From NCBI RefSeq assembly GCF_003054555.1, contig NZ_CP026304.1, positions 1,488,001 through 1,552,000 on the forward strand: 64,000 nt of DNA, in the 5' to 3' direction. The stretch comes from Streptomyces lunaelactis (lineage in GTDB: Bacteria; Actinomycetota; Actinomycetes; Streptomycetales; Streptomycetaceae). Positions 1-64,000 of the stretch are shown one piece after another. The position numbers and the translations under genes are program-made. Below the pieces are notes generated by a model. The model was given only the letters and a program-made list of their open reading frames with translations. It did no database searches and was not told where the DNA came from. The stretch's first letter is position 1. Every line of letters starts with the position of its first letter.

Positions 1-134
1 CGCACTGGGACATGCTCATGGAGCGGCGCACTCGCGAGGAGCTCGAGGAGGTGCTGGCCGAGAGGCTGGCCGTCCTTCGCTCCGGCGCCATGAACATCGC
101 AGTGCACCCGCGGGACAGCCGGAAGTCGGCCTGA
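1..134 (+). CDS. rbpA: RNA polymerase-binding protein RbpA (3' end only)
   Basis: This is the last ~43 codons of a gene that begins before the window; the reading frame starts at base 3 and stops with TGA at 132-134. The visible residues include HWDMLMERRTREELEEVL and end RSGAMNIAVHPRDSRKSA, which I recognise as the C-terminal part of actinobacterial RbpA. That part corresponds to the sigma-interacting domain that contacts region 2 of the principal sigma factor and stabilises open complexes. The N-terminal zinc-containing domain is outside the window. A strong terminator hairpin follows 40 bases after the stop. The synteny with fxsA and ppm1 matches other Streptomyces. Confidence 0.92.
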   Translation, partial: HWDMLMERRTREELEEVLAERLAVLRSGAMNIAVHPRDSRKSA

Positions 135-173
135 CCGCGTAACCACACCGCACAACAACACCATGCAAGAACA

Positions 174-222
174 AGAGCCGCGGGCCGTGTCACACCGAGT
201 GTGTGCCACGGCCCGCGGCTCT
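174..222 (+). terminator. rho-independent-type hairpin after rbpA
   Basis: A perfect 16-bp inverted repeat (174-189 with 207-222) encloses a second 5-bp stem (191-195 with 201-205). There is no T tract, which is usual for Streptomyces terminators. It lies between the end of rbpA and the end of the convergent fxsA, so it may serve both. Confidence 0.85.
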
Positions 223-270
223 GCTGCGTGCCTGCGGTCGCCTCCCGAAGGAACACCCCGGAAGGGCGGT

Positions 271-864
271 TCAGGGGGCCAGCGGGGGCCTCGGGCCGTC
301 GTCCTCGTAGCCGCGCTGAGGCTGTTGGGCGTCCTGCCGGATGACCTCGCCCTGGACGACCTTGCCGTCGGGTCGGTGGATGCGGGCCTGCTGGAAGGCG
401 TCACCGAGGCTGCCGGCCGTGGCGGCCCGCATACGGCGCTCCAGTGAGCGCTGGGCGTACCGCCCGAGCAAGGAGCGCACGGGCGGCAGCAGGAGCACGA
501 GGCCCGCCGCGTCCGAGATCAGGCCGGGCAGCATGAGCAGCAGTCCGCCGAGCATCAGGAACCCGTTGCCCGTGCTGCCGGTCTCGGGTGCGGCCGGGCT
601 CTTGCCCGCCTGTGCTTGCGCCTGCGCCTGCTGGAGCGTTTCGGTCAGGCTGCGGAAGGCCCGGCGTCCCGCCCGCTTGATGACGACCGCGCCGAGGACG
701 GCGCCGCCGACGAGCAGGGCGAGGACGGTGAGCCCGCCGGCCGCACCGGCCACGACGGTCAGCAGCCAGATCTCCAGGACCAGCCAGGCGGCGATGCCGA
801 GCGGCACGAGGTTGCGGGCGCGGGAGCGCTTGGGGGCTGTCGGGGTCGGTGCGCCGGTCGTCAT
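271..864 (-). CDS. fxsA: FxsA family membrane protein
   Basis: A 197-aa cytoplasmic membrane protein of the FxsA family. In E. coli FxsA relieves F-exclusion of phage T7; its role in actinomycetes is unknown. Two hydrophobic segments near residues 22-60 are followed by a basic stretch (VIKRAGRRAFRSL), an Ala/Gln-rich linker and a further hydrophobic segment around 100-128 with the family pattern LMLPGLISDAAGLVLLLPPVR. The C-terminal 60 residues are hydrophilic. The ATG at 862-864 is the natural start. It is convergent with rbpA and lies 90 bases downstream of ppm1 on the same strand. Confidence 0.88.
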   Translation of the reverse strand: MTTGAPTPTAPKRSRARNLVPLGIAAWLVLEIWLLTVVAGAAGGLTVLALLVGGAVLGAVVIKRAGRRAFRSLTETLQQAQAQAQAGKSPAAPETGSTGNGFLMLGGLLLMLPGLISDAAGLVLLLPPVRSLLGRYAQRSLERRMRAATAGSLGDAFQQARIHRPDGKVVQGEVIRQDAQQPQRGYEDDGPRPPLAP

Positions 865-954
865 GGTCCCAGTGTGCCTGGACGCCCGCCGAAGCGGCGT
901 AAGGGGGTGATCAGGAAGATCGTGGAGCGGCGGGCGTGCTGGACGGCGGGGCGG

Positions 955-1746
955 TCAGGGACGCTTGCGGCCGAGGAGACGATTCGCCCGGTCGCCGACT
1001 CCCCACGCGGTGACCCGCCACAGCGCCTCGACGACGATGTCCCGGCTCATCTTGGAGTCGCCGAGCTCGCGCTCGACGAAGGTGATGGGGACTTCGACGA
1101 CGTGGTAGCCGGCGGCGACGGCACGGCGGGCGAGGTCGACCTGGAAGCAGTAACCCTGGGAGGCCACCTCGGTCAGGCCGAGGCCTTCGAGGGTTTCGGC
1201 GCGGAAGGCGCGGAAACCGCCGGTGACGTCGCGGATGGGTACGCCGAGGAGGAGGCGCGAATAGGTGCTGCCGCCGCGGGAGAGGAACTCCCGGGACTTG
1301 GGCCAGTTGACCACGCGGCCGCCGGGGACCCAGCGCGAGCCGAGCACCAGGTCGGCGCCCTTGAGTGCGGTGAGCAGCCGGGGCAGTTCCTCGGGCTGGT
1401 GGGAGCCGTCGGCGTCCATCTCGACGAGTACGCCGAAGTCGTGCTCGATGCCCCAGGCGAAGCCCGCGAGGTAGGCCGCGCCGAGGCCTTCCTTGCCCTT
1501 GCGGTGCAGGACGTGGACCTTGTCGTCGTGGGCGGCGAGCTCGTCGGCGATCTTGCCGGTGCCGTCGGGGCTGTTGTCGTCGGCGACAAGGATGTTCGCC
1601 TCGGGCACGGCTTCGCGCACCCGGGTGACGATGGCCTTGATGTTCTCGGCCTCGTTGTAGGTCGGGATGATCACCAGGGCTCTGCCGAGCGGGCCGTACC
1701 GCCTCCCCTGGGCTCTGTCTCGGGGAACCCCACCACCGTCGTTCAC
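955..1746 (-). CDS. ppm1: polyprenol monophosphomannose synthase (GT2)
   Basis: A 263-aa glycosyltransferase family 2 enzyme that transfers mannose from GDP-mannose to polyprenyl phosphate, making the lipid donor for protein O-mannosylation and other extracytoplasmic mannosylations. The sequence shows ALVIIPTYNEAENIKAI near residue 24, VADDNSPDGTG (first acidic site), the DxD-like motif EMDADGSHQPEEL and GGFRAFR, all characteristic of DPM1/Ppm1. It lacks the N-acyltransferase domain fused to Ppm1 in mycobacteria, as is normal for Streptomyces. The GTG start at 1744-1746 has AAGGGG four bases upstream. Residues ~5-13 (GGVPRDRAQ) look like a decayed copy of the 39-bp coding repeat described elsewhere in this window. 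Confidence 0.9.
   Translation of the reverse strand: MNDGGGVPRDRAQGRRYGPLGRALVIIPTYNEAENIKAIVTRVREAVPEANILVADDNSPDGTGKIADELAAHDDKVHVLHRKGKEGLGAAYLAGFAWGIEHDFGVLVEMDADGSHQPEELPRLLTALKGADLVLGSRWVPGGRVVNWPKSREFLSRGGSTYSRLLLGVPIRDVTGGFRAFRAETLEGLGLTEVASQGYCFQVDLARRAVAAGYHVVEVPITFVERELGDSKMSRDIVVEALWRVTAWGVGDRANRLLGRKRP
1703..1741 (-). repeat. possible diverged copy of the 39-bp coding repeat
   Basis: A C-run, a short spacer, a G-run, AACCCC and ACC follow the same order as the 39-bp element at 30199-30276 and 63271-63309, in the same orientation relative to the host gene. It is translated as GGGVPRDRAQG at the start of ppm1, to be compared with GVPPAEGWG or GVPPDEVWG in the clear copies. Identity is only partial, so the relation is tentative. 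Confidence 0.4.
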
Positions 1747-2263
1747 TGCAGCCCCTTAGTCTCCGTACGCTGAGCCCCACCATAGCGAGCGCTCGGCGTG
1801 CGGCTGCGACGGCCCGGACCTGGGGTGTCGTATTCGCGGCAGCATGGGGGCCGGGACGGGCAACGGTCGGGGCCCGGCGTCCTTCGGGCCGACCTGGGAC
1901 CCGCTGGCTGCGGGTCTACCGAGAGCCGTTGTCTACTGAACGCCGGGCCCCACCCGGGTCACACCTGCCGGCCGGCTGAAACCTTCCCTCGCCCCCGAGG
2001 CGCGGGCGCTGAACCTGGCTCCCAGTGGCAGTGTGCCGGTGCGGCACGCTGCCCCATGACCCAGCGGCGTTCGACGACTGCGTGGAGGTTTGCCGGTCGG
2101 ACGTCCTGTGGTGGACCCGGCCGAACCTACCCGCCGGTGGGCGCTCCATGTCAACAGTCGTCTGATCTGCGCGGTTTGCTCAAATCACCAGGTCAGCGCG
2201 GAAGATCCGCAGGTCGCGGCCGAGCTCGGCGGCCATCGATCGGCGATGCGAAATGTCCGCACG
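1747..2263. other. 517-bp intergenic stretch, no gene recognised
   Basis: This gap lies between the amidohydrolase stop and ppm1. Short open frames on both strands have compositions unlike proteins (Arg/Pro/Gly-rich, no family resemblance). I see a small hairpin around 1874-1896, and a less GC-rich stretch near 2140-2280. The ppm1 promoter must lie in the right-to-left path here, but I cannot assign it. Confidence 0.5.
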
Positions 2264-3904
2264 TCACTCGTTCAGCCTCTCAAAGACGGTTTGTCCGAAG
2301 ACCACCGTCCGCAGGCAGCGGGGCAGTTCGGTGCCGGGGGTGAGATCGGGCAGCCCCGGGGTGCCGGAGCGCGGGTCGGTGGACCAGCGGGCGACACGGT
2401 CGTCGGGGGCCTGGACGACGAGTTCCCTGGTGCGCCACAGGGCGTAGTCGGCGGGCGCGCCCGGCACCAGGACGCCGGCGTCGTCGCGGCCGATGGCGCG
2501 CCAGCCGCCGCGCGTATGGGCGGTGAAGGCCGCCCGGGCGGAGACCCGGTGTTCGGGGGTGCGGTGGAAGGCGGCGGCCCGGACGGTGCCCCAGGGGTCG
2601 AGGGGGGTGACGGGGCTGTCGGAGCCGAAGGCGAGGGGGACTCCGGCACGCAGCAGTGCGGCGTACGGGTTGAGGGTGCGGGCCCGTTCGGCGCCGAGAC
2701 GCTGGGCGTACATACCGTCGCCGCCGCCCCAGGCCGCGTCGAAGGCGGGCTGGACAGAGGCGGTGAGGCCGAATTCGGCGAAGGCGGCGATGGTTTCGGG
2801 GGTGAGCATCTCGGCGTGTTCGACGCGGTGGCGGGCGGCGCGTACGCGGGCGAGGCCGAGGGTGTCGGCGGCGGTGCGGATGCCGTCGGTGACGGCGGTG
2901 AGGGCGGCGTCGCCGATGGCGTGGAAGCCGGCCTGGAGCCCGGCTTCGGTGCAGGCGGTGACATGGGCGGCGACGGCCGCGCTGTCGAGGTGACCGGTGC
3001 CGGTGTGGGCGGCGTCGGCGTAGGGGGTGTGCAGGCAGGCGGTGTGGGAGCCGAGGGAGCCGTCGACGAAGAGGTCGCCGGCCGCGCCGATGGCGCCGAG
3101 TTCGCGGATGCGCCGGGCGTCCTTGGCGCCTTCGACCCGTTCGGCCCAGTAGCCGACGACGCGGGGGCCGGGCTCGGCCCCGGCGAGTTCGAGCAGGGAC
3201 GTGAAGTCGTCCTCGTCGGAGATCTCGGGGCCGGCGCATTCGTGGACGGTGCCGATGCCGAGGGAGGCGGCCCGGGCGAGTGCGGCGCGCTGGGCGGCGG
3301 CGCGCTGGGCGGGGGTGATGGCGGCGTGGGCGGCGGCACGGACGGCGTGGTGGGCGGCCGCTGTGAGCGGCGCGTCCGGGTGGTAGCCGGCAAGGTCGGT
3401 GATGCCGGGGACGAGGTCGAGCAGGGCGGTGGTGACCACCGCCGAGTGGACGTCGACGCGCGGCAGGTACAGGGGGCGGCCGCCGCTCGCCTCGTCGAGC
3501 TGGGCGCGGGACGGGGGGCGCTGCTCGGGCCAGCGCGCGGTGTCCCAGCCGTGGCCGAGGAGGACCGTGTCGGCGGGGTGTGCGGCGCTGTGTGCCCGTA
3601 CGAGATCGAGCGCCTCGGTCAGGCTGCGGGCGCCGGACAGGTCGAGGCCGGTGAGGGCGAGGCCGGTCGCGGTGGTGTGCACGTGGGCGTCGGTGAACGC
3701 CGGGGTGACCAGGGCCCCTTCGAGGTCGATCACTTCGTCGACTCCGGTGGCGAAGGCGTCGGCGGCGCCTTCCGAGCCCACCCAGGCGATGTGGCCTCGT
3801 TCGACGACCATCGCGGTGGCGAAGGGGTCGGCGGGGCTGTGGACTTCTCCGCCGCGCAGCAGCACGGTGCGGTGTTCGGCCCGGGGGGCGGTGCTCTCGG
3901 TCAT
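2264..3904 (-). CDS. amidohydrolase family 3 protein (YtcJ-like)
   Basis: A 546-aa metal-dependent hydrolase of the amidohydrolase superfamily, YtcJ/exoenzyme-regulator branch. The substrate is unknown. The N-terminal beta-sandwich runs into the metal-binding HxH motif (TDAHVHTTATG, His74 and His76). Later the sequence contains FHAIGDAAL, RHRVEHAEML and LAFGSDSPVTPLDPW, the expected His and Asp ligands of this family. There is no signal peptide, so it is cytoplasmic. It starts 9 bases after the stop of the Lrp-type regulator, so the two form an operon and the regulator probably controls it. The ATG at 3902-3904 fits the family length. Confidence 0.85.
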   Translation of the reverse strand: MTESTAPRAEHRTVLLRGGEVHSPADPFATAMVVERGHIAWVGSEGAADAFATGVDEVIDLEGALVTPAFTDAHVHTTATGLALTGLDLSGARSLTEALDLVRAHSAAHPADTVLLGHGWDTARWPEQRPPSRAQLDEASGGRPLYLPRVDVHSAVVTTALLDLVPGITDLAGYHPDAPLTAAAHHAVRAAAHAAITPAQRAAAQRAALARAASLGIGTVHECAGPEISDEDDFTSLLELAGAEPGPRVVGYWAERVEGAKDARRIRELGAIGAAGDLFVDGSLGSHTACLHTPYADAAHTGTGHLDSAAVAAHVTACTEAGLQAGFHAIGDAALTAVTDGIRTAADTLGLARVRAARHRVEHAEMLTPETIAAFAEFGLTASVQPAFDAAWGGGDGMYAQRLGAERARTLNPYAALLRAGVPLAFGSDSPVTPLDPWGTVRAAAFHRTPEHRVSARAAFTAHTRGGWRAIGRDDAGVLVPGAPADYALWRTRELVVQAPDDRVARWSTDPRSGTPGLPDLTPGTELPRCLRTVVFGQTVFERLNE

Positions 3905-3913
3905 GGGACCAGC

Positions 3914-4354
3914 CTAGATACGCGGCGGGCGTGCCTCGTACGGGGTGGAGAGGACGACCGTGGTGCGGGTGGAGACACCGGACAGCGAGCGGATGCGGGT
4001 GAGCAGGTGTTCCAGCTCGAGCGGGGTCGCGACACGCACCTTGAGGATGTAGTTCTCGTCGCCGGCGACGCTGTGGCAGGCCTCGATCTCGGGTACGTCG
4101 GCGAGGCGTTCCGCGATGTCGTCGGGGGCGCTGGGGTCGAACGGCTTGACGGAGATGAACGCGGTAAGCGGCAGCCCGACGGCCCCGGGGTCGACGACGG
4201 CGCCATAGCCGCGGATGACACCGCGCTGCTCGAGGCGGCGGACGCGCTGATGCACCGCCGAGGTGGACAGGCCGGTGGCCTTGCCCAGGTCGGTGTAGCT
4301 CATCCGCCCGTCCTTGACGAGCAATTCCACGATCTGACGATCCAGCTCCTCCAT
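3914..4354 (-). CDS. Lrp/AsnC family transcriptional regulator
   Basis: A 146-aa feast/famine regulator. The N-terminal winged HTH (MEELDRQIVELLVKDGRMS, then GKATGLSTSAVHQRVRRLE) is followed by an RAM/AsnC ligand-binding domain ending VVLSTPYEARPPRI. I chose the ATG at 4352-4354, because homologs begin at MEELDRQI; the open frame extends further upstream without sequence that resembles the family. It precedes the amidohydrolase by 9 bases on the same strand and is divergent from the small protein at 4557. Autoregulation and control of the amidohydrolase are inferred from position. Confidence 0.88.
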   Translation of the reverse strand: MEELDRQIVELLVKDGRMSYTDLGKATGLSTSAVHQRVRRLEQRGVIRGYGAVVDPGAVGLPLTAFISVKPFDPSAPDDIAERLADVPEIEACHSVAGDENYILKVRVATPLELEHLLTRIRSLSGVSTRTTVVLSTPYEARPPRI

Positions 4355-4556
4355 GCGGATCAACCTATTGCCCCGGGTCGCTTCCGGCACAGTCGGCGGT
4401 GGCGCGAAAGGGCGCCCGCAGCGGGCATGTGACGAATGCCACAGGTTTGACACCCAGTCGATCATGACCGCACGGTTACCTGCCTGGCGCGATGGGAATT
4501 GCTTGCTGTGGTCGAGCCGCAAGTACCTGGTCGGCCCACCCGAGGGGGAGATCTCC

Positions 4557-4970
4557 ATGCAGAACCTGAAGAACAGTGGACGTACCGAACCGGAGCCCGT
4601 CGATTCGGCCGGGCCGGCCGATATCGACGAGCTCGACGCGTACGACACCTTTGAGATGTACCGGGTGATCTGCCCGGACTGCGCTCAGCCGATCGCACTG
4701 CTGGCGGACGAGGACGTCCTGCCGGAGCATGCGCTGTGCCCCACGCCGTGGAACCCGTTCGGGCTCACCGTGTGCGCCGGCACGGGTCGTGCGGCCGCCG
4801 AGGCCCGTCCCGCGGACGAGTCGCTGGAGGTCCAGGAGCAGGACACAGCGCTGCTGTTGACGCTCCCCCAGGGGCTCGACTGGCGGACGCAGCCCTTCTC
4901 GCACGTCGGGGGTGCGGGCTCACGTCCGGTCTTCAGGGTGCCGCAGCAGCCCGGCCGTCAGGCCGCCTGA
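4557..4970 (+). CDS. hypothetical protein with Cys-pair motif
   Basis: A 137-aa protein with no assigned function, resembling a Streptomyces-wide hypothetical family. The core reads TFEMYRVICPDCAQPIALLADE and then HALCPTPWNPFGLTVCAGTG. The CxxC pair, with two further Cys about 22 and 33 residues on, could bind a metal or form a zinc-ribbon-like fold, but this is only suggested by spacing. I chose the ATG at 4557 because a strong Shine-Dalgarno (GAGGGGGAG) lies 6 bases before it. The frame is open further upstream, but that overlaps the regulator's promoter. It is divergent from the Lrp gene and nearly abuts the convergent phosphotransferase. Confidence 0.72.
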   Translation: MQNLKNSGRTEPEPVDSAGPADIDELDAYDTFEMYRVICPDCAQPIALLADEDVLPEHALCPTPWNPFGLTVCAGTGRAAAEARPADESLEVQEQDTALLLTLPQGLDWRTQPFSHVGGAGSRPVFRVPQQPGRQAA

Positions 4971-4974
4971 GCGG

Positions 4975-6045
4975 TCACCAGTAGCTTCCCTGCACCATCG
5001 CGGCCAGGTCGGCGTGGTGCAGGATCAGGCCGTCCGGGTCGGCGGGGACCTGCACCTCGCCGAAGTGCACTTGGCGGTAGGCGATGCGCAGCATCACGAT
5101 GGCGTGCCGAAGCGCCGCGTAGAGGGTGTAGAAGTCCATGTCGCGCGGGGTGTGGCCGGTGAGCTGGGCGTAACGGAGCTCGACGGTGTCCCGGCGCAGG
5201 AAGTCGGGCAGCCCGCGCTGACCGAAGCCGACCGTCAGGTCCTGGAAGAACCGGTGCAGGTAGATCGTCCAGCCGAGATCGACCTCGCGCGGGGCGTATG
5301 CGGCCATCTCCCAGTCGAGTACGGCAGCGGGCTCGAAGCCGGCGTAGATGATGTTGCCGATGCGGGCGTCGCCCCAGTTGAGGACGGCGTCGCCGTCGTC
5401 CTTCGGCCAGAGCGCCCCGAGCCGCTCGAAGGCGCTCTCGATGAGCGGTGAGCGCGGCAGGCCGTCCACCACCCAGGCGTAGTACGCCCGTTGGGCATCG
5501 ACGTGGCGGCGCAGTGCGCTGCCGCGCGAAGGTTCAGTCGGGTGCTGGTCGTGCAGCCGGGCTATCAGCGAGATCGTGGCGTCCTGGAGGTGCGCGCGTT
5601 CGGAGTCGCTCGCGGCGTGCAGCCAATTGCCCTCGTACGTATAGGGCATGACGTCGGGCGGCACCCGGCCCTCGACGCGCTCCATCACGAAGAAAGGCGC
5701 TCCCAGCGCCGCCGGGTCCTCCTCCAGCCACAGCACGCGCGGCACGGGGATGTCGGTGTGCTCGGCGACGCTCCGCATGGTGCGGTACTGGAGCGCCATG
5801 TCGTACACCGGGAAGACCGTGTACGCGGCGGGGTCGGCGGCGAGCCGCAACACACAGGCCCTTACCGGTGGTTCGGGGTGCTCGATGTCGAAGAGCAGTG
5901 TCTCGCTCGACATGCCGTTGGACTCGGGGACCCGCACGCCGGAGACCTTGGCGCCGGGCAGCCGGGCGTCGAGCCATGCGGTGAGACGGCGGGCGAGCTC
6001 TTCGGGGTCGCGGGTGGTGGTGCGGGGGCGTGGTGCCGTTGCCAT
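4975..6045 (-). CDS. aminoglycoside phosphotransferase-like (APH family) protein
   Basis: A 356-aa protein kinase-like phosphotransferase of the APH/ACAD10 type. It has a hinge region (PFFVMERVEGRVPPDVMPY), a Brenner-like catalytic loop NWGDARIGN near residue 222 and a metal-binding Asp in VLDWEMAAYAPREVDLGW. The catalytic HxD is replaced by NWGD, as in many acyl-CoA-associated members. The substrate is unknown. The ATG at 6043-6045 has GGAG seven bases upstream. It follows the 374-aa gene by 130 bases on the same strand, and an acyl-CoA dehydrogenase lies further upstream, which suggests lipid or acyl-CoA metabolism rather than antibiotic resistance. Confidence 0.82.
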   Translation of the reverse strand: MATAPRPRTTTRDPEELARRLTAWLDARLPGAKVSGVRVPESNGMSSETLLFDIEHPEPPVRACVLRLAADPAAYTVFPVYDMALQYRTMRSVAEHTDIPVPRVLWLEEDPAALGAPFFVMERVEGRVPPDVMPYTYEGNWLHAASDSERAHLQDATISLIARLHDQHPTEPSRGSALRRHVDAQRAYYAWVVDGLPRSPLIESAFERLGALWPKDDGDAVLNWGDARIGNIIYAGFEPAAVLDWEMAAYAPREVDLGWTIYLHRFFQDLTVGFGQRGLPDFLRRDTVELRYAQLTGHTPRDMDFYTLYAALRHAIVMLRIAYRQVHFGEVQVPADPDGLILHHADLAAMVQGSYW

Positions 6046-6175
6046 GGCGGTGCTCCTCGCTGTCGGACGGCTCTGGGCGGCTGAGGGCGCCTCTCGGACC
6101 TAAGCGGCCCCGGGGAAGTCCGGGCGGCGTCGCGGGCCGATGGCTGTCGCCTGGCTGCGTTGTCGTGCCCGGGCC

Positions 6176-7300
6176 CTATCCGGCGACCGAGTCATAGCCG
6201 GTGAAACCGCTCGGGCCGTGGCGGCCGAAGCTGCCGTGCTCGAAGATCCCGTGGCCGGTCCGCCCGTCGAGGGTGAAGCGGGCGGAGTGATCGGTGACGC
6301 CGAAGGCGGCCATGGGATGGGCTGCGGTGTCGGAGAGGTCGTAGCCGCGCCGGTCGGTCCAGCCGCGGCCCTGCCAGGTGCCGTGCTGCCAGTCGGTTGC
6401 GGGCGGATAGCCGGCGCCGATGGCGAGGGGGGAGGAGGTGAGGATCTCGACGCCCAGTTCGAGGGGTTTGCGGGCGGGGTCGGTGAGGTGGACGACGGCT
6501 CGCTGGGGATGACGGGTGCCGGGGCGGTAGGTGATGTCGGCCTGGGGCCAGCCGAGTTGGGTGTCGTGGTGACCGTCGCGGACGAGGACGGCTTCGTTGA
6601 GGGTGCGGTAGCCGTCGGCGTCCTCCTGGGCGATGACCATCAGGAAGCGGTCCTCGAAGCGGACGGGGATCCAGAGCCAGTGGAAGCCGTCGGGGCGCAG
6701 CTCCTCGGCGGCGCGGCCGCCTTCCTCGCCGGGGATGGGCCGTACGCCCCAGCTGCGGTCGCGGGTGCCGGTCCACTCCCCCGCGGTGACGGCGATCTCC
6801 TCGCCGCCGGCGCGTATCGAGCCGCTGACGCTGCCCGCCTGCACGAAGCGGCGGCCCTCCAGCATCAGGCGGTCACCGCGGCGCTGGATGTGGTGCGGCT
6901 CCCACACGGCGGGGAAGTCGGCGGTCCAGGTGAGGTCGTACGAGAGGGAGCGCGGGTCGCCGGGGTCGGCGTCGCACTGGAGCCGCAGTCGGCGCAGTGG
7001 CTCGTCGACGGTGATGCGCAGCGGTCCGACGGCGAGGTTCATCCGGTCGTCGGTCAGGGCGTCGGAGGTGCGTACGGCGAGGAGTTCGTCGCCGATGCGG
7101 AGAGTGGCGTAGGCGTCGATCACCCCGGCGTTCGGGTAGACGCCGAGGCCGGTGATGAGCAGGGCGCGCCCTTCGTGGTCGAAAACCTGGAAGATGCACC
7201 GGTCGTAGGCATTGCGGTCGCCGGTGACGAGGTGCTTCATCGACAGGGGCGCCTGGTGCACGGGGTATTCGTCGAGGGCGATCGGGCGGTCGTCGGACAC
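6176..7300 (-). CDS. conserved hypothetical protein, lipocalin/hydratase-like
   Basis: A 374-aa protein whose function I do not recognise with certainty. It is rich in beta-strand-type sequence and Trp (SMKHLVTGDRNAYDRC, GEWTGTRDRSWGVRP, GFHWLWIPVRFEDRFLM), a pattern seen in AttH/carotenoid-hydratase-like two-lobed beta-barrels. No signal peptide or membrane segment is visible. The GTG start at 7298-7300 is preceded by GGAGG at a spacing of 6. It is the first gene of a probable unit with the APH-like protein. Pairing with a phosphotransferase and an acyl-CoA dehydrogenase hints at a lipid or isoprenoid substrate (inference). Confidence 0.65.
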   Translation of the reverse strand: MSDDRPIALDEYPVHQAPLSMKHLVTGDRNAYDRCIFQVFDHEGRALLITGLGVYPNAGVIDAYATLRIGDELLAVRTSDALTDDRMNLAVGPLRITVDEPLRRLRLQCDADPGDPRSLSYDLTWTADFPAVWEPHHIQRRGDRLMLEGRRFVQAGSVSGSIRAGGEEIAVTAGEWTGTRDRSWGVRPIPGEEGGRAAEELRPDGFHWLWIPVRFEDRFLMVIAQEDADGYRTLNEAVLVRDGHHDTQLGWPQADITYRPGTRHPQRAVVHLTDPARKPLELGVEILTSSPLAIGAGYPPATDWQHGTWQGRGWTDRRGYDLSDTAAHPMAAFGVTDHSARFTLDGRTGHGIFEHGSFGRHGPSGFTGYDSVAG

Positions 7301-7509
7301 GGCTGACCTCCTGGGCGGCTTCTGGGCAGCTCCTGGGCGGACAAGGAAGTTGACGGTACGTCAGGAACCCTGCGGGAGGCCAGAGCCAGGCACCGTACTC
7401 GCGTCAGGGCTCCTCGGGTCGGCGCGGGCCGACCGTCCGGGTAAGGAGTGAACTGGGGCTCGATTTGCCCCAGGGGTAACCCGGCCGGGACGCGCCGCGT
7501 TGGCCAGAT

Positions 7510-7839
7510 ATGACCCCGCCGTACTCCACGACCGGCCAAGGCCGCCGTCAGCTCGCGACCCCCGGCCCCGAAGAATCGGTTCAGCACCCCGCCGATCCGC
7601 CCATCTACCGGGAGTTGCTCGATCTGTGGGCGAGCAAGGGCCAGACCCTGCCGGGGCGCCGCGACCCGGAGTGGAGCAGGCTCGCGGCGCCGCTGGCTTT
7701 CGCGGCGCCGCGGCCCGCATGGGGCTCGCCCGGGAAAACCACCCACCGAACGGCAACCATCAACGCCCCCTGGCCCACGGCACCCACGAACCCGGGTGAC
7801 CAGCCCCAGGGTCAGCGCGTCTCGGGTCCGGCCAGGTGA
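7510..7839 (+). CDS. small conserved-looking hypothetical protein
   Basis: A 109-aa open frame. The segment DPPIYRELLDLWASKGQTLPGRRDPEWSRL (positions 37-66) resembles a motif I have seen in short Streptomyces proteins (IYxxLLxxWxxxGRTLPGxxDxEW). Codons in the first two thirds are strongly G/C-ending, unlike the shadow frames, while the last third is less so. No good Shine-Dalgarno precedes the ATG, so the start is uncertain. The frame overlaps the convergent acyl-CoA dehydrogenase by 28 bp. It may be a real small gene or a decaying remnant. Confidence 0.5.
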   Translation: MTPPYSTTGQGRRQLATPGPEESVQHPADPPIYRELLDLWASKGQTLPGRRDPEWSRLAAPLAFAAPRPAWGSPGKTTHRTATINAPWPTAPTNPGDQPQGQRVSGPAR

Positions 7840-8984
7840 CGGGCGATGACCATGCGCTGGATCTGGTTGGTGCCTTCGACGATCTGCAGCACCTTCGCCT
7901 CGCGCATATAGCGCTCGACCGGGAAGTCCAGGGTGTAGCCGTAGCCTCCGAGCACCTGCACCGCGTCGACGGTGACGCTCATGGCCGCGTCCGTGCAGAA
8001 CAGCTTGGCCATGGCGGCCTGCCGCGAGAACGGCCGTCCCGCGTCGCGCAGCCGCGCGGCGGCGAGGTAGAGCGCACGGCCCGCCTCGATCCGGGTGGCC
8101 ATGTCGGCGAGCATGAAGCGCAGCCCCTGGAAGTCGGCGATGGGCCGGCCGAACTGCTGACGTCCGGTGGCGTACGCGACGGCCTCGTCCAGGGCCGCCT
8201 GGGCGAGACCGATGGCGCAGGCGGCGATGCCGAGCCGGCCGGAGTCGAGCGCGGAGAGCGCGATCGCGAATCCCTGGCCCTCCTCGCCGATACGGCGGGC
8301 GTCCGGGACGCGTACGCCGTCGAAGTGCAGCTGGGCCGTGGGCGAGCCCTTCATACCCATCTTCTTCTCGGGGGCGGCGGCGTTCAGGCCGGCCGCGTCG
8401 CCCGGGACCAGGAAGGCCGTGATACCGCGGGCACCCTCCCCGCCGGAGCGGGCCAGCACCGTGTAGAAGTCGGCGATTCCGCCGTGGGTGATCCAGGATT
8501 TCGTCCCGGTGACGACCCAGTCGTCGCCGTCCCGCACGGCCTTCGTACGAAGGGACGCGGCGTCCGAGCCGGAGGCGGGTTCGGAGAGGCAGTACGCGCC
8601 GAGGAGGCCGCCGCCGAGCATGGCGGGCAGATGCTCGGCCTGCTGCTCCTTGCTGCCGTAGCCGGCGAGTGCGTGGCAGGCGAGGGAGTGGACGCTGACG
8701 CCGAGGCCGACGGTGAGGCGGGCGGCGGCGAGCTCTTCGAGGACCTGGAGGTAGACCTCGTACGGCTGGTCTCCGCCGCCGTATGCGGAGTCGTACGGAA
8801 GGCCGAGCAGTCCGGACTCGGAAAGCAGGGAGAAGACCTCGCGCGGGAAGTGTCCGGAGTCCTCCTCCCCGGCCGCCCGGGGGGCGATCTCCCGCTGGAT
8901 GATGTCGCGTACCAGGGCGATCAGATCCCTGGACTCCTCGGTGGGCAGTTGACGGTCCACCGGCTGCGGGGCGCGGTCGGGCAT
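7812..8984 (-). CDS. acyl-CoA dehydrogenase
   Basis: A 390-aa FAD-dependent acyl-CoA dehydrogenase that introduces the alpha-beta double bond in acyl-CoAs, passing electrons to ETF. It carries the first family signature (YCLSEPASGSDAAS), the FAD-site segment WVVTGTKSWITHGG, the QFGRPIADFQGLRF segment and the C-terminal IVEGTNQIQRMVIARHL, in which the Glu of VEGT matches the usual catalytic-base position. I chose the ATG at 8982-8984 because of a strong GGAGGAGAG upstream; the frame is open 34 codons further. The exact chain-length or branched substrate is unknown. It is a single gene, flanked by the chitinase remnant. Confidence 0.92.
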   Translation of the reverse strand: MPDRAPQPVDRQLPTEESRDLIALVRDIIQREIAPRAAGEEDSGHFPREVFSLLSESGLLGLPYDSAYGGGDQPYEVYLQVLEELAAARLTVGLGVSVHSLACHALAGYGSKEQQAEHLPAMLGGGLLGAYCLSEPASGSDAASLRTKAVRDGDDWVVTGTKSWITHGGIADFYTVLARSGGEGARGITAFLVPGDAAGLNAAAPEKKMGMKGSPTAQLHFDGVRVPDARRIGEEGQGFAIALSALDSGRLGIAACAIGLAQAALDEAVAYATGRQQFGRPIADFQGLRFMLADMATRIEAGRALYLAAARLRDAGRPFSRQAAMAKLFCTDAAMSVTVDAVQVLGGYGYTLDFPVERYMREAKVLQIVEGTNQIQRMVIARHLAGPETR

Positions 8985-9205
8985 GGGGGCGCTCTCCTCC
9001 CTGTCGGGCGCTGCGGCGGTCGCGCGCGAAGGGTGTGGGCGCGCCGCCGGTCTTCCTGCCAGGCCGATGCTGCCCTCCCGGATCACGGAAGTGGCTCGAC
9101 GGCGGCTGTGGCGCGTTGAGTATGCCCGATCGGCGGGATTCCGTCACGGGCTGGCAGGACTCGTTCCGGTACCGCCTCGACACCCCGGGAAATTGGCCCG
9201 AACCA

Positions 9206-9235
9206 TTGACCCCACTGGTCTAGTCCTTCTACCGT
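9206..9235 (+). promoter_or_regulatory. chitinase-type promoter with DasR site (dre)
   Basis: TTGACC (9206-9211) and TACCGT (9230-9235) are separated by 18 bp, and a half-palindrome ACTGGTCTAGTCC (9214-9226) fills the spacer. It matches 12 of 16 positions of the DasR responsive element consensus ACTGGTCTAGACCACT as I recall it. A dre overlapping the promoter is typical of Streptomyces chitinase genes. Downstream only a chitinase scrap remains. Confidence 0.75.
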
Positions 9236-9258
9236 TCCCCCCACGCTTTACCGCGTTC

Positions 9259-9387
9259 ATGCCAAGTAGATCCGCACGGTTCTTCTGGGAGCTCAGTGGT
9301 GACACCACGGGCGGTGAGCTGATCAAGGCCATCAACCAGGCCGTGTCTGACATCCCGCCCAGCGCGGAGCTGCCGATCTGTGGGTGA
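9259..9387 (+). pseudogene. chiD: chitinase (GH18) C-terminal remnant
   Basis: A 42-codon open frame whose translation RFFWELSGDTTGGELIKAI corresponds to the last beta-strand and helix of GH18 chitinases (consensus FWEFSGD...GELxxA). The catalytic DxxDxDxE core, secretion signal and binding domain are all missing. The chitinase-type promoter with a dre lies 24 bases upstream and an intact terminator directly follows the stop. The simplest reading is an internal deletion of a chitinase gene that fused promoter to 3' end. In S. coelicolor this position, next to the acyl-CoA dehydrogenase, is occupied by chiD (SCO1429), from memory. An independent function for the 42-aa peptide is unlikely. Confidence 0.7.
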
Positions 9388-9417
9388 GGGCGGGGAGCCG
9401 GCGGGCTCCCCGCCCTC
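9386..9417 (+). terminator. terminator hairpin after the chitinase remnant
   Basis: A perfect 14-bp stem (9386-9399 with 9404-9417) with a GGCG loop. It starts at the stop codon of the remnant and lies 3 bases from the stop of the convergent TetR gene, so it can act in both directions. Confidence 0.85.
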
Positions 9418-9420
9418 GCG

Positions 9421-10095
9421 TCATGCCTCGACCGGCGCGCACGCCGGGTTGGGCACCGGGACCGGCATCGGTTCGCGCGGCGGTTCGGGGCAGTCCGGCG
9501 CGAACTCCTCGATGGTGCCGAGCGTGCCCCGCAGCATCCGCATCAGCAGCGCGCACACAGTGTCGCGCTCCAGCTCCTGATGCCCGAGCCAGTCGAGGGT
9601 GATCCCCTCGACGCAGCTGAGCCAGCCGAGCAGCGCCATCCGGGCCAGCGGGGGGATGTCGCGCCTGCCGTACGCCCCTTCGGCGATGGTCGCGATCAGC
9701 TCGTCGCGCACCGCGTCACGTATGGACTGCACCTGGGTGTCGAAGCCGACGCCGCCGGTGACGATGGTGCGGAACGCCGCCTGATGGTGCTGGGCGTAGC
9801 GGAGATAGCCGTCGATCGTGCGGTGCACACGCTGGGCGCGCGGCAGGTCGGGCCCGTCTGCGGCGCGCGAGACCAGGTCGGCCACCGAGTCCTCGATGAT
9901 GGCCAGGTAGTAGCCGCGCTTGCTCTTGAAATAGTAGTAGATCAGGCCTTTGGCGACTCCGGCGTGCTTGGCGATGTCATCCATGGACAGTGCGTCGTAG
10001 GAAGTGTCGGCGAACAACTTCCGCCCGGTTGCGATGAGTTCACTGCGGCGCACCTGGGATCTTTCGGTCGCACCGCGCTGTTGACTATTATTCAA
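9421..10095 (-). CDS. TetR family transcriptional regulator
   Basis: A 224-aa TetR-type repressor. The N-terminal HTH reads ATGRKLFADTSYDALSMDDI and then HAGVAKGLIYYYFKSKRGYY, followed by a helical ligand-binding domain and a Pro-rich tail. The ligand is unknown. The open frame runs to 10383, but the upstream part is Arg/Gly-rich and unlike the family, so I place the start at TTG 10093-10095 (LNNSQQRG). A GTG at codon 13 (VRRSEL) is an alternative. It is convergent with the chitinase remnant and downstream of the C39 peptidase on the same strand (143-bp gap). Confidence 0.82.
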   Translation of the reverse strand: MNNSQQRGATERSQVRRSELIATGRKLFADTSYDALSMDDIAKHAGVAKGLIYYYFKSKRGYYLAIIEDSVADLVSRAADGPDLPRAQRVHRTIDGYLRYAQHHQAAFRTIVTGGVGFDTQVQSIRDAVRDELIATIAEGAYGRRDIPPLARMALLGWLSCVEGITLDWLGHQELERDTVCALLMRMLRGTLGTIEEFAPDCPEPPREPMPVPVPNPACAPVEA

Positions 10096-10238
10096 ATTGA
10101 GCCCTAGTCTCCAACTGCCACAGGATCTGCGCAGTATGGCAGACCTGCCACTCAGAACCTGTCGGGGGACTTCCGCGAGAGCGGCAGGTGGGCCGCCGGC
10201 GACACGGCTGCCGACTGCCCCCGGGTCCGGTGGGTGCC

Positions 10239-11630
10239 TCAGTGGATGCCGACGGCCGCCAGAGCCGCGCGCTGGGCGGGTGTCGGATGTGCGGGCCAGT
10301 ACAGATAGCAGACGCCGCCTGTGCCGGACACCACTTTGCCGCTCGCGTTGTAGCGCTTGGTGCGGAGCCAGATCGTCTCCCACTCGGCGCGCTTGTAGAC
10401 GCGGCGTACGGCCTCGTTGCTGGGGGATGCGGGGTCGTTGGCGATCACATCGCCGGCGGGCGTGAATCCGATCACGGTCATCAGATGCCCGGAGGTCCCG
10501 TAGCCCGCGCCGGTCAGCTCCTCCTTGAGGAACGACTGCGACGTTATGGCCGGGATGCCGGCCCTGATCAGCGTCTCCAGGTCGGTGAGCGAGGACAGCC
10601 GGGTCACGACCGCGCTCATGTCCTTGTAGGTGGCGGCGTAGGCGGCGTTGAAGGGCCAGTTTCCGCAGCCTTTGTACTGGTAGTCGAAGGTGAAGCGGGC
10701 CGCGTGGCAGACCTGCGGGTCGGCGAAGGCGGGGTTCACCCAGGCCAGATCGGCGGACGACGGCTCACGGCCCCAGTACTCGACGATCATCTGCGAGGAG
10801 GTGGGGCTGCACCAGGCCTCGCCGCCGTTGTCGTAGTCCGGGTACTGGCCGACGTGCGTGTTCTGCGAGTACCGCGGTACGGACAGCTCGCGGGCGAGTC
10901 CCGGCTTCGATGCGGGGACGGTGAAGCGGTCCGGGATGCCGGAGGCCATCGCGCCGAGCCGCCACACGGTGGGCGTGAGCCGGGTGCCGGGCTTGCGGTA
11001 GAGGGTCAGCCGCAGCTCGTAGGAGTCCAGCCGCAGCCCGCTCGCCTCCTCTTGAACGGACGCGGTGTCGATCGAGAAGGTGTCGGTCCAGATGCTGGCC
11101 TTGCCGTCGCTCTGGTCGTCGATCGAGGTACGCCGGATGTCACCGTCGCCCGCTGCCCAGCGGCCCATCGTGAACCACGGGGAGGAGGTGGCGTCGGAGT
11201 AGCGGCCGCGCAGTTCGACCTGGAGCCAGGTGCCGGCCGGGGTGCCGGCGTTCCAGGAGGCGATGACCTCGGTCGCGGGCACGCTCGAGCGGTGGACGGG
11301 CGAGGTCCAGGTGGCGTACTCCCAGCTCGTGGTGGTGCCGGTGTGCGGATCGGTGTAGTCGGTGCGGCCGGCGGGGGTCGCGATGACCAGACCCGGACGG
11401 CTGCCCGCGACGGCCCGGGTGCCGTGCGCCGTGCCGAAGCGCCAATCCGTGTACGAGGTCCAGAACTGGTTGTCCACCAGCGGGGCGGGAGCGGCACGAC
11501 GGGCTCCCGCGGTCGGCGCGGCACCGGAAGCGGCGGCCGCCCGCGCGGCGGAGGCGGACAGCGCGCCCGCACCCGCCGCTGCCGCGACGGCGGCGCTCAG
11601 CACGTTTCTGCGCGAAGTAGGTCTGGCCAT
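10239..11630 (-). CDS. Tat-exported C39 family cysteine peptidase
   Basis: A 463-aa secreted peptidase. The N-terminus MARPTSRRNVLSAAVAAAAG is a twin-arginine signal with an Ala-rich h-region and an AxA cleavage site near residue 28-32. A beta-rich domain (50-240) precedes a peptidase C39-like/NlpC-type fold with the catalytic Cys in GGEAWCSPTSSQM, His in SGHLMTVIGF and Asp in VIANDPAS. It has no ABC transporter partner, so it is not a bacteriocin-leader C39 exporter but the free-standing extracellular type common in Streptomyces. It is divergent from the P-loop kinase at 11786. Confidence 0.85.
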   Translation of the reverse strand: MARPTSRRNVLSAAVAAAAGAGALSASAARAAAASGAAPTAGARRAAPAPLVDNQFWTSYTDWRFGTAHGTRAVAGSRPGLVIATPAGRTDYTDPHTGTTTSWEYATWTSPVHRSSVPATEVIASWNAGTPAGTWLQVELRGRYSDATSSPWFTMGRWAAGDGDIRRTSIDDQSDGKASIWTDTFSIDTASVQEEASGLRLDSYELRLTLYRKPGTRLTPTVWRLGAMASGIPDRFTVPASKPGLARELSVPRYSQNTHVGQYPDYDNGGEAWCSPTSSQMIVEYWGREPSSADLAWVNPAFADPQVCHAARFTFDYQYKGCGNWPFNAAYAATYKDMSAVVTRLSSLTDLETLIRAGIPAITSQSFLKEELTGAGYGTSGHLMTVIGFTPAGDVIANDPASPSNEAVRRVYKRAEWETIWLRTKRYNASGKVVSGTGGVCYLYWPAHPTPAQRAALAAVGIH

Positions 11631-11785
11631 GGGACCCCCAAAGTCAGGTGCGCGGCAGTGGGGCCACTATCGCGGGTGGCGGCGGGCTTCGGCCAGCACT
11701 CCGGACCGCGTCGCCCGATCAATACCGGTCCGGTCCAGGGGGGAGTGACCTGCGACGGGGCGCGCCGCCCTCTTAGGGTGGCGGG

Positions 11786-12382
11786 ATGGACGACCTCGAT
11801 CGGCAGGCCAGGGCGCTGCGCGCGCTTGCGCCCTCGTGCGGACCGGTGCGGCTGGTCGCGGTCGACGGCCACGCGGGCTCCGGCAAGAGCACCTTCGCCG
11901 CCCGGCTGGCGGCCGCACTCGGCGACGACGACAGCGATGGGGCTCCGGTGCTGCATCTCGACGATCTGGCCAGCCATGAGGAGCTCTTCGACTGGACGGA
12001 CCGGATGCTGACCCAGGTGATCGGCCCCCTCTCGAACGGCAGAACCGCGCACTATCACCCGTACGACTGGAATCTGCGCCGCTTCGGGCCTCCGCGCCCC
12101 CTGGAAGCCGCCCCCGTCGTACTGATCGAGGGCGTCGGAGCGGGGCGACGGGTGGTGCGGCCGTTTCTGGCGAGGCTGCTGTGGATGGAGCGCACTGCCG
12201 AGGAGTCCTGGCAGCGGGGCCGACAGCGGGACGGAGCCGAACTCTCCGCCTTCTGGGACGACTGGACGATGGCGGAGACTCGTCATTTCCTGGCGGACCC
12301 TTCTCGTCCGTTCGCCCATGCGCTGGTACGCGAGTGCCAGGAGGGGTACGAGTGGCTCCAGGGGCCTACTGCGACAGCGTGA
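11786..12382 (+). CDS. uridine kinase-like P-loop NTPase
   Basis: A 198-aa protein with Walker A (VDGHAGSGKSTFAARL) near residue 34 and a Walker B-like HLDDL. The motifs HYHPYDWNLRRFG and VVLIEGVGAGRR match the uridine kinase/phosphoribulokinase-like family. The true substrate is not certain; many actinobacterial members are annotated only as ATP-binding proteins. The start is ATG 11786, 155 bases from the divergent peptidase. A candidate small RNA or terminator lies just downstream. Confidence 0.8.
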   Translation: MDDLDRQARALRALAPSCGPVRLVAVDGHAGSGKSTFAARLAAALGDDDSDGAPVLHLDDLASHEELFDWTDRMLTQVIGPLSNGRTAHYHPYDWNLRRFGPPRPLEAAPVVLIEGVGAGRRVVRPFLARLLWMERTAEESWQRGRQRDGAELSAFWDDWTMAETRHFLADPSRPFAHALVRECQEGYEWLQGPTATA

Positions 12383-12468
12383 CCGAACCAGTTCATCACG
12401 TACAGTCACTGCTTTTCACGGGCATACTGAGCAGTCGGAAATCCGCCTCAAGAGTGCCTCAACTCTGC

Positions 12469-12498
12469 TTGACCGAGGGGGCGTACAGGTCTTACGTT
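12469..12498 (+). promoter_or_regulatory. candidate promoter for a small RNA
   Basis: TTGACC (12469-12474) and TACGTT (12493-12498) are separated by 18 bp, a good fit to the vegetative promoter pattern. Transcription would start near 12505, about 65 bases before the end of a strong terminator-like hairpin and far from any start codon. Confidence 0.5.
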
Positions 12499-12504
12499 CT
12501 CAAT

Positions 12505-12574
12505 GTGCGGCTTTCCGGAGCCGCCGCAGACGCGAAGCCCCCGGTTGTTCCCCCGTGATCGGGGGCTTCGTTCT
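12505..12574 (+). ncRNA. candidate ~70-nt small RNA ending in a terminator
   Basis: Two stem-loops follow the candidate promoter: GCGGCT/AGCCGC (12507-12512 with 12519-12524, loop TTCCGG) and a perfect 11-bp stem (12533-12543 with 12560-12570) followed by TTCT. The second is a plausible terminator. It may instead only terminate the upstream kinase gene. The loop contains a C-run, but it does not fit the 6C RNA layout as I know it. Confidence 0.42.
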
Positions 12575-12789
12575 GCCCCCTCCCCCTCTTCCCCGCCGCC
12601 GTACTCCACATCACGCTCACCCTGGGTCACCGTCCCCGGGGTGCTTGTCGTGCCCTTCGTCGCACACCTTTGCGCAGGTACGATGCACCTCGGTGCGGTC
12701 ACATCCCGTCCACGGCAAGGTGGTTCAGTACGCTGCCGACGGGCGCCCGCCCGGCGGGACACACAGGTGCACGGTTTGTGGGGGACCTG

Positions 12790-14685
12790 ATGGACATCGG
12801 CACGCAGGGCCCATCGGCCCCGGCCGACCTCGCCTGGGTGCGCGGCGTGGACGCCTACACCATGGGTGCGTATCCGCAGGCGGAGGAGGAGTTCCGGGCG
12901 GCGGTACGGCTCGATCCCGAGATGGCCGACGGCTGGCTCGGCCTGCACGCGCTCCGCGTCGACACCACCACCGCGCTGCTGCGCATGTACCAGGGCCGCG
13001 AGCGCTTCGGCGAGCAGCGCGCCCGCCACCGCCGCACCCTCAACTCCTGGTACTGGCTGGGGTGGTGGGTCCAGCCGGTGCTGGAGAGCCCGCGCGATCT
13101 GCTGCTCGCCCACGCCTCGCACTGGCTTGACGGCCGCCATGTGCCGGAGCTGGACCGTGCGCTGGCCGGGCTGCCGCCGGTCGACGCCGACCCCCAGGTG
13201 CGCTTTCTGCACGCCTGCCGGGCGTATCTGGTCAAGGACTGGGAGCAGTTGGTACGCCACACCGAACCGCTCGTCAACGATCCCATGCTGGGCATCGAGG
13301 CCAGGCTCTTCGGCGGCATGGCCCGGGTGCGCCTGGAGATGTACGGGCAGGCGGAGCCGCTGCTGTCCGCCGCCCTGATGCGCTGCCGCAGCGAGCAGCC
13401 GCAGCGCAAGGAGCTGCGGTACTGGCTGGCGCGGGCGCACGAGGGCACCGGCCGCAGTGCGGCAGCGCTGCCGCTGTACCGGGCGGTGCACCGGATCGAC
13501 CCGGCGTTCATGGACACCTCGGCGCGCCTGGCGGCGATCGCGGAGTACGACGGCATCGACGGGTACGACGAGTCGGCCGGACTCGCGACCGTGTCCCTGG
13601 CCGGTTTCGGGCAGGAGGCCGCCGACGCGCAGGCCGACGGAGACGGCGCGCTCGCGGCCGAGGCGCGGCTCGGCGCCGATCCGGGGACCCAGCTGCCGGG
13701 CGCGGTGCCGACGGGCCCGCCCGACGGCTTACGGCCGAAGGCGGTCGTCCCCGCACAGCCCGTTCCCCCGCAGTTCCCGGCCGGCCCCACCGATCCGTTG
13801 CTGCTCGCCGAGGCGCTCGCGGAGCTTGAGCGGATGGTGGGCCTGGAGCCGGTGAAGCGGCAGGTCAAAGCCTTGTCCGCGCAGCTGAAGATGGCCCGGC
13901 TGCGGGCCGGCCAGGGGCTGCCCGTGCAGCCGCCGAAACGTCACTTTGTCTTCTCGGGCCCCTCCGGTACCGGCAAGACGACCGTCGCCCGCATTCTGGG
14001 CCGGGTCTTCTACGCGCTCGGTCTGCTCGGCGGCGACCATCTGGTGGAGGCCCAACGGTCCGATCTGGTGGGCGAGTTCCTCGGCCAGACGGCCGTCAAG
14101 GCCAATGAGCTCATCGACTCCGCGATCGGCGGCGTGCTGTTCGTGGACGAGGCGTACAGCCTCTCCAACTCCGGCTACACCAAGGGCGACGCGTACGGCG
14201 ACGAGGCCCTCCAGGTCCTGCTCAAGCGCGCCGAGGACAACCGCGACCATCTCGTGGTCATCCTGGCCGGCTACCCCGCGGGCATGGACCGGCTGCTCGC
14301 CACCAATCCCGGGCTTTCCTCCCGCTTCACCACCCGGGTCGACTTCCCCTCGTACCGCCCGCTCGAACTGACCGCCATCGGCGAGGTGCTCGCCGCCGAG
14401 AACGGCGATGTGTGGGACGACGAGGTGCGCGAGGAGCTGCGCTCCATCTGCGGGCATGTGGTCGACCAGGGCTGGATCAACGAGCTCGGCAACGGCCGGT
14501 TCCTGCGCACGCTGTACGAGAAGAGCTGCGCCTACCGCGATCTGCGGCTGTCCGGCTATCCGGGCACACCGACCCGCGAGGACCTCTCCACGCTGCGGCT
14601 GCCCGATCTGATGCAGGCGTACGGCGAAGTCCTGTCGGGCCGCGGTCCGGTGGACCGCGGCCCGCAGGATCCTCCGCCGGGCTGA
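12790..14685 (+). CDS. AAA ATPase of the EccA/CbxX type with TPR-like N-terminus
   Basis: A 631-aa protein. Residues 1-290 are helical and TPR-like (for example AYPQAEEEFRAAVRLDPEMA), an Ala/Pro-rich linker follows, and a CbxX/CfqX-type AAA domain begins near 350. Walker A is GPSGTGKTTVARIL (about residue 390), Walker B is GGVLFVDEAYSL, sensor 1 lies in VVILAGYPAGMD, and NPGLSSRF carries the arginine finger. This architecture is that of EccA, the cytosolic chaperone-like ATPase of type VII (ESX) secretion. No esx genes are nearby, so the secretion role is inferred from family only. The ATG at 12790 has GGGGGA upstream; the frame is open further back without family similarity. Confidence 0.82.
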   Translation: MDIGTQGPSAPADLAWVRGVDAYTMGAYPQAEEEFRAAVRLDPEMADGWLGLHALRVDTTTALLRMYQGRERFGEQRARHRRTLNSWYWLGWWVQPVLESPRDLLLAHASHWLDGRHVPELDRALAGLPPVDADPQVRFLHACRAYLVKDWEQLVRHTEPLVNDPMLGIEARLFGGMARVRLEMYGQAEPLLSAALMRCRSEQPQRKELRYWLARAHEGTGRSAAALPLYRAVHRIDPAFMDTSARLAAIAEYDGIDGYDESAGLATVSLAGFGQEAADAQADGDGALAAEARLGADPGTQLPGAVPTGPPDGLRPKAVVPAQPVPPQFPAGPTDPLLLAEALAELERMVGLEPVKRQVKALSAQLKMARLRAGQGLPVQPPKRHFVFSGPSGTGKTTVARILGRVFYALGLLGGDHLVEAQRSDLVGEFLGQTAVKANELIDSAIGGVLFVDEAYSLSNSGYTKGDAYGDEALQVLLKRAEDNRDHLVVILAGYPAGMDRLLATNPGLSSRFTTRVDFPSYRPLELTAIGEVLAAENGDVWDDEVREELRSICGHVVDQGWINELGNGRFLRTLYEKSCAYRDLRLSGYPGTPTREDLSTLRLPDLMQAYGEVLSGRGPVDRGPQDPPPG

Positions 14686-14687
14686 AT

Positions 14688-14711
14688 CCGACGGCCCCCA
14701 GGGGCCGTCGG
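14688..14711 (+). terminator. bidirectional terminator hairpin
   Basis: A perfect 11-bp inverted repeat (14688-14698 with 14701-14711) with a 2-base centre, lying between the convergent AAA ATPase and CNNM genes. Confidence 0.8.
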
Positions 14712-14736
14712 CGCTCAGCCGACCGGACGCGGGCGC

Positions 14737-15819
14737 TCAGCCGACCAGGGCGGTGTCCCGGCCGGCCAGCGGCGTACGGGGCACGGTGACCCGGTGGGAC
14801 GGGTCGCGGACCTCGCCGACCAGCATCTCCAGGACGTCCTCCAGGGCGACCAGGCCCAGCACCCGCCCGGACGCGTCCGCGACCTGGGCGAGGTGCGTGG
14901 CCGCGCGGCGCATCACGGTGAGCGCGTCGTCCAGGGGGAGTTCCACGCGCAGCGTCGCCATGGGGCGCCAGATGTGCTGCGGCACGGCCCGTTCGCGGTC
15001 CTCGATGTCGAGTACGTCCTTGACGTGGAGGTAGCCCATGAACGGCCCTTCGCCCTCCGCGCAGACCGGGAAACGGGAGTATCCGGTCCGTACCGTCAGC
15101 TCCTCGATCTGGCGCGGGGTGACCGACGGAGCGACCGTGATCAGGGCGGAGCGGGCGATGAGCACATCCGTCACCGGGCGGCTGCCCAGCTCCAGCGCGT
15201 CCTCGAGCCGCTCCTGCTCCCCGGGATCGAGGAGCCCCGCCTGTCCCGAGTCCTCGACGAGACGGTTGAGCTGCTCGCTGGTGAAGACCGCCTCCACCTC
15301 GTCCTTCGGCTCGACGCGGAAGGCCCGCAGCACCAGCCGGGCACAGGCGCCGAGGCCCGCCGTGACCGGGCGGCACAGCCGGGCGAAGGCGACCAGACCC
15401 GGGCTGAGCCAGAGGGCGGTCTTCTCGGGGGCGGCCATCGCCAGGTTCTTCGGGAGCATCTCGCCGATGACGAGGTGCAGGAAGACGACCACGGCCAGGG
15501 CGATCACATAGCCGAGCGGATGAATCAGCCCCTCGGGCAGATGCACCGCGTGGAAGAGGGGCTCCAGCAGGCGCGCCACGGTCGGTTCGGCCACCGCGCC
15601 CAGCGTCAGCGAGCACATGGTGATGCCGAACTGCGCGGCCGCCATCATCTGCGGCAGATTCTCCAGTCCGTGCAGGACCTGCTTCGCCCGTGTGGAGCCC
15701 TGGGCCGCGCGTGGTTCGATCTGGCTGCGGCGTACGGAGACGAGGGCGAACTCGGCTCCGACGAAGAACCCGTTCGCCAGCACCAGCAGCAGTGCGAACA
15801 GGAGTTGGAGGACGCTCAT
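14737..15819 (-). CDS. CNNM/DUF21-CBS domain membrane protein
   Basis: A 360-aa membrane protein of the hemolysin C/CorC-CNNM superfamily, implicated in divalent cation (Mg2+/Co2+) efflux or homeostasis. The DUF21 part with about four membrane segments (LLFALLLVLANGFFVGAEF, then LAVVVFLHLVIGEMLPK) spans residues 1-190 and is followed by two CBS domains (ITVAPSVTPRQIEEL and VADASGRVLGLVALEDVLEML). It ends soon after the CBS pair, so it lacks the C-terminal transporter-associated domain present in its partner. It overlaps the upstream CNNM gene by 4 bp (ATGA), which indicates translational coupling. Confidence 0.88.
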   Translation of the reverse strand: MSVLQLLFALLLVLANGFFVGAEFALVSVRRSQIEPRAAQGSTRAKQVLHGLENLPQMMAAAQFGITMCSLTLGAVAEPTVARLLEPLFHAVHLPEGLIHPLGYVIALAVVVFLHLVIGEMLPKNLAMAAPEKTALWLSPGLVAFARLCRPVTAGLGACARLVLRAFRVEPKDEVEAVFTSEQLNRLVEDSGQAGLLDPGEQERLEDALELGSRPVTDVLIARSALITVAPSVTPRQIEELTVRTGYSRFPVCAEGEGPFMGYLHVKDVLDIEDRERAVPQHIWRPMATLRVELPLDDALTVMRRAATHLAQVADASGRVLGLVALEDVLEMLVGEVRDPSHRVTVPRTPLAGRDTALVG

Positions 15820-17156
15820 CGCGCGGCCTCCGTCAGGGCAGGGACGTCGGCGGTACGCACCAGGCGCACCCGCTCGGCGCGGTAGCGGTCCACCTGGCGG
15901 ACCGAGAGCCGCCAGCCGGGCAGTTCGGCCCGGTCGCCGGGGGCGGGGATGCGCCCCAGCAGATCGGCGACGAGGCCCGCCACCGTCTCGTACGGCCCGT
16001 CGGGCACATCGAGACCTATCCGGCGCAGGGTGAGGACCCGGCAGCTGCCGTCGGCCTCCCAGGCGGGGTTGCCGTCCTCCGGGGCCACGGGGGCAAGCTC
16101 GGGCTGGGCGTCGGCCTCGGCGTCGTGCTCGTCGCGGACCTCGCCGACGAGCTCCTCGATGATGTCCTCGAGGGTGACGACCCCGGCCGTGCCGCCGTAC
16201 TCGTCGACGACCACGGCGATGGGCTGCTCGCTGCGCAGCCGCTCGAGGAGCTGCTGCACGGGCAGCGTCTCGGGCACCAGCAGCGGCGGCACGGCGACCC
16301 GGTCGAGCCGGGTGCGCAGCCGTTCGTCGGCGGGCACCGCGAGGGCGTCCTTGAGGTGGACCATGCCGACGATCTCGTCGATGCGCTCCCGGTAGACGGG
16401 GAAGCGCGAAAGACCGGTCGCGCGGGTCAGGTTGAGGACGTCGGCCGCGGTGGCGTCGCTCTGCAGGGCGCTCATCTTCACGCGCGGGGTCATCACATGC
16501 TGCGCGGTGAGATGGCCGAGCGAGAGGGTCCGTACGAACAGGTCCGCGGTGTCCTGCTCCAGTGTTCCGGCGCGTGCCGAGTGGCGGGCCAGCGAGACCA
16601 GCTCACCGGGGGTTCGGGCGGAGGCCAGCTCCTCGGTCGGCTCGACGCCCAGCAGCCGCACAAGACGGTTGGCGACGGTGTTGAGCAGGGTGATGACCGG
16701 GCGGAAGACGGTCGAGAAGAGATGCTGCGGGCCCGCGACGAACCGCGCGACCTGCAACGGACGGGAGACCGCCCAGTTCTTGGGGACGAGTTCGCCGATC
16801 ACCATCTGGACGGCGGAGGCGAGCAGCATCCCGATGACCACGGCGAACCCGGGGACAGCACCCTCGGGCAGTCCGGTCGCGGTCAGCGGCCCGTCGAGCA
16901 GCTGCGCGAGCGCGGGTTCGGCGAGCATGCCGACGACGAGCGAGGTGATGGTGATGCCGAGCTGGGTGCCGGAGAGCTGGAAGGACAGCTCCCGCAGCGC
17001 TGTGACGACGCGGCGGGCGCGGCGGTCGCCCTCGGCGGCGGCGCGCTCGGCATCGGGCCGCTCCACCGTGACGAGGCCGAACTCGGCCGCCACGAAGAAG
17101 CCGTTGGCGAGGATCAGGAGGAATGCCGCGGCGAGCAGCAGAAGAGGGATGATCAT
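15816..17156 (-). CDS. hemolysin family CNNM/CBS/CorC_HlyC protein
   Basis: A 446-aa partner of the 360-aa protein downstream. It has an N-terminal DUF21 with membrane segments (PLLLLAAAFLLILANGFFVA onward) and the family motif VVIGELVPKNWAV, a CBS pair (LVRTLSLGHLTAQHVMTPRV and VVVDEYGGTAGVVTLEDIIEEL), and a C-terminal transporter-associated domain from about residue 360. VPKNWAV plus GGTAGVVT are diagnostic. It is the first gene of a two-gene coupled unit. A role in divalent cation transport is inferred from the family. Confidence 0.9.
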   Translation of the reverse strand: MIIPLLLLAAAFLLILANGFFVAAEFGLVTVERPDAERAAAEGDRRARRVVTALRELSFQLSGTQLGITITSLVVGMLAEPALAQLLDGPLTATGLPEGAVPGFAVVIGMLLASAVQMVIGELVPKNWAVSRPLQVARFVAGPQHLFSTVFRPVITLLNTVANRLVRLLGVEPTEELASARTPGELVSLARHSARAGTLEQDTADLFVRTLSLGHLTAQHVMTPRVKMSALQSDATAADVLNLTRATGLSRFPVYRERIDEIVGMVHLKDALAVPADERLRTRLDRVAVPPLLVPETLPVQQLLERLRSEQPIAVVVDEYGGTAGVVTLEDIIEELVGEVRDEHDAEADAQPELAPVAPEDGNPAWEADGSCRVLTLRRIGLDVPDGPYETVAGLVADLLGRIPAPGDRAELPGWRLSVRQVDRYRAERVRLVRTADVPALTEAAR

Positions 17157-17348
17157 GCCGCCGCCTCCTGGGAGGGGGCGGCGCAGGTACTACCGGACGA
17201 TCCGTCCATTGCTGGAGGGAGTCACTCCTCGGGTCGCAGGTGCCCCGCGGGCCGCTGGGGGCCGTGACATGCGGAGCGGGGCGCCGTCGGCGCCCGCCGT
17301 CCACCAGAGTAATCAAGCGAGGGGCGGACGCGGCAGGGGCATCGCCGC

Positions 17349-17819
17349 TCAGTCTTCGTCGGGGTGGGTGCCGCGGCTCTCCGCGAGGGCCCGCAGGGCG
17401 CGGGCGTCACTGATGGCGTGCGCCCTGGCGATACCGGGCTGAATACCGAGCACGGGCAGGCTGGTGCCGTCGCTGAGGTCGAGGAAGACCCAGGGGTCAC
17501 CGGGGCGCAGATTCACCCGCAGGATCTCCGCCCACGCCAGTTGGCGCGTTCGGGTGAGATTGACGACAGTGACGCCCTGCTCGTCGGCGACGACCTTGGG
17601 CCGGCTCAGCAGGGCCAGTACGCCGAGGAAGACCAGCGCCGTGAAGATGAAGCTGCTCCGCTCCCCCGCGCTCAGCTTCTCCAGCAGCAGGGCGACCGCG
17701 GTGATCACGGCGAACATCACCGCGCCCACGGTCAGCAGGACGATCCGGGTACGGGTCGGCCTGAACGTGACCGGGAGCGCGGGGATTTGGGGCGCGGGCG
17801 CGGACATGGTGTCGGACAT
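17349..17819 (-). CDS. PH domain-containing membrane protein
   Basis: A 156-aa protein with two membrane segments (IVLLTVGAVMFAVITAVALL and FIFTALVFLGVLALL) followed by a bacterial PH-like domain (VVADEQGVTVVNL, LAWAEILRVNLRPGDPWVFLDLSDG). The function is unknown. It begins 3 bases downstream of the hisG stop on the same strand, so it is the last gene of the rib-his transcription unit. Conservation of this position in Streptomyces is from memory. Confidence 0.82.
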   Translation of the reverse strand: MSDTMSAPAPQIPALPVTFRPTRTRIVLLTVGAVMFAVITAVALLLEKLSAGERSSFIFTALVFLGVLALLSRPKVVADEQGVTVVNLTRTRQLAWAEILRVNLRPGDPWVFLDLSDGTSLPVLGIQPGIARAHAISDARALRALAESRGTHPDED

Positions 17820-17822
17820 CCT

Positions 17823-18671
17823 TCAGAGACGGCAGGCGTGGATGGCCGTGGTGAGGATCGCCCGCGCGCCGAGGTCGTACAGATCGTCCATGATCCGCTG
17901 CGCCTCCTTGGCGGCGACCATGGAGCGGACGGCGACCCAGCCCTCGTGGTGCAGCGGCGAGATGGTCGGGGACTCGAGGCCCGGGGTGAGGGCGACGGCC
18001 TGCTCCAGGTGCTCGACCCGGCAGTCGTAGTCCATCATCACGTAGCTGCGGGCGACCAGGACGCCCTGGAGGCGGCGCAGGAACTGCTGCACCTTGGGGT
18101 CGTCGGCGGGCGAGCCGGTGCGGCGGACGACGACCGCCTCGGACTTCATGATCGGCTCGCCGATGACCTCCAGACCGGCGTTGCGCAGGCTGGTGCCGGT
18201 CTCCACGACGTCCGCGATGATCTGGGCGACGCCCAGCTGGATCGCCGTCTCGACCGCGCCGTCGAGGTGGACCACGGACGCGTCGATGCCCTCGTCGGCG
18301 AGGTGCTTGGCGACGATGCCCTCGTAGGAGGTGGCGATCGTCATTCCGCCGAAGTCGCCGACGCCGGTGGCCGTGCCGGGCCTGGTGGCGTAGCGGAAGG
18401 TGGAGCGGGCGAAGCCCAGCTGGAGGATCTCCTCGGCGTTGGCGCCGGAGTCGAGCAGCAGATCGCGGCCGGTGATGCCGATGTCGAGCTTGCCGGAGCT
18501 GACGTAGATCGCGATGTCACGCGGGCGCAGGTAGAAGAACTCGACCTCGTTCTCGGGGTCGACGAGGACGAGCTCCTTGGACTCCTTGCGCTGCTGGTAG
18601 CCGGCCTCATGGAGCATCGCCGACGCAGGTCCGGACAGTGAACCCTTGTTGGGGACGGCGATGCGCAGCAT
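17823..18671 (-). CDS. hisG: ATP phosphoribosyltransferase (long form)
   Basis: A 282-aa enzyme for the first, committed step of histidine biosynthesis (ATP + PRPP to phosphoribosyl-ATP). It shows RIAVPNKGSLSGPA at the N-terminus, DIGITGRDLL, DLVETGTSL-like VADVVETGTSLRNAGL, and a C-terminal histidine-sensing domain (RVEHLEQAVALTPGLESPTI), so it is the HisZ-independent long form, expected to be feedback-inhibited by His. The ATG at 18669-18671 gives exactly the family length. It lies 50 bases after hisE. Confidence 0.96.
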   Translation of the reverse strand: MLRIAVPNKGSLSGPASAMLHEAGYQQRKESKELVLVDPENEVEFFYLRPRDIAIYVSSGKLDIGITGRDLLLDSGANAEEILQLGFARSTFRYATRPGTATGVGDFGGMTIATSYEGIVAKHLADEGIDASVVHLDGAVETAIQLGVAQIIADVVETGTSLRNAGLEVIGEPIMKSEAVVVRRTGSPADDPKVQQFLRRLQGVLVARSYVMMDYDCRVEHLEQAVALTPGLESPTISPLHHEGWVAVRSMVAAKEAQRIMDDLYDLGARAILTTAIHACRL

Positions 18672-18721
18672 GGGACGGGCTTCCTTTGTTCGCGTGTTCC
18701 GTACGGGGTCGGGGGTGGTGC

Positions 18722-18994
18722 TCAGAGGTGGGCGTAGACGTCGTCCAGGGAGATCCCGCGCGCGACCATCATCACCTGGACGTGGTACAGCAGCTGCGAG
18801 ATCTCCTCGGCGGCGGCTTCCTTGCCCTCGTACTCGGCGGCCATCCAGACCTCGGCGGCCTCCTCGACGACCTTCTTGCCGATGGCATGCACTCCCTTGT
18901 CCACCAGTTCGGCGGTACGGGAGGAGGCAGGGTCGCCGTTCTTCGCCTTGAGCTGCAGCTCGGCGAAGAGCTCTTCGAAGGTTTTGTTCGCCAT
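18722..18994 (-). CDS. hisE: phosphoribosyl-ATP pyrophosphatase
   Basis: A 90-aa enzyme for the second step of histidine biosynthesis, hydrolysing PR-ATP to PR-AMP. The MazG-like all-alpha fold is seen as [33 protein letters not shown] and [16 protein letters not shown], which carry the expected metal-binding EExxE. The ATG at 18992-18994 is chosen from family length. It is 35 bases after ribH, linking histidine genes to the riboflavin operon. Confidence 0.95.
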
Positions 18995-19029
18995 GATGGT
19001 CCCAAGAGTAAGGGGTGCGCCCGCGCCAC

Positions 19030-19515
19030 TCAGCGCCAGGGTTCGCTGATGGCACGCAGCGTGGCGGCGGTGGCGAGGGCGGCGGTGACCGCCTCGTGGC
19101 CCTTGTCCTCGTTCGATCCCTCCAGACCGGCGCGGTCCAGCGCCTGCTCCTCGGTGTCGCAGGTCAGGACGCCGAATCCGATCGGGACGCCGGTGTCCAC
19201 GGTGACCTGGGTGAGGCCGCCCGTGACGCCCTGGCACACATACTCGAAGTGCGGGGTGCCGCCGCGGATGACGACGCCGAGGGCGACGATCGCGTCGTAG
19301 CCGCGGCCCGCCAGCACCTTGGCGACCACCGGGAGCTCGAAGCTGCCCGGCACACGCAGCAGCGTCGGTTCGTCGATGCCCAGCTCGTGCAGTGCGCGCA
19401 GGGCGCCGTCTACGAGGCCGTCCATGACCTTCTCGTGCCACTGGGCCGCGATCACCGCCACCCGCAGGTCGCCGCAGTTGCGGACGGACAGTTCGGGTGC
19501 ACCCTTGCCGCTCAT
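19030..19515 (-). CDS. ribH: 6,7-dimethyl-8-ribityllumazine synthase
   Basis: A 161-aa lumazine synthase condensing 5-amino-6-ribitylamino-uracil with 3,4-dihydroxy-2-butanone 4-phosphate. The motifs [43 protein letters not shown] (with the catalytic His) and [16 protein letters not shown] are canonical. It forms icosahedral or pentameric assemblies in other bacteria. The start ATG 19513-19515 has AGGAGA upstream (positions 19521-19526). It is the last rib gene, followed by hisE. Confidence 0.96.
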
Positions 19516-19556
19516 GTCTCTCCTTTGACGCTTACTGACGTGCTTGTCGCTCAGGC

Positions 19557-20846
19557 TTACTGGTTGCCGCAGGTGGACGTGCCTGCGGGGTCGAGCCAGG
19601 GCAGGTCGTGCCCCATCCGGTCCCGCTTGGTGCGCAGGTACCGGAGATTGTGCTCGCCCGCCTGGACGGGCATCGGCTCGCGTCCGTGGACGGTGAGACC
19701 GTGCCGTACGAGCGCGGCGGTCTTGTCGGGGTTGTTGGTCATCAGCCGCAGGCTGCGTACGCCGAGGTCCTCGAGGATCTGCGCGCCTGCCGCGTAGTCG
19801 CGGGCATCGGCGGGCAGGCCGAGTTCGAGGTTGGCGTCGAGGGTGTCGCGGCCGCGCTCCTGGAGTTCGTAGGCCCGCAGCTTGGACAGCAGGCCGATGC
19901 CGCGGCCCTCGTGGCCGCGCAGATAGACGACCACGCCGCGGCCCGCCTCGGTGATGTGCTCCATGGACGCCTGCAGCTGGGGGCCGCAGTCGCAGCGCAG
20001 CGAGTGGAAGATGTCGCCGGTCAGGCACTCGGAGTGGACGCGGACGAGGACGTCCTCGCCGTCGCCGATGTCGCCGTGGACGAGGGCGACGTGCTCGATG
20101 CCGTCGACGGTGGAGCGGTAGCCGAACGCGGTGAACTCGCCGAAGGAGGTGGGCAGATGGACCTCGGCCTCGCGCTTGACGGTCGGCTCGGAGGAACGGC
20201 GGTAGGCGATCAGGTCCTCGATGGAGATGATCGTCAGGCCGTGCTTGCGGGCGAACGGGATCAGATCGGGCAGCCTCAGCATCACCCCGTCCTCGCCCGC
20301 GATCTCGACGATCGCGCCTGCCGGGCGCAGCCCCGCGAGCCGGGCGAGATCGACCGCGGCCTCGGTGTGGCCGTTGCGCACCAGCACACCGCCGGGCTTG
20401 GCACGGAGCGGGAAGACATGGCCGGGGCGTACGAAGTCGGACGCCTCCGACTCGCCGCTCGCCAGGAGCTGGAGGGTGGTGGCGCGGTCGGATGCGGAGA
20501 TGCCGGTGGTCACGCCGTAGGCGGGGCCCGCGTCGACGGAGACGGTGAAGGCCGTCCGCATCGACTCGGTGTTGCGCTCGACCATCTGGGGCAGGTCGAG
20601 CCGCTCCAGCTCCTCGCCCTCCATGGGGGCGCAGATCAGGCCGCGGCACTCGCTCATCATGAAGGCGATGATCTCGGGCGTGGCCTTCTCGGCCGCGACG
20701 ACGAGGTCCCCCTCGTTCTCGCGGTCCTCGTCGTCGACGACCACGACGGGCCGTCCCGCCGCGATGTCGCGGATGGCCTGCTCGACCGGGTCGAGGGCGA
20801 AGTCCTCGACGTTGTCGGTGGAGTACCAGGTGGGCAGTGCAGTCAT
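19557..20846 (-). CDS. ribBA: bifunctional DHBP synthase / GTP cyclohydrolase II
   Basis: A 429-aa fusion. The N-terminal half makes 3,4-dihydroxy-2-butanone 4-phosphate from ribulose 5-phosphate ([14 protein letters not shown] acidic loop near residue 37; [24 protein letters not shown] written here only as a landmark at about 150-175). The C-terminal half is GTP cyclohydrolase II with zinc Cys ligands in [18 protein letters not shown] and [12 protein letters not shown]. Both active sites look complete. The start ATG at 20844-20846 overlaps the end of ribM by 4 bp. Confidence 0.95.
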
Positions 20847-21496
20847 GCTGCCGCTCCTTCCAGGGAGGGCTTGGCGCTCACTCGGGAGCGCAGCCACCAG
20901 TCGCGCAGGCCCCACAGGACGAGCGCGAAGTAGACCACGTAGACCAGGCCGGAGAAGGCCAGGCCACTGTTGAAGGCCAGCGGCACGCCGACGAGGTCGA
21001 CGAGCAGCCAGGCGAACCAGAACTCGATCAGACCGCGGGCCTGGGCGACCATCGCCACCAGGGTCCCCACGAAGATGTACGCATCCGCCCACGGGCTCCA
21101 GGAGAGCGACGGGTAGAGCGTGAAGAGAGTGCCGACGGCGAGGGTGCCGACGACCGCACCGGCGATGAGGAAGCCGCGCTCGCGCCAGGTGGCGAAGCGG
21201 ACGGCGATGGAGCCGTCCTGCGCCTGCTGCCGGCCTCGGGTCCACTGCCGCCAGCCCCACAGTGCGACGCCGATGACCAGGAGCTGCTTGCCGACGCCGC
21301 CGCTGAGATGGGCGGAGGCGTACGCCCCGACGAGGATGACACCGGAGGCGAACTGCGCGGGCCACGTCCATATCGAGCGCCGCCAGCCGAGCGCGAGAGC
21401 GACCAGGCCGACGGTGTTGCCGATCATGTCGGACCACATGATGTGCTGGTCGAAGGCCGTGAACGCCTCGGAGTTGAGCCAGGACAGAGCGCTCAC
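20843..21496 (-). CDS. ribM: PnuC-like riboflavin transporter RibM
   Basis: A 217-aa membrane protein of the PnuC family with about six to seven hydrophobic segments ([60 protein letters not shown], and others to the C-terminus). PnuC proteins import nicotinamide riboside, but members embedded in FMN riboswitch-controlled rib operons (RibM of Corynebacterium and S. davawensis) carry riboflavin by facilitated diffusion. Its place between ribE and ribBA with 4-bp overlaps on both sides supports RibM. Confidence 0.88.
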
Positions 21497-22101
21497 TTCA
21501 CGTTCTCCTTGGCGTCGGCGCCGAGCAGCCGCTCGACGTACTTGGCGATGACGTCGACCTCGAGGTTGACCGGGTCGCCGGGCTGCTTGATGCCGAGCGT
21601 GGTCAGCGCGAGGGTGGTGGGGATGAGGCTGATGGTGAAGTAGTCGGGCCCGGCGTCGACGACGGTGAGGCTCACTCCGTCGACGGTGATCGAGCCCTTC
21701 TCGACGACGTAGCGGGTGAGGTCGGCGGGGAGGGAGATCTTCACGAGCTCCCAGTTCTCCGACGGCTTCCGCTCGACGATGGTGCCGGTGCCGTCCACAT
21801 GGCCCTGGACGATGTGCCCGCCGAGCCGGTCGCCGATGGCCATCGGCCGCTCCAGGTTGACCCGGGAGCCGGTCTCGAGCGCGCCGAGGCTGGAGCGATT
21901 GAGGGTCTCGGCCATCACGTCGGCGGTGAACTCGCCGTCGCCGAAGTCGACGACGGTGAGGCAGACGCCGTTGACGGCGATGGAGTCGCCGTGCTTGGCG
22001 CCTTCGGTCACGACGGGGCCGCGCAGTCGGAAGCGGGAGGAGTCGCCGAGGTTCTCGACGGCGGTGACCTCACCCAGTTCTTCGACGATTCCGGTGAACA
22101 C
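21493..22101 (-). CDS. ribE: riboflavin synthase alpha chain
   Basis: A 202-aa enzyme that dismutates two lumazines into riboflavin. Two tandem lumazine-binding domains are visible: [12 protein letters not shown] at the start with [14 protein letters not shown], and [14 protein letters not shown] with [16 protein letters not shown] in the second half. The start is GTG (22099-22101), immediately abutting the ribD stop. It is named ribC in some Streptomyces annotations. Confidence 0.95.
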
Positions 22102-23211
22102 TCAGCGCTCCTTGGGGGTGGTTGCGGGGACGGCGGTGATGCGCAGATCGGGGCCGATACGGACGGTCTCTGTCACGTCGAGGCGCAACGCCTCGGTGAT
22201 CGTGGAGATTCCGGCGTCGGCGAGGGCCGCGGGGCCCGCGCCGAGGAGTACGGGCGCGAGATAGCCGACGACCTTGTCGACGGCTCCCGCGGCGACGAAG
22301 GCGCCGGCGAGCGTGGGGCCGCCTTCGAGGAGTACGGAACGGATACCGCGCTGGTGCAGGGCTTCCAGCAGTGCCGCTACGGACAGGCCGCGGTCGGCTC
22401 TCGGCAGCCGTACGACATCGGGGAGTTCGGTCTCGGCGTCCTCGGCGACCGCGATCAGCGTGGGCGCGGCGTCGTCGAGGACGCGGGCTCCGGGCCGTAC
22501 GGCGGTGGCGTCGGTGTCGACGACGACGCGCAGCGGCTGAGTGCCTGACGGCATTACTTCGTTGACGGCGCCTTCGATGCCGCGGACCGCGAGGTGCGGG
22601 TCGTCGGCGCGGGCCGTGCCGGAGCCGACGATCACCGCGTCGGCCTCGGCGCGGAGCCGGTGGACGTCGGCGCGGGACTCGGACGAGGTGATCCAGCGGC
22701 TGGTGCCGTCCTGGGCGGCGATCCGGCCGTCGAGGGTGGCGGCGTACTTCCACAGGACGTAGGGGCGGCCGAGGCGTACGGAGGTGAGCCAGGCGATGTT
22801 GCCCGCTTCGGCCTCGTCGGCGAGCAGGCCCGACTCGACCTTGATCCCGGCGGCGCGCAGGGTGTCGCCGCCGCCGGTGGCCTGCGGGTTGGGGTCGCCG
22901 ACCGCGTACACGACCCGGCCGATCCCGGCGTCGATGAGCGCCTGGGCGCAGGGGCCGGTGCGGCCGGTGTGGTTGCAGGGTTCGAGGGTGACGTACGCGG
23001 TGCCGCCGCGGGCACGCTCTCCGGCGTCGCGCAGGGCGTGGACCTCTGCGTGCGGGCCGCCGGCGCGCTGGTGGAACCCGGCGCCGACGGGCTGTCCGGA
23101 GGCGTCGAGGATGACGCACCCGACGATGGGGTTGGGGCTGGTGGAGCCGAGTCCGCGCGCGGCGAGCTGAATCGCTCGGCGCATGGCGTCTGCGTCGGCT
23201 GCGGTGGCCAC
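22102..23211 (-). CDS. ribD: bifunctional pyrimidine deaminase/reductase RibD
   Basis: A 369-aa enzyme for two successive riboflavin steps. The N-terminal zinc deaminase has GGPHAEVHAL (His ligand and catalytic Glu) and LEPCNHTGRTGPC (two Cys ligands). The C-terminal NADPH reductase has RPYVLWKYAATLDGRIA, ADAVIVGSGTARADDPHL and SVLLEGGPTLAGAFVA. It is the first gene after the FMN riboswitch; the ATG at 23209-23211 follows AGGAGG (23217-23222), which the riboswitch may sequester. Confidence 0.95.
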   Translation of the reverse strand: MATAADADAMRRAIQLAARGLGSTSPNPIVGCVILDASGQPVGAGFHQRAGGPHAEVHALRDAGERARGGTAYVTLEPCNHTGRTGPCAQALIDAGIGRVVYAVGDPNPQATGGGDTLRAAGIKVESGLLADEAEAGNIAWLTSVRLGRPYVLWKYAATLDGRIAAQDGTSRWITSSESRADVHRLRAEADAVIVGSGTARADDPHLAVRGIEGAVNEVMPSGTQPLRVVVDTDATAVRPGARVLDDAAPTLIAVAEDAETELPDVVRLPRADRGLSVAALLEALHQRGIRSVLLEGGPTLAGAFVAAGAVDKVVGYLAPVLLGAGPAALADAGISTITEALRLDVTETVRIGPDLRITAVPATTPKER

Positions 23212-23365
23212 CGGGTCCTCCTGCCTTTTCGGGCACGGACTCCGGGGCCTGTCGATGTCGACAGAGAGCGGGACAACAATTCACAGCAACGCCTGGGCCG
23301 AGCACGCCGATCGCCGACGACGGCGATCAGCCACTACGGCCGACGTACCGGAAAGGTCGCCCGCC
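23212..23365 (-). promoter_or_regulatory. expression platform between FMN aptamer and ribD
   Basis: 154 bases separate the aptamer from the ribD start. Two perfect hairpins are seen: an 8-bp stem at 23309-23316/23321-23328 and a 7-bp stem at 23249-23255/23258-23264. The AGGAGG at 23217-23222 lies close to the ribD ATG. Neither hairpin has a T-run, so control may act by Rho or by sequestering the ribosome site; I cannot decide between these. Confidence 0.5.
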
Positions 23366-23492
23366 GCGCACTGCCTCCCATCCGGACTTTCACCGTCGGT
23401 CCAGGAATTTCACCTGGTCAACCGGCCACTGGATGCGGACGGGTCGCGGACTGTAACCGCCGGTTCGGAATTACACCGACCCCGGAGTGCGC
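23366..23492 (-). promoter_or_regulatory. FMN riboswitch (RFN element)
   Basis: On the minus strand the aptamer runs from 23492 to 23366. P1 is formed by GCGCACT (23492-23486) and AGTGCGC (23372-23366). Conserved blocks are present in order: GGGGTCGGTGTAATTCCG, ACCGGCGGTTACAGTCCGCG, CAGGTGAAATTCCTGGACCG and ACGGTGAAAGTCCGGATGGG. FMN binding lowers expression of the downstream ribD-ribE-ribM-ribBA-ribH genes and, if they are co-transcribed, hisE-hisG. Confidence 0.96.
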
Positions 23493-23599
23493 TGCTGCTG
23501 ATACAGGGCCAGTGTGCCACGCCTGGTCGGGGGCCATGCGAGTGAACGGTTGTGGCCTGGCTCACAGGGCCGCCGATCCGGACTGATTGGTTCACACTA

Positions 23600-23628
23600 T
23601 TGACGCACTGGTCTAGTCCATTTACTGT
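23600..23628 (+). promoter_or_regulatory. orphan chitinase-type promoter with DasR site (dre)
   Basis: TTGACG (23600-23605) and TACTGT (23623-23628) are 17 bp apart. The spacer holds ACTGGTCTAGTCCATT (23607-23622), 14 of 16 positions like the DasR consensus I recall. It is nearly identical to the site at 9206-9235. No gene of the expected kind follows; only a terminator is found 20 bases on. Confidence 0.75.
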
Positions 23629-23647
23629 CTGCGGCACCTCCGTGCAC

Positions 23648-23708
23648 CGCGGGGAATCGACCGCCCGGCGGCGGAGTCCCGGCCCTTGCCGCCGCCGGGC
23701 TCCCCGCG
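23648..23708 (+). terminator. terminator hairpin without an upstream gene
   Basis: A 12-bp stem (23663-23674 with 23689-23700), extended by an outer 8-bp stem (23648-23655 with 23701-23708). It follows the orphan DasR-type promoter almost at once, which suggests that a gene between promoter and terminator has been lost. Confidence 0.75.
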
Positions 23709-23726
23709 CTCTGGCACGCTGCTCCC

Positions 23727-24473
23727 ATGACTTCGATCCTGGTGACAGGCGGTACGGGAACGCTGGGCAGTCGGGTGAGCGCGAAGCTGCGCGAGGGCGG
23801 ACACGAGGTACGGGTGCTCAGCCGCCACTCCCAGGCGTACGCCGTCGATCTGCGCAACGGCACGGGACTGGACGCGGCGGTCGAGGGCGTGGACGCGATC
23901 GTCCACTGCGCCTCCGCTCCGCGTGGAGGCGATGACGAGGCAGCCTCGAGGCTGCTGGACGCGGCGCGGCGTGCCGAGGTCCGGCATCTCCTCTACATCT
24001 CGATCGTCGGCGTGGACCGGCTGCCGCTCGGCTACTACGTCATGAAGCGCAAGGTCGAGCGGATGATCGAGGAGGCCGGGGAGTCGGGACCCGGCTGGAC
24101 GATTCTGCGGACGACCCAGTTCCACGACCTGGTGCTGCGCATGCTGGCGGGCGCTGCCCGGCTGCCGGTGATGCCGCTGCCGTCCGGGGTGAGTGTCCAG
24201 CCCATCGACACGGATGAAGTCGCCGAACGGCTGGCCGAGTTGGCCGTCACAGGTCCAGCCGGGCGGGTCGAGGACATGGGCGGTCCGGAGATCCGCCCGC
24301 TGCCGGACCTGGCGCGGGCCTATCTCCGCGCCCGCGGCCGGCGTCGCCCGCTGCTGCCGGTCCGCCTGGCGGGGAAGGCGTACGCGGGCTACCGGGCCGG
24401 TGACCACCTGACGCCCGAACGGGCCGTCGGGAAGGTCACGTTCGAGCAGTTCCTGACGCAGCGCCTCGGCTGA
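23727..24473 (+). CDS. NmrA-like atypical SDR, NAD(P)-binding protein
   Basis: A 248-aa Rossmann protein. The dinucleotide-binding glycine motif is ILVTGGTGTLGSRV at residue 4, followed by VRVLSR, which favours NADP. No YxxxK catalytic pair is evident: the usual region reads LPLGYYVMKRKVERMIEEAG, which still has Tyr and Lys in YYVMKRK. The NmrA/atypical SDR group includes redox sensors and quinone reductases; the substrate is unknown. The ATG at 23727 lies just after the terminator described above. It is convergent with the ROK regulator. Confidence 0.82.
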   Translation: MTSILVTGGTGTLGSRVSAKLREGGHEVRVLSRHSQAYAVDLRNGTGLDAAVEGVDAIVHCASAPRGGDDEAASRLLDAARRAEVRHLLYISIVGVDRLPLGYYVMKRKVERMIEEAGESGPGWTILRTTQFHDLVLRMLAGAARLPVMPLPSGVSVQPIDTDEVAERLAELAVTGPAGRVEDMGGPEIRPLPDLARAYLRARGRRRPLLPVRLAGKAYAGYRAGDHLTPERAVGKVTFEQFLTQRLG

Positions 24474-24503
24474 GCACGCGCCGCTTGCTCATGCGCCGCG
24501 TGC

Positions 24504-25673
24504 TCACGCGCCCGGCGCGAAGAGCTCGTCCTGGGCCGCCTCGCGGGCCGTCAGCAGCGCTCCGCTCAGCACCGCGGCGCCGCCCAGCTTTCCGGCCCGT
24601 ACCTCCGTACGCAGCGGGGTGAGTTCGGCCAGCCGCGCCTCGACCCGGGTGGCCAGTTCCGTGCCGCCCGCGTGGCCGACCTCCCCGCCGAGGACCACGC
24701 AGCCCGGGTCGAGGACGGAGGCGACCGCCGCCGCGCCGAGGGCGAGCCGCTGGGTCAGGGCGTCGAGGAAGTCGCCCCGTCCGGCTGCGACCGCGGCCCG
24801 GACGACGGATGCGGCCCGGGGCTCCTGGGACTCCGCCGCCTCGATGCCGTACTGGGCGCCGAGCGCGCAGACCGCGGCCGACGCGGCCAGCGAGTGGAAG
24901 CCGCCCTCGCAGTCGTCCGCGGCCGGCAGCCCCGTCGTGCCGGGCACAGGCAGGAAACCGATCTCCCCCGCGCCGCCCGACGCGCCCCGGCGGAGCCTGC
25001 CGTCCAGGAAGAGGGCCGCCCCGATCCCGTGGCCGAGCCACAGGAACACGAACGTGTCGCGGTCGCGGGCAACGCCGAGCCGCTGTTCCGCGACGGCCGC
25101 CAGATTGGTCTCGTTCTCGACGAGAACCCTGGCAGGCAGGCGCTCCTGGAGGGCGGCGACGAGGCTCCGGTGCCAGGCGGGCAGTCCGCTGGTGTCGCGC
25201 AGTTCGCCGCTGACCGGGTCGATCAGGCCGGGCGCGCCGATGCCGACGCTGTGCAGCCTGGACGCACCCGCCTCCCGCGCCGTCCGCTCCAGCAGGGCGA
25301 CCGCCCGCTCGACGGCGGGCTCGGTGCCGGTGTCGCTGCCGATGGGGAGTGAGGCCTCGGCGAGGGTGACGCCGAGCAGATCGGCGACGACGACGGTCAC
25401 GCTTCTGGTGCGTACGTCGAGGGCGGCGAGGTGGGCGCGGTCGGCGACGATCCCGTACACCCGGGCATTGGGGCCGCGGCGCTCGGCGCCCGACTCGCCG
25501 ACGACCTGGATCAGGCCGGATCCTTGCAGCCGCTCCACCAGATCGGCGACGGTGGGACGGGAGAGTCCGGTCATGGTCTTCAGCTGCCCTGCCGTCAACG
25601 GGCCTTCCTGCTGAAGCAGCCGGAGGGCGAGCCGGTCGTTGATGGCCCGGGCGGTGCTCGGGGATGCGGGCAT
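24504..25673 (-). CDS. ROK family transcriptional regulator
   Basis: A 389-aa NagC/XylR-type regulator. The N-terminal winged HTH is ALRLLQQEGPLTAGQLK... to TGLSRPTVADLVERLQGSGLIQ; the ROK sugar-binding domain has VGIGAPGLIDPVSGEL and GHGIGAALFLDGRLRRGASG. The zinc motif CxCGxxGC expected after GEIGFLPV is absent (the region reads GTTGLPAADDCEGGF), so this is a degenerate ROK without the usual metal site. It is divergent from the MFS transporter at 25761 and probably controls it through the inverted repeat between them. Confidence 0.88.
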   Translation of the reverse strand: MPASPSTARAINDRLALRLLQQEGPLTAGQLKTMTGLSRPTVADLVERLQGSGLIQVVGESGAERRGPNARVYGIVADRAHLAALDVRTRSVTVVVADLLGVTLAEASLPIGSDTGTEPAVERAVALLERTAREAGASRLHSVGIGAPGLIDPVSGELRDTSGLPAWHRSLVAALQERLPARVLVENETNLAAVAEQRLGVARDRDTFVFLWLGHGIGAALFLDGRLRRGASGGAGEIGFLPVPGTTGLPAADDCEGGFHSLAASAAVCALGAQYGIEAAESQEPRAASVVRAAVAAGRGDFLDALTQRLALGAAAVASVLDPGCVVLGGEVGHAGGTELATRVEARLAELTPLRTEVRAGKLGGAAVLSGALLTAREAAQDELFAPGA

Positions 25674-25707
25674 GCCGGAATCCTTCCAGACAGCTGCCGC
25701 GACTATT

Positions 25708-25728
25708 TATCAGGCAGGGTTCCTGATA
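25708..25728. promoter_or_regulatory. inverted repeat, candidate ROK operator
   Basis: TATCAGG (25708-25714) and CCTGATA (25722-25728) form a perfect 7-bp dyad with a 7-bp centre in the 87-bp divergent region between the ROK regulator and the MFS gene. The flanks (ACTATT and AGT) partly extend the symmetry. It is a plausible operator for the adjacent ROK protein. Confidence 0.55.
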
Positions 25729-25760
25729 GTTTACGCAGCACTGCTACGGGGAGGGTGGGC

Positions 25761-26993
25761 ATGGCGAGCGAAGTCGTCTTCGGGCAACCGCAGTTGAAGC
25801 GGGCGCGGTACGCCGTGGCCGCCGTCTTCTGTGTGCACGGCGCGGTCACCGGCAGCTTCGCCACCCGCATCCCGTGGATTCAGGACCATGCGGCGGTCAG
25901 CGCCGGGCAGCTCGGTCTCGCGCTCGCCTTCCCCGCGCTCGGCGCATCGGTGGCGATGCCGCTGGCCGGGGCGATCAGCCACCGCTTCGGCGCGCGCAAC
26001 GCGCTGCGCGGACTGATCGTGCTCTGGACCCTCGTGCTGACCCTGCCGTCCTTCGCGCCGGATCTGCTCGCCCTGTGCGGCGCACTGTTCGTGTTCGGGG
26101 CGACGGCGGGGATGTCCGACGTGGCCATGAACGCCCTGGGCGTCGAGATCGAGAACCGGCTCGACCGGTCGATCATGTCGGGCCTGCACGGCATGTGGAG
26201 CGCCGGTGCGCTGATCGGCTCCGCCGGCGGCACGCTCGCCGCGCATCTCGGCAGCGACGCCCGGCTGCACCACGCCCTCGCGGCCGCGACCCTGACCGCG
26301 CTCGGGCTGATCGCCTGCCAGGGCGTACTGGATCTGCGCAGCGACCCCGACGAGCAGCCGCCGCCGAGGTTCGCGCTGCCGCCCAAGTCCGCGCTGGCCA
26401 TCGGCGCGGTCGGGTTCTGCGCGGTGTTCGCGGAGGGTGCGAGCCTGGACTGGTCGGCGGTCTTCCTGCGGGACGTACTGGACACATCGCCCGGTCTCGC
26501 GGCCGCCTCCACCACCGCTTTCGCGCTGACCATGGCGGTGGCGCGGTTCGCGGGCGACCGGATCGTGGACCGCTTCGGCCCGGTGCGCACGGTGCGGGTG
26601 GGCGGCGTGCTGGCGACCGCGGGCGGGCTGCTGGTGGTCCTGGCACCCCATCCGGCCGTGGCGATGGCCGGCTTCGCGTTCATCGGGCTCGGCGTCGCCG
26701 TCGTCGTACCGCTGGCCTTCGCGGCGGCCGGACGCAGCGGCCCCCATCCGAGTCAGGCCATCGCGGGCGTCGCCACGATCACGTACACCTCGGGCCTGAT
26801 CGCCCCCTCGGCGATCGGCGCGGTCGCCGACGCCACGAGTCTGGTGGTGTCGTTCACTCTGGTGACGGCGCTTGCCTTCGGCCTGATCCTGGGGGCGGGG
26901 GTGCTGCGGTCGGCGGGACGGGAGAGCGCGAGGTCCGGCGCCGCGAACAACCTCCGCCCGGCGGGGTCTGAAGCGTGCGAACGGGATTCATGA
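25761..26993 (+). CDS. MFS transporter (efflux type)
   Basis: A 410-aa major facilitator with about 12 membrane segments, beginning YAVAAVFCVHGAVTGSFATR. The loop 2 motif is a variant (AISHRFGARNAL) and the second half has RFAGDRIVDRFGPVRTVRVGG. The substrate is unknown. The ATG at 25761 is preceded by GGGGAGG, and the frame open upstream would overlap the regulator. Divergence from a ROK regulator suggests a sugar-related or metabolite efflux substrate, but this is inference. Confidence 0.85.
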   Translation: MASEVVFGQPQLKRARYAVAAVFCVHGAVTGSFATRIPWIQDHAAVSAGQLGLALAFPALGASVAMPLAGAISHRFGARNALRGLIVLWTLVLTLPSFAPDLLALCGALFVFGATAGMSDVAMNALGVEIENRLDRSIMSGLHGMWSAGALIGSAGGTLAAHLGSDARLHHALAAATLTALGLIACQGVLDLRSDPDEQPPPRFALPPKSALAIGAVGFCAVFAEGASLDWSAVFLRDVLDTSPGLAAASTTAFALTMAVARFAGDRIVDRFGPVRTVRVGGVLATAGGLLVVLAPHPAVAMAGFAFIGLGVAVVVPLAFAAAGRSGPHPSQAIAGVATITYTSGLIAPSAIGAVADATSLVVSFTLVTALAFGLILGAGVLRSAGRESARSGAANNLRPAGSEACERDS

Positions 26994-27167
26994 ACGAGAC
27001 CGTGCGAGCGTAGGGCTGCCGGTTACGGGTGACAATGCCCCGCGCACGGTTCACGGATGGGACTACGACGACGCTTCCCGGCGGTAGCCGCCATTCGGGG
27101 TCCCCCGTTCTGGGGAAGCCCCGTCCGGTCAGTGCGCCATCTGGCCGACGGCTGGGACGCTGCCTCC

Positions 27168-27872
27168 ATGGCGCAGACGGAACAGTTCGCAGCGCGGGCC
27201 GGCAGCCGAACGTCCCCGGTCGACTCCGTGGTGGCGCGTATGCGCTCGTACCGCTCCGACTGGCCGGCGACGGACGGAGTCGCCGTCTTCAACCGGGTCT
27301 ATCTGGCCGTGACGGAGGAGATCGGCCGGCGTATCGACAGCGGCGGGTTCCCCGACCGGCGGGCCGCCGTCACCCTGGACGTCCTCTTCGCCCGGCGCTA
27401 TCTGACGGCCGTCGAGACAGTGGCTCAGGGGCGCCGGGCACCGGCGTGCTGGCGGCCGCTCTTCCAGTACCGGCGCCATCCCGGCGTACGGCCGGTCCAG
27501 TTCGCCCTCGCCGGTATCAATGCGCATATCGGGCACGATCTGGCGCTTGCGGTGGTGGACACGAGTCGTGCCCTCGACTGCGAACCGGCCGACCTGGAGG
27601 GTGAGTTCGAGCGCGTGGGCGACATCCTCACGCTGCTGGAGGAGCGTATTCGCGAGGATCTGATGCCGGGCCCCGATCTGCTGGAGCTCGCCGATCCGCT
27701 GACGCATCTGCTGGGCTCCTGGAGCCTGGACCGGGCCCGCGACGGCGCCTGGTCGGCGGCGCGGCTGCTGTGGGGCGTACGGGAATTCCCGGGCCTGGCC
27801 GAGGAGTTCACCGAACGGCTGGACACGGGTGTCGGGCTCGTGGGGCGCTGCCTGCTCACCCCCTTGCCCTGA
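27168..27872 (+). CDS. DUF5995 family protein
   Basis: A 234-aa helical protein of unknown function. The core reads DGVAVFNRVYLAVTEEIGRR, then ALAGINAHIGHDLALAVVDT and LADPLTHLLGSWSLDRARDGAW. Conserved His in NAHIGHDL could bind a metal. I chose the ATG at 27168 because the residues upstream are Arg/Pro-rich and unlike the family. A strong terminator follows. Confidence 0.75.
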   Translation: MAQTEQFAARAGSRTSPVDSVVARMRSYRSDWPATDGVAVFNRVYLAVTEEIGRRIDSGGFPDRRAAVTLDVLFARRYLTAVETVAQGRRAPACWRPLFQYRRHPGVRPVQFALAGINAHIGHDLALAVVDTSRALDCEPADLEGEFERVGDILTLLEERIREDLMPGPDLLELADPLTHLLGSWSLDRARDGAWSAARLLWGVREFPGLAEEFTERLDTGVGLVGRCLLTPLP

Positions 27873-27892
27873 CGCGGTCGAGAAGTTGATGA

Positions 27893-27931
27893 CCGTCCGG
27901 GGCCGGCCGGATCGCGGCCGGCCCCGGACGG
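27893..27931 (+). terminator. bidirectional terminator hairpin
   Basis: A perfect 16-bp stem (27893-27908 with 27916-27931) with a 7-base loop between the convergent DUF5995 and amine oxidase genes. Confidence 0.88.
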
Positions 27932-27935
27932 AAGC

Positions 27936-29627
27936 TCAGTCCTCCGGCAGCTCGACCGGTGCGATCTCGTCGTAGAGATCACCGGGGCCGGGGTTGCTGG
28001 GGTCGGTCGTACCGCCGAATTGCGCCATCACGCCCCACACCGCGTTCAGCGCGGTCTGTACGGCGCCCTCGGCCCAGCCGGCCGTCCAGGAGATGTCGTC
28101 ACCCGCGAGGAAGATGCCGCGCTTGTCCTCGGGCAGCCTGTCCTGCATGAAGTGGGTGAACAGCCGCCGCTGGTAGCGGTAGTGGCCGGGCAGGTTCGCC
28201 TTGAACGCGCCCATGAAGTAGGGCTCGTTCTCCCAGGAGACGGTGACCGGGTTGCCGATGATGTGGCTGCGCACGTCGACCTTGGGATAGATCTCCTTCA
28301 GCGACTTGAGCATGACCTCCATCCGCTCGTTCGCGGACAGCGGCAGCCACTTGAGGCTGTCGTCGCACCACGTGTACGAGAGGCAGATGACGGCGGGCTT
28401 GTCCGGGCCGTTGTCCAGCAGATAAGTGCCGCGCGTCATCCGGTCGGTCAGCGTCATCGACATGACATCGCGTCCGGTTTCCTCGTCCTTGTCCAGCCAG
28501 AACGGCCGGTCGACCGGGACGAAGAGCTTGGACGACTCCATGTAATGAGTGCGCTCCATCGCCGTCCAGTGGTCGATCGGGAAGAGCGAGTCGTCACAGG
28601 CGATCTTGGACAGCAGCATCCAGGACTGCGCGGTGAAGATGGCCGCCTGGTAGGTGCGGATGTCACCGGAGGCGTCGGTGACGGTGATCCGGTTGCCCGC
28701 GGTGCGGTGCAGCCGGGTCACGGCCGGGCGCGGGTCGCCCTCGTGGAGGGACTTCAGGGACGTGCCCTGTGCCCAGTGAACGATCTTCTCGGGCTCGCGC
28801 TCCCAGAGCCGCAGCGGCAGCTGCTGGCTGCCTTCGACGATGCCGCGGTGGTGGTCGTCCGCCTCGGAGTAGACGACGCGCAGGATCTCCAGGATGGAGT
28901 TGGGGAAGTCGGTGTCCCAGCCGCCGGTGCCGAAGCCGACCTGGCCGAAGATCTCGCGGTGCCGGAAGGACTTGAAGGCCTCGGAGTCGCAGAGGAAGCC
29001 GTAGAACGTCTGGTTGTCGAGCTTCTCCACCAGCTTCGCCCAGATCTCACGGATCCGCGGCACATCGCGCTCGCGCATGGCGCGGTTCATGTCGGAGAAG
29101 TCGGCGCCCTCTTCGAGACAGGCGTTCCAGGCGTCCATGACATCGCGGTAGACCTGCGGCAGATCGTCGATGGTCTCGGCGTAGTGCGACTCGCCCTTGA
29201 GGTCGACGACGGTCGACGGGGTGCTGGGGGAAAGGGGGTTGGGGAAGGGCTCGGTCGTCAGGCCCACCAGGTCGATGTAGTGCTGAAGCGCCGTGGAGGA
29301 CGGCGGGAAGCGCATCGCGCCCATCTCGGCGGTCAGTTCCGGGACACAGCCGTCGAAGCCGACGGTGCGCAGCCGGCCGCCGATCCGGTCCGCCTCGTAG
29401 ACGACCGGCTTGAGGCCCATCTTCATCAGCTCGTAAGCGGCGACGAGGCCGGAGAGCCCGCCGCCGATGACCGCGACCTCGGTGCCGTGCTCGGTCGCCG
29501 GTATCTGGCCGATGCCCGCGGGGTGGGCGAGGAAGTCGTCGTACGCGTACGGGAAGTCCGGACCGAACATGGTGATCGGCGGCTGCGCGTCGGTGTGCTG
29601 GACAGCGGTGGGCACAGTGGACGTCAT
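27936..29627 (-). CDS. flavin amine oxidase / L-amino acid 2-monooxygenase-like
   Basis: A 563-aa FAD enzyme of the amine oxidase superfamily. The FAD-binding motif is VAVIGGGLSGLVAAYELMKMG near residue 50 followed by YEADRIGGRL; the C-terminal FAD motif is IFLAGDDISWTAGWAEGAV. Length and these motifs fit L-amino acid oxidases and 2-monooxygenases (lysine, arginine or tryptophan type), which convert an amino acid to the amide. The upstream nitrilase-family amidase, 51 bases before it on the same strand, would hydrolyse such an amide. The basic substrate (lysine or arginine) is inferred from the pair plus a cationic-type permease. ATG at 29625-29627. Confidence 0.85.
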   Translation of the reverse strand: MTSTVPTAVQHTDAQPPITMFGPDFPYAYDDFLAHPAGIGQIPATEHGTEVAVIGGGLSGLVAAYELMKMGLKPVVYEADRIGGRLRTVGFDGCVPELTAEMGAMRFPPSSTALQHYIDLVGLTTEPFPNPLSPSTPSTVVDLKGESHYAETIDDLPQVYRDVMDAWNACLEEGADFSDMNRAMRERDVPRIREIWAKLVEKLDNQTFYGFLCDSEAFKSFRHREIFGQVGFGTGGWDTDFPNSILEILRVVYSEADDHHRGIVEGSQQLPLRLWEREPEKIVHWAQGTSLKSLHEGDPRPAVTRLHRTAGNRITVTDASGDIRTYQAAIFTAQSWMLLSKIACDDSLFPIDHWTAMERTHYMESSKLFVPVDRPFWLDKDEETGRDVMSMTLTDRMTRGTYLLDNGPDKPAVICLSYTWCDDSLKWLPLSANERMEVMLKSLKEIYPKVDVRSHIIGNPVTVSWENEPYFMGAFKANLPGHYRYQRRLFTHFMQDRLPEDKRGIFLAGDDISWTAGWAEGAVQTALNAVWGVMAQFGGTTDPSNPGPGDLYDEIAPVELPED

Positions 29628-29678
29628 GGGGTGCGGACTCCTTGCACGGAAAGGGTGAGCGGCGAGCGGGGACGGGGT

Positions 29679-30554
29679 TCAGATCAGGGAGGCGTACAGG
29701 CCTGGGCGGCGGTCGCGCAGATACGGATTCGCTTCGCGCGATGCGCTCAGCAGGCCTGGGTCCACTTCGCCGATCACCAGCTCCTCACCGCGTCCCGCGC
29801 GGGCCCGGGTGGCGCCGTCGGGGCTCGCGAGGCAGCTGAGCCCGACGAACTCGAACTCACCCTCCGGTCCGGTCCTGTTGACGTACGCGATGTACATCTG
29901 GCTCTCGAAGGCCCGCACCGGGACGACGGATTCGGCGACGAACTGGAACGGGTGCATCTGGGCGGTGGGCACCAGCAGCAGATCGGTGCCGGCCAGGGCG
30001 TGCGCACGGACGTTCTCGGGGAACTCCACGTCGTAGCAGATCAGCATGCCGATCCGGATCCCGCCGAGCTCGGCCTGGACGACAGGCTGCTCGCCCGGGG
30101 TGAACCACTGCTGCTCGAAGCAGCCGAAGAGGTGGGTCTTGCGGTAGTTCGCGAGCCGGTCGCCGTCCGGGCCGATCAGCTGCGCGGAGTTGAAGATCCT
30201 CCCCCGGTCTTCGGCCGGGGGTACCCCCATCTCGCTTCTCCCCCAGCCTTCGGCCGGGGGGACCCCCATCTCGCTTCGCTCGCCGTCGCGCTCGGGGTAG
30301 CCGTACATGACCGCGATGCCATGGCGTGCCGCGATCTCGGCGACGGACTGCGCACCGGCGCCGTCCGCGGGCTCGGCCAGGCGCCCAATGTCGTCGCCGA
30401 TGGCGTACCCGGTCAGGTACATCTCGGGGCAGACCAGCAGCCCGGCGCCGGCGGCCGCGGCGCGGCCCGCGGCCTCGTCGAGCACCTTGAGATTCCCGGC
30501 GACCGAACCCGGTCGGCCGGAACTCTGGAGCAAGGCGGTGCGCAGCGGCGGCAT
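29679..30554 (-). CDS. carbon-nitrogen hydrolase (nitrilase family amidase)
   Basis: A 291-aa amidase. The catalytic triad is visible: Glu in LLVCPEMYLTGY (about residue 44), Lys in NYRKTHLFG and Cys in GMLICYDVEFPEN. It probably hydrolyses the omega-amino or guanidino amide made by the downstream flavin enzyme, as DavA does in lysine catabolism. Between GYPERDGE and RGRIFNSAQL the protein carries two 13-residue repeats (SEMGVPPAEGWGR and SEMGVPPAEDRGR) encoded by a tandem 39-bp palindromic DNA repeat. Family members normally run straight from DGER to IFNSA. The insert lies in a surface loop region before the catalytic Lys, and the frame stays open. Confidence 0.88.
   Translation of the reverse strand: MPPLRTALLQSSGRPGSVAGNLKVLDEAAGRAAAAGAGLLVCPEMYLTGYAIGDDIGRLAEPADGAGAQSVAEIAARHGIAVMYGYPERDGERSEMGVPPAEGWGRSEMGVPPAEDRGRIFNSAQLIGPDGDRLANYRKTHLFGCFEQQWFTPGEQPVVQAELGGIRIGMLICYDVEFPENVRAHALAGTDLLLVPTAQMHPFQFVAESVVPVRAFESQMYIAYVNRTGPEGEFEFVGLSCLASPDGATRARAGRGEELVIGEVDPGLLSASREANPYLRDRRPGLYASLI
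30199..30276 (-). repeat. tandem pair of a 39-bp palindromic repeat inside a gene
   Basis: Unit A (30199-30237) and unit B (30238-30276) are 39 bp each, with about four differences. Each has a C-run, a CTTCGGC or TCTTCGGC centre, a G-run, then ACCCCCATCTCGCTT. The first part can fold back on itself. Because 39 is divisible by three, the host frame survives. A third clear copy lies in pyrR at 63271-63309. Confidence 0.9.
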
Positions 30555-30639
30555 GGCTGACCTCGGGCAGTCTGTGCGGGTGTGAGGGAGACGTTAAGAA
30601 CGGTACGGTCCGGCGTTCCCCCCGGACAAGGCACGACCG

Positions 30640-30698
30640 TTGCGCGCAGCAGGTGGATCCGTTGCGCAATCGGCGCCCGCAGCGGTGATTCATTGCGC
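30640..30698. promoter_or_regulatory. three TTGCGC sites, candidate Lrp operator
   Basis: TTGCGC occurs at 30640, 30662 and 30693 (intervals 22 and 31 bp), 86-145 bases upstream of the nitrilase-oxidase unit. The third lies within ATTCATTGCGCG, a 12-mer also found in the permease upstream region, where three TTGCGC sites have nearly the same spacing. The adjacent Lrp-type regulator at 30765-31220 is the likely ligand. Confidence 0.6.
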
Positions 30699-30764
30699 GG
30701 GACCCGATCCGACCCTGGTCGTACGCCCCCACGGCTGCGGTCGCAGACGGCCAGGTGGCTCCCT

Positions 30765-31220
30765 CTAGGTGGGTGCGCCCGACGAGAAGCGTCTGAGCAG
30801 CGGGGAGAGCACCAGCACCGACTTGGTGCGCTCCACGAAGGGCTCGCCCGCGATGCGCTCCAGCACTCGCTCGAAGTGCCTCATGTCGGCGGCGAAGACC
30901 TGGACGATCGCGTCCGCGTCACCGGTGACGGTGGAGGCGGACGCGATCTCCGGGTAGCGCTTGAGACCGCGCTCGATGGACTCGGGCGAGGTGTTGCGGC
31001 TGCAGTAGATCTCGATGAAGCCCTCGGTCGCCCAGCCGAGTGCCTTGGGGTCCACCCGTACGGTGAAACCGGTGATGGCTCCTTCGGCGCGCAGCCGGTC
31101 GACCCGCCGCTTGACGGCGGGGGCGGAGAGGCCCACCTCGGAGCCGATGTCCGCGTAGGAGCGGCGGGCATCCTCGGCAAGGGCGTGGACGATGCGTTCG
31201 TCGAGATCGTTCAGTCGCAC
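30765..31220 (-). CDS. Lrp/AsnC family transcriptional regulator
   Basis: A 151-aa regulator with N-terminal HTH (RLNDLDERIVHALAEDARRS and VGLSAPAVKRRVDRLRAEGA) and a C-terminal RAM domain. It begins 10 bases after the stop of the amino acid permease, so the two share a transcript. Its proximity to permease, amidase and oxidase genes, and the shared TTGCGC sites in both control regions, suggest that it senses the catabolised amino acid. ATG at 31218-31220. Confidence 0.9.
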   Translation of the reverse strand: MRLNDLDERIVHALAEDARRSYADIGSEVGLSAPAVKRRVDRLRAEGAITGFTVRVDPKALGWATEGFIEIYCSRNTSPESIERGLKRYPEIASASTVTGDADAIVQVFAADMRHFERVLERIAGEPFVERTKSVLVLSPLLRRFSSGAPT

Positions 31221-31230
31221 TGCGGGTGGA

Positions 31231-32697
31231 TCACTTCTCTGCCGTGGCCAGTCGGGAGCGGCGCATGCCGTAAACGAAGTAGAACACGAGGCCGACGATC
31301 ATCCAGCCCCCGAAGACCGCCCAGGTGACGCCCGGAAGGCTGAACATCATGTAGAGGCAGAACAGCAGGCCCAGGATCGGGGTCCCCGGGAACAGCGCCA
31401 CGCGGAAGGTGCGCGGCATGTCGGGCCGGGTGTACCGGAGGATCACGACGGCCACATTGACCAGCGCGAACGCGAAGAGCGTGCCGATGCTGGTGGCATT
31501 GGCCAGCTCGCCGAGCGGGATGGTCGCGGCAAGCACACCGCAGAAGAGCGACACGATCAGCGTGTTGGCGCGCGGGGTCCCGGTGCGGGCGTCGACCTTG
31601 GCGAAGACCTTGGGGACCAGACCGTCGCGGGCCATGGCGAACAGGATGCGGGTCTGGCCGTAGAGGACGGCGAAGACGACGCTGGCGATGGCCACGACCG
31701 CACCGGCGGCGAGGACGACGCTCCAGAAGCTGTGACCGGTGACGTCCTTCATGATCTGCGCCAGGGCGGCCTCGGTGCCCTCGAAGTCCTGCCACGGCAT
31801 GGCGCCGACGGCGACCACGGCGACGAGGCAGTACAGCACGGTGACGACGAGCAGCGACAGCATGATCGCCCGGGGCAGGTCCCGCTTGGGGTTCGTCGCC
31901 TCCTCACCGGCCGTGGAGGCGGCGTCGAAGCCGATGTACGAGAAGAACAGGGTGGCCGCGGCGGCGCTGATGCCGGTCACGCCGAGCGGGGCGAGCGGGG
32001 TGTAGTTGCCGGCCTTGATGCCCATGAAGCCGATCGCGCAGAAGATCACCAGGGTGACGATCTTGACGACCACCATGATCGTGTTGACCCGGGCGCTCTC
32101 CTTGGCGCCGCGCATCAGGAACACCATGGCGAGCAGGATGACGACCAGGGCCGGGAGGTTGATGAAGCCGCCCTCGCCGAGCGGGGCGGACACCGACTCG
32201 GGGATGGTGATGCCGAGCGTGCCGTCGAGCAGCTCGTTGAGGTATTCGCCCCAGCCGACGGCCACGGCCGCGACCGAGACGCCGTACTCCAGGATCAGAC
32301 ACCAGCCGCAGATCCAGGCGACGAGCTCGCCCATGGTGGCGTAGGAGTACGAGTACGAGGAGCCGGAGACCGGGATGGAGCCGGCCAGCTCGGCGTAGGA
32401 GAGCGCCGAGAACAGCGCGGTGAGACCGGCGATGACGAACGAGATGGCAACGGCCGGGCCGGCCAGCGGCGTGGCCTCGCCGAGCACCACGAAGATTCCG
32501 GTGCCCAGGGTGGCTCCGATGCTGATCATGGTCAGCTGCCACATGGAGAGCGAGCGGCGGAGCGTGCCGCCCTCGCCCTGCCCGCCCTCGGCGACCAGCA
32601 GTTCGACGGGCTTGCGCCGCATCAGCCGACCGGCGAGCCGCAGGCTCGTGGTGGGCGATGGCGCGGTCGCGGGTGGGGCTTCGCCGTGGTCCAGCAC
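31231..32697 (-). CDS. amino acid permease (APC, cationic amino acid transporter type)
   Basis: A 488-aa transporter with 12 or more membrane segments. The first segment carries the APC substrate motif SIGATLGTGIFVVLGEA; later regions read PVSGSSYSYSYATMGELVAWICGW (landmark at about 120-143) and FFSYIGFDAASTAGEEATNP, typical of YfnA/CAT-like carriers of cationic or branched amino acids. The start is GTG at 32695-32697 with GGAG nine bases upstream. It heads a unit with the Lrp regulator. Its substrate is probably that of the downstream oxidase/amidase pair. Confidence 0.9.
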   Translation of the reverse strand: MLDHGEAPPATAPSPTTSLRLAGRLMRRKPVELLVAEGGQGEGGTLRRSLSMWQLTMISIGATLGTGIFVVLGEATPLAGPAVAISFVIAGLTALFSALSYAELAGSIPVSGSSYSYSYATMGELVAWICGWCLILEYGVSVAAVAVGWGEYLNELLDGTLGITIPESVSAPLGEGGFINLPALVVILLAMVFLMRGAKESARVNTIMVVVKIVTLVIFCAIGFMGIKAGNYTPLAPLGVTGISAAAATLFFSYIGFDAASTAGEEATNPKRDLPRAIMLSLLVVTVLYCLVAVVAVGAMPWQDFEGTEAALAQIMKDVTGHSFWSVVLAAGAVVAIASVVFAVLYGQTRILFAMARDGLVPKVFAKVDARTGTPRANTLIVSLFCGVLAATIPLGELANATSIGTLFAFALVNVAVVILRYTRPDMPRTFRVALFPGTPILGLLFCLYMMFSLPGVTWAVFGGWMIVGLVFYFVYGMRRSRLATAEK

Positions 32698-32870
32698 TGC
32701 GGGGCTCCTTCATGGCTGCGGGTCGGCGCGACGGGTGACCGGCGGCGGCCCGCGGGCATGACGGATGTGCCCGCGCATGAGGGAGGGACCGCCGAGCAGA
32801 CGGTCACCGCCACTCCTGGTACGGGGCATGAGCCTACGAGTCCGCAGCTCACGCCCGTAATGCAGGGTTG

Positions 32871-32927
32871 TTGCGCGTCGGCGGACATTCATTGCGCGAT
32901 GACGGGTGTCACGGGGAAACATTGCGC
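32871..32927. promoter_or_regulatory. three TTGCGC sites upstream of the permease, candidate Lrp operator
   Basis: TTGCGC at 32871, 32892 and 32922 (intervals 21 and 30 bp), 174-230 bases upstream of the permease start. The middle one is in the 12-mer ATTCATTGCGCG shared with the nitrilase upstream region. These sites are also just downstream of the conservon genes, but those read in the same direction, so the region belongs to the permease. Confidence 0.6.
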
Positions 32928-32944
32928 CCGGGTGAACGACAGCG

Positions 32945-33313
32945 TCACAGCTCCCGCAGGCGGTCGACGATTTCACGCAGCAGGTCCGGGTCGTCGAGAC
33001 CCTCGTGGGTGACCGGGGCGGAGATCCGTACCAGTCCGGCCTCGACGAGATCGGCCAGCAGGACGCGTACGACGGTGAGGGGCAGATCCGCGTCGGCGGC
33101 GACCTCGGCGACGGGGCGCGGCTCGCGGCGCACCAGTTCGAGCAGCGAGCTGCGGGCATGGTCGAGCCGTGGCTCGGGACCGTCCAGGTCCACGGCCGTG
33201 ACCTGGGACATCAGGTCGAAACTGTGCTCGGCGGCGGGACGGGTCCGGCCGCCGGCCACGGTGTACGGCCGTACCAGAGGCCCGCTCTCGTCCTCGTACC
33301 AGTGGTCGCTCAC
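32945..33313 (-). CDS. cvnC: DUF742 protein (CvnC-type)
   Basis: A 122-aa conservon component of the DUF742 family. The N-terminus SDHWYEDESGPLVRPYTVAGGRT is a landmark (residues 2-24 carry the conserved LVRPYxxxGGRT), followed by a winged-helix-like part (VAEVAADADLPLTVVRVLLADLVEAG). In conservons this protein works with a sensor kinase, a roadblock protein and a GTPase near the membrane. GTG start at 33311-33313, 3 bases after the cvnB stop. No CvnD GTPase gene follows; the next gene is the amino acid permease. Confidence 0.88.
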   Translation of the reverse strand: MSDHWYEDESGPLVRPYTVAGGRTRPAAEHSFDLMSQVTAVDLDGPEPRLDHARSSLLELVRREPRPVAEVAADADLPLTVVRVLLADLVEAGLVRISAPVTHEGLDDPDLLREIVDRLREL

Positions 33314-33316
33314 GGG

Positions 33317-33787
33317 TTACGCGTCGGTGGCCTCGGCGGCCGAGCGCGTGGGGACGGCCATATGCCGGCCCACCCGCCTGACCAGCAGTGACATTTCGTG
33401 GGCCAGCTGTCCGACGTCGGTCTCGGGGTCGGAGAGCACGGCCAGCCTGCTGCCGTCCCCGGCGGGGGTGATGAAGAGGAAGGCGTGGTCGAGCATCACC
33501 ATCGTCTGCCGTACGGGCCCGGCGTCGAAGCGGCTGCCTGCTTCCTTGGCGAGGCTGTGGAAGCCCGCGCAGACGGCGGAGAGATGTTCGATGTCCTTCC
33601 TGGCCATGCCCTTGGAGGCGCTGCTGACCAGACCGTCCGCGGTCAGCAGCACCGCCTGGAGGACGTGATCGGTCCTGGACAGCAGATCGTCGAGCAGCCA
33701 GCCGAGGCCGGCCTGACCGTCCGCGGGCTGATCAGCGGGTTGATCAGCGGGTTGATCAGCCGGGGCGTCTGTTGGTCCGTCAGGCAT
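33317..33787 (-). CDS. cvnB: roadblock/LC7 domain protein (CvnB-type)
   Basis: A 156-aa roadblock/LC7 protein, normally a GTPase-activating or scaffold partner in conservons. After an N-terminal PADQPADQPADQPADG repeat, the domain starts at LGWLLDDLLSRTDHVLQAV and includes LTADGLVSSASKGMARKD and ETDVGQLAHEMSLL. I prefer the ATG at 33785-33787 (AAGGGA upstream), which overlaps the cvnA stop; an in-frame ATG at 33803-33805 is possible. The tandem repeat is encoded by three 12-bp units. Confidence 0.88.
   Translation of the reverse strand: MPDGPTDAPADQPADQPADQPADGQAGLGWLLDDLLSRTDHVLQAVLLTADGLVSSASKGMARKDIEHLSAVCAGFHSLAKEAGSRFDAGPVRQTMVMLDHAFLFITPAGDGSRLAVLSDPETDVGQLAHEMSLLVRRVGRHMAVPTRSAAEATDA
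33725..33760 (-). repeat. three 12-bp tandem units in cvnB
   Basis: The unit GGGTTGATCAGC occurs three times (33725-33736 with one change, 33737-33748, 33749-33760) and is translated as repeated ADQP. It could vary in copy number by slippage without breaking the frame. Confidence 0.8.
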
Positions 33788-36098
33788 CGTCGTCCGTCCC
33801 TTCATCGGTCGTGCGGGTGCGCGGCGGGGAGCTCGGCGACGCGGGGCCGGCGGGGTCGCCCTCGCGGCCGCGGTCGAGTCCGCGCTGGAAGGCGCCGAAG
33901 ATCGAGCGCATCTCTTCCGGGGACACCTCGCGGTCGGCGTCCTCGGCGGCTGCGGGCGGTGCGTCGCGCAGCGGGGCGGCGAGCGATGCCTGGCGTACCC
34001 GGGTGGGCAGCCCGAGTGCGGGCGCGCCCGGCTCGGCGGGCTGCTCGGCGGGCTCCTCCGGGGCGTGGTCGTGCGTCGGCTGCACGGCCACCAGTGTCCT
34101 CTGGGTGGGCACGGACCGGACCGGTGCGGGCAGCGGCTTGTCCACGGGTTCCTGGCCGTTGGTCCGCGCGGGCGGCTCGACGGGCGCGAGGACCGAGTGG
34201 GGCAGCAGCACCACGGCCGTGATGCCGCCGTACGGCGACCGGGTGAGGGTGACTCCGATGCCGTGCCGCTCGGCGAGCCGGCCGACGATGTAGAGGCCGA
34301 GGCGCTCGTCCTGCGCCGGGTCGAAGTCGCGCGGCCGCGCCAGGGTCAGATGCGCCTGGGCGAGTTCCTCCGCGTCCATGCCGAGGCCGCGGTCGTCGAT
34401 CTCCAGCACGAATCCGCTGCCGGCCTGTCCGGTCCGCAGGGTGACCTGGGTGTGCGGCGGAGAGAACACGGTGGCGTTCTCGACGAGTTCGGCGACGAGG
34501 TGCACCACGTCGGCCACCGCCTCCGCGCTGATGCCCACGGCGGGCATCGGCGGCACCACGACCCTGGTGTAGTCCTCGATCTCGCCGACCGCCGCGGCCA
34601 CGATGTCGACCACAGGAACCGGCTTGCGCCACCGGCGTCCCGGCGTGGCGCCCGAGAGGATGATGAGGCCCTCGGCGTGGCGCCTCATCCGGGTGGTCAG
34701 GTGGTCGATCCGGAACAGGTCCTCGAGGGTGTCCGGATCGCTGGTACGGCGTTCCAGCGTGTCGACGAGCTTGGACTGGCGGTGCACAAGCGCCTGGTTG
34801 CGGCGGGCGATGTTGAGCAGTACGGCGAAGACGCCCCGGCGCAGGGTCGCCTGTTTGACGGCGGCCTCCACGGCCGCCAGGCGGGCGGTGTTGAGGGCCT
34901 GGCCGACCTGGCCGATCTCGTCGAGACCCCTCTCCTCGTCGCCGAAGTCCAGCGGCGGGGCCGCTGCGGCCGCGTCGACCTCCTCGCCCGCGCCGAGCCG
35001 CTCCATCACATCGGGCAGCTGCTGGGTGGCGAGCACATCGGCGGCGTCGCGCAGCTCCTCCAGGCGGCGCGAGATGCGCCGGCCGCTGGTCACCGAGAAC
35101 CAGATCGACAGGCCGACCGCGATCAGCCCGATCAGACCCACGACGGCGGCCTTGACCATCTCCCGGTAGGCGAACGCCCGGCCGCGGTCGGCGGTGTTGA
35201 GCGCCGATTCGGTGCACAGCAGCATGTACCGCTTGACCGCGCGGTCCGTCGTCGTCCGCCAGGAGTCGGCGGCCATGGCCTGCCCCGCACCGGAAGCGCC
35301 GGCCCGCAGGAGGGCGTCCTCGCCCGCCGTCAGCGCCCGGTACTCCTCGCCCCGCGCGAAGTCCGTGAACAGCTTCCGGGAGTCGGCCGGGAGGTCGGGG
35401 ACGTACGTGCGGTGGAAGACCCGCCGGTCCTCGATGGTGGCGGTGAGCGCGTCGTACTGGCGGTCGGTGAGGGTGCCCGCGGCGCGCGCCCCGGCGACGA
35501 GTGCGTCCTCGCGGGACACGAACTCCCGTACGCGCACCAGCTCGACGACGACCTGGGCCTCCCGGGCGAGCTGACCGGCCTGCAGCGCGGTGAGCGTGGA
35601 CTGCACGTCGAAGGTCGGCTCGACGAGGGTGGTGTACGCGTCGACGGCGCCGTCCCAGGAGATCGTCCGTGCCAGCACCCGCTCGCGCAGGGCCTCCAGG
35701 CCGTCGACGGCGTCGGCCATCGCATCGAGGGACTGCCGCTGGCGCAGGGAGAGGTCCGCACGCCGGTCCTGGTCGCCGATCGCGTCGCGCATGGCCCTGA
35801 CGGCCCGGTCGGTGGAGCGCTGCTGGTCGGTCAGGGCGGCGACGGTGGCCAGGGTGTCCTCGCGCCCCGTGCCCAGATACTCGGCGCTGAGCCGGCGTTC
35901 GATCTGGATCTGTCCCACGGCGGTGTCGACCGGGGTGCCGAAGCCCTCGTACACACTCTGGACCCGGATCAGGGCTCGCAGGTCGCCGGTGACCGAGACC
36001 ATGGCGAACGTCCACAGTGTCATCAGCGCGATGACCGGTATGACGGTAAGGGTCACGATCCGGCCGCGGATCGTGGGGCGGCGGAATCGCCGGCGCAT
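33780..36098 (-). CDS. cvnA: nitrate/nitrite-sensing domain histidine kinase (CvnA-type)
   Basis: A 772-aa membrane sensor. TM1 (RIVTLTVIPVIALMTLW) is followed by an extracellular all-helical NIT-type sensor (residues ~50-310), TM2 (AAVVGLIGLIAVGLSIWF), a HAMP-like region, a helical dimerisation part (RRNQALVHRQSKLV and RIDHLTTRMRRHAEGL), and a HATPase domain with N-box VAELVENATVFSPP, G1 EIDDRGLGM and G2 ERLGLYIVGRLAERHGIGV. The tail (~620 on) is disordered. I chose ATG 36096-36098 (GGGGAG upstream); ATG 36114-36116 is the alternative. It heads cvnA-B-C. No response regulator is adjacent, as is normal for conservons. Confidence 0.88.
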   Translation of the reverse strand: MRRRFRRPTIRGRIVTLTVIPVIALMTLWTFAMVSVTGDLRALIRVQSVYEGFGTPVDTAVGQIQIERRLSAEYLGTGREDTLATVAALTDQQRSTDRAVRAMRDAIGDQDRRADLSLRQRQSLDAMADAVDGLEALRERVLARTISWDGAVDAYTTLVEPTFDVQSTLTALQAGQLAREAQVVVELVRVREFVSREDALVAGARAAGTLTDRQYDALTATIEDRRVFHRTYVPDLPADSRKLFTDFARGEEYRALTAGEDALLRAGASGAGQAMAADSWRTTTDRAVKRYMLLCTESALNTADRGRAFAYREMVKAAVVGLIGLIAVGLSIWFSVTSGRRISRRLEELRDAADVLATQQLPDVMERLGAGEEVDAAAAAPPLDFGDEERGLDEIGQVGQALNTARLAAVEAAVKQATLRRGVFAVLLNIARRNQALVHRQSKLVDTLERRTSDPDTLEDLFRIDHLTTRMRRHAEGLIILSGATPGRRWRKPVPVVDIVAAAVGEIEDYTRVVVPPMPAVGISAEAVADVVHLVAELVENATVFSPPHTQVTLRTGQAGSGFVLEIDDRGLGMDAEELAQAHLTLARPRDFDPAQDERLGLYIVGRLAERHGIGVTLTRSPYGGITAVVLLPHSVLAPVEPPARTNGQEPVDKPLPAPVRSVPTQRTLVAVQPTHDHAPEEPAEQPAEPGAPALGLPTRVRQASLAAPLRDAPPAAAEDADREVSPEEMRSIFGAFQRGLDRGREGDPAGPASPSSPPRTRTTDEGTDDDA

Positions 36099-36116
36099 GG
36101 TCTCCCCAGAGCACAT

Positions 36117-36420
36117 AGTTCTACTGAACGGCGGTGGTTACCCTCCGGTAAGCGCAGTCAAGCTACGCGACTTGGCCTGCGCCACGCAATGTTTCTGCAG
36201 GTAACGGCAGAGGTGTCCGACGTCGTACACCATGGACACTTCGTCGTGCCTGTCGCATGGTGCCGCGCACCTCGACGGCAGTCCAGCTCAACGACGAGGG
36301 CCATGCCGCTCTGGCCGCCGCGGTCGCCGGAGCGCTGCATCCGGCGCTCTCGTCAATCCGGCCGTCCGGCGCGTAAAGTACGTGGGCTGACAGAAGAGCG
36401 ACAACTGGGGTAAGCGAGCG
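36117..36420. other. divergent intergenic region, no gene recognised
   Basis: 304 bp between cvnA (leftward) and the ATP-binding protein (rightward), so promoters for both must lie here. Base composition is lower in GC near 36117-36240. Short open frames on both strands have no protein-like features. No clear operator was found. Confidence 0.5.
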
Positions 36421-36816
36421 GTGATGAACGCAGAACCGCATGTGGTGATCGAAGAATCGCCCTGCAGGGACATTGCGGGAGCCCGCCGCGCCACCGCGGA
36501 GTTTCTGCTGCAGCACTGCGACTGGGCGGACCTGGACGCGGTGCTGCTGGTCGTCTCCGAGCTCGTCACCAACGCCGTACGGCACACCGCCGGTTGGTGG
36601 CGGCTGCATCTGACGGCCGGACAGGACACGCTCGTGGTGGAGATGGACGACTCCAGCCCGCTGCCTCCCGTGCCGCGCGAGCCCGACTTCACCGGCGGCG
36701 GCGGCTTCGGCTGGCACATGGTGCTGCAGCTCGCCGGCCGGGTGGAGGTCTGCCCCCTTCCGGACGGCAAGCGGGTCCAGGCGACCTGGATCCGGCCGAT
36801 GTCGCCGTCCTGCTGA
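36421..36816 (+). CDS. ATP-binding protein, RsbW-like anti-sigma/HATPase domain
   Basis: A 131-aa single-domain GHKL ATPase of the RsbW/SpoIIAB-like group abundant in Streptomyces. The N-box is VVSELVTNAVRHTAG, G1 is VVEMDDSSPLPP, and G2 is GGGGFGWHMVLQLA. It may bind a SigB-type sigma factor or an anti-sigma antagonist. The start is GTG 36421 or the adjoining ATG 36424. It is convergent with the sigma factor gene at 36959-37834, an arrangement that makes that sigma a candidate partner but does not prove it. Confidence 0.85.
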   Translation: MMNAEPHVVIEESPCRDIAGARRATAEFLLQHCDWADLDAVLLVVSELVTNAVRHTAGWWRLHLTAGQDTLVVEMDDSSPLPPVPREPDFTGGGGFGWHMVLQLAGRVEVCPLPDGKRVQATWIRPMSPSC

Positions 36817-36881
36817 CCGCCGGCGGAACCCCCTCGGGCACACGGACACAGGCACAGGCACACGGCACCGGACACACGGAG

Positions 36882-36909
36882 GCGGCGTCCCGGTCGGTCG
36901 GGACGCCGC
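36882..36909 (+). terminator. terminator hairpin
   Basis: A perfect 11-bp stem (36882-36892 with 36899-36909), loop of 6, followed by TTCT. It is located between the convergent ATP-binding protein and sigma factor genes. Confidence 0.82.
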
Positions 36910-36958
36910 TTCTCCCGTGGGGGGAAATCGTGGATCGTGAGCCGAACGGGGCGGAGTG

Positions 36959-37834
36959 TCACTCCACCATGAGCAGCCCCTCACGCAGCCGCGAGGTGAT
37001 GCGCGTCAGCAGCCGGGACACATGCATCTGCGAGACGCCCAGCTCCACGCCGATCTCCGACTGGGTCATCTCCTCGCCGAAGCGCATCCGCAGGATCCGC
37101 TTGTCGCGGTCGTCGAGTTCCTCGATGAGCGGCTTGAGCGCCTGGACGTTCTCCGCGGTCTCCAGATCGGCGTCGGGTGCGCCGAGCCGGTCGGACAGCG
37201 GCGCGGAGGGATGGTCGGACGCGTCGTCCATGGGCATGTCGATCGAGCCGGCCGTGTAGCCGTTGCTCGCGACCACACCCTCGATGATCTCTTCCTCCTC
37301 GAGTCCGAGGTGCCCGGCCAGTTCGGCGGTGCTCGGCGCGCGGTCCAGCTCCTGGGAGAGTTCGTCGGTGGCCTTCGCCAGATCGATCCGCAACTCCTGC
37401 AGCCGGCGCGGCACATGAACCGCCCAACTGGTGTCGCGGAAGAACCGCTTGATCTCACCGACGATGTACGGGACGGCGAAGGTCGCGAACTCCACCTCGC
37501 GGCTCAGCTCGAACCGGTCGATCGCCTTGATCAGGCCGACGGTGCCGACCTGGACGATGTCCTCCATCTGCTCGGCCCGGTTACGGAACCGGCCTGCCGC
37601 GTACCTGACGAGCGCCAGGTTGAGTTCGATGAGTGTGTTCCGTACGTACTGATGCTCTTGCGTCCCCTCCTCCAGCGAGGCGAGGCGTACGAAGAAGAGC
37701 TTCGAGATCTCACGTGCGTCCCGGGGCGCGACATCACCCGGCTTCGGCACGTCCGGAAGACCCAGCTCCGCGATGTTCGGGCGCTGTGTTCCAGGCTGTG
37801 TGAGTTCGGTCGTGACCGTGCTCGCCGTGGACAC
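36959..37834 (-). CDS. RNA polymerase sigma factor, SigB/SigF/SigG family
   Basis: A 291-aa group 3 sigma factor. Region 2 is LIELNLALVRYAAGRFRNRAEQMEDIVQVG (landmark ~72-101) and EFATFAVPYIVGEIKRFFRD; region 3 includes VPRRLQELRIDL and REWDRAPSTAELAGHLG-like LDRAPSTAELAGHLGL; region 4 has DDRDKRILRMRFGEEMTQSEI and VSQMHVSRLLTRI. This family governs stress and developmental genes in Streptomyces and is normally held by RsbW-like anti-sigmas. The start is GTG 37832-37834 with GGGGAGGA upstream. In S. coelicolor I do not recall a sigma gene at this position, so it may be an insertion in this lineage. Confidence 0.88.
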   Translation of the reverse strand: MSTASTVTTELTQPGTQRPNIAELGLPDVPKPGDVAPRDAREISKLFFVRLASLEEGTQEHQYVRNTLIELNLALVRYAAGRFRNRAEQMEDIVQVGTVGLIKAIDRFELSREVEFATFAVPYIVGEIKRFFRDTSWAVHVPRRLQELRIDLAKATDELSQELDRAPSTAELAGHLGLEEEEIIEGVVASNGYTAGSIDMPMDDASDHPSAPLSDRLGAPDADLETAENVQALKPLIEELDDRDKRILRMRFGEEMTQSEIGVELGVSQMHVSRLLTRITSRLREGLLMVE

Positions 37835-38013
37835 TTCGTCCTCCCCTGCTCTGTGGTCAGTGCAGGGCGGCGCCTACCCAGACTCTCTTTACCCATGCCT
37901 GGGCAGGCGAGTTGACGCCACATGCCGCGTCCGGCCGCCGCGGCGATCGCGGGGCCGGACGTGGTTGGCGTGAGGTGGCGGGCTGGGTTCTGCCCGGCCT
38001 GATCGACCGGAGG

Positions 38014-38037
38014 GGCCTAAGCCGTGTCAGACACGGC

Positions 38038-38040
<3 letters not shown>
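38014..38040 (-). terminator. hairpin at the guaB1 stop codon, related to the MITE-like end
   Basis: On the minus strand the guaB1 stop TAG (38040-38038) is the first part of TAGGCCGTGT, which pairs with ACACGGCTTA after a CTG centre. The sequence TAGGCCGTGTCTGACA also begins the 88-bp element at the end of the regulator at 39762, so the two stop-codon hairpins are related. It probably terminates guaB1. Confidence 0.75.
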
Positions 38041-39522
<1,482 letters not shown>

Positions 39523-39674
39523 TCAGCCGGGGAAATCGCACGTACTTCATTGTCCCATGCCGGAGTCAATGTGCTGCCCGGACGATTCCTCCAGGTCAGC
39601 ACGGGTGGCCTGGTGCGATCGTCCATAGCTCCCGTGCGGCCGGAGAGCCTCGGCGCGATGCCCGTGGACCGCCA

Positions 39675-39762
39675 GGCCGTGTCTGACAAATCCCGCCTGG
39701 CGCGCGACGCCCGGCACGCACCCCGCCCTGCGGGCGGACGGCACTATTTGTCAGACACGGCC
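39675..39762. mobile_element. 88-bp MITE-like palindromic element
   Basis: Perfect 17-bp terminal inverted repeats GGCCGTGTCTGACAAAT (39675-39691) and ATTTGTCAGACACGGCC (39746-39762) enclose a 54-bp core that is itself GC-rich and has a CCGCCCTGCGGGCGG hairpin. There is no ORF. It abuts the regulator stop codon (TAG at 39764-39762), and would also work as a terminator. The ends resemble the TAGGCCGTGTCTGACA hairpin at guaB1. Direct target repeats are not obvious. Confidence 0.65.
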
Positions 39763-40805
39763 TAGTCGTCCGGGTCGGCCCGTTCCAGTGCCGGCCGCTG
39801 TCCCGGTGGGGCCGTCAGCAGGTGGTCCGCGGCCGCCGTGTCCGTCACCAGGCTGGTCACCAGACCCGAGCGCAGTACGGCCCCGATCGCCTCGGCCTTG
39901 CGCTGTCCGCCCGCGATCGCCACCACCTCGGGGATACGGCGCAGCCGGTCGGCCTCGACCGTGATGCAGCGTTCGCCCAGGTCACGGCCTACCCGCCGGC
40001 CGTCCGCGTCGAAGAGGTGCGCGGACATCTCGGCGGCGACGCCGAGCGAGGCGTAGTGCGCGCGCTCCTCGTCGGTGAGCATGTCGTGCACCGTCGAGAT
40101 GCCCGGCTCCCAGGAACCGATCGAGACCGCCGCGACGGTCACCTTGTCGAAGTACTCGAAGGCTCGGGCGATCCCCGTCTGGTTGCGCAGCGCCGCGGCG
40201 GTGGCCGGGTCGGGCAGCAGCATGGGGGCGTAGATGGGGTGGGCCTCACCGCCGGAGACCTGGGCGGCGCGCCGTACCGCCTCGACGGAACCGCGTTCGG
40301 CGGTCCCCGCGTCGTACACGCCCGTGAGCTGGACGACCGTGCACGGTGGCAGCCGGTCGAGCGCGGCCGCCATGTGGATCGTGGACCGGCCCCAGGCCAG
40401 GCCCAGCACATCGCCCTCGTTCACCAGCTCGCCGAGCAGATCGGCGGCCACCTCGCCGAGGTTCTCCGGGTCGGGCGACTCCTCCTCGCCCTCCGACGGG
40501 GATTCGACGACGACCGCGTGCCGCAGGCCGAAGCGGGCGCGCAGCGCGTCGGAGCGCTCCGCGTCCAGCTCCGCGGGTACGCGGATCTCGATCCGTACGA
40601 GATCACGCTCGAGAGCCGTCTCCAGAACCCTCGCGACCTTGAAGCGGCTGACGCCGAACTCCTCCGCGATCTGGATCTTGGATTTGCCCTCGAGATAGAA
40701 GCGGCGGGCCATGGCCGCCGCCTGCACCAGCTCCGCGGGTCCCATCCGCAGGGCTGTGCGACCCGACGACCTTGCAGACACCGCGATCTCCTCACTGCTG
40801 TACAC
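39762..40805 (-). CDS. SorC/DeoR-like sugar-binding transcriptional regulator
   Basis: A 347-aa regulator. The N-terminal HTH (AMARRFYLEGKSKIQIAEEF and VSRFKVARVLETALERDLV) precedes a sugar-phosphate-binding domain of the SorC type (NEGDVLGLAWGRSTIHMAAAL, IAGGQRKAEAIGAVLRSGLV). The ligand is probably a phosphorylated sugar. The start is GTG 40803-40805. It lies just downstream of rpe on the same strand (75-bp gap), which hints at pentose phosphate metabolism (inference). The stop codon coincides with the end of the MITE-like element. Confidence 0.88.
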   Translation of the reverse strand: MYSSEEIAVSARSSGRTALRMGPAELVQAAAMARRFYLEGKSKIQIAEEFGVSRFKVARVLETALERDLVRIEIRVPAELDAERSDALRARFGLRHAVVVESPSEGEEESPDPENLGEVAADLLGELVNEGDVLGLAWGRSTIHMAAALDRLPPCTVVQLTGVYDAGTAERGSVEAVRRAAQVSGGEAHPIYAPMLLPDPATAAALRNQTGIARAFEYFDKVTVAAVSIGSWEPGISTVHDMLTDEERAHYASLGVAAEMSAHLFDADGRRVGRDLGERCITVEADRLRRIPEVVAIAGGQRKAEAIGAVLRSGLVTSLVTDTAAADHLLTAPPGQRPALERADPDD

Positions 40806-40880
40806 ACTCCGGATCCGTCATCCTGTCAGATCCGGCGGTTGTTGATCAGCCCTGATGGGCTGAGTTCACTTGCTTGTGGC

Positions 40881-41567
40881 TCAGTGGTCGCACGCCCATG
40901 CCGCCGAGGCGATCGTCTGCTGCGCCTTGCCGCGCAGTGCGCGCACGGCCTGCGCCGGATCCTGGGCGCCGTACACCGCGGAACCGGCGACGAACACATC
41001 CGCTCCGGCCTCGGCGCACCGCTCGATCGTCGCGTCCGAGACCCCGCCGTCGACCTGCAGCCACAGCTCGAGGCCGTGCTTGGAGATCAGCTCCCGAGTA
41101 CGGCGGATCTTCGGCAGCATGATGTCCAGGAACGCCTGGCCGCCGAAGCCCGGCTCCACGGTCATGATCAGCAGCATGTCGAGCTCGGGGAGCAGGTCCT
41201 CGTACGGCTCGATGGGAGTGGCCGGCTTGAGCGCCATCGAGGCGCGGGCGCCCTTGGCCCTGATTTCGCGCGCCAGCCGTACGGGTGCGGCGGCGGCCTC
41301 GACGTGGAAGGTGACGGATCCGGCCCCCGCTTCGACGTACTGGGGGGCCCACCGATCGGGGTCCTCGATCATCAGATGGCAGTCCAGCGGGGTGTCCGTC
41401 GCCCGGCTGAGGGATTCCACGACGGGCACACCCAGGGTCAGGTTGGGCACGAAGTGGTTGTCCATGACATCGACATGGAGCCAGTCGGCGCCTTCGACGG
41501 CCTTGGCCTCCTCCGCCAGGCGCGAGAAGTCGGCGGAGAGGATACTGGGACTGATCTGAACGGCCAT
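40881..41567 (-). CDS. rpe: ribulose-phosphate 3-epimerase
   Basis: A 228-aa TIM-barrel enzyme interconverting ribulose 5-phosphate and xylulose 5-phosphate in the pentose phosphate pathway. It has [16 protein letters not shown] at the N-terminus, [16 protein letters not shown] (metal His/Asp), [25 protein letters not shown] and [11 protein letters not shown]. The ATG at 41565-41567 gives the family length; the open frame continues upstream without similarity. It is divergent from the MMPL transporter and upstream of the sugar regulator. Confidence 0.96.
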
Positions 41568-41703
41568 GGGCCAAGCCTGCCATGTTCCGGGTCTCTTCCC
41601 CTCCTCCAGTAGAGCTCTCGGTACGGACCAAGGGCTCCCCGGATCGGCACAGTCCGTGCAATCCTGGCGATTCGGCCCACGACGAGGGGCAATTGGGGGC
41701 GTC

Positions 41704-43890
41704 ATGCCAGACGCGCACAGGGGACAGGTACGGCCTCAGAAAGGCGTCGCCCACCTGGTCTGCGGGCGGCGCAGCAAGTGGGTCGTCGTCGCCCTGTGGC
41801 TGGTCGTGATCTTTCTGGCCGCCCCCCTCGCCCAGAAACTCGCCGACGTCCAGGACAACGACGCCGCGTCCTGGCTGCCCGGCAGCGCCGAGTCCACGCA
41901 AGTCCTGGCGGAGTCGGAGGAGTTCAGGCCCGAGGTCATCCCGGCGGTCGTCGTGTACGCGCGCGAGAGCGGCCTCACCGCCGCCGACCAGGCGCGTATC
42001 GCCGACGATGTCGCGGCGATCAATGGGCTGCGGGACCACGGGCTGCGTGGCAACGAGGTCCGCGGCCCTGTCTACGACCGGCCCGACAATCCGCGGGCCG
42101 CCGAGGTCTTCGTACCGATCACGATGGACGAGAAGGGCTGGGAGCGGATCGCACCCGCCGTCGACTCCGTCCGCGACGAGACGGGCACGAGTCAATCCGG
42201 GCTCGCGGTGCACATCACCGGGCCCGGCGGCACCGCGGCCGACTTCTCCGAGGCCTTCGAGGGCATCGACTCCACACTCCTGTTCGCGGCACTCGCCGTC
42301 GTGATCGTGATGCTGCTGATCACTTTCCGCAGTCCAACCCTGCTGCTGGTCCCGGTGATCGCGGTGGTCGGCGCGCTCATCGCCGCACAGGCCGTGATCT
42401 ATCTGCTGGCCAAGCACGCCGACCTGACGGTCAACGGGCAGAGCGCGGGCATCCTGACCGTCCTCGTCTTCGGCGCGGGGACGGACTATGCCCTGCTGCT
42501 GGTCGCCCGCTACCGCGAGGAGCTGCGCCGCCACGAGGACCGGCACGAGGCGATGGCGCTCGCGCTGCACCGCGCGGGCCCGGCGGTCCTGGCCAGTGGC
42601 GCCACGGTGGTCCTGGGCATGCTGGTGCTGCTGGCAGCGGAGATGAACTCCACCAGCGGGCTCGGCCCGGTCGCCGCCATCGGCGTCGCGGTCGCCCTGC
42701 TCGCGATGATCACGCTCTTCCCCGCCCTCCTGGTGATCTTCGGCCGGTGGATCTTCTGGCCCGCGATCCCGCACCTCGGCTCTCCGGAGCCCAACGAGCG
42801 CGGTTTCTGGGCCCGTACGGGACAGTCCATCGCCCGCCGTCCGCGGAAGACCTGGGTGGTCACGACGCTCGTTCTCGCCGCCTTCGCCTTCGGCCTCACG
42901 CAGCTGCGGGCCGCGGGTATCAGCAATGCCGACTCCTTCACCGGCAAGCCGGATTCGATCGCCGGGCAGCAGGTCCAGGGCAGGTACTTCCCGGCGGGCA
43001 GCGGTGATCCGCTGGTCATCATCACCAACACGCCACAGGCCAGACAGGTCGGCGAGACCGTCGCGGTGACCAGCGGCGTGGTGCCGCAGTCCATCGCCGT
43101 ACCGCCGGGCACGGCGCCCGAGCACAACGGCCGGGTGCTGATCGAGGCGACCATGACGGACCGCGCCGACAGCGCGGCCGCCAAGGACACCGTCGAGCGG
43201 GTACGGGACGCGGTGCACGCGGTCCCGGACGCCGACGCGCGGGTGGGCGGGGGTACGGCCGCCCTGCTCGATATGGACGCCGCGACCACGCACGACAACT
43301 ATCTGATCATTCCGCTGGTCCTGGCGGTGGTGCTGCTGGTGCTGATCGTGCTGCTGCGGTCTCTGATCGCGCCACTGCTGCTCATCGCGACGGTTGTGCT
43401 GTCCTTCGCCGCCGCGCTGGGCCTGAGCGCGCTCGCTTTCCGCTACATCTTCGACTACGCGGGCGAGTCGACGGACTTCCCACTCTTCGTCTTCGTGTTC
43501 CTGGTGGCACTGGGCATCGACTACAACATCTTCCTGTCCACCCGGATCCGGGAGGAGGCCGGCCGCCAGGGCACCAGGGCGGGCGTGCTGACCGGCCTGG
43601 CGGCCACCGGCGCGGTCATCACCTCGGCGGGCCTGGTCCTGGCGGGCACGTTCGCGGCGCTGGGCACGCTGCCGATGGTCGCTTTCGCGGAGATCGGCTT
43701 CGCGGTCGCGCTGGGCGTGCTGCTGGACACCCTCGTCGTCCGGTCCGTACTGGTCACGTCACTGTTCCTGGACGTGGGACCGAAGGTGTGGTGGCCGCAC
43801 CGGATGTCCCGCGAGGAACCCGAGCCGCCGCAGCGGGAACCGGAACCTGTGGCGGGCGGCCCGGCGTCAGGCGGCCCGACCGCCGGCTGA
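41704..43890 (+). CDS. MMPL/RND family transporter
   Basis: A 728-aa transporter of the MmpL/ActII-3 type with about 12 membrane segments in two halves. TM1 is [19 protein letters not shown]; an extracytoplasmic domain follows; the second segment group contains [20 protein letters not shown], and the second half has [20 protein letters not shown]. The conserved Asp-Tyr pairs in both GTDYALLL and GIDYNIFL are the proton-relay motif of MmpL proteins. The substrate is unknown (lipids or secondary metabolites in relatives). The ATG at 41704 has GGGGGC upstream; the longer frame reaches back over rpe's start. Confidence 0.88.
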
Positions 43891-43909
43891 CCCGGCGATG
43901 GGCCGTCGT

Positions 43910-43929
43910 GGGCCCCCCGAGAAGGGCCC
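43910..43929. terminator. weak hairpin between convergent genes
   Basis: GGGCCC (43910-43915) and GGGCCC (43924-43929) can pair across an 8-base loop between the MMPL and rsmB genes. The stem is short, so termination is only possible. Confidence 0.4.
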
Positions 43930-43943
43930 CTGCGTGCCGCGCC

Positions 43944-45389
43944 TCAGGCCGTACGCCGCAACAGCGCCAGGTACATCGCGTCCGTGCCGTGCAGATGCGG
44001 CCAGAGCTGGACGTCCGGTCCGTTCCCCAGCGCGGGCACGCCCGGCATCAGCGGCCTGGCGTCGACCCACTCCGCCTCGAACGGCTGCTGCCCGCCGCGG
44101 CCCTTCAGTACGTCCTCCACGACTACCCGCGTTTCGGCGAGATGCGGCGAGCACGTCGCGTATCCGACGACTCCCCCGACCCGCACGGCCTTCAACGCCT
44201 CGCGCAGCAGCCCGCGTTGGAGCGGGGCGAAGCCCTCGAGGTCCTCGGGGCGACGGCGCCAGCGGGCCTCGGGCCTGCGTCGCAGCGCGCCGAGGCCCGT
44301 GCAGGGGACATCGACGAGTACGCGGTCGAAGGAGCCCTCACGCCACGGCGGGCGCGTGCCGTCGGCGGCGATGACCTGGTACGGGCCGGGGTTGCCGGCC
44401 AGCGCCCGCTCGACCAGCCGGGCACGGTGCGGCTGCTTCTCGGAGGCCAGCAGCGACGCGCCACGCCCCGCGGCCAGCGCGGCGAGCATCGCCGCCTTGC
44501 CGCCGGGACCCGCGCATCCGTCGAGCCAGCGCTCGTCGGGCCCGTCCAGCGGCGCGTTGGCCAGGGCGATCGCGACGAGCTGGCTGCCCTCGTCCTGGAC
44601 GCCGGCCCGCCCCTCCCGTACGGCCTCGATGGCGCCGGGCTCGCCGCCCTCGGCCAGCCGTACGGCATACGGCGACCAGCGCCCCGGCAGCCCGGAATCC
44701 TCGCCGAGCACATCGAACAGCTCGTCCGTCGTGGAGCGGCCGGGCCGGGCGACGAGGGTCACCTCGGGCCGCTCGTTGTCGGCCTCGAGCAGGTCCTCGA
44801 TCCCGGCGCGACCGCCGCCCAGCGAGTCCCACAGCGCGGAGACGATCCAGCGGGGGTGCGAGTGGACGACGGCCAGATGGTCCTCGGCGTCCTCGTCGTA
44901 CGGCGGTGCGACCTTCTCCAGCCAGGCGTCGAGATCGTTCTGCGCGATCTTCCGCAGTACGGCGTTGACGAACTTGGCGCGCCCGTCGCCGAGCACCACC
45001 CGGGCCAGGTCCACACTCGCCGACACCGCGGCATGCGTCGGGATCCGCGTTCCGAGCAACTGGTGCGCGCCGAGCGCGAGCACGTCGAGCACCGGCGGGT
45101 CGACCTCGCGCAGTGGCCGGTCGATGCACGTCGCGATGATCGCGTCGTACGTGCCCTGGCGGCGCAGCGTCCCGTACACCAGCTCGGTGGCGAGCGCCGC
45201 GTCGCGCCCGTCGAAGTCGTCCTTCTCGCGGGCCTTCTTGAGCAGCGGCGGCAGCACGAGATTCGCGTACGCGTCCCGCTCGTCGACGGCCCGCAGCGCC
45301 TCGAAAGCGAGGATGCGCACGGGATCCTTCTGGGGGCGCCGGTACGGCTTCGACTGCTTGGCGGGACGGCGACGAGGCTGGTCGTTCAC
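43944..45389 (-). CDS. rsmB: 16S rRNA m5C methyltransferase (Fmu/RsmB family)
   Basis: A 481-aa SAM-dependent enzyme expected to methylate C967 (E. coli numbering) of 16S rRNA. The N-terminal NusB-like RNA-binding domain (ILAFEALRAVDERDAYANLV to ~170) is followed by the Rossmann domain with SAM motif WLDGCAGPGGKAAMLAAL and two Cys motifs, DVPCTGLGALRRRPEARW and GYATCSPHLAET. The N-terminus is basic (RRRPAKQSKPYRRPQKDP). It starts 40 bases after fmt, and the pair is conserved in actinomycetes. ATG or GTG at 45387-45389. Confidence 0.93.
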   Translation of the reverse strand: MNDQPRRRPAKQSKPYRRPQKDPVRILAFEALRAVDERDAYANLVLPPLLKKAREKDDFDGRDAALATELVYGTLRRQGTYDAIIATCIDRPLREVDPPVLDVLALGAHQLLGTRIPTHAAVSASVDLARVVLGDGRAKFVNAVLRKIAQNDLDAWLEKVAPPYDEDAEDHLAVVHSHPRWIVSALWDSLGGGRAGIEDLLEADNERPEVTLVARPGRSTTDELFDVLGEDSGLPGRWSPYAVRLAEGGEPGAIEAVREGRAGVQDEGSQLVAIALANAPLDGPDERWLDGCAGPGGKAAMLAALAAGRGASLLASEKQPHRARLVERALAGNPGPYQVIAADGTRPPWREGSFDRVLVDVPCTGLGALRRRPEARWRRRPEDLEGFAPLQRGLLREALKAVRVGGVVGYATCSPHLAETRVVVEDVLKGRGGQQPFEAEWVDARPLMPGVPALGNGPDVQLWPHLHGTDAMYLALLRRTA

Positions 45390-45429
45390 GTGAAAGGTGC
45401 TCCGCTGATGGTGAGAGGGCCGAACCCTC

Positions 45430-46374
45430 TCAGCCTACGTCCGCGGCGCCGACCCGCTCGCCCGGGGCGATCCGCACCCCGCGCGCCCAGTCGGCGGCGC
45501 GCATCGGCTTCTTGCCCTGCGGCTGGACCCAGAGCAGCTCGACGGCGTACGACCCCGTACCGACGTACACATTGTTCTTTCCGCAGGCGAGTTCACCGGG
45601 TGCCAGGTCCGTACGGTCCGGCACCGGCGCAACCTGGATCAGCTTGAGCCGCTCCCCGCGGAAGACCGTCCACGCCCCGGGTGCGGGAGTGCAGCCTCGT
45701 ACGAGCCGGTCGACACGCAGCGCCGGAGCCGTCCAGTCCACATGGGCGTCCTCGACGGTGATCTTCGGCGCGAGCGAGATGCCATCGGCCGGCTGCGGCA
45801 CGGGCTTGAGGGTGCCGTCCTCGATGCCGTCCATGGTCGCGACCAGCAGCCCGGCACCGGCGAACGCGAGCCGGGTGAGGAGGTCGCCGCTGGTGTCGGT
45901 GGGCCGCACCAGCTCGGTGATCACCCCGTACACCGGGCCGGAGTCCAGCCCCTTCTCGATCAGGAACGTCGAGGCGCCGGTCATCTCGTCCCCGGCGATG
46001 ATGGCCTGCTGGACGGGCGCGGCACCGCGCCAGGCGGGCAGCAGCGAGAAGTGCAGATTGACCCAGCCGCGGGCGGGCACGTCCAGGGCGACCTGGGGCA
46101 GCAGCGCGCCGTAGGCGACGACCGGGCAGCAGTCGGGCGCGATCTCACGCAGCCGCGCCAGAAAGTCCTCGTCCCGCGGCTTGACCGGCTTGAGCACCTC
46201 GATCCCTGCCTCTTCGGCACGCTGGGCCACCGGGCTGGCCACCAGATGCCGGCCGCGGCCGGCGGGAGCGTCCGGCCGGGTGACGACGGCGGCCACTTCG
46301 TGCCGGTCGGAGGCGATCAGTGCGTCCAGGGAGGGTACGGCGACCTCGGGGGTGCCTGCGAAGACGAGCTTCAT
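45430..46374 (-). CDS. fmt: methionyl-tRNA formyltransferase
   Basis: A 314-aa enzyme that formylates initiator Met-tRNA using 10-formyl-THF. The start [20 protein letters not shown] fits the family, so I chose ATG 46372-46374 rather than the longer open frame. The catalytic Asn/His lie in [20 protein letters not shown] and the Asp after [16 protein letters not shown]. The C-terminal tRNA-contacting domain runs from ~210. It is upstream of rsmB in a leftward unit; a deformylase gene is not in the window. Confidence 0.95.
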
Positions 46375-46624
46375 CGGTGGCTGACTGCCTCTCAGGCTGG
46401 TACGTGCAGGTAGCTGGTGGTACGTGCGGTGACGAGCAGCGCACCAGTCTATGGGCCGTGACGGCAGGGGGCGTACGGAGGACCGCGCGCCCCGCGCATA
46501 TGCGCATACGCCCCCGCAGCGTGACCACATCGCCCGGTAGAGCGTTGGTCAAGAGAGATTGACCGAAACGGGCCGCCCCGCTGCGGCCCGACCCCTTTTC
46601 AACGCCGGTTCGAGAGGCTCGTCA

Positions 46625-47161
46625 ATGGCCGACCACGCAACCCATGACGCCCAAGCCCGGGCGAGCCTGCACCTCCTGGTGCGGGACATCGAGCGGGTCC
46701 GCCGGCAGGTGGACGCCCTGCGCACACTCACCGCCCAGTTGGGCAATGTCTACCGCCCGCGCCGCTCCGGCCCGTCCACGGGCTTCGTCGTCTACGGCAG
46801 GGCCCCGGCCCCGACCGTCCGTCTCGCGCAGGAGCTGCGGGACAGCGTCGAGACGCTGGTGACCGCCGCGGTGGACTTCGACCGCTCGCTGGGCTTCTCG
46901 TGGGACGCCGTGGGCTCGGCGCTCGGGGTCACCAAGCAGGCGGTCCACCGCCGTTACGGCGCCCGGCGGGCGGCGCAGCAGGCGGGTCCCGCCGAAGTGG
47001 AGCACGGCGCGGATGCCTCGACGGCCCGCACGCTGCCGATCGGCCAGGGGCTGCCTGCCGTCCCCGCCGCCCGTTCGATGCCGCCGCAGCCGATGGCCAC
47101 CAGCCAGTCCCTCCGCGAGGAGGCCCGCCCGAGCGCCTTCCCCGGCCCACGCAACGGCTGA
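46625..47161 (+). CDS. small HTH-containing hypothetical protein
   Basis: A 178-aa protein of unknown function that recurs between fmt and priA in Streptomyces (from memory). The N-terminal half is helical ([23 protein letters not shown]) and probably coiled coil; the middle has an HTH-like segment [22 protein letters not shown] (~98-119) that could bind DNA; the tail is Pro/Ala-rich and disordered. I chose ATG 46625 (GAGAGG upstream) over TTG 46559. A terminator follows. Confidence 0.72.
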
Positions 47162-47171
47162 CCTTCCGCCC

Positions 47172-47210
47172 GGCTGCCCCTGCCCCTGCCCTTGCCTGGC
47201 AGGGGCAGCC
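47172..47210 (+). terminator. terminator hairpin between convergent genes
   Basis: A 13-bp stem (47172-47184 with 47198-47210) followed by GTTTG. An alternative 11-bp register uses 47180-47190. It lies between the HTH protein and priA. Confidence 0.8.
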
Positions 47211-47240
47211 GTTTGTCGTACGTGGCCTGTACGGGGCCCG

Positions 47241-49385
47241 TCAGCCGATGTCCGGCGGGTCGATTCTGATCCGTACCGGCTCGCCGCTCCCGCGCGCCAT
47301 CCGGGCCGCCTGGGCCGTCTTCAGCGCGGCCGCCAGTGCCGAACCGCTGCCCGGCGGGACCCTCAGCAGCACCCGCTCCCACACCTCGCCCACCGGAGGA
47401 TCACCCGGCCTGCGGGGCCTGCCCGGGTCCGTGACCGGCAGCGGCACGGGGCCCAGCACCTCGGCGTCGCCCGGCAGTCCGGCCGTCGCCACGAACTCGG
47501 CGACCGCCTCGGCCCGGCCAGTCACCGCCGCGATCCGCGACACCGGCGGGAAACCGAGCTCGGCCCGCTCCGCCAGCTCGCGCTGCGCGTGGCCGACCGG
47601 GTCCCAGCGCACCAGCGCCTGCACCGGCCGCTGTGTGGGCTCGGCGACGATGACCACGGTGCCGCCCTCGCTCTGCCCCCGTACCAGCGAGGCGGCGTCC
47701 ATCCAGCGCCGCAGTGCCTCCTCACCCGCCCTCAGATCGGGGCGCCCCAGCATCGCCCAGCCGTCGAGCAGCAGCGCCGCCGCGTAGCCGCCCTCCGCGA
47801 TGGGCTCCGCGCCCGGGGTGCTCACCACCAGCGCGGGCCGGTCGGGCACGCTGTCCAGCACATGGTCCCGGCCCGATGTGCGCACCTGGACGGCGGGGAA
47901 CACCCGGCCCAGCTCCTCCGCCGTGCGCCGCGCGCCCACGATCTGGGCGCGCAGCCGCGTACCGCCGCACTCGACGCAGTGCCAGCCGGGCGCGCCGCGC
48001 CCGCACCAGGCGCACTTCAGATCCCGCTCGTCCGGCGCCTCCAGCGGTCCCGAACAGTGCCGGCAGCGCGCGGGTGTCCGGCACCGCTCGCAGGCCAGCC
48101 TCGGCGCATAGCCGCGCCTGGGCACCTGCACCAGCACCGGCCCGCGCTTCAGCCCCTCCCGTACGGCCTGCCAGGCCAGGCTGGGCAGCCGCGCCGCGCG
48201 CGCCGCCTCGTCCCGCGCCAGGTCGCCGTCCCCGACGGTCCGCACCAGGGGCGCGGCACCGCGCACCTGCTCCCGGCCGGCGCTCAGCGGCAGCGCCCAG
48301 CCGCTCTCCACCAGCTGGGCCGCTTCCACCGTGCAGCTCGTACCGCCCAGCAGGAAGCCGCACCGGTCGTGCGTGGCACGCAGTTCGAGCACCTCGCGCA
48401 CATGCGGGAACGGTGCGTTCTCATCGCTGTGGCTCGAATCGCCGTCGTCCCAGATCGCGACCAGCCCGAGATCCTGTACGGGTGCGAACATCGCGGCCCG
48501 CGTCCCGACGACGGCCCGCACCGACCCCCGGCGCACGGCGAGCCACTGCCGGTACCGCTTCTCCGGCCCGGACTCGGCGGTCAGCACCGCATGGCGTCCC
48601 TCGCCGAGCAGCGCGGTGAGCGCGGCGTCGACCCGCGCCGCGCGCCGCCCGTCGGGCACGACGACCAGCGCGCCCCTCCCGGAGGCGAGCGTCGCCGCCA
48701 CGGCCCGCGCCAGCTCGTCGGGCCAGTGGGGCCCGGGCAGTGCGGTCCACACGGCCCGCGGCGCACCGCCACCGGCGAGCGCCTCCAGAAACGCCGCCCC
48801 GCGCCCGTACCGCCCCCAGCTCGCCGCTTCCGGCGCGGGCGGCGGCGGCAGCGGCTCCGGCGACGGCTTCGACTCGGCCCGTCCGTTCCTGGGCGGAACA
48901 GCGAGCTGCAGCACATCCGCCAGGCTCCCCGCATACCGATCGGCGACCGCGCGTGCGAGAGCCAGCATCTCCGGGCTGAGCACCGGCTCCGGCGAGACCA
49001 CATAGGCGAGCGCGGCGAGCGCGCCCCCGTAGTCCGTCTCGGCGCGCCGCTCGATGAGGAATCCGTCGATCAACCCGCCACCCTCACGCCGCCCGTCCCG
49101 CACCCGATGCGCGCCGGCCCCGAACCGCACCCGAACCCGCACCCCGGGCTGCGCGTCCGCGTCCAGCTCCTCGGGCACGGCGTAGTCGAAGTACTGGTCG
49201 AGGTGGAGCACACCCTTGTTGACCATCACCCGTGCGACGGGCAACTCCTTGGCGAGCGCGGCCCCACGCCAGGTCCGCGGCTTGGCCTTCGGCACCTTGG
49301 CCCCGCGCACGGTCTCCCGGATGAGAGCAAGCTGCTCCGGCCCACCGGCGGCGGGCTCTTCGGGCTGCTTGTTGTCGCTGCTCAC
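47241..49385 (-). CDS. priA: primosomal protein N' (PriA) lacking helicase motifs
   Basis: A 714-aa replication-restart protein. The 3' DNA-binding domain is at the N-terminus (HLDQYFDYAVPEELDADAQPG region) and the zinc-binding Cys cluster is intact (LACERCRTPARCRHC, then LKCAWCGRGAPGWHCVECGG). The Walker A site of true PriA is replaced by ALPGPHWPDELARAV and the DEEH box by IWDDGDSSH, so ATPase/helicase activity is not expected. This loss is a known feature of actinobacterial PriA. I prefer GTG 49383-49385 (TAGGA upstream) as the start; GTG 49407-49409 is an alternative. It lies downstream of metK on the same strand, with a terminator between. Confidence 0.92.
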   Translation of the reverse strand: MSSDNKQPEEPAAGGPEQLALIRETVRGAKVPKAKPRTWRGAALAKELPVARVMVNKGVLHLDQYFDYAVPEELDADAQPGVRVRVRFGAGAHRVRDGRREGGGLIDGFLIERRAETDYGGALAALAYVVSPEPVLSPEMLALARAVADRYAGSLADVLQLAVPPRNGRAESKPSPEPLPPPPAPEAASWGRYGRGAAFLEALAGGGAPRAVWTALPGPHWPDELARAVAATLASGRGALVVVPDGRRAARVDAALTALLGEGRHAVLTAESGPEKRYRQWLAVRRGSVRAVVGTRAAMFAPVQDLGLVAIWDDGDSSHSDENAPFPHVREVLELRATHDRCGFLLGGTSCTVEAAQLVESGWALPLSAGREQVRGAAPLVRTVGDGDLARDEAARAARLPSLAWQAVREGLKRGPVLVQVPRRGYAPRLACERCRTPARCRHCSGPLEAPDERDLKCAWCGRGAPGWHCVECGGTRLRAQIVGARRTAEELGRVFPAVQVRTSGRDHVLDSVPDRPALVVSTPGAEPIAEGGYAAALLLDGWAMLGRPDLRAGEEALRRWMDAASLVRGQSEGGTVVIVAEPTQRPVQALVRWDPVGHAQRELAERAELGFPPVSRIAAVTGRAEAVAEFVATAGLPGDAEVLGPVPLPVTDPGRPRRPGDPPVGEVWERVLLRVPPGSGSALAAALKTAQAARMARGSGEPVRIRIDPPDIG

Positions 49386-49445
49386 AGCCAAATTCCTACC
49401 AGACAGCACTGACAGGGCGGCATGCCGTGGACGTCTCCGTACGCA

Positions 49446-49479
49446 CGAGGGCCCCGGACCAAATCGGTCCGGGGCCTCG
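49446..49479 (-). terminator. terminator after metK
   Basis: An 11-bp stem (49450-49460 with 49466-49476) with outer pairs, loop AAATC, 27 bases after the metK stop in the reading direction. It separates metK from priA. Confidence 0.85.
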
Positions 49480-49505
49480 CACAGGCGTCATGGCATGCAG
49501 CCGGG

Positions 49506-50714
<1,209 letters not shown>

Positions 50715-50817
50715 ATCGCTCCCTGGGGTTGCAGCGGCTGCTGGCTGATCATTGGCGGACCGGCCGGGGGCTGCGCCCCGCGACGTTCCGGGTGCAGTTT
50801 ATCGGTCGCGCTCCTCC

Positions 50818-50867
50818 GTCGGACCACCCGTCTCGCTCCGTGGGAGCTCTGTGACCTGTGGTCCGAC
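50818..50867 (-). promoter_or_regulatory. structured element in the metK upstream region
   Basis: A perfect 10-bp stem (50818-50827 with 50858-50867) closes a 30-nt region with an inner GCTCC/GGAGC hairpin. It sits 104-153 bases before the metK start. It could be a leader structure or a terminator of coaBC (stop at 50957). It does not match the SAM riboswitch classes I know. Confidence 0.45.
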
Positions 50868-50956
50868 AGCAAAGAGTAGGGGGCTGAGCGGTATTCCGCG
50901 ACTAATATGCCGCATTTCACGGGTTTTCATCCGTCCGCTCAGGCGAATCCAAGAAT

Positions 50957-52159
50957 TCACCCAAGCCGCGGTACGACCAGGTCCCACACGGTGTCCGCGA
51001 GCGCTTCCTTGGGTCCGTACGGCACCGGCGTCTCGCCGCCGTCCGCGGCGAGCACCACGGCTTCGTTCTCCTCGGAGCCGAATGTCCTGCGCTCGCCCAC
51101 CTCGTTGACCACCAGCAGATCGCAGCCCTTGCGGCGCAGCTTCTCGCGGCCGTTGGCGAGCACGTCGTCGGTCTCCGCGGCGAAACCGACGACGACCTGA
51201 GCGGGGCGGGCCCGGTCGGCCGAGATCTCGGCGAGGATGTCGGGATTGCGGACCAGCGCGATCGGCGCGGGCTCCTGGCCGTCCTTCTTCTTGATCTTGC
51301 CTTCGGCGTACGTGGCGGGGCGGAAATCCGCGACGGCCGCGGCCATCACCACCGCGTCGGCGTCCGCTGCGGCCTTGAGCACGGCCTCGCGCAGCTGGAC
51401 CGCCGTTCCGGCGTGGACCACGTCCACGCCCGCCGGGTCCGGCATCGCGGTGTTGGCCTCGATGAGCGTGACCCGCGCGCCACGGGCCGCGGCGGTACGG
51501 GCCAGGGCGTATCCCTGCTTCCCCGAGGAGCGATTCCCCAGGTAGCGGACCGGGTCGAGCGGCTCGCGCGTGCCGCCCGCGCTGACGACGACATGCCGCC
51601 CGGCGAGATCCGGCGCGGCGACGCCTCGGGCGAGCACCCGGCGGCAGACCTCGAAGATCTCGCCCGGTTCCGGCAGCCGGCCCTTGCCTGTGTCGACGCC
51701 TGTGAGCCGCCCCACGGCGGGCTCGATGACGACGGCCCCGCGGCGGCGCAGCGTCGCGACGTTCTCCCGGGTGGCGGGGTGCTCCCACATCTCGGTGTGC
51801 ATCGCGGGCGCGAAGACGACCGGACAGCGGGCGGTGAGGAGCGTATTGGTGAGGAGGTCGTCGGCGAGGCCGTGGGCCGCCTTGGCGAGCATGTCGGCGG
51901 TGGCGGGGGCGACCACGACGAGATCGGCGTTCTGCCCGATCCGTACGTGAGGCACTTCGTGGACGTCGGACCAGACCTCGGTCGAGACGGGGTGACCCGA
52001 GAGAGCGGACCAGGTCGCCGCGCCGACGAAGTGCAGTGCCGACCCGGTCGGTACGACCCGTACGTCATGGCCCGACTCGGTCAGTCTCCGCAGCAGTTCG
52101 CACGCCTTGTACGCGGCGATGCCGCCGCTGACCCCCAGAACGACCTTCGGCTTGTCCAC
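50957..52159 (-). CDS. coaBC: bifunctional phosphopantothenoylcysteine decarboxylase/synthase
   Basis: A 400-aa coenzyme A biosynthesis enzyme. The N-terminal FMN decarboxylase (CoaC) begins DKPKVVLGVSGGIAAYKACE and has the motif APAMHTEMW (Asn of the usual PxMNxxMW is His here, common in actinomycetes as I recall). The C-terminal synthase (CoaB) starts at HVVVSAGGTREPLDPVRYLG and has NRSSGKQGYALA. I chose GTG 52157-52159 because of GGGGAGA upstream and the family start. It is downstream of rpoZ, separated by a terminator. Confidence 0.95.
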   Translation of the reverse strand: MDKPKVVLGVSGGIAAYKACELLRRLTESGHDVRVVPTGSALHFVGAATWSALSGHPVSTEVWSDVHEVPHVRIGQNADLVVVAPATADMLAKAAHGLADDLLTNTLLTARCPVVFAPAMHTEMWEHPATRENVATLRRRGAVVIEPAVGRLTGVDTGKGRLPEPGEIFEVCRRVLARGVAAPDLAGRHVVVSAGGTREPLDPVRYLGNRSSGKQGYALARTAAARGARVTLIEANTAMPDPAGVDVVHAGTAVQLREAVLKAAADADAVVMAAAVADFRPATYAEGKIKKKDGQEPAPIALVRNPDILAEISADRARPAQVVVGFAAETDDVLANGREKLRRKGCDLLVVNEVGERRTFGSEENEAVVLAADGGETPVPYGPKEALADTVWDLVVPRLG

Positions 52160-52237
52160 AGCGTCTCCCCGCACTCGTATCCGTACCTCCCCATGCTGCA
52201 TCACTCCGGGGCGACGACCCCCCGGGCCCCCCGAATA

Positions 52238-52276
52238 CACCACAGGCCCGGCGGACGCGCCGCCGGGCCTGTGGTG
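52238..52276 (-). terminator. terminator between rpoZ and coaBC
   Basis: A perfect 16-bp stem (52238-52253 with 52261-52276), 7-base loop, 17 bases after the rpoZ stop in the reading direction. Confidence 0.88.
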
Positions 52277-52292
52277 AAGAAACAGGTAGTGC

Positions 52293-52565
52293 CTACTGAG
52301 CCGGGCCCTCAATGGCCTCCGAGGTCAGCAGACCCGCGTTGATCTCACGCAGGGCGATCGAGAGCGGCTTCTCGTGGACGTGGGTGTCCACCAGCGGACC
52401 GACGTACTCGAGCAGGCCCTCACCGAGCTGCGAGTAGTACGCGTTGATCTGGCGCGCGCGCTTGGCCGCGTAGATCACGAGGCTGTACTTCGAGTCAGTG
52501 GCCTCGAGCAGCTCGTCGATCGGCGGGTTGATGATGCCCTCGGGCGCAGTGATGGAAGAGGACAC
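52293..52565 (-). CDS. rpoZ: RNA polymerase omega subunit
   Basis: A 90-aa protein that helps assemble RNA polymerase by binding beta-prime. It has the conserved block [20 protein letters not shown] and [19 protein letters not shown]. The start is GTG 52563-52565 with GGAAGG six bases upstream; the open frame upstream belongs to gmk in another frame. It is 41 bases downstream of gmk, in the usual gmk-rpoZ pair. Confidence 0.96.
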
Positions 52566-52606
52566 GCTAGGCCTTCCGAAGAACTTGCAAAATGATCGGA
52601 CAAAGA

Positions 52607-53170
52607 TCAAACAACTTGCATCAAGGCTAGCAGCTCGCGGGCCACGTCCTCGACAGAGGTGTTGACCAGGGTCGTATCGAACTCGGACTCGGCGGCCAGC
52701 TCGACCTTCGCGGCCGCCAGCCGGCGCTCGATGACCTCGGGCGACTCGGTGCCGCGGCCGGTGAGCCGGCGGACCAGTTCCTCCCAGCTCGGCGGGGCCA
52801 GGAAGACCAGCTGGGAATCCGGCATGGATGTCTTGACCTGCCGGGCGCCTTGGAGGTCGATCTCCAGCAGCACAGGCTCGCCCGCCTCCAGGCGGTCGAG
52901 GACCGCACGGCGCGGTGTGCCGTAGCGATTGCCCGCGAACTCGGCCCATTCCAGCAACTCGCCGTTGGCGATCAGCTTGTCGAATTCCTCGTCGGTGACG
53001 AAGAAATACTGAACGCCGTGACGCTCGCCGGGGCGCGGCTTTCTCGTGGTGGCCGACACCGAGAGCCATACCTCGGGGTGGACCTTGCGCATATGAGCGA
53101 CGACCGTGCTCTTGCCGACCCCGGAGGGGCCGGAGAGCACGGTCAGCCGCGGACGTACCTCTGCTGCCAT
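52607..53170 (-). CDS. gmk: guanylate kinase
   Basis: A 187-aa enzyme that phosphorylates GMP to GDP. It has Walker [20 protein letters not shown], the GMP-binding [19 protein letters not shown] and [16 protein letters not shown] 53168-53170. It is upstream of rpoZ and downstream of the sIHF gene, the usual actinobacterial order. Confidence 0.96.
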
Positions 53171-53185
53171 GCAGCGATTATCCAG

Positions 53186-53207
53186 GTTCCCGGGAGTGCC
53201 CGGGAAC
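53186..53207 (-). terminator. terminator after sIHF
   Basis: A perfect 9-bp stem (53186-53194 with 53199-53207), loop AGTG, directly after the sIHF stop and 16 bases before the gmk start codon. It could also affect gmk translation. Confidence 0.75.
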
Positions 53208-53208
53208 G

Positions 53209-53532
53209 TCAGGCGGGGCCGCCGCCGAACTCGCGCTCGAGAGACGCGATCTGATTCGAGCCGAGACCGCGCACACGACGGCTCTCGGAGATGCCGAGCC
53301 GCTCCATGAGCTGCTTGGCGCGGACCTTGCCCACGCCCGGCAGGGACTCAAGGAGAGCGGAGACCTTCATCTTGCCGATGACGTCGTTCTCCTGACCCTG
53401 CTTGATGACCTCATGGAGCGAGGCGCCGGAGTGCTTGAGTCGATTCTTGACCTCGGCCCGCTCCCGGCGAGCCGCGGCGGCCTTTTCGAGCGCGGCTGCG
53501 CGCTGTTCAGGGGTAAGGGGCGGAAGAGCCAC
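53209..53532 (-). CDS. sihf: integration host factor sIHF, nucleoid-associated protein
   Basis: A 107-aa actinobacterial integration host factor, a basic nucleoid-associated protein unrelated to E. coli IHF. A long N-terminal helix ([22 protein letters not shown]) is followed by [26 protein letters not shown] (HhH-like, H2TH fold), which binds the DNA backbone non-specifically. It affects nucleoid compaction, sporulation and antibiotic production in S. coelicolor (SCO1480, from memory). ATG 53530-53532. It is preceded by a 287-bp leader. Confidence 0.95.
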
Positions 53533-53819
53533 GCCTACGTCACCTCGGATGTCGAACTGTCGGATACGGACCGGTGAGGAACCTAGTCGCGCCTCACCAG
53601 GCGAGCAACGTGCAACGCAGTGGAACTTCGCTGCACGTTCGCTCTTCGACGGAGACTAGCGGCCATGGCCGCTCCAGTCAGCGAGAACAGACGAAAAGTC
53701 CTGGTCAGCATCGACCGACCAGGACATTTCCGACATATTGACCAGGTTTTGAGCCAAGATTCCGTCAAGGTGGTCGATGCAGGGATTCTCACGGAGGTGT
53801 TCGAGGCCCCCACGAGGGG
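53533..53819 (-). promoter_or_regulatory. leader region of the sIHF gene
   Basis: 287 bp without a gene between sIHF and pyrF. AACGTGCA and TGCACGTT form an 8-bp dyad around 53608-53636 that could fold in the sIHF leader RNA. A 5-bp GCCCC/GGGGC stem at 53806-53820 follows the pyrF stop. The AT-richer stretch 53690-53770 is the likely promoter area; I do not assign boxes. Confidence 0.4.
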
Positions 53820-54662
53820 CTATCGACCCGCGACCGCCGACCGCACCTCGTCCGCGAAACGCGTCGCCGACTCGCGCAGGGCCGCCACGTCCGGGCCGTG
53901 CCGCAGCACACCCCGGCTCACGCTCGGGACAACATTGCCGACCGCCTGGCCGAAGACCCCCGGAAGGTCCGCGGGCGTCGCGCCCTGAGCACCGATGCCC
54001 GGGGCGAGCAGCGGACCGTTGATGTCCAGGTTCACACCCACGTCGCCGAGCGTGGCGCCGACGACCGCGCCGACCGAGCCGAGCGGCTCCGCGCCCGCGT
54101 TCTCCGCCGCCATGTGGTCGAGCATCAGCTGGGCGAGGGACCGGCCGTCCGCGGTCGTGGAGCGCTGGACCTCCGCGCCCTCCGGGTTGGAGGTGAGGGC
54201 GAGGACGAAGACACCGGCGCCGGAGGCGGCGGCCGCGTCCAGGGCCGGGCGCAGCGAGCCGAAGCCGAGGTACGGGGAGACGGTCACCGCGTCCGAGAAG
54301 AGCGGCGAGTCCTTGTCGAGGTAGGTCGCGGCGTACGCGCCCATCGTGGAGCCGATGTCGCCGCGCTTGGCGTCCATCAGGACCAGCGCGCCCGCCTCCC
54401 TCGCCTCCGCCACCGACTTCTCCAGTACGGCGATGCCGCGCGAGCCGAAGCGCTCGAAGAACGCCGACTGCGGCTTGAGGACGGCGACCCGGTCGGCCAG
54501 CGCCTCCACGACCGTACGGGTGAAGCGCTCGAGGCCGGCGATGTCGTCGTTCAGGCCCCAGGCCGTCAGGAGCGAGGCGTGCGGGTCGATGCCGACGCAG
54601 AGCGGGCCACGGGTGTCCATGGCGTGGCGCAGACGTGCGCCGAAGGGCTCCAGGGGGCTCAT
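53820..54662 (-). CDS. pyrF: orotidine 5'-phosphate decarboxylase (type 2)
   Basis: A 280-aa enzyme catalysing the last step to UMP. It carries LCVGIDPHASLL, AVLKPQSAFFERFG and the catalytic segment VLMDAKRGDIGSTMGAYA, placing it in the long type 2 group of actinobacteria and myxobacteria. ATG 54660-54662 overlaps the pyrD stop by 4 bp. It is the last gene of the pyr operon. Confidence 0.96.
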   Translation of the reverse strand: MSPLEPFGARLRHAMDTRGPLCVGIDPHASLLTAWGLNDDIAGLERFTRTVVEALADRVAVLKPQSAFFERFGSRGIAVLEKSVAEAREAGALVLMDAKRGDIGSTMGAYAATYLDKDSPLFSDAVTVSPYLGFGSLRPALDAAAASGAGVFVLALTSNPEGAEVQRSTTADGRSLAQLMLDHMAAENAGAEPLGSVGAVVGATLGDVGVNLDINGPLLAPGIGAQGATPADLPGVFGQAVGNVVPSVSRGVLRHGPDVAALRESATRFADEVRSAVAGR

Positions 54663-55768
54663 GCGGTGACCTTTCGCGTCTCGGCGCCGACAGCCTCGGC
54701 GAGGGTGGCGTACGGGCTCGCCTTCAGGCGTGCGGCGAGTCCCTTGTGCAGGGCGCGGGCGTAGAAGGGGCCCTCGTAGATGAAGGCGCTGTAGCCCTGG
54801 ACGAGCGTGGCGCCCGCGAGGATGCGCTGCCAGGCGTCCTCGGCGTTCTCGACGCCGCCGACGCCCACCAGGGTGATCCGGTCGCCCACGCGCGCGTAGA
54901 GGCGCCTGAGGACCGCCAGGGAGCGCTCCTTGACGGGCGCGCCGGACAGTCCGCCGGTCTCCTTGACCAGCGCCGGGTCGGACTTCAGGCCGAGGCCGTC
55001 CCGCGCGATGGTCGTGTTGGTGGCGATGATGCCGTCGAGACCGAGCTCGAGAGCGAGGTCCGCGACCGCGTCGACGTCCTCGTCGGCCAGGTCCGGCGCG
55101 ATCTTGACGAGGAGCGGTACACGACGGTCCTGGACGCTGCGGTCGGCCGCCTCGCGTACGGCGGTGAGCAGGGGGCGCAGCGACTCGGTCGCCTGGAGGT
55201 TGCGCAGGCCGGGGGTGTTGGGCGAGCTCACATTGACCACGAGATAGTCGGCGTGGCGGGCCAGGCGCTCCGTCGATGTCACGTAGTCGCCGACGGCGTC
55301 CGCCTCCGGCACGGCCTTCGTCTTGCCGATGTTGACTCCGACGGTGGTACGGAAGACCTCGCGGCGGGCCCCCAGGCGCTCGGCCACGGCCGCCGAGCCC
55401 TCGTTGTTGAAGCCCATGCGGTTGATCAGCGCACGGTCCGGCACCAGCCGGAAGAGCCGCTTCTTGGGGTTGCCGGGCTGCGGCTCCGCGGTGACCGTGC
55501 CGATCTCGATGTGGTCGAAGCCGAGCATCGTCATACCGTCGATGGCGACCGCGTTCTTGTCGAAGCCGGCGGCGAGGCCGAAGGGGCCGTGCATGCGCAG
55601 GCCGAGCGCCTCGGTGCGCAGTTCCTTGTACCGCGGCGCGAGGACGGCCGCGACGAGCGTACGCAGCACGGGGATGCGGGCCGCGAGGCGGATCCAGCGG
55701 AAGGCCAGGTAGTGCGCCTGCTCGGGGTCCATCCGCTTGAAGACCAGGTTGAAGAAGAGCTTGTACAT
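54659..55768 (-). CDS. pyrD: dihydroorotate dehydrogenase (quinone), class 2
   Basis: A 369-aa FMN enzyme that oxidises dihydroorotate to orotate with quinone as acceptor at the membrane. The N-terminal amphipathic helices ([20 protein letters not shown]) are the class 2 membrane-binding part; the barrel has [32 protein letters not shown] (catalytic Ser) and [18 protein letters not shown] chose ATG 55766-55768 (GAGGA upstream). The 56-bp gap to carB contains a strong hairpin. Confidence 0.95.
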
Positions 55769-55786
55769 GTTGGGTGTCCTCACGAA

Positions 55787-55818
55787 GGAGGGGGACACCG
55801 TTGCCGGTGTCCCCCTCC
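55787..55818 (-). terminator. strong hairpin in the carB-pyrD gap
   Basis: A perfect 14-bp stem (55787-55800 with 55805-55818), loop TTGC, starting 6 bases after the carB stop and 18 bases before the pyrD start. It might end part of the pyr transcripts or act as a processing or stabilising signal. Confidence 0.75.
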
Positions 55819-55824
55819 GGGTGG

Positions 55825-59125
<3,301 letters not shown>

Positions 59126-59133
<8 letters not shown>

Positions 59134-60262
59134 GCTGGCCCTCCATCAGGGATACGAAGCGGTCGAAGAGGTACGCGGCGTCGTGCGGGCCCGCGGCCGC
59201 CTCTGGGTGGTACTGGACGCTGAAGGCCGGCTGGTCGAGCAGTCGCAGGCCCTCGACCACGTTGTCGTTGAGGCAGACGTGGGAGACCTCGGCGCGGCCG
59301 TAGGGGGTGTCGGAGACCTGGTCGAGCGGGGCGTCGACGGCGAATCCGTGGTTGTGCGCGGTGACCTCGACCTTGCCGGTGGAGCGGTCCTGCACGGGCT
59401 GGTTGATGCCTCGGTGGCCGTACTTCAGCTTGTACGTGCCGAAGCCGAGCGAGCGGCCGAGCAGCTGGTTGCCGAAGCAGATGCCGAAGAGCGGGGTCCT
59501 GCGCTCCAGGACGCCCTTGATCACGGTCAGGTCGGCGGTGGCCGGGTCGCCGGGACCGTTGGACAGGAAGACGCCGTCGGGGCCGACCGCGTACACATCG
59601 TCGACGGTGGCGGTGGCGGGCAGGACGTGCACCTCGATGCCGCGCTCGGCCATGCGGTGCGGGGTCATGCCCTTGATGCCGAGGTCGATGGCGGCGACGG
59701 TGAAGCGCTTGGTTCCGATCGCCGGGACGACGTACGTCTCCTTGGTGGCGACCTCGGCGGAGAGGTTCGAGCCCTGCATCTCGGCCGACTGGCGCACCTC
59801 GGCGAGCATCGTGCCCGCGTCGGGCAGCGCGTTGCCGGAGAAGATGCCGACGCGCATCGCGCCGCGCTCACGCAGATGGCGGGTGAGCGCGCGGGTGTCG
59901 ATGCCGCTGATGCCGACGATGCCCTGGGCGACGAGCTCGTCGTCCAGGGAGCGACGGGCGCGCCAGTTGGAGGCCACGCGCGCGGGGTCGCGTACGACAT
60001 AGCCGGCGACCCAGATCCGCCCGGACTCGTCGTCCTCGTCGTTGACGCCGGTGTTGCCGATGTGGGGGGCGGTCATCACGACGACCTGGCGGTGGTACGA
60101 GGGGTCGGTGAGCGTCTCCTGGTAACCGGTCATTCCGGTGTTGAACACCGCCTCGCCGAAGGTCTCCCCCACGGCCCCGTAGGCGCGGCCGCGGAAGGTG
60201 CGGCCGTCCTCCAGGACGAGTACGGCGGGAGCCTTGGCGGCTCCCCGGGTGGAGATCGTCAT
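59126..60262 (-). CDS. carA: carbamoyl phosphate synthase small chain
   Basis: A 378-aa glutaminase subunit supplying ammonia to CarB. The class I glutamine amidotransferase domain has [15 protein letters not shown], the nucleophile Cys in [17 protein letters not shown], and the His/Glu pair in [15 protein letters not shown]. The N-terminal domain has [15 protein letters not shown] chose ATG 60260-60262 (GGAAGG upstream). It overlaps the upstream membrane protein gene by 4 bp. Confidence 0.96.
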
Positions 60263-60828
60263 CGTGCGGTGCCTTCCGTCGTGTGCGAGTTCTGCGTGCT
60301 GTTGATGGCTTCGACCCAGGTGCTGTGCTCGGCCGCGTGGTCGGAGCGGAAGCCGGAGTCGATCAGCGTCCCGCCGTGCGCCCACGTGACGATCAGCAGT
60401 CCGCCCTCGGCGAGGACCTTGCCCGCGATGCCCTTGTCGAGCCGGGCCTCGCGCAGTGCTTCCCTCGGGACGAAGAAGTCGCTCGCTCCGGGGCGTACGA
60501 CGTCGAGGCCCGCGTCGGTGAGCGTGAGCTCGACCCGGCTGCGTACACCCAAGCCGTGGGCCACGATCCGGTCGAGCCACTGTCCGGCGGTCGTGGAGCC
60601 GTGGTACCGGCCCCTCAGCTCAAGTTTCGCCTCACCCGGCGCCTCGGGCGCGGTGGGCAGCTCCGGGAGGCCGGACTGGAGGCTGCCACGCCACTTCCAG
60701 CCCTGGCGCATCAGCCAGTAGACAAGGGCGATGAAGAGCAGCAGTCCGGCGACCCAGCCGAGGCGAGCGGCCCAGTCCGTCACGTCCGCCGACTTCTGCT
60801 CGGCGGCCAGTTGGATGAATGGAGTCAC
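60259..60828 (-). CDS. membrane protein of the pyr operon, PH-like
   Basis: A 189-aa protein with one membrane segment ([20 protein letters not shown], residues ~23-42) and a basic Trp-rich juxtamembrane part (GWKWRGSL), followed by a beta-rich cytoplasmic domain. It is found between pyrC and carA in actinomycetes; the function is unknown. It overlaps both pyrC and carA by 4 bp, so it is translationally coupled with them. I infer a scaffolding or regulatory role in pyrimidine synthesis only from its position. Confidence 0.85.
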
Positions 60829-62111
60829 GCCAGCTTCCCGTCCACGACCGTTGCCCGGCCCCGCAGGAAGGTGTGGGTGACGCGTCCCGGCAGCTCACGG
60901 CCCTCGTAGGGGGTGTTGCGGCTGCGGGAGGCGAAGCCCGCGGGGTCCACGCGTCCACGGTATGCCGGATCGACGAGGGTGAGGTTCGCGGGCTCACCTG
61001 CCGAGACGGGCCGTCCGTGGCCCTCCAGGCGGCCGATCTGCGCGGGCCGGAAGGACATCCGGTCGGCGACGCCCGCCCAGTCGATGAGACCGGTGTCGAC
61101 CATCGTCTGCTGGACGACGGAGAGCGCGGTCTCCAGGCCCACCATGCCCATGGCGGCGGCGGCCCACTCGCAGTCCTTGTCCTCGTGCGGGTGCGGGGCG
61201 TGGTCGGTGGCGACGCAGTCGATGGTGCCGTCGGCGAGGGCCTCGCGCAGGGCCAGCACGTCGGCCTCGGTGCGCAGCGGCGGGTTCACCTTGTAGACGG
61301 GGTTGTACGAGCGTACGAGCTCATCGGTGAGCAGCAGGTGGTGCGGCGTGACCTCGGCGGTGACGTTCCAGCCCTTGGACTTGGCCCAGCGGACGATCTC
61401 GACCGAGCCTGCGGTGGAGAGGTGGCAGATGTGCACGCGCGAGCCGACGTGGGCGGCGAGGAGGACATCGCGGGCGATGATCGACTCCTCGGCGACGGCC
61501 GGCCAGCCGCCGAGGCCGAGCTCGGCGGAGACGACGCCCTCGTTCATCTGGGCGCCCTCGGTGAGGCGGGGCTCCTGGGCGTGCTGGGCGACGACCCCGT
61601 CGAAGGCCTTCACATACTCCAGGGCCCGGCGCATGATCACCGCGTCGTCGACGCACTTGCCGTCGTCGGAGAAGACCTTCACGCCCGCGGCGGAGTCGTG
61701 CATGGCGCCGAGCTCGGCGAGCTTCTTGCCTTCGAGGCCGACGGTGACGGCGCCGATGGGCTGAACGTCGCAGTAGCCGGACTCCTTGCCGAGTCGGTAG
61801 ACCTGCTCGACCACACCGGCCGTATCGGCGACCGGGAAGGTGTTGGCCATGGCGTGCACGGCGGTGAAGCCGCCGACGGCGGCCGCCTTGGTGCCGGTGA
61901 GGACGGTCTCTGAGTCCTCGCGGCCGGGCTCGCGCAGATGGGTGTGCAGGTCCACGAGACCGGGCAGCAGGATCTGTCCTGCGGCCTCGACGACCGTCGC
62001 GTCCCCGGCTTCGAGGTCCGTGCCGACCTCGGCGATGGTCTCGCCGTCGATCAGGACGTCCTGCGCCTCGCCGCCCAGCACCTTCGCGCCGCGAATAAGG
62101 ATCTTGCTCAT
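60825..62111 (-). CDS. pyrC: dihydroorotase
   Basis: A 428-aa type I dihydroorotase, catalysing cyclisation of carbamoyl aspartate. Metal ligands are in GLVDLHTHLREPGRED near residue 58 and ATDHAPHPHEDKDCEW near 308. A conserved Lys/Asp region lies in VFSDDGKCV (an Asp-type third site). ATG 62109-62111, 2 bases downstream of the pyrB stop. Confidence 0.96.
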   Translation of the reverse strand: MSKILIRGAKVLGGEAQDVLIDGETIAEVGTDLEAGDATVVEAAGQILLPGLVDLHTHLREPGREDSETVLTGTKAAAVGGFTAVHAMANTFPVADTAGVVEQVYRLGKESGYCDVQPIGAVTVGLEGKKLAELGAMHDSAAGVKVFSDDGKCVDDAVIMRRALEYVKAFDGVVAQHAQEPRLTEGAQMNEGVVSAELGLGGWPAVAEESIIARDVLLAAHVGSRVHICHLSTAGSVEIVRWAKSKGWNVTAEVTPHHLLLTDELVRSYNPVYKVNPPLRTEADVLALREALADGTIDCVATDHAPHPHEDKDCEWAAAAMGMVGLETALSVVQQTMVDTGLIDWAGVADRMSFRPAQIGRLEGHGRPVSAGEPANLTLVDPAYRGRVDPAGFASRSRNTPYEGRELPGRVTHTFLRGRATVVDGKLA

Positions 62112-62113
62112 GG

Positions 62114-63100
62114 TTACTGGTTCTCCTCGGTGCGCGCGGGGGTGGGGCTGACGGCGGGCTCATTGCCGCCCAGAAGCAGATACAGGACGGCCATACGGGT
62201 CGAGACGCCGTTGGCGACCTGCTCGACGGCCGTGCAGCGGTCGGAGTCCGCGACCTGCGCGGTGATCTCCATGCCGCGGTTCATCGGGCCGGGGTGCATC
62301 ACGATCGCGTGCTCGGGCATCCGGGCCATGCGGTCGCCGTCCAGGCCGTAGCGGCGCGAGTACTCGCGCTCGGTCGGGAAGAAGGCGGCGTTCATCCGCT
62401 CGCGCTGCACACGCAGCATCATCACCGCGTCGGACTTCGGCAGCACCTCGTCCAGGTCGTACGACACCTCGCACGGCCAGCTTTCGACGCCGATGGGCAC
62501 GAGGGTGGGCGGGGCGACGAGGGTGACCTCGGCGCCGAGGGTGTTCAGCAGCAGGACGTTGGAGCGGGCCACGCGGCTGTGCAGGATGTCGCCGACGATC
62601 GTGATCCGGCGGCCTTCCAGGTCACGCCCCAGGCCGGCGTCCGCGCCGACCAGGCGGCGGCGCATCGTGAAGGCGTCGAGCAGTGCCTGGGTGGGGTGCT
62701 CGTGCGTGCCGTCGCCGGCGTTGACGACCGCGCCGTCGATCCAGCCCGAGGTGGCGAGCCGGTAGGGAGCGCCGGAGGCGCCGTGCCGGATGACGACGGC
62801 GTCCGCGCCCATCGCCTCGAGCGTCAGCGCGGTGTCCTTGAGGGACTCGCCCTTGGAGACCGAGGACCCCTTGGCGGAGAAGTTGATGACATCGGCGGAC
62901 AGCCGCTTGGCGGCGGCCTCGAAGGAGATCCTGGTCCGCGTCGAGTCCTCGAAGAAGAGGTTGACGACGGTACGGCCGCGCAGGGTCGGCAGTTTCTTGA
63001 TCGGCCGGTCGGCGACCCGGGCCATCTCTTCGGCGGTGTCGAGGATCAGCACGGCGTCGTCGCGGGTGAGGTCGGCGGCCGAGATGAGGTGACGCTTCAT
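62114..63100 (-). CDS. pyrB: aspartate carbamoyltransferase catalytic chain
   Basis: A 328-aa enzyme joining carbamoyl phosphate and aspartate. It has the carbamoyl phosphate site [19 protein letters not shown] and [15 protein letters not shown]. No regulatory PyrI chain is encoded nearby, so feedback is expected from PyrR and CarB instead. I chose ATG 63098-63100 because homologs begin at [11 protein letters not shown]. The 142-bp gap to pyrR has no obvious hairpin. Confidence 0.96.
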
Positions 63101-63242
63101 CTGGGTGTGCTCCGTTTGTCTGGAGGTCGTGGGTCCGGCCTGCGGCGGAGCCGCTTTGGGATGCGGCGCCGGACAAGCACAGCGGCATGCGGGCGCGCAG
63201 GTGGCACGTCCGTACGGGGATTCGGAGGCGTACGGAGAGGTG

Positions 63243-63860
63243 CTACTGCTCGCCGGCCGGGGCGGTCTCGCTCCCCCAGACTTCGTCCGGGGGGACCCCC
63301 ACCTCGCTTCGCTCGCCGAGCAGCACGGTGTCGCGACCGTCCTCCTCGGCGAGCAGGACCTTGACCGTCTCCCGCAGCGACGTGGGGAGGTTCTTGCCGA
63401 CATAGTCGGCGCGGATGGGGAGTTCGCGGTGGCCGCGGTCGACCAGGACCGCGAGCTGCACGGCGCGCGGCCGGCCGATGTCGCCCAGCGCGTCGAGCGC
63501 GGCGCGGATGGTGCGGCCGGAGAAGAGCACGTCGTCGACGAGGACGACCAGCCGGCCGTCGATGCCGTCACCGGGGATCTCGGTGCGGGCCAGCGTGCGG
63601 GCGGGCCGCATACGCAGGTCGTCGCGGTACATGGTGATGTCGAGGGAGCCGACCGGGATCTTGCGGCCGGTGATCTCTTCGAGCTTGTCGGCGAGCCGGC
63701 GGGCGAGGAAGACACCGCGGGTCGGAATGCCGAGAAGCACCACGTCGTCGGCGCCCTTGGCGCGTTCGACGATCTCGTGGGCGATGCGGGTCAGTACCCG
63801 CGCGATGTCGGGAGCCTCGAGAACGGGGCGGGCGACATCGGAACTGCCTTGCGTGTCCAT
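63243..63860 (-). CDS. pyrR: bifunctional PyrR regulator/uracil phosphoribosyltransferase
   Basis: A 205-aa PRTase-fold RNA-binding protein that represses the pyr operon when UMP is high. It has [23 protein letters not shown], the PRPP loop [18 protein letters not shown] and [21 protein letters not shown]. After the normal end of the fold (TVLLGER), the last 22 residues ([12 protein letters not shown] and SETAPAGEQ) come from a 39-bp palindromic repeat plus its flank, so the C-terminus is element-derived. Start GTG or ATG at 63858-63860. It heads the operon. Confidence 0.95.
63271..63309 (-). repeat. 39-bp palindromic repeat inside pyrR
   Basis: It has the same layout as the tandem units at 30199-30276: a C-run, a CTTCG centre, a G-run, ACCCCCA and CTCGCTT. 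It is translated as [12 protein letters not shown]. The insertion lies near the C-terminus, where it is unlikely to hurt the enzyme. Confidence 0.88.
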
Positions 63861-63946
63861 ATGAAACGGACCTCCTTCTCCGCCTCACGGGACGGATCTT
63901 AAAGGACGTCGAAATTGCGCCACCCACGTTACCAGGGCCTTGCGCG

Positions 63947-63981
63947 GCCCCTTGTACCGCCCCTTGTACCGCCCCTTGTCC
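63947..63981. repeat. three 12-bp tandem units upstream of the pyr operon
   Basis: GCCCCTTGTACC occurs at 63947-63958 and 63959-63970, with a third, slightly different copy to 63981. It is in the region between pyrR and the gene beyond the window edge (bldD in S. coelicolor, from memory). Confidence 0.8.
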
Positions 63982-64000
63982 GGCCCGGGCAGAGACCGGT

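What the first reader, a model, noticed from the sequence alone, without database searches (positions are those of the whole stretch)
30199..30276. Tandem 39-bp palindromic repeat translated inside a nitrilase-family gene
Two 39-bp units (three bases times thirteen codons) sit in frame in the amidase gene, adding SEMGVPPAEGWGR and SEMGVPPAEDRGR in a loop before the catalytic lysine. The same element is present in pyrR. It seems to be a dispersed element that spreads within coding regions without destroying the frame, rather like a protein-tagging selfish repeat.
Basis: partly seen in the sequence, partly recalled or inferred. Interest (0 to 1): 0.72.

Follow-up and report, generated by a model that had tools for sequence, protein, structure and literature searches.

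The report
In-frame 39-bp hairpin insertion element
A tiny 39-letter DNA element that can fold into hairpins is scattered through Streptomyces genomes and often sits inside genes, adding 13 amino acids to the protein without breaking its reading frame.

Summary
The amidase gene holds two 39-bp units that most homologs lack; pyrR in the same window holds one. The unit belongs to a hairpin family of Streptomycetaceae: 148 of 199 congeneric genomes hold the core, reversed-sequence controls 0. Its intragenic subtype lies directly 3' of (C)GAGCG. In 45 of 57 ortholog comparisons over 14 other host genes the carrier is longer by exactly 13 residues. Of 149 copies of this subtype, 85 lie clearly inside reading frames, forming 50 flank clusters: 42 sense, 8 antisense, against 48% sense expected from the target motif (p=2e-7); codon phase fits the target alone. 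The sequence covaries as a hairpin (97.7% of cells paired; at most 54% when slid). No mobilising enzyme was found; the own genome has no Y1 transposase. It works like Rickettsia palindromic elements and intragenic REPs but fails their length, tag or partner tests. New variant of a known kind. Tagging as a function, and the transposition mechanism, remain unproven.

The parts
29679..30554 (-). host gene: carbon-nitrogen hydrolase (nitrilase family amidase), 291 aa
   Evidence: PF00795 E 7.6e-46; some sources call close homologs 5-aminopentanamidase
30277..30281 (-). target pentanucleotide GAGCG (E-R codons) directly 5' of the first unit
   Evidence: sequence; GAGCG at this site in 6 of 29 uninserted ortholog loci
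30238..30276 (-). first 39-bp unit (SEMGVPPAEGWGR)
   Evidence: homolog with one unit P0005, uninserted homologs of 265 aa
30199..30237 (-). second 39-bp unit (SEMGVPPAEDRGR), tandem
   Evidence: P0001 and P0005 differ by one unit yet are identical outside the linker
30240..30260 (-). main hairpin of unit 1, 9 bp, loop GAA
   Evidence: covariation over 80 copies
30201..30221 (-). main hairpin of unit 2
   Evidence: same, by homology
30273..30279 (-). mini-hairpin GCGAAGC spanning the target/unit joint
   Evidence: thermostable DNA mini-hairpin in the literature (PMC4686876, passages)
63243..63860 (-). pyrR, second host gene in the window, 205 aa
   Evidence: PF00156; closest uninserted homologs 192 aa
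63271..63309 (-). 39-bp unit in the pyrR C-terminal tail ([13 protein letters not shown])
63310..63314 (-). target GAGCG at the pyrR unit

Best explanation
The 39-bp units are copies of a short non-coding hairpin element of Streptomycetaceae that inserts site-specifically, directly 3' of (C)GAGCG, without visible target duplication. Shown: dispersal, the 39-bp (13-residue) net gain in most hosts compared, the constant 5' GAGCG, covarying hairpin, stop-free reading, sense-strand excess, tandem change of copy number in the amidase. Inferred: the copies spread by transposition of a single-stranded, folded G-rich strand by an enzyme acting in trans (HUH/Y1-like chemistry is my first guess), and persist in genes because 13 extra polar residues in a turn are tolerated. 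In the amidase one insertion was later doubled in tandem.
For: Copies: 19 places in the own genome at up to 3 mismatches, reversed control 0; 148 of 199 congeneric genomes; 15 of 28 congeneric and 0 of 268 other genomes of the class at 1 mismatch. Insertion: amidase homologs with 0, 1 or 2 units (7-residue linker in 67 of 112 parsed of 120; 20; 33 residues), PyrR 192 against 205 aa; 45 of 57 comparisons in 14 further hosts exactly -13, all comparisons in 10 of the 14. Joint: C before GAGCG in 76 of 82 clusters, G after the unit in 66 of 81. Structure: 97.7% of cells paired, covariation 0.167 against 0.071 shuffled, 0 of 500; slid at most 53.6%. G.T at pair 27-37 in 61 of 81 is a mismatch on the other strand, so the G strand is the one that folds. 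Orientation 42:8. P0001, P0002 and P0005 identical outside the linker with 2, 2 and 1 units.
Against: No transposase was tied to the element: own genome has none of PF01797, 14 of 27 carrier genomes lack it, and 8 Y1 loci show no core at up to 5 mismatches. GAGCG pre-exists at only 6 of 29 amidase, 8 of 14 lysyltransferase-like uninserted sites, so 'target' versus 'brought in or substituted' is not settled for each host. Four hosts do not give -13 throughout: L184 -12, L394 -15, L403 0 of 4, L236 3 of 9. Covariation of the mini-hairpin is thin: five places change both sides, three break it. No near-identical strain pair with and without a unit was shown.
Confidence: 0.7

Rival explanations
1. 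Template switching: a nascent strand ending in GAGCG pairs with the GAGCG in front of an existing copy, copies the hairpin unit and returns. No transposase is needed; hairpins and short microhomology do the work.
For: Constant GAGCG microhomology at the left joint; no enzyme found; tandem unit gain or loss in the amidase is ordinary slippage.
Against: A precise 39-bp unit with a fixed right end (AG, then G in 66 of 81) is not expected if the return point is free; sense-strand excess is not predicted.
Confidence: 0.27
2. REP/RAYT system: the unit is a REP moved by a Y1 transposase domesticated in Streptomyces.
For: Hairpin, short conserved 5' motif, no target duplication, palindromic intragenic copies as in REPs (PMC3733652 section 15). 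Y1 genes are commoner among carriers: 13 of 27 against 15 of 74, Fisher p 0.011 (handles G000-G100 assumed common).
Against: No GTAG or CGTC tag in the unit; own genome and 13 other carriers without PF01797; no core in 8 Y1 loci. The association may only reflect genome size.
Confidence: 0.15
3. Old shared coding sequence or a functional protein motif rather than an insertion.
For: Some insertions are shared by several species (32 of 82 clusters have 2 or more copies).
Against: Unrelated hosts (ABC ATPase, AraC regulator, Usp, methyltransferase and others), non-genic copies, uninserted orthologs.
Confidence: 0.02
4. Transcription terminator or regulatory hairpin that spread because of its RNA function; intragenic copies are by-catch.
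For: Most core copies are in non-coding flanks (76 of 120); strong RNA hairpin strand; sense bias.
Against: No T run follows the unit in the window copies; the intragenic subtype has its own leader that the intergenic types lack; a terminator inside genes would be removed.
Confidence: 0.1

Closest known systems
Rickettsia palindromic elements (RPE-1 and others)
   Same: Palindromic repeats inserted in frame in unrelated protein genes, read as a conserved peptide (PMC10969869, passages)
   Different: About 150 bp there against 39 bp here; different taxon; here a constant GAGCG joint; no sequence kinship was tested
Intragenic REP elements (GTAG and CGTC superfamilies)
   Same: Small hairpins, mostly intergenic, some inside ORFs where single or grouped copies add residues (PMC3733652, section 15)
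   Different: No GTAG or CGTC end; no Y1 gene in the own genome; the paper's text holds neither 'Streptomyces' nor 'actinobacter'
IS200/IS605 ends and their guide sequences
   Same: Insertion next to a short motif without target duplication, hairpins near the ends, guide-target pairing (PMC8266576, passages)
   Different: No tnpA, no tnpB; the pairing seen here is 2 bp across the joint with thin covariation
Bacterial MITEs
   Same: Short non-autonomous repeats, occasional in-frame fusions (PMC10969869, passages)
   Different: No terminal inverted repeats shared by the two ends, no target duplication seen

Membership tests
REP (GTAG/CGTC) | GTAG or CGTC tetranucleotide at one end | tested here: not met
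   consensus of 80 copies GAGCGAAGCGAGATGGGGGTCCCCCCGGCCGAAGGCTGGGGGAG
REP (GTAG/CGTC) | RAYT (Y1) gene in the genome | tested here: not met
   own genome 0 matches to PF01797; 28 of 101 congeneric genomes have one
REP (GTAG/CGTC) | 20-50 nt hairpin in many copies | tested here: met
RPE | in-frame insertion in unrelated genes | tested here: met
RPE | length of about 100-150 bp | tested here: not met
   39 bp
RPE | occurrence in Rickettsia | not tested
   only the own class and named genome contigs were searched
IS200/IS605-type element | insertion 3' of a short motif, no target duplication | tested here: met
   motif pre-existing in only part of the orthologs
IS200/IS605-type element | target recognised by base pairing with a guide in the element | tested here: inconclusive
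   GACCG/AAGGG 3 places and GAACG/AAGTG 2 places change together; 3 places do not pair
IS200/IS605-type element | mobilised by a Y1 TnpA | not testable with these tools
   only an association, p 0.011
MITE | terminal inverted repeats and target duplication | tested here: not met
   unit ends AAGCGAGA and TGGGGGAG are not complementary; uninserted amidase reads GAGCG-GATC
Rfam RNA family | match to a known family | tested here: not met
   no match at E up to 1 in 29600-31000

The most novel reading that the evidence does not exclude
A minimal protein-tagging transposable unit: 39 bp, exactly 13 codons, stop-free, with a joint-spanning GNA mini-hairpin whose arm in the element matches the target it sits beside, moved on the non-template strand of transcribed genes by a still unknown single-strand enzyme, so that sense insertions dominate and dozens of Streptomyces proteins carry the same extra peptide.
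Probability: 0.25. Interest if true: 0.85.

Novelty: new variant of a known kind. Interest (0 to 1): 0.6.

Why it matters
If right, Streptomycetaceae hold a second, independent case (after Rickettsia) of selfish palindromes that write themselves into proteins, with many dated insertions and uninserted orthologs at hand. It offers a natural experiment on which protein turns tolerate 13 extra residues, and a defined substrate (target, strand, hairpin) with which to look for the enzyme. It also explains a peptide that recurs in annotated Streptomyces proteins and would otherwise be read as a motif.

Tried and rejected
Chance repeat: rejected. RAYT partner: own genome negative, association weak. 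Autonomous parent among Y1 loci: 8 loci searched, no core; two flank-like 13-mers only. Selection on codon phase: rejected as unnecessary, phase fits the target (Monte Carlo p 0.40 sense, 0.21 antisense). Phage carriage: no phage match at E 0.1; plasmids: 10 records, all Streptomyces. Structure of the amidase with the insert: not obtained, structure prediction was busy. Hosts L177 and L133 and L358 and L382 gave no ortholog in the fetched loci; segments of L144, L125 and L322, L238 were prepared but not put into the searches. The mirror-symmetric 12-mer makes its reversed control worthless. Replication-strand bias was only eyeballed positions and is not claimed.

Full report
OBSERVATION. The window belongs to an 8.57-Mb genome, G000. 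The two 39-bp units at 30199-30276 are adjacent, 92% identical and in frame in a 291-aa CN_hydrolase on the minus strand.

DISPERSAL. The core CCCCCRGNCTTCGNCCGGGGGNACCCCC occurs at 19 places in the own genome with up to 3 mismatches, 10 forward and 9 reverse; the reversed pattern gives 0. At up to 2 mismatches 148 of 199 congeneric genomes hold it, from 0 to 66 copies, controls 0. At up to 1 mismatch it is in 15 of 296 genomes of the class, all 15 among the 28 of the same genus. Ten plasmid records, all Streptomyces, match the window stretch; no phage record does.

TWO POPULATIONS. The 125 exact core copies of those 120 stretches fall into flank types. A codon model found no coding flank on either side for 76 of 120 non-edge copies, one coding side for 25, the same frame on both sides for 18, opposite strands for 1. 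Of the 18, 14 carry the leader GAGCGNAGCGAGA (up to 3 mismatches). All 25 copies with that leader lie in an open frame that I judged coding from G+C by codon position; this was by eye and one (L156) is weak. The other types (for example AGGGGCGCT-core-AGGAACTGCGCGACC, or CAGCCCCGT-core-AGTTTGAGGAGCGGGG) look like parts of larger intergenic repeats.

OWN GENOME. Besides the amidase and pyrR, sense copies in the same frame lie in a histidine kinase (L012), a family-2 glycosyltransferase (L015) and a FAD/succinate-dehydrogenase-type flavoprotein (L091, a degenerate copy). L012 and L015 have an altered or missing leader. The remaining own copies were mostly not in convincing coding flanks.

INSERTION, AND ITS LENGTH. 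Thirty amidase loci were inspected; the 29 orthologs lack the insert. Among 120 listed homologs (112 parsed) the linker is 7 residues in 67, and 20 or 33 residues in carriers with one or two units. P0001 and P0002 (two units) and P0005 (one unit) are identical outside the linker. A quick tree of 117 homologs needs 7 changes of the insert label, so gains at this site were repeated or losses occurred; the label includes decayed forms. In PyrR 3 of 120 listed homologs show the motif; two more of the same length look decayed; the nearest uninserted ones are 192 against 205 aa. Two searches with concatenated host pieces gave 57 comparisons with uninserted orthologs in 14 hosts: 45 are exactly 13 residues shorter. 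All comparisons agree in L178 (4), L183 (14 shown), L200 (2), L142 (6; one further ortholog carries the insert), L123 (1), L245 (3), L254 (1), L323 (4), L354 (6) and L389 (1). Against: L184 -12, L394 -15, L403 -6, -6, +3, -11, and L236 3 of 9.

JOINT. Each conserved block is 44 bp (GAGCG plus 39), yet the net gain is 39, so five bases were there before or were replaced. Uninserted sites hold GAGCG in 6 of 29 amidase loci and in 8 of 14 lysyltransferase-like loci (on the opposite strand). Over 82 flank clusters C precedes GAGCG in 76, and G follows the unit in 66 of 81. This is site preference; it is not proof that GAGCG was always there first.

FRAME AND ORIENTATION. From 392 congeneric genomes (121 with a match) I fetched 147 listed places and added the two window copies; the third own copy was left out. 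By the codon model 85 of 149 are clearly intragenic, 11 weak and 53 not (gene ends such as pyrR fall among the last). Phases of the 85: +0 59, +2 11, -0 10, -2 3, +1 1, -1 1. Grouped by flank similarity there are 82 clusters, 50 intragenic: 35, 6, 6, 1, 1, 1; one cluster has mixed calls and was counted as sense. In 441 kb of coding DNA the motif CGAGCG occurs 967 times, 464 sense. Phase within each strand fits this (p 0.40, 0.21), while 42 sense to 8 antisense does not (p 2e-7). Sense bias may come from selection against the antisense peptide or from a mechanism on the non-template strand; I cannot tell.

STRUCTURE. On 80 copies (59 distinct) the hairpin 22-30/34-42 and the mini-hairpin 3-4/8-9 pair in 97.7% of cells; shuffles reach 92.1% on average, slid structures at most 53.6%; covariation 0.167 against 0.071. 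Pairs 28-36 and 29-35 swap G-C/C-G and C-G/A-T; pair 27-37 is G.T in 61 of 81 and G-C in 18. Columns 1-31 were fixed by the search pattern up to one mismatch except its N positions, so conservation there is partly ascertainment; columns 32-44 were free. The loop GNA and the stem GCGAAGC are known as thermostable DNA mini-hairpins (PMC4686876, passages). Across the joint, five places change both sides together and three break the pair.

MECHANISM. The best-fitting picture is insertion of a folded single strand beside a short motif, as in IS200/IS605 and REP systems (PMC8266576, passages). The enzyme step is inference: PF01797 is absent from the own genome and from 14 of 27 carriers among the 101 genomes, though commoner in carriers (13 of 27 against 15 of 74, p 0.011). 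Template switching at GAGCG is the main rival.

LITERATURE. Ten searches of the held open-access library did not turn up this element; the peptide and DNA strings occur in none of its papers. Subscription papers are largely outside. Intragenic REPs and RPEs are established precedents (PMC3733652 section 15; PMC10969869 passages; PMC2635572 passages). PMC4681348 (passages) mentions REP elements for E. coli only in what I saw.

VERDICT. Real, and more interesting than a single-gene repeat: a target-preferring 39-bp intragenic element family. As a kind it has precedent; its length, joint, strand bias and taxon are new to me. Function of the peptide is untested.

Noticed in passing
window 27936-32697: The amidase lies beside a FAD-binding oxidase-like gene, an Lrp/AsnC-type regulator and an amino acid transporter; with close homologs named 5-aminopentanamidase this looks like a lysine breakdown cluster (lysine monooxygenase is my recall, no model passed its cut-off).
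   Followed up: partly
L091 (G000:C1:5592709): A degenerate copy sits in a succinate-dehydrogenase-type flavoprotein of the own genome, at the place where another species (L236) has a clean copy.
   Followed up: partly
L195:3322-3825: Three tandem 13-residue units at the start of an ORF of unknown family.
   Followed up: no
G370:C1:2761554-2761709: Three core copies at 64-bp spacing; L137 has two at 65 bp: an intergenic type with a larger tandem period.
   Followed up: no
L108, L109, L113 and similar: The core appears nested in another common Streptomyces repeat, AGGGGCGC...GGAACTGCGCGACC.
   Followed up: no
G084: 66 core copies at up to 2 mismatches but no match in the leader search: intergenic types expanded alone.
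   Followed up: no
G000:C2:111-145: Two GAGCGAAGCGAG 12-mers 23 bases apart near the end of the small contig C2, without the core.
   Followed up: no
P0007-P0012: Amidase homologs whose linker begins like the unit but continues PQLPLGGAPRG: a different, longer derivative at the same site.
   Followed up: no
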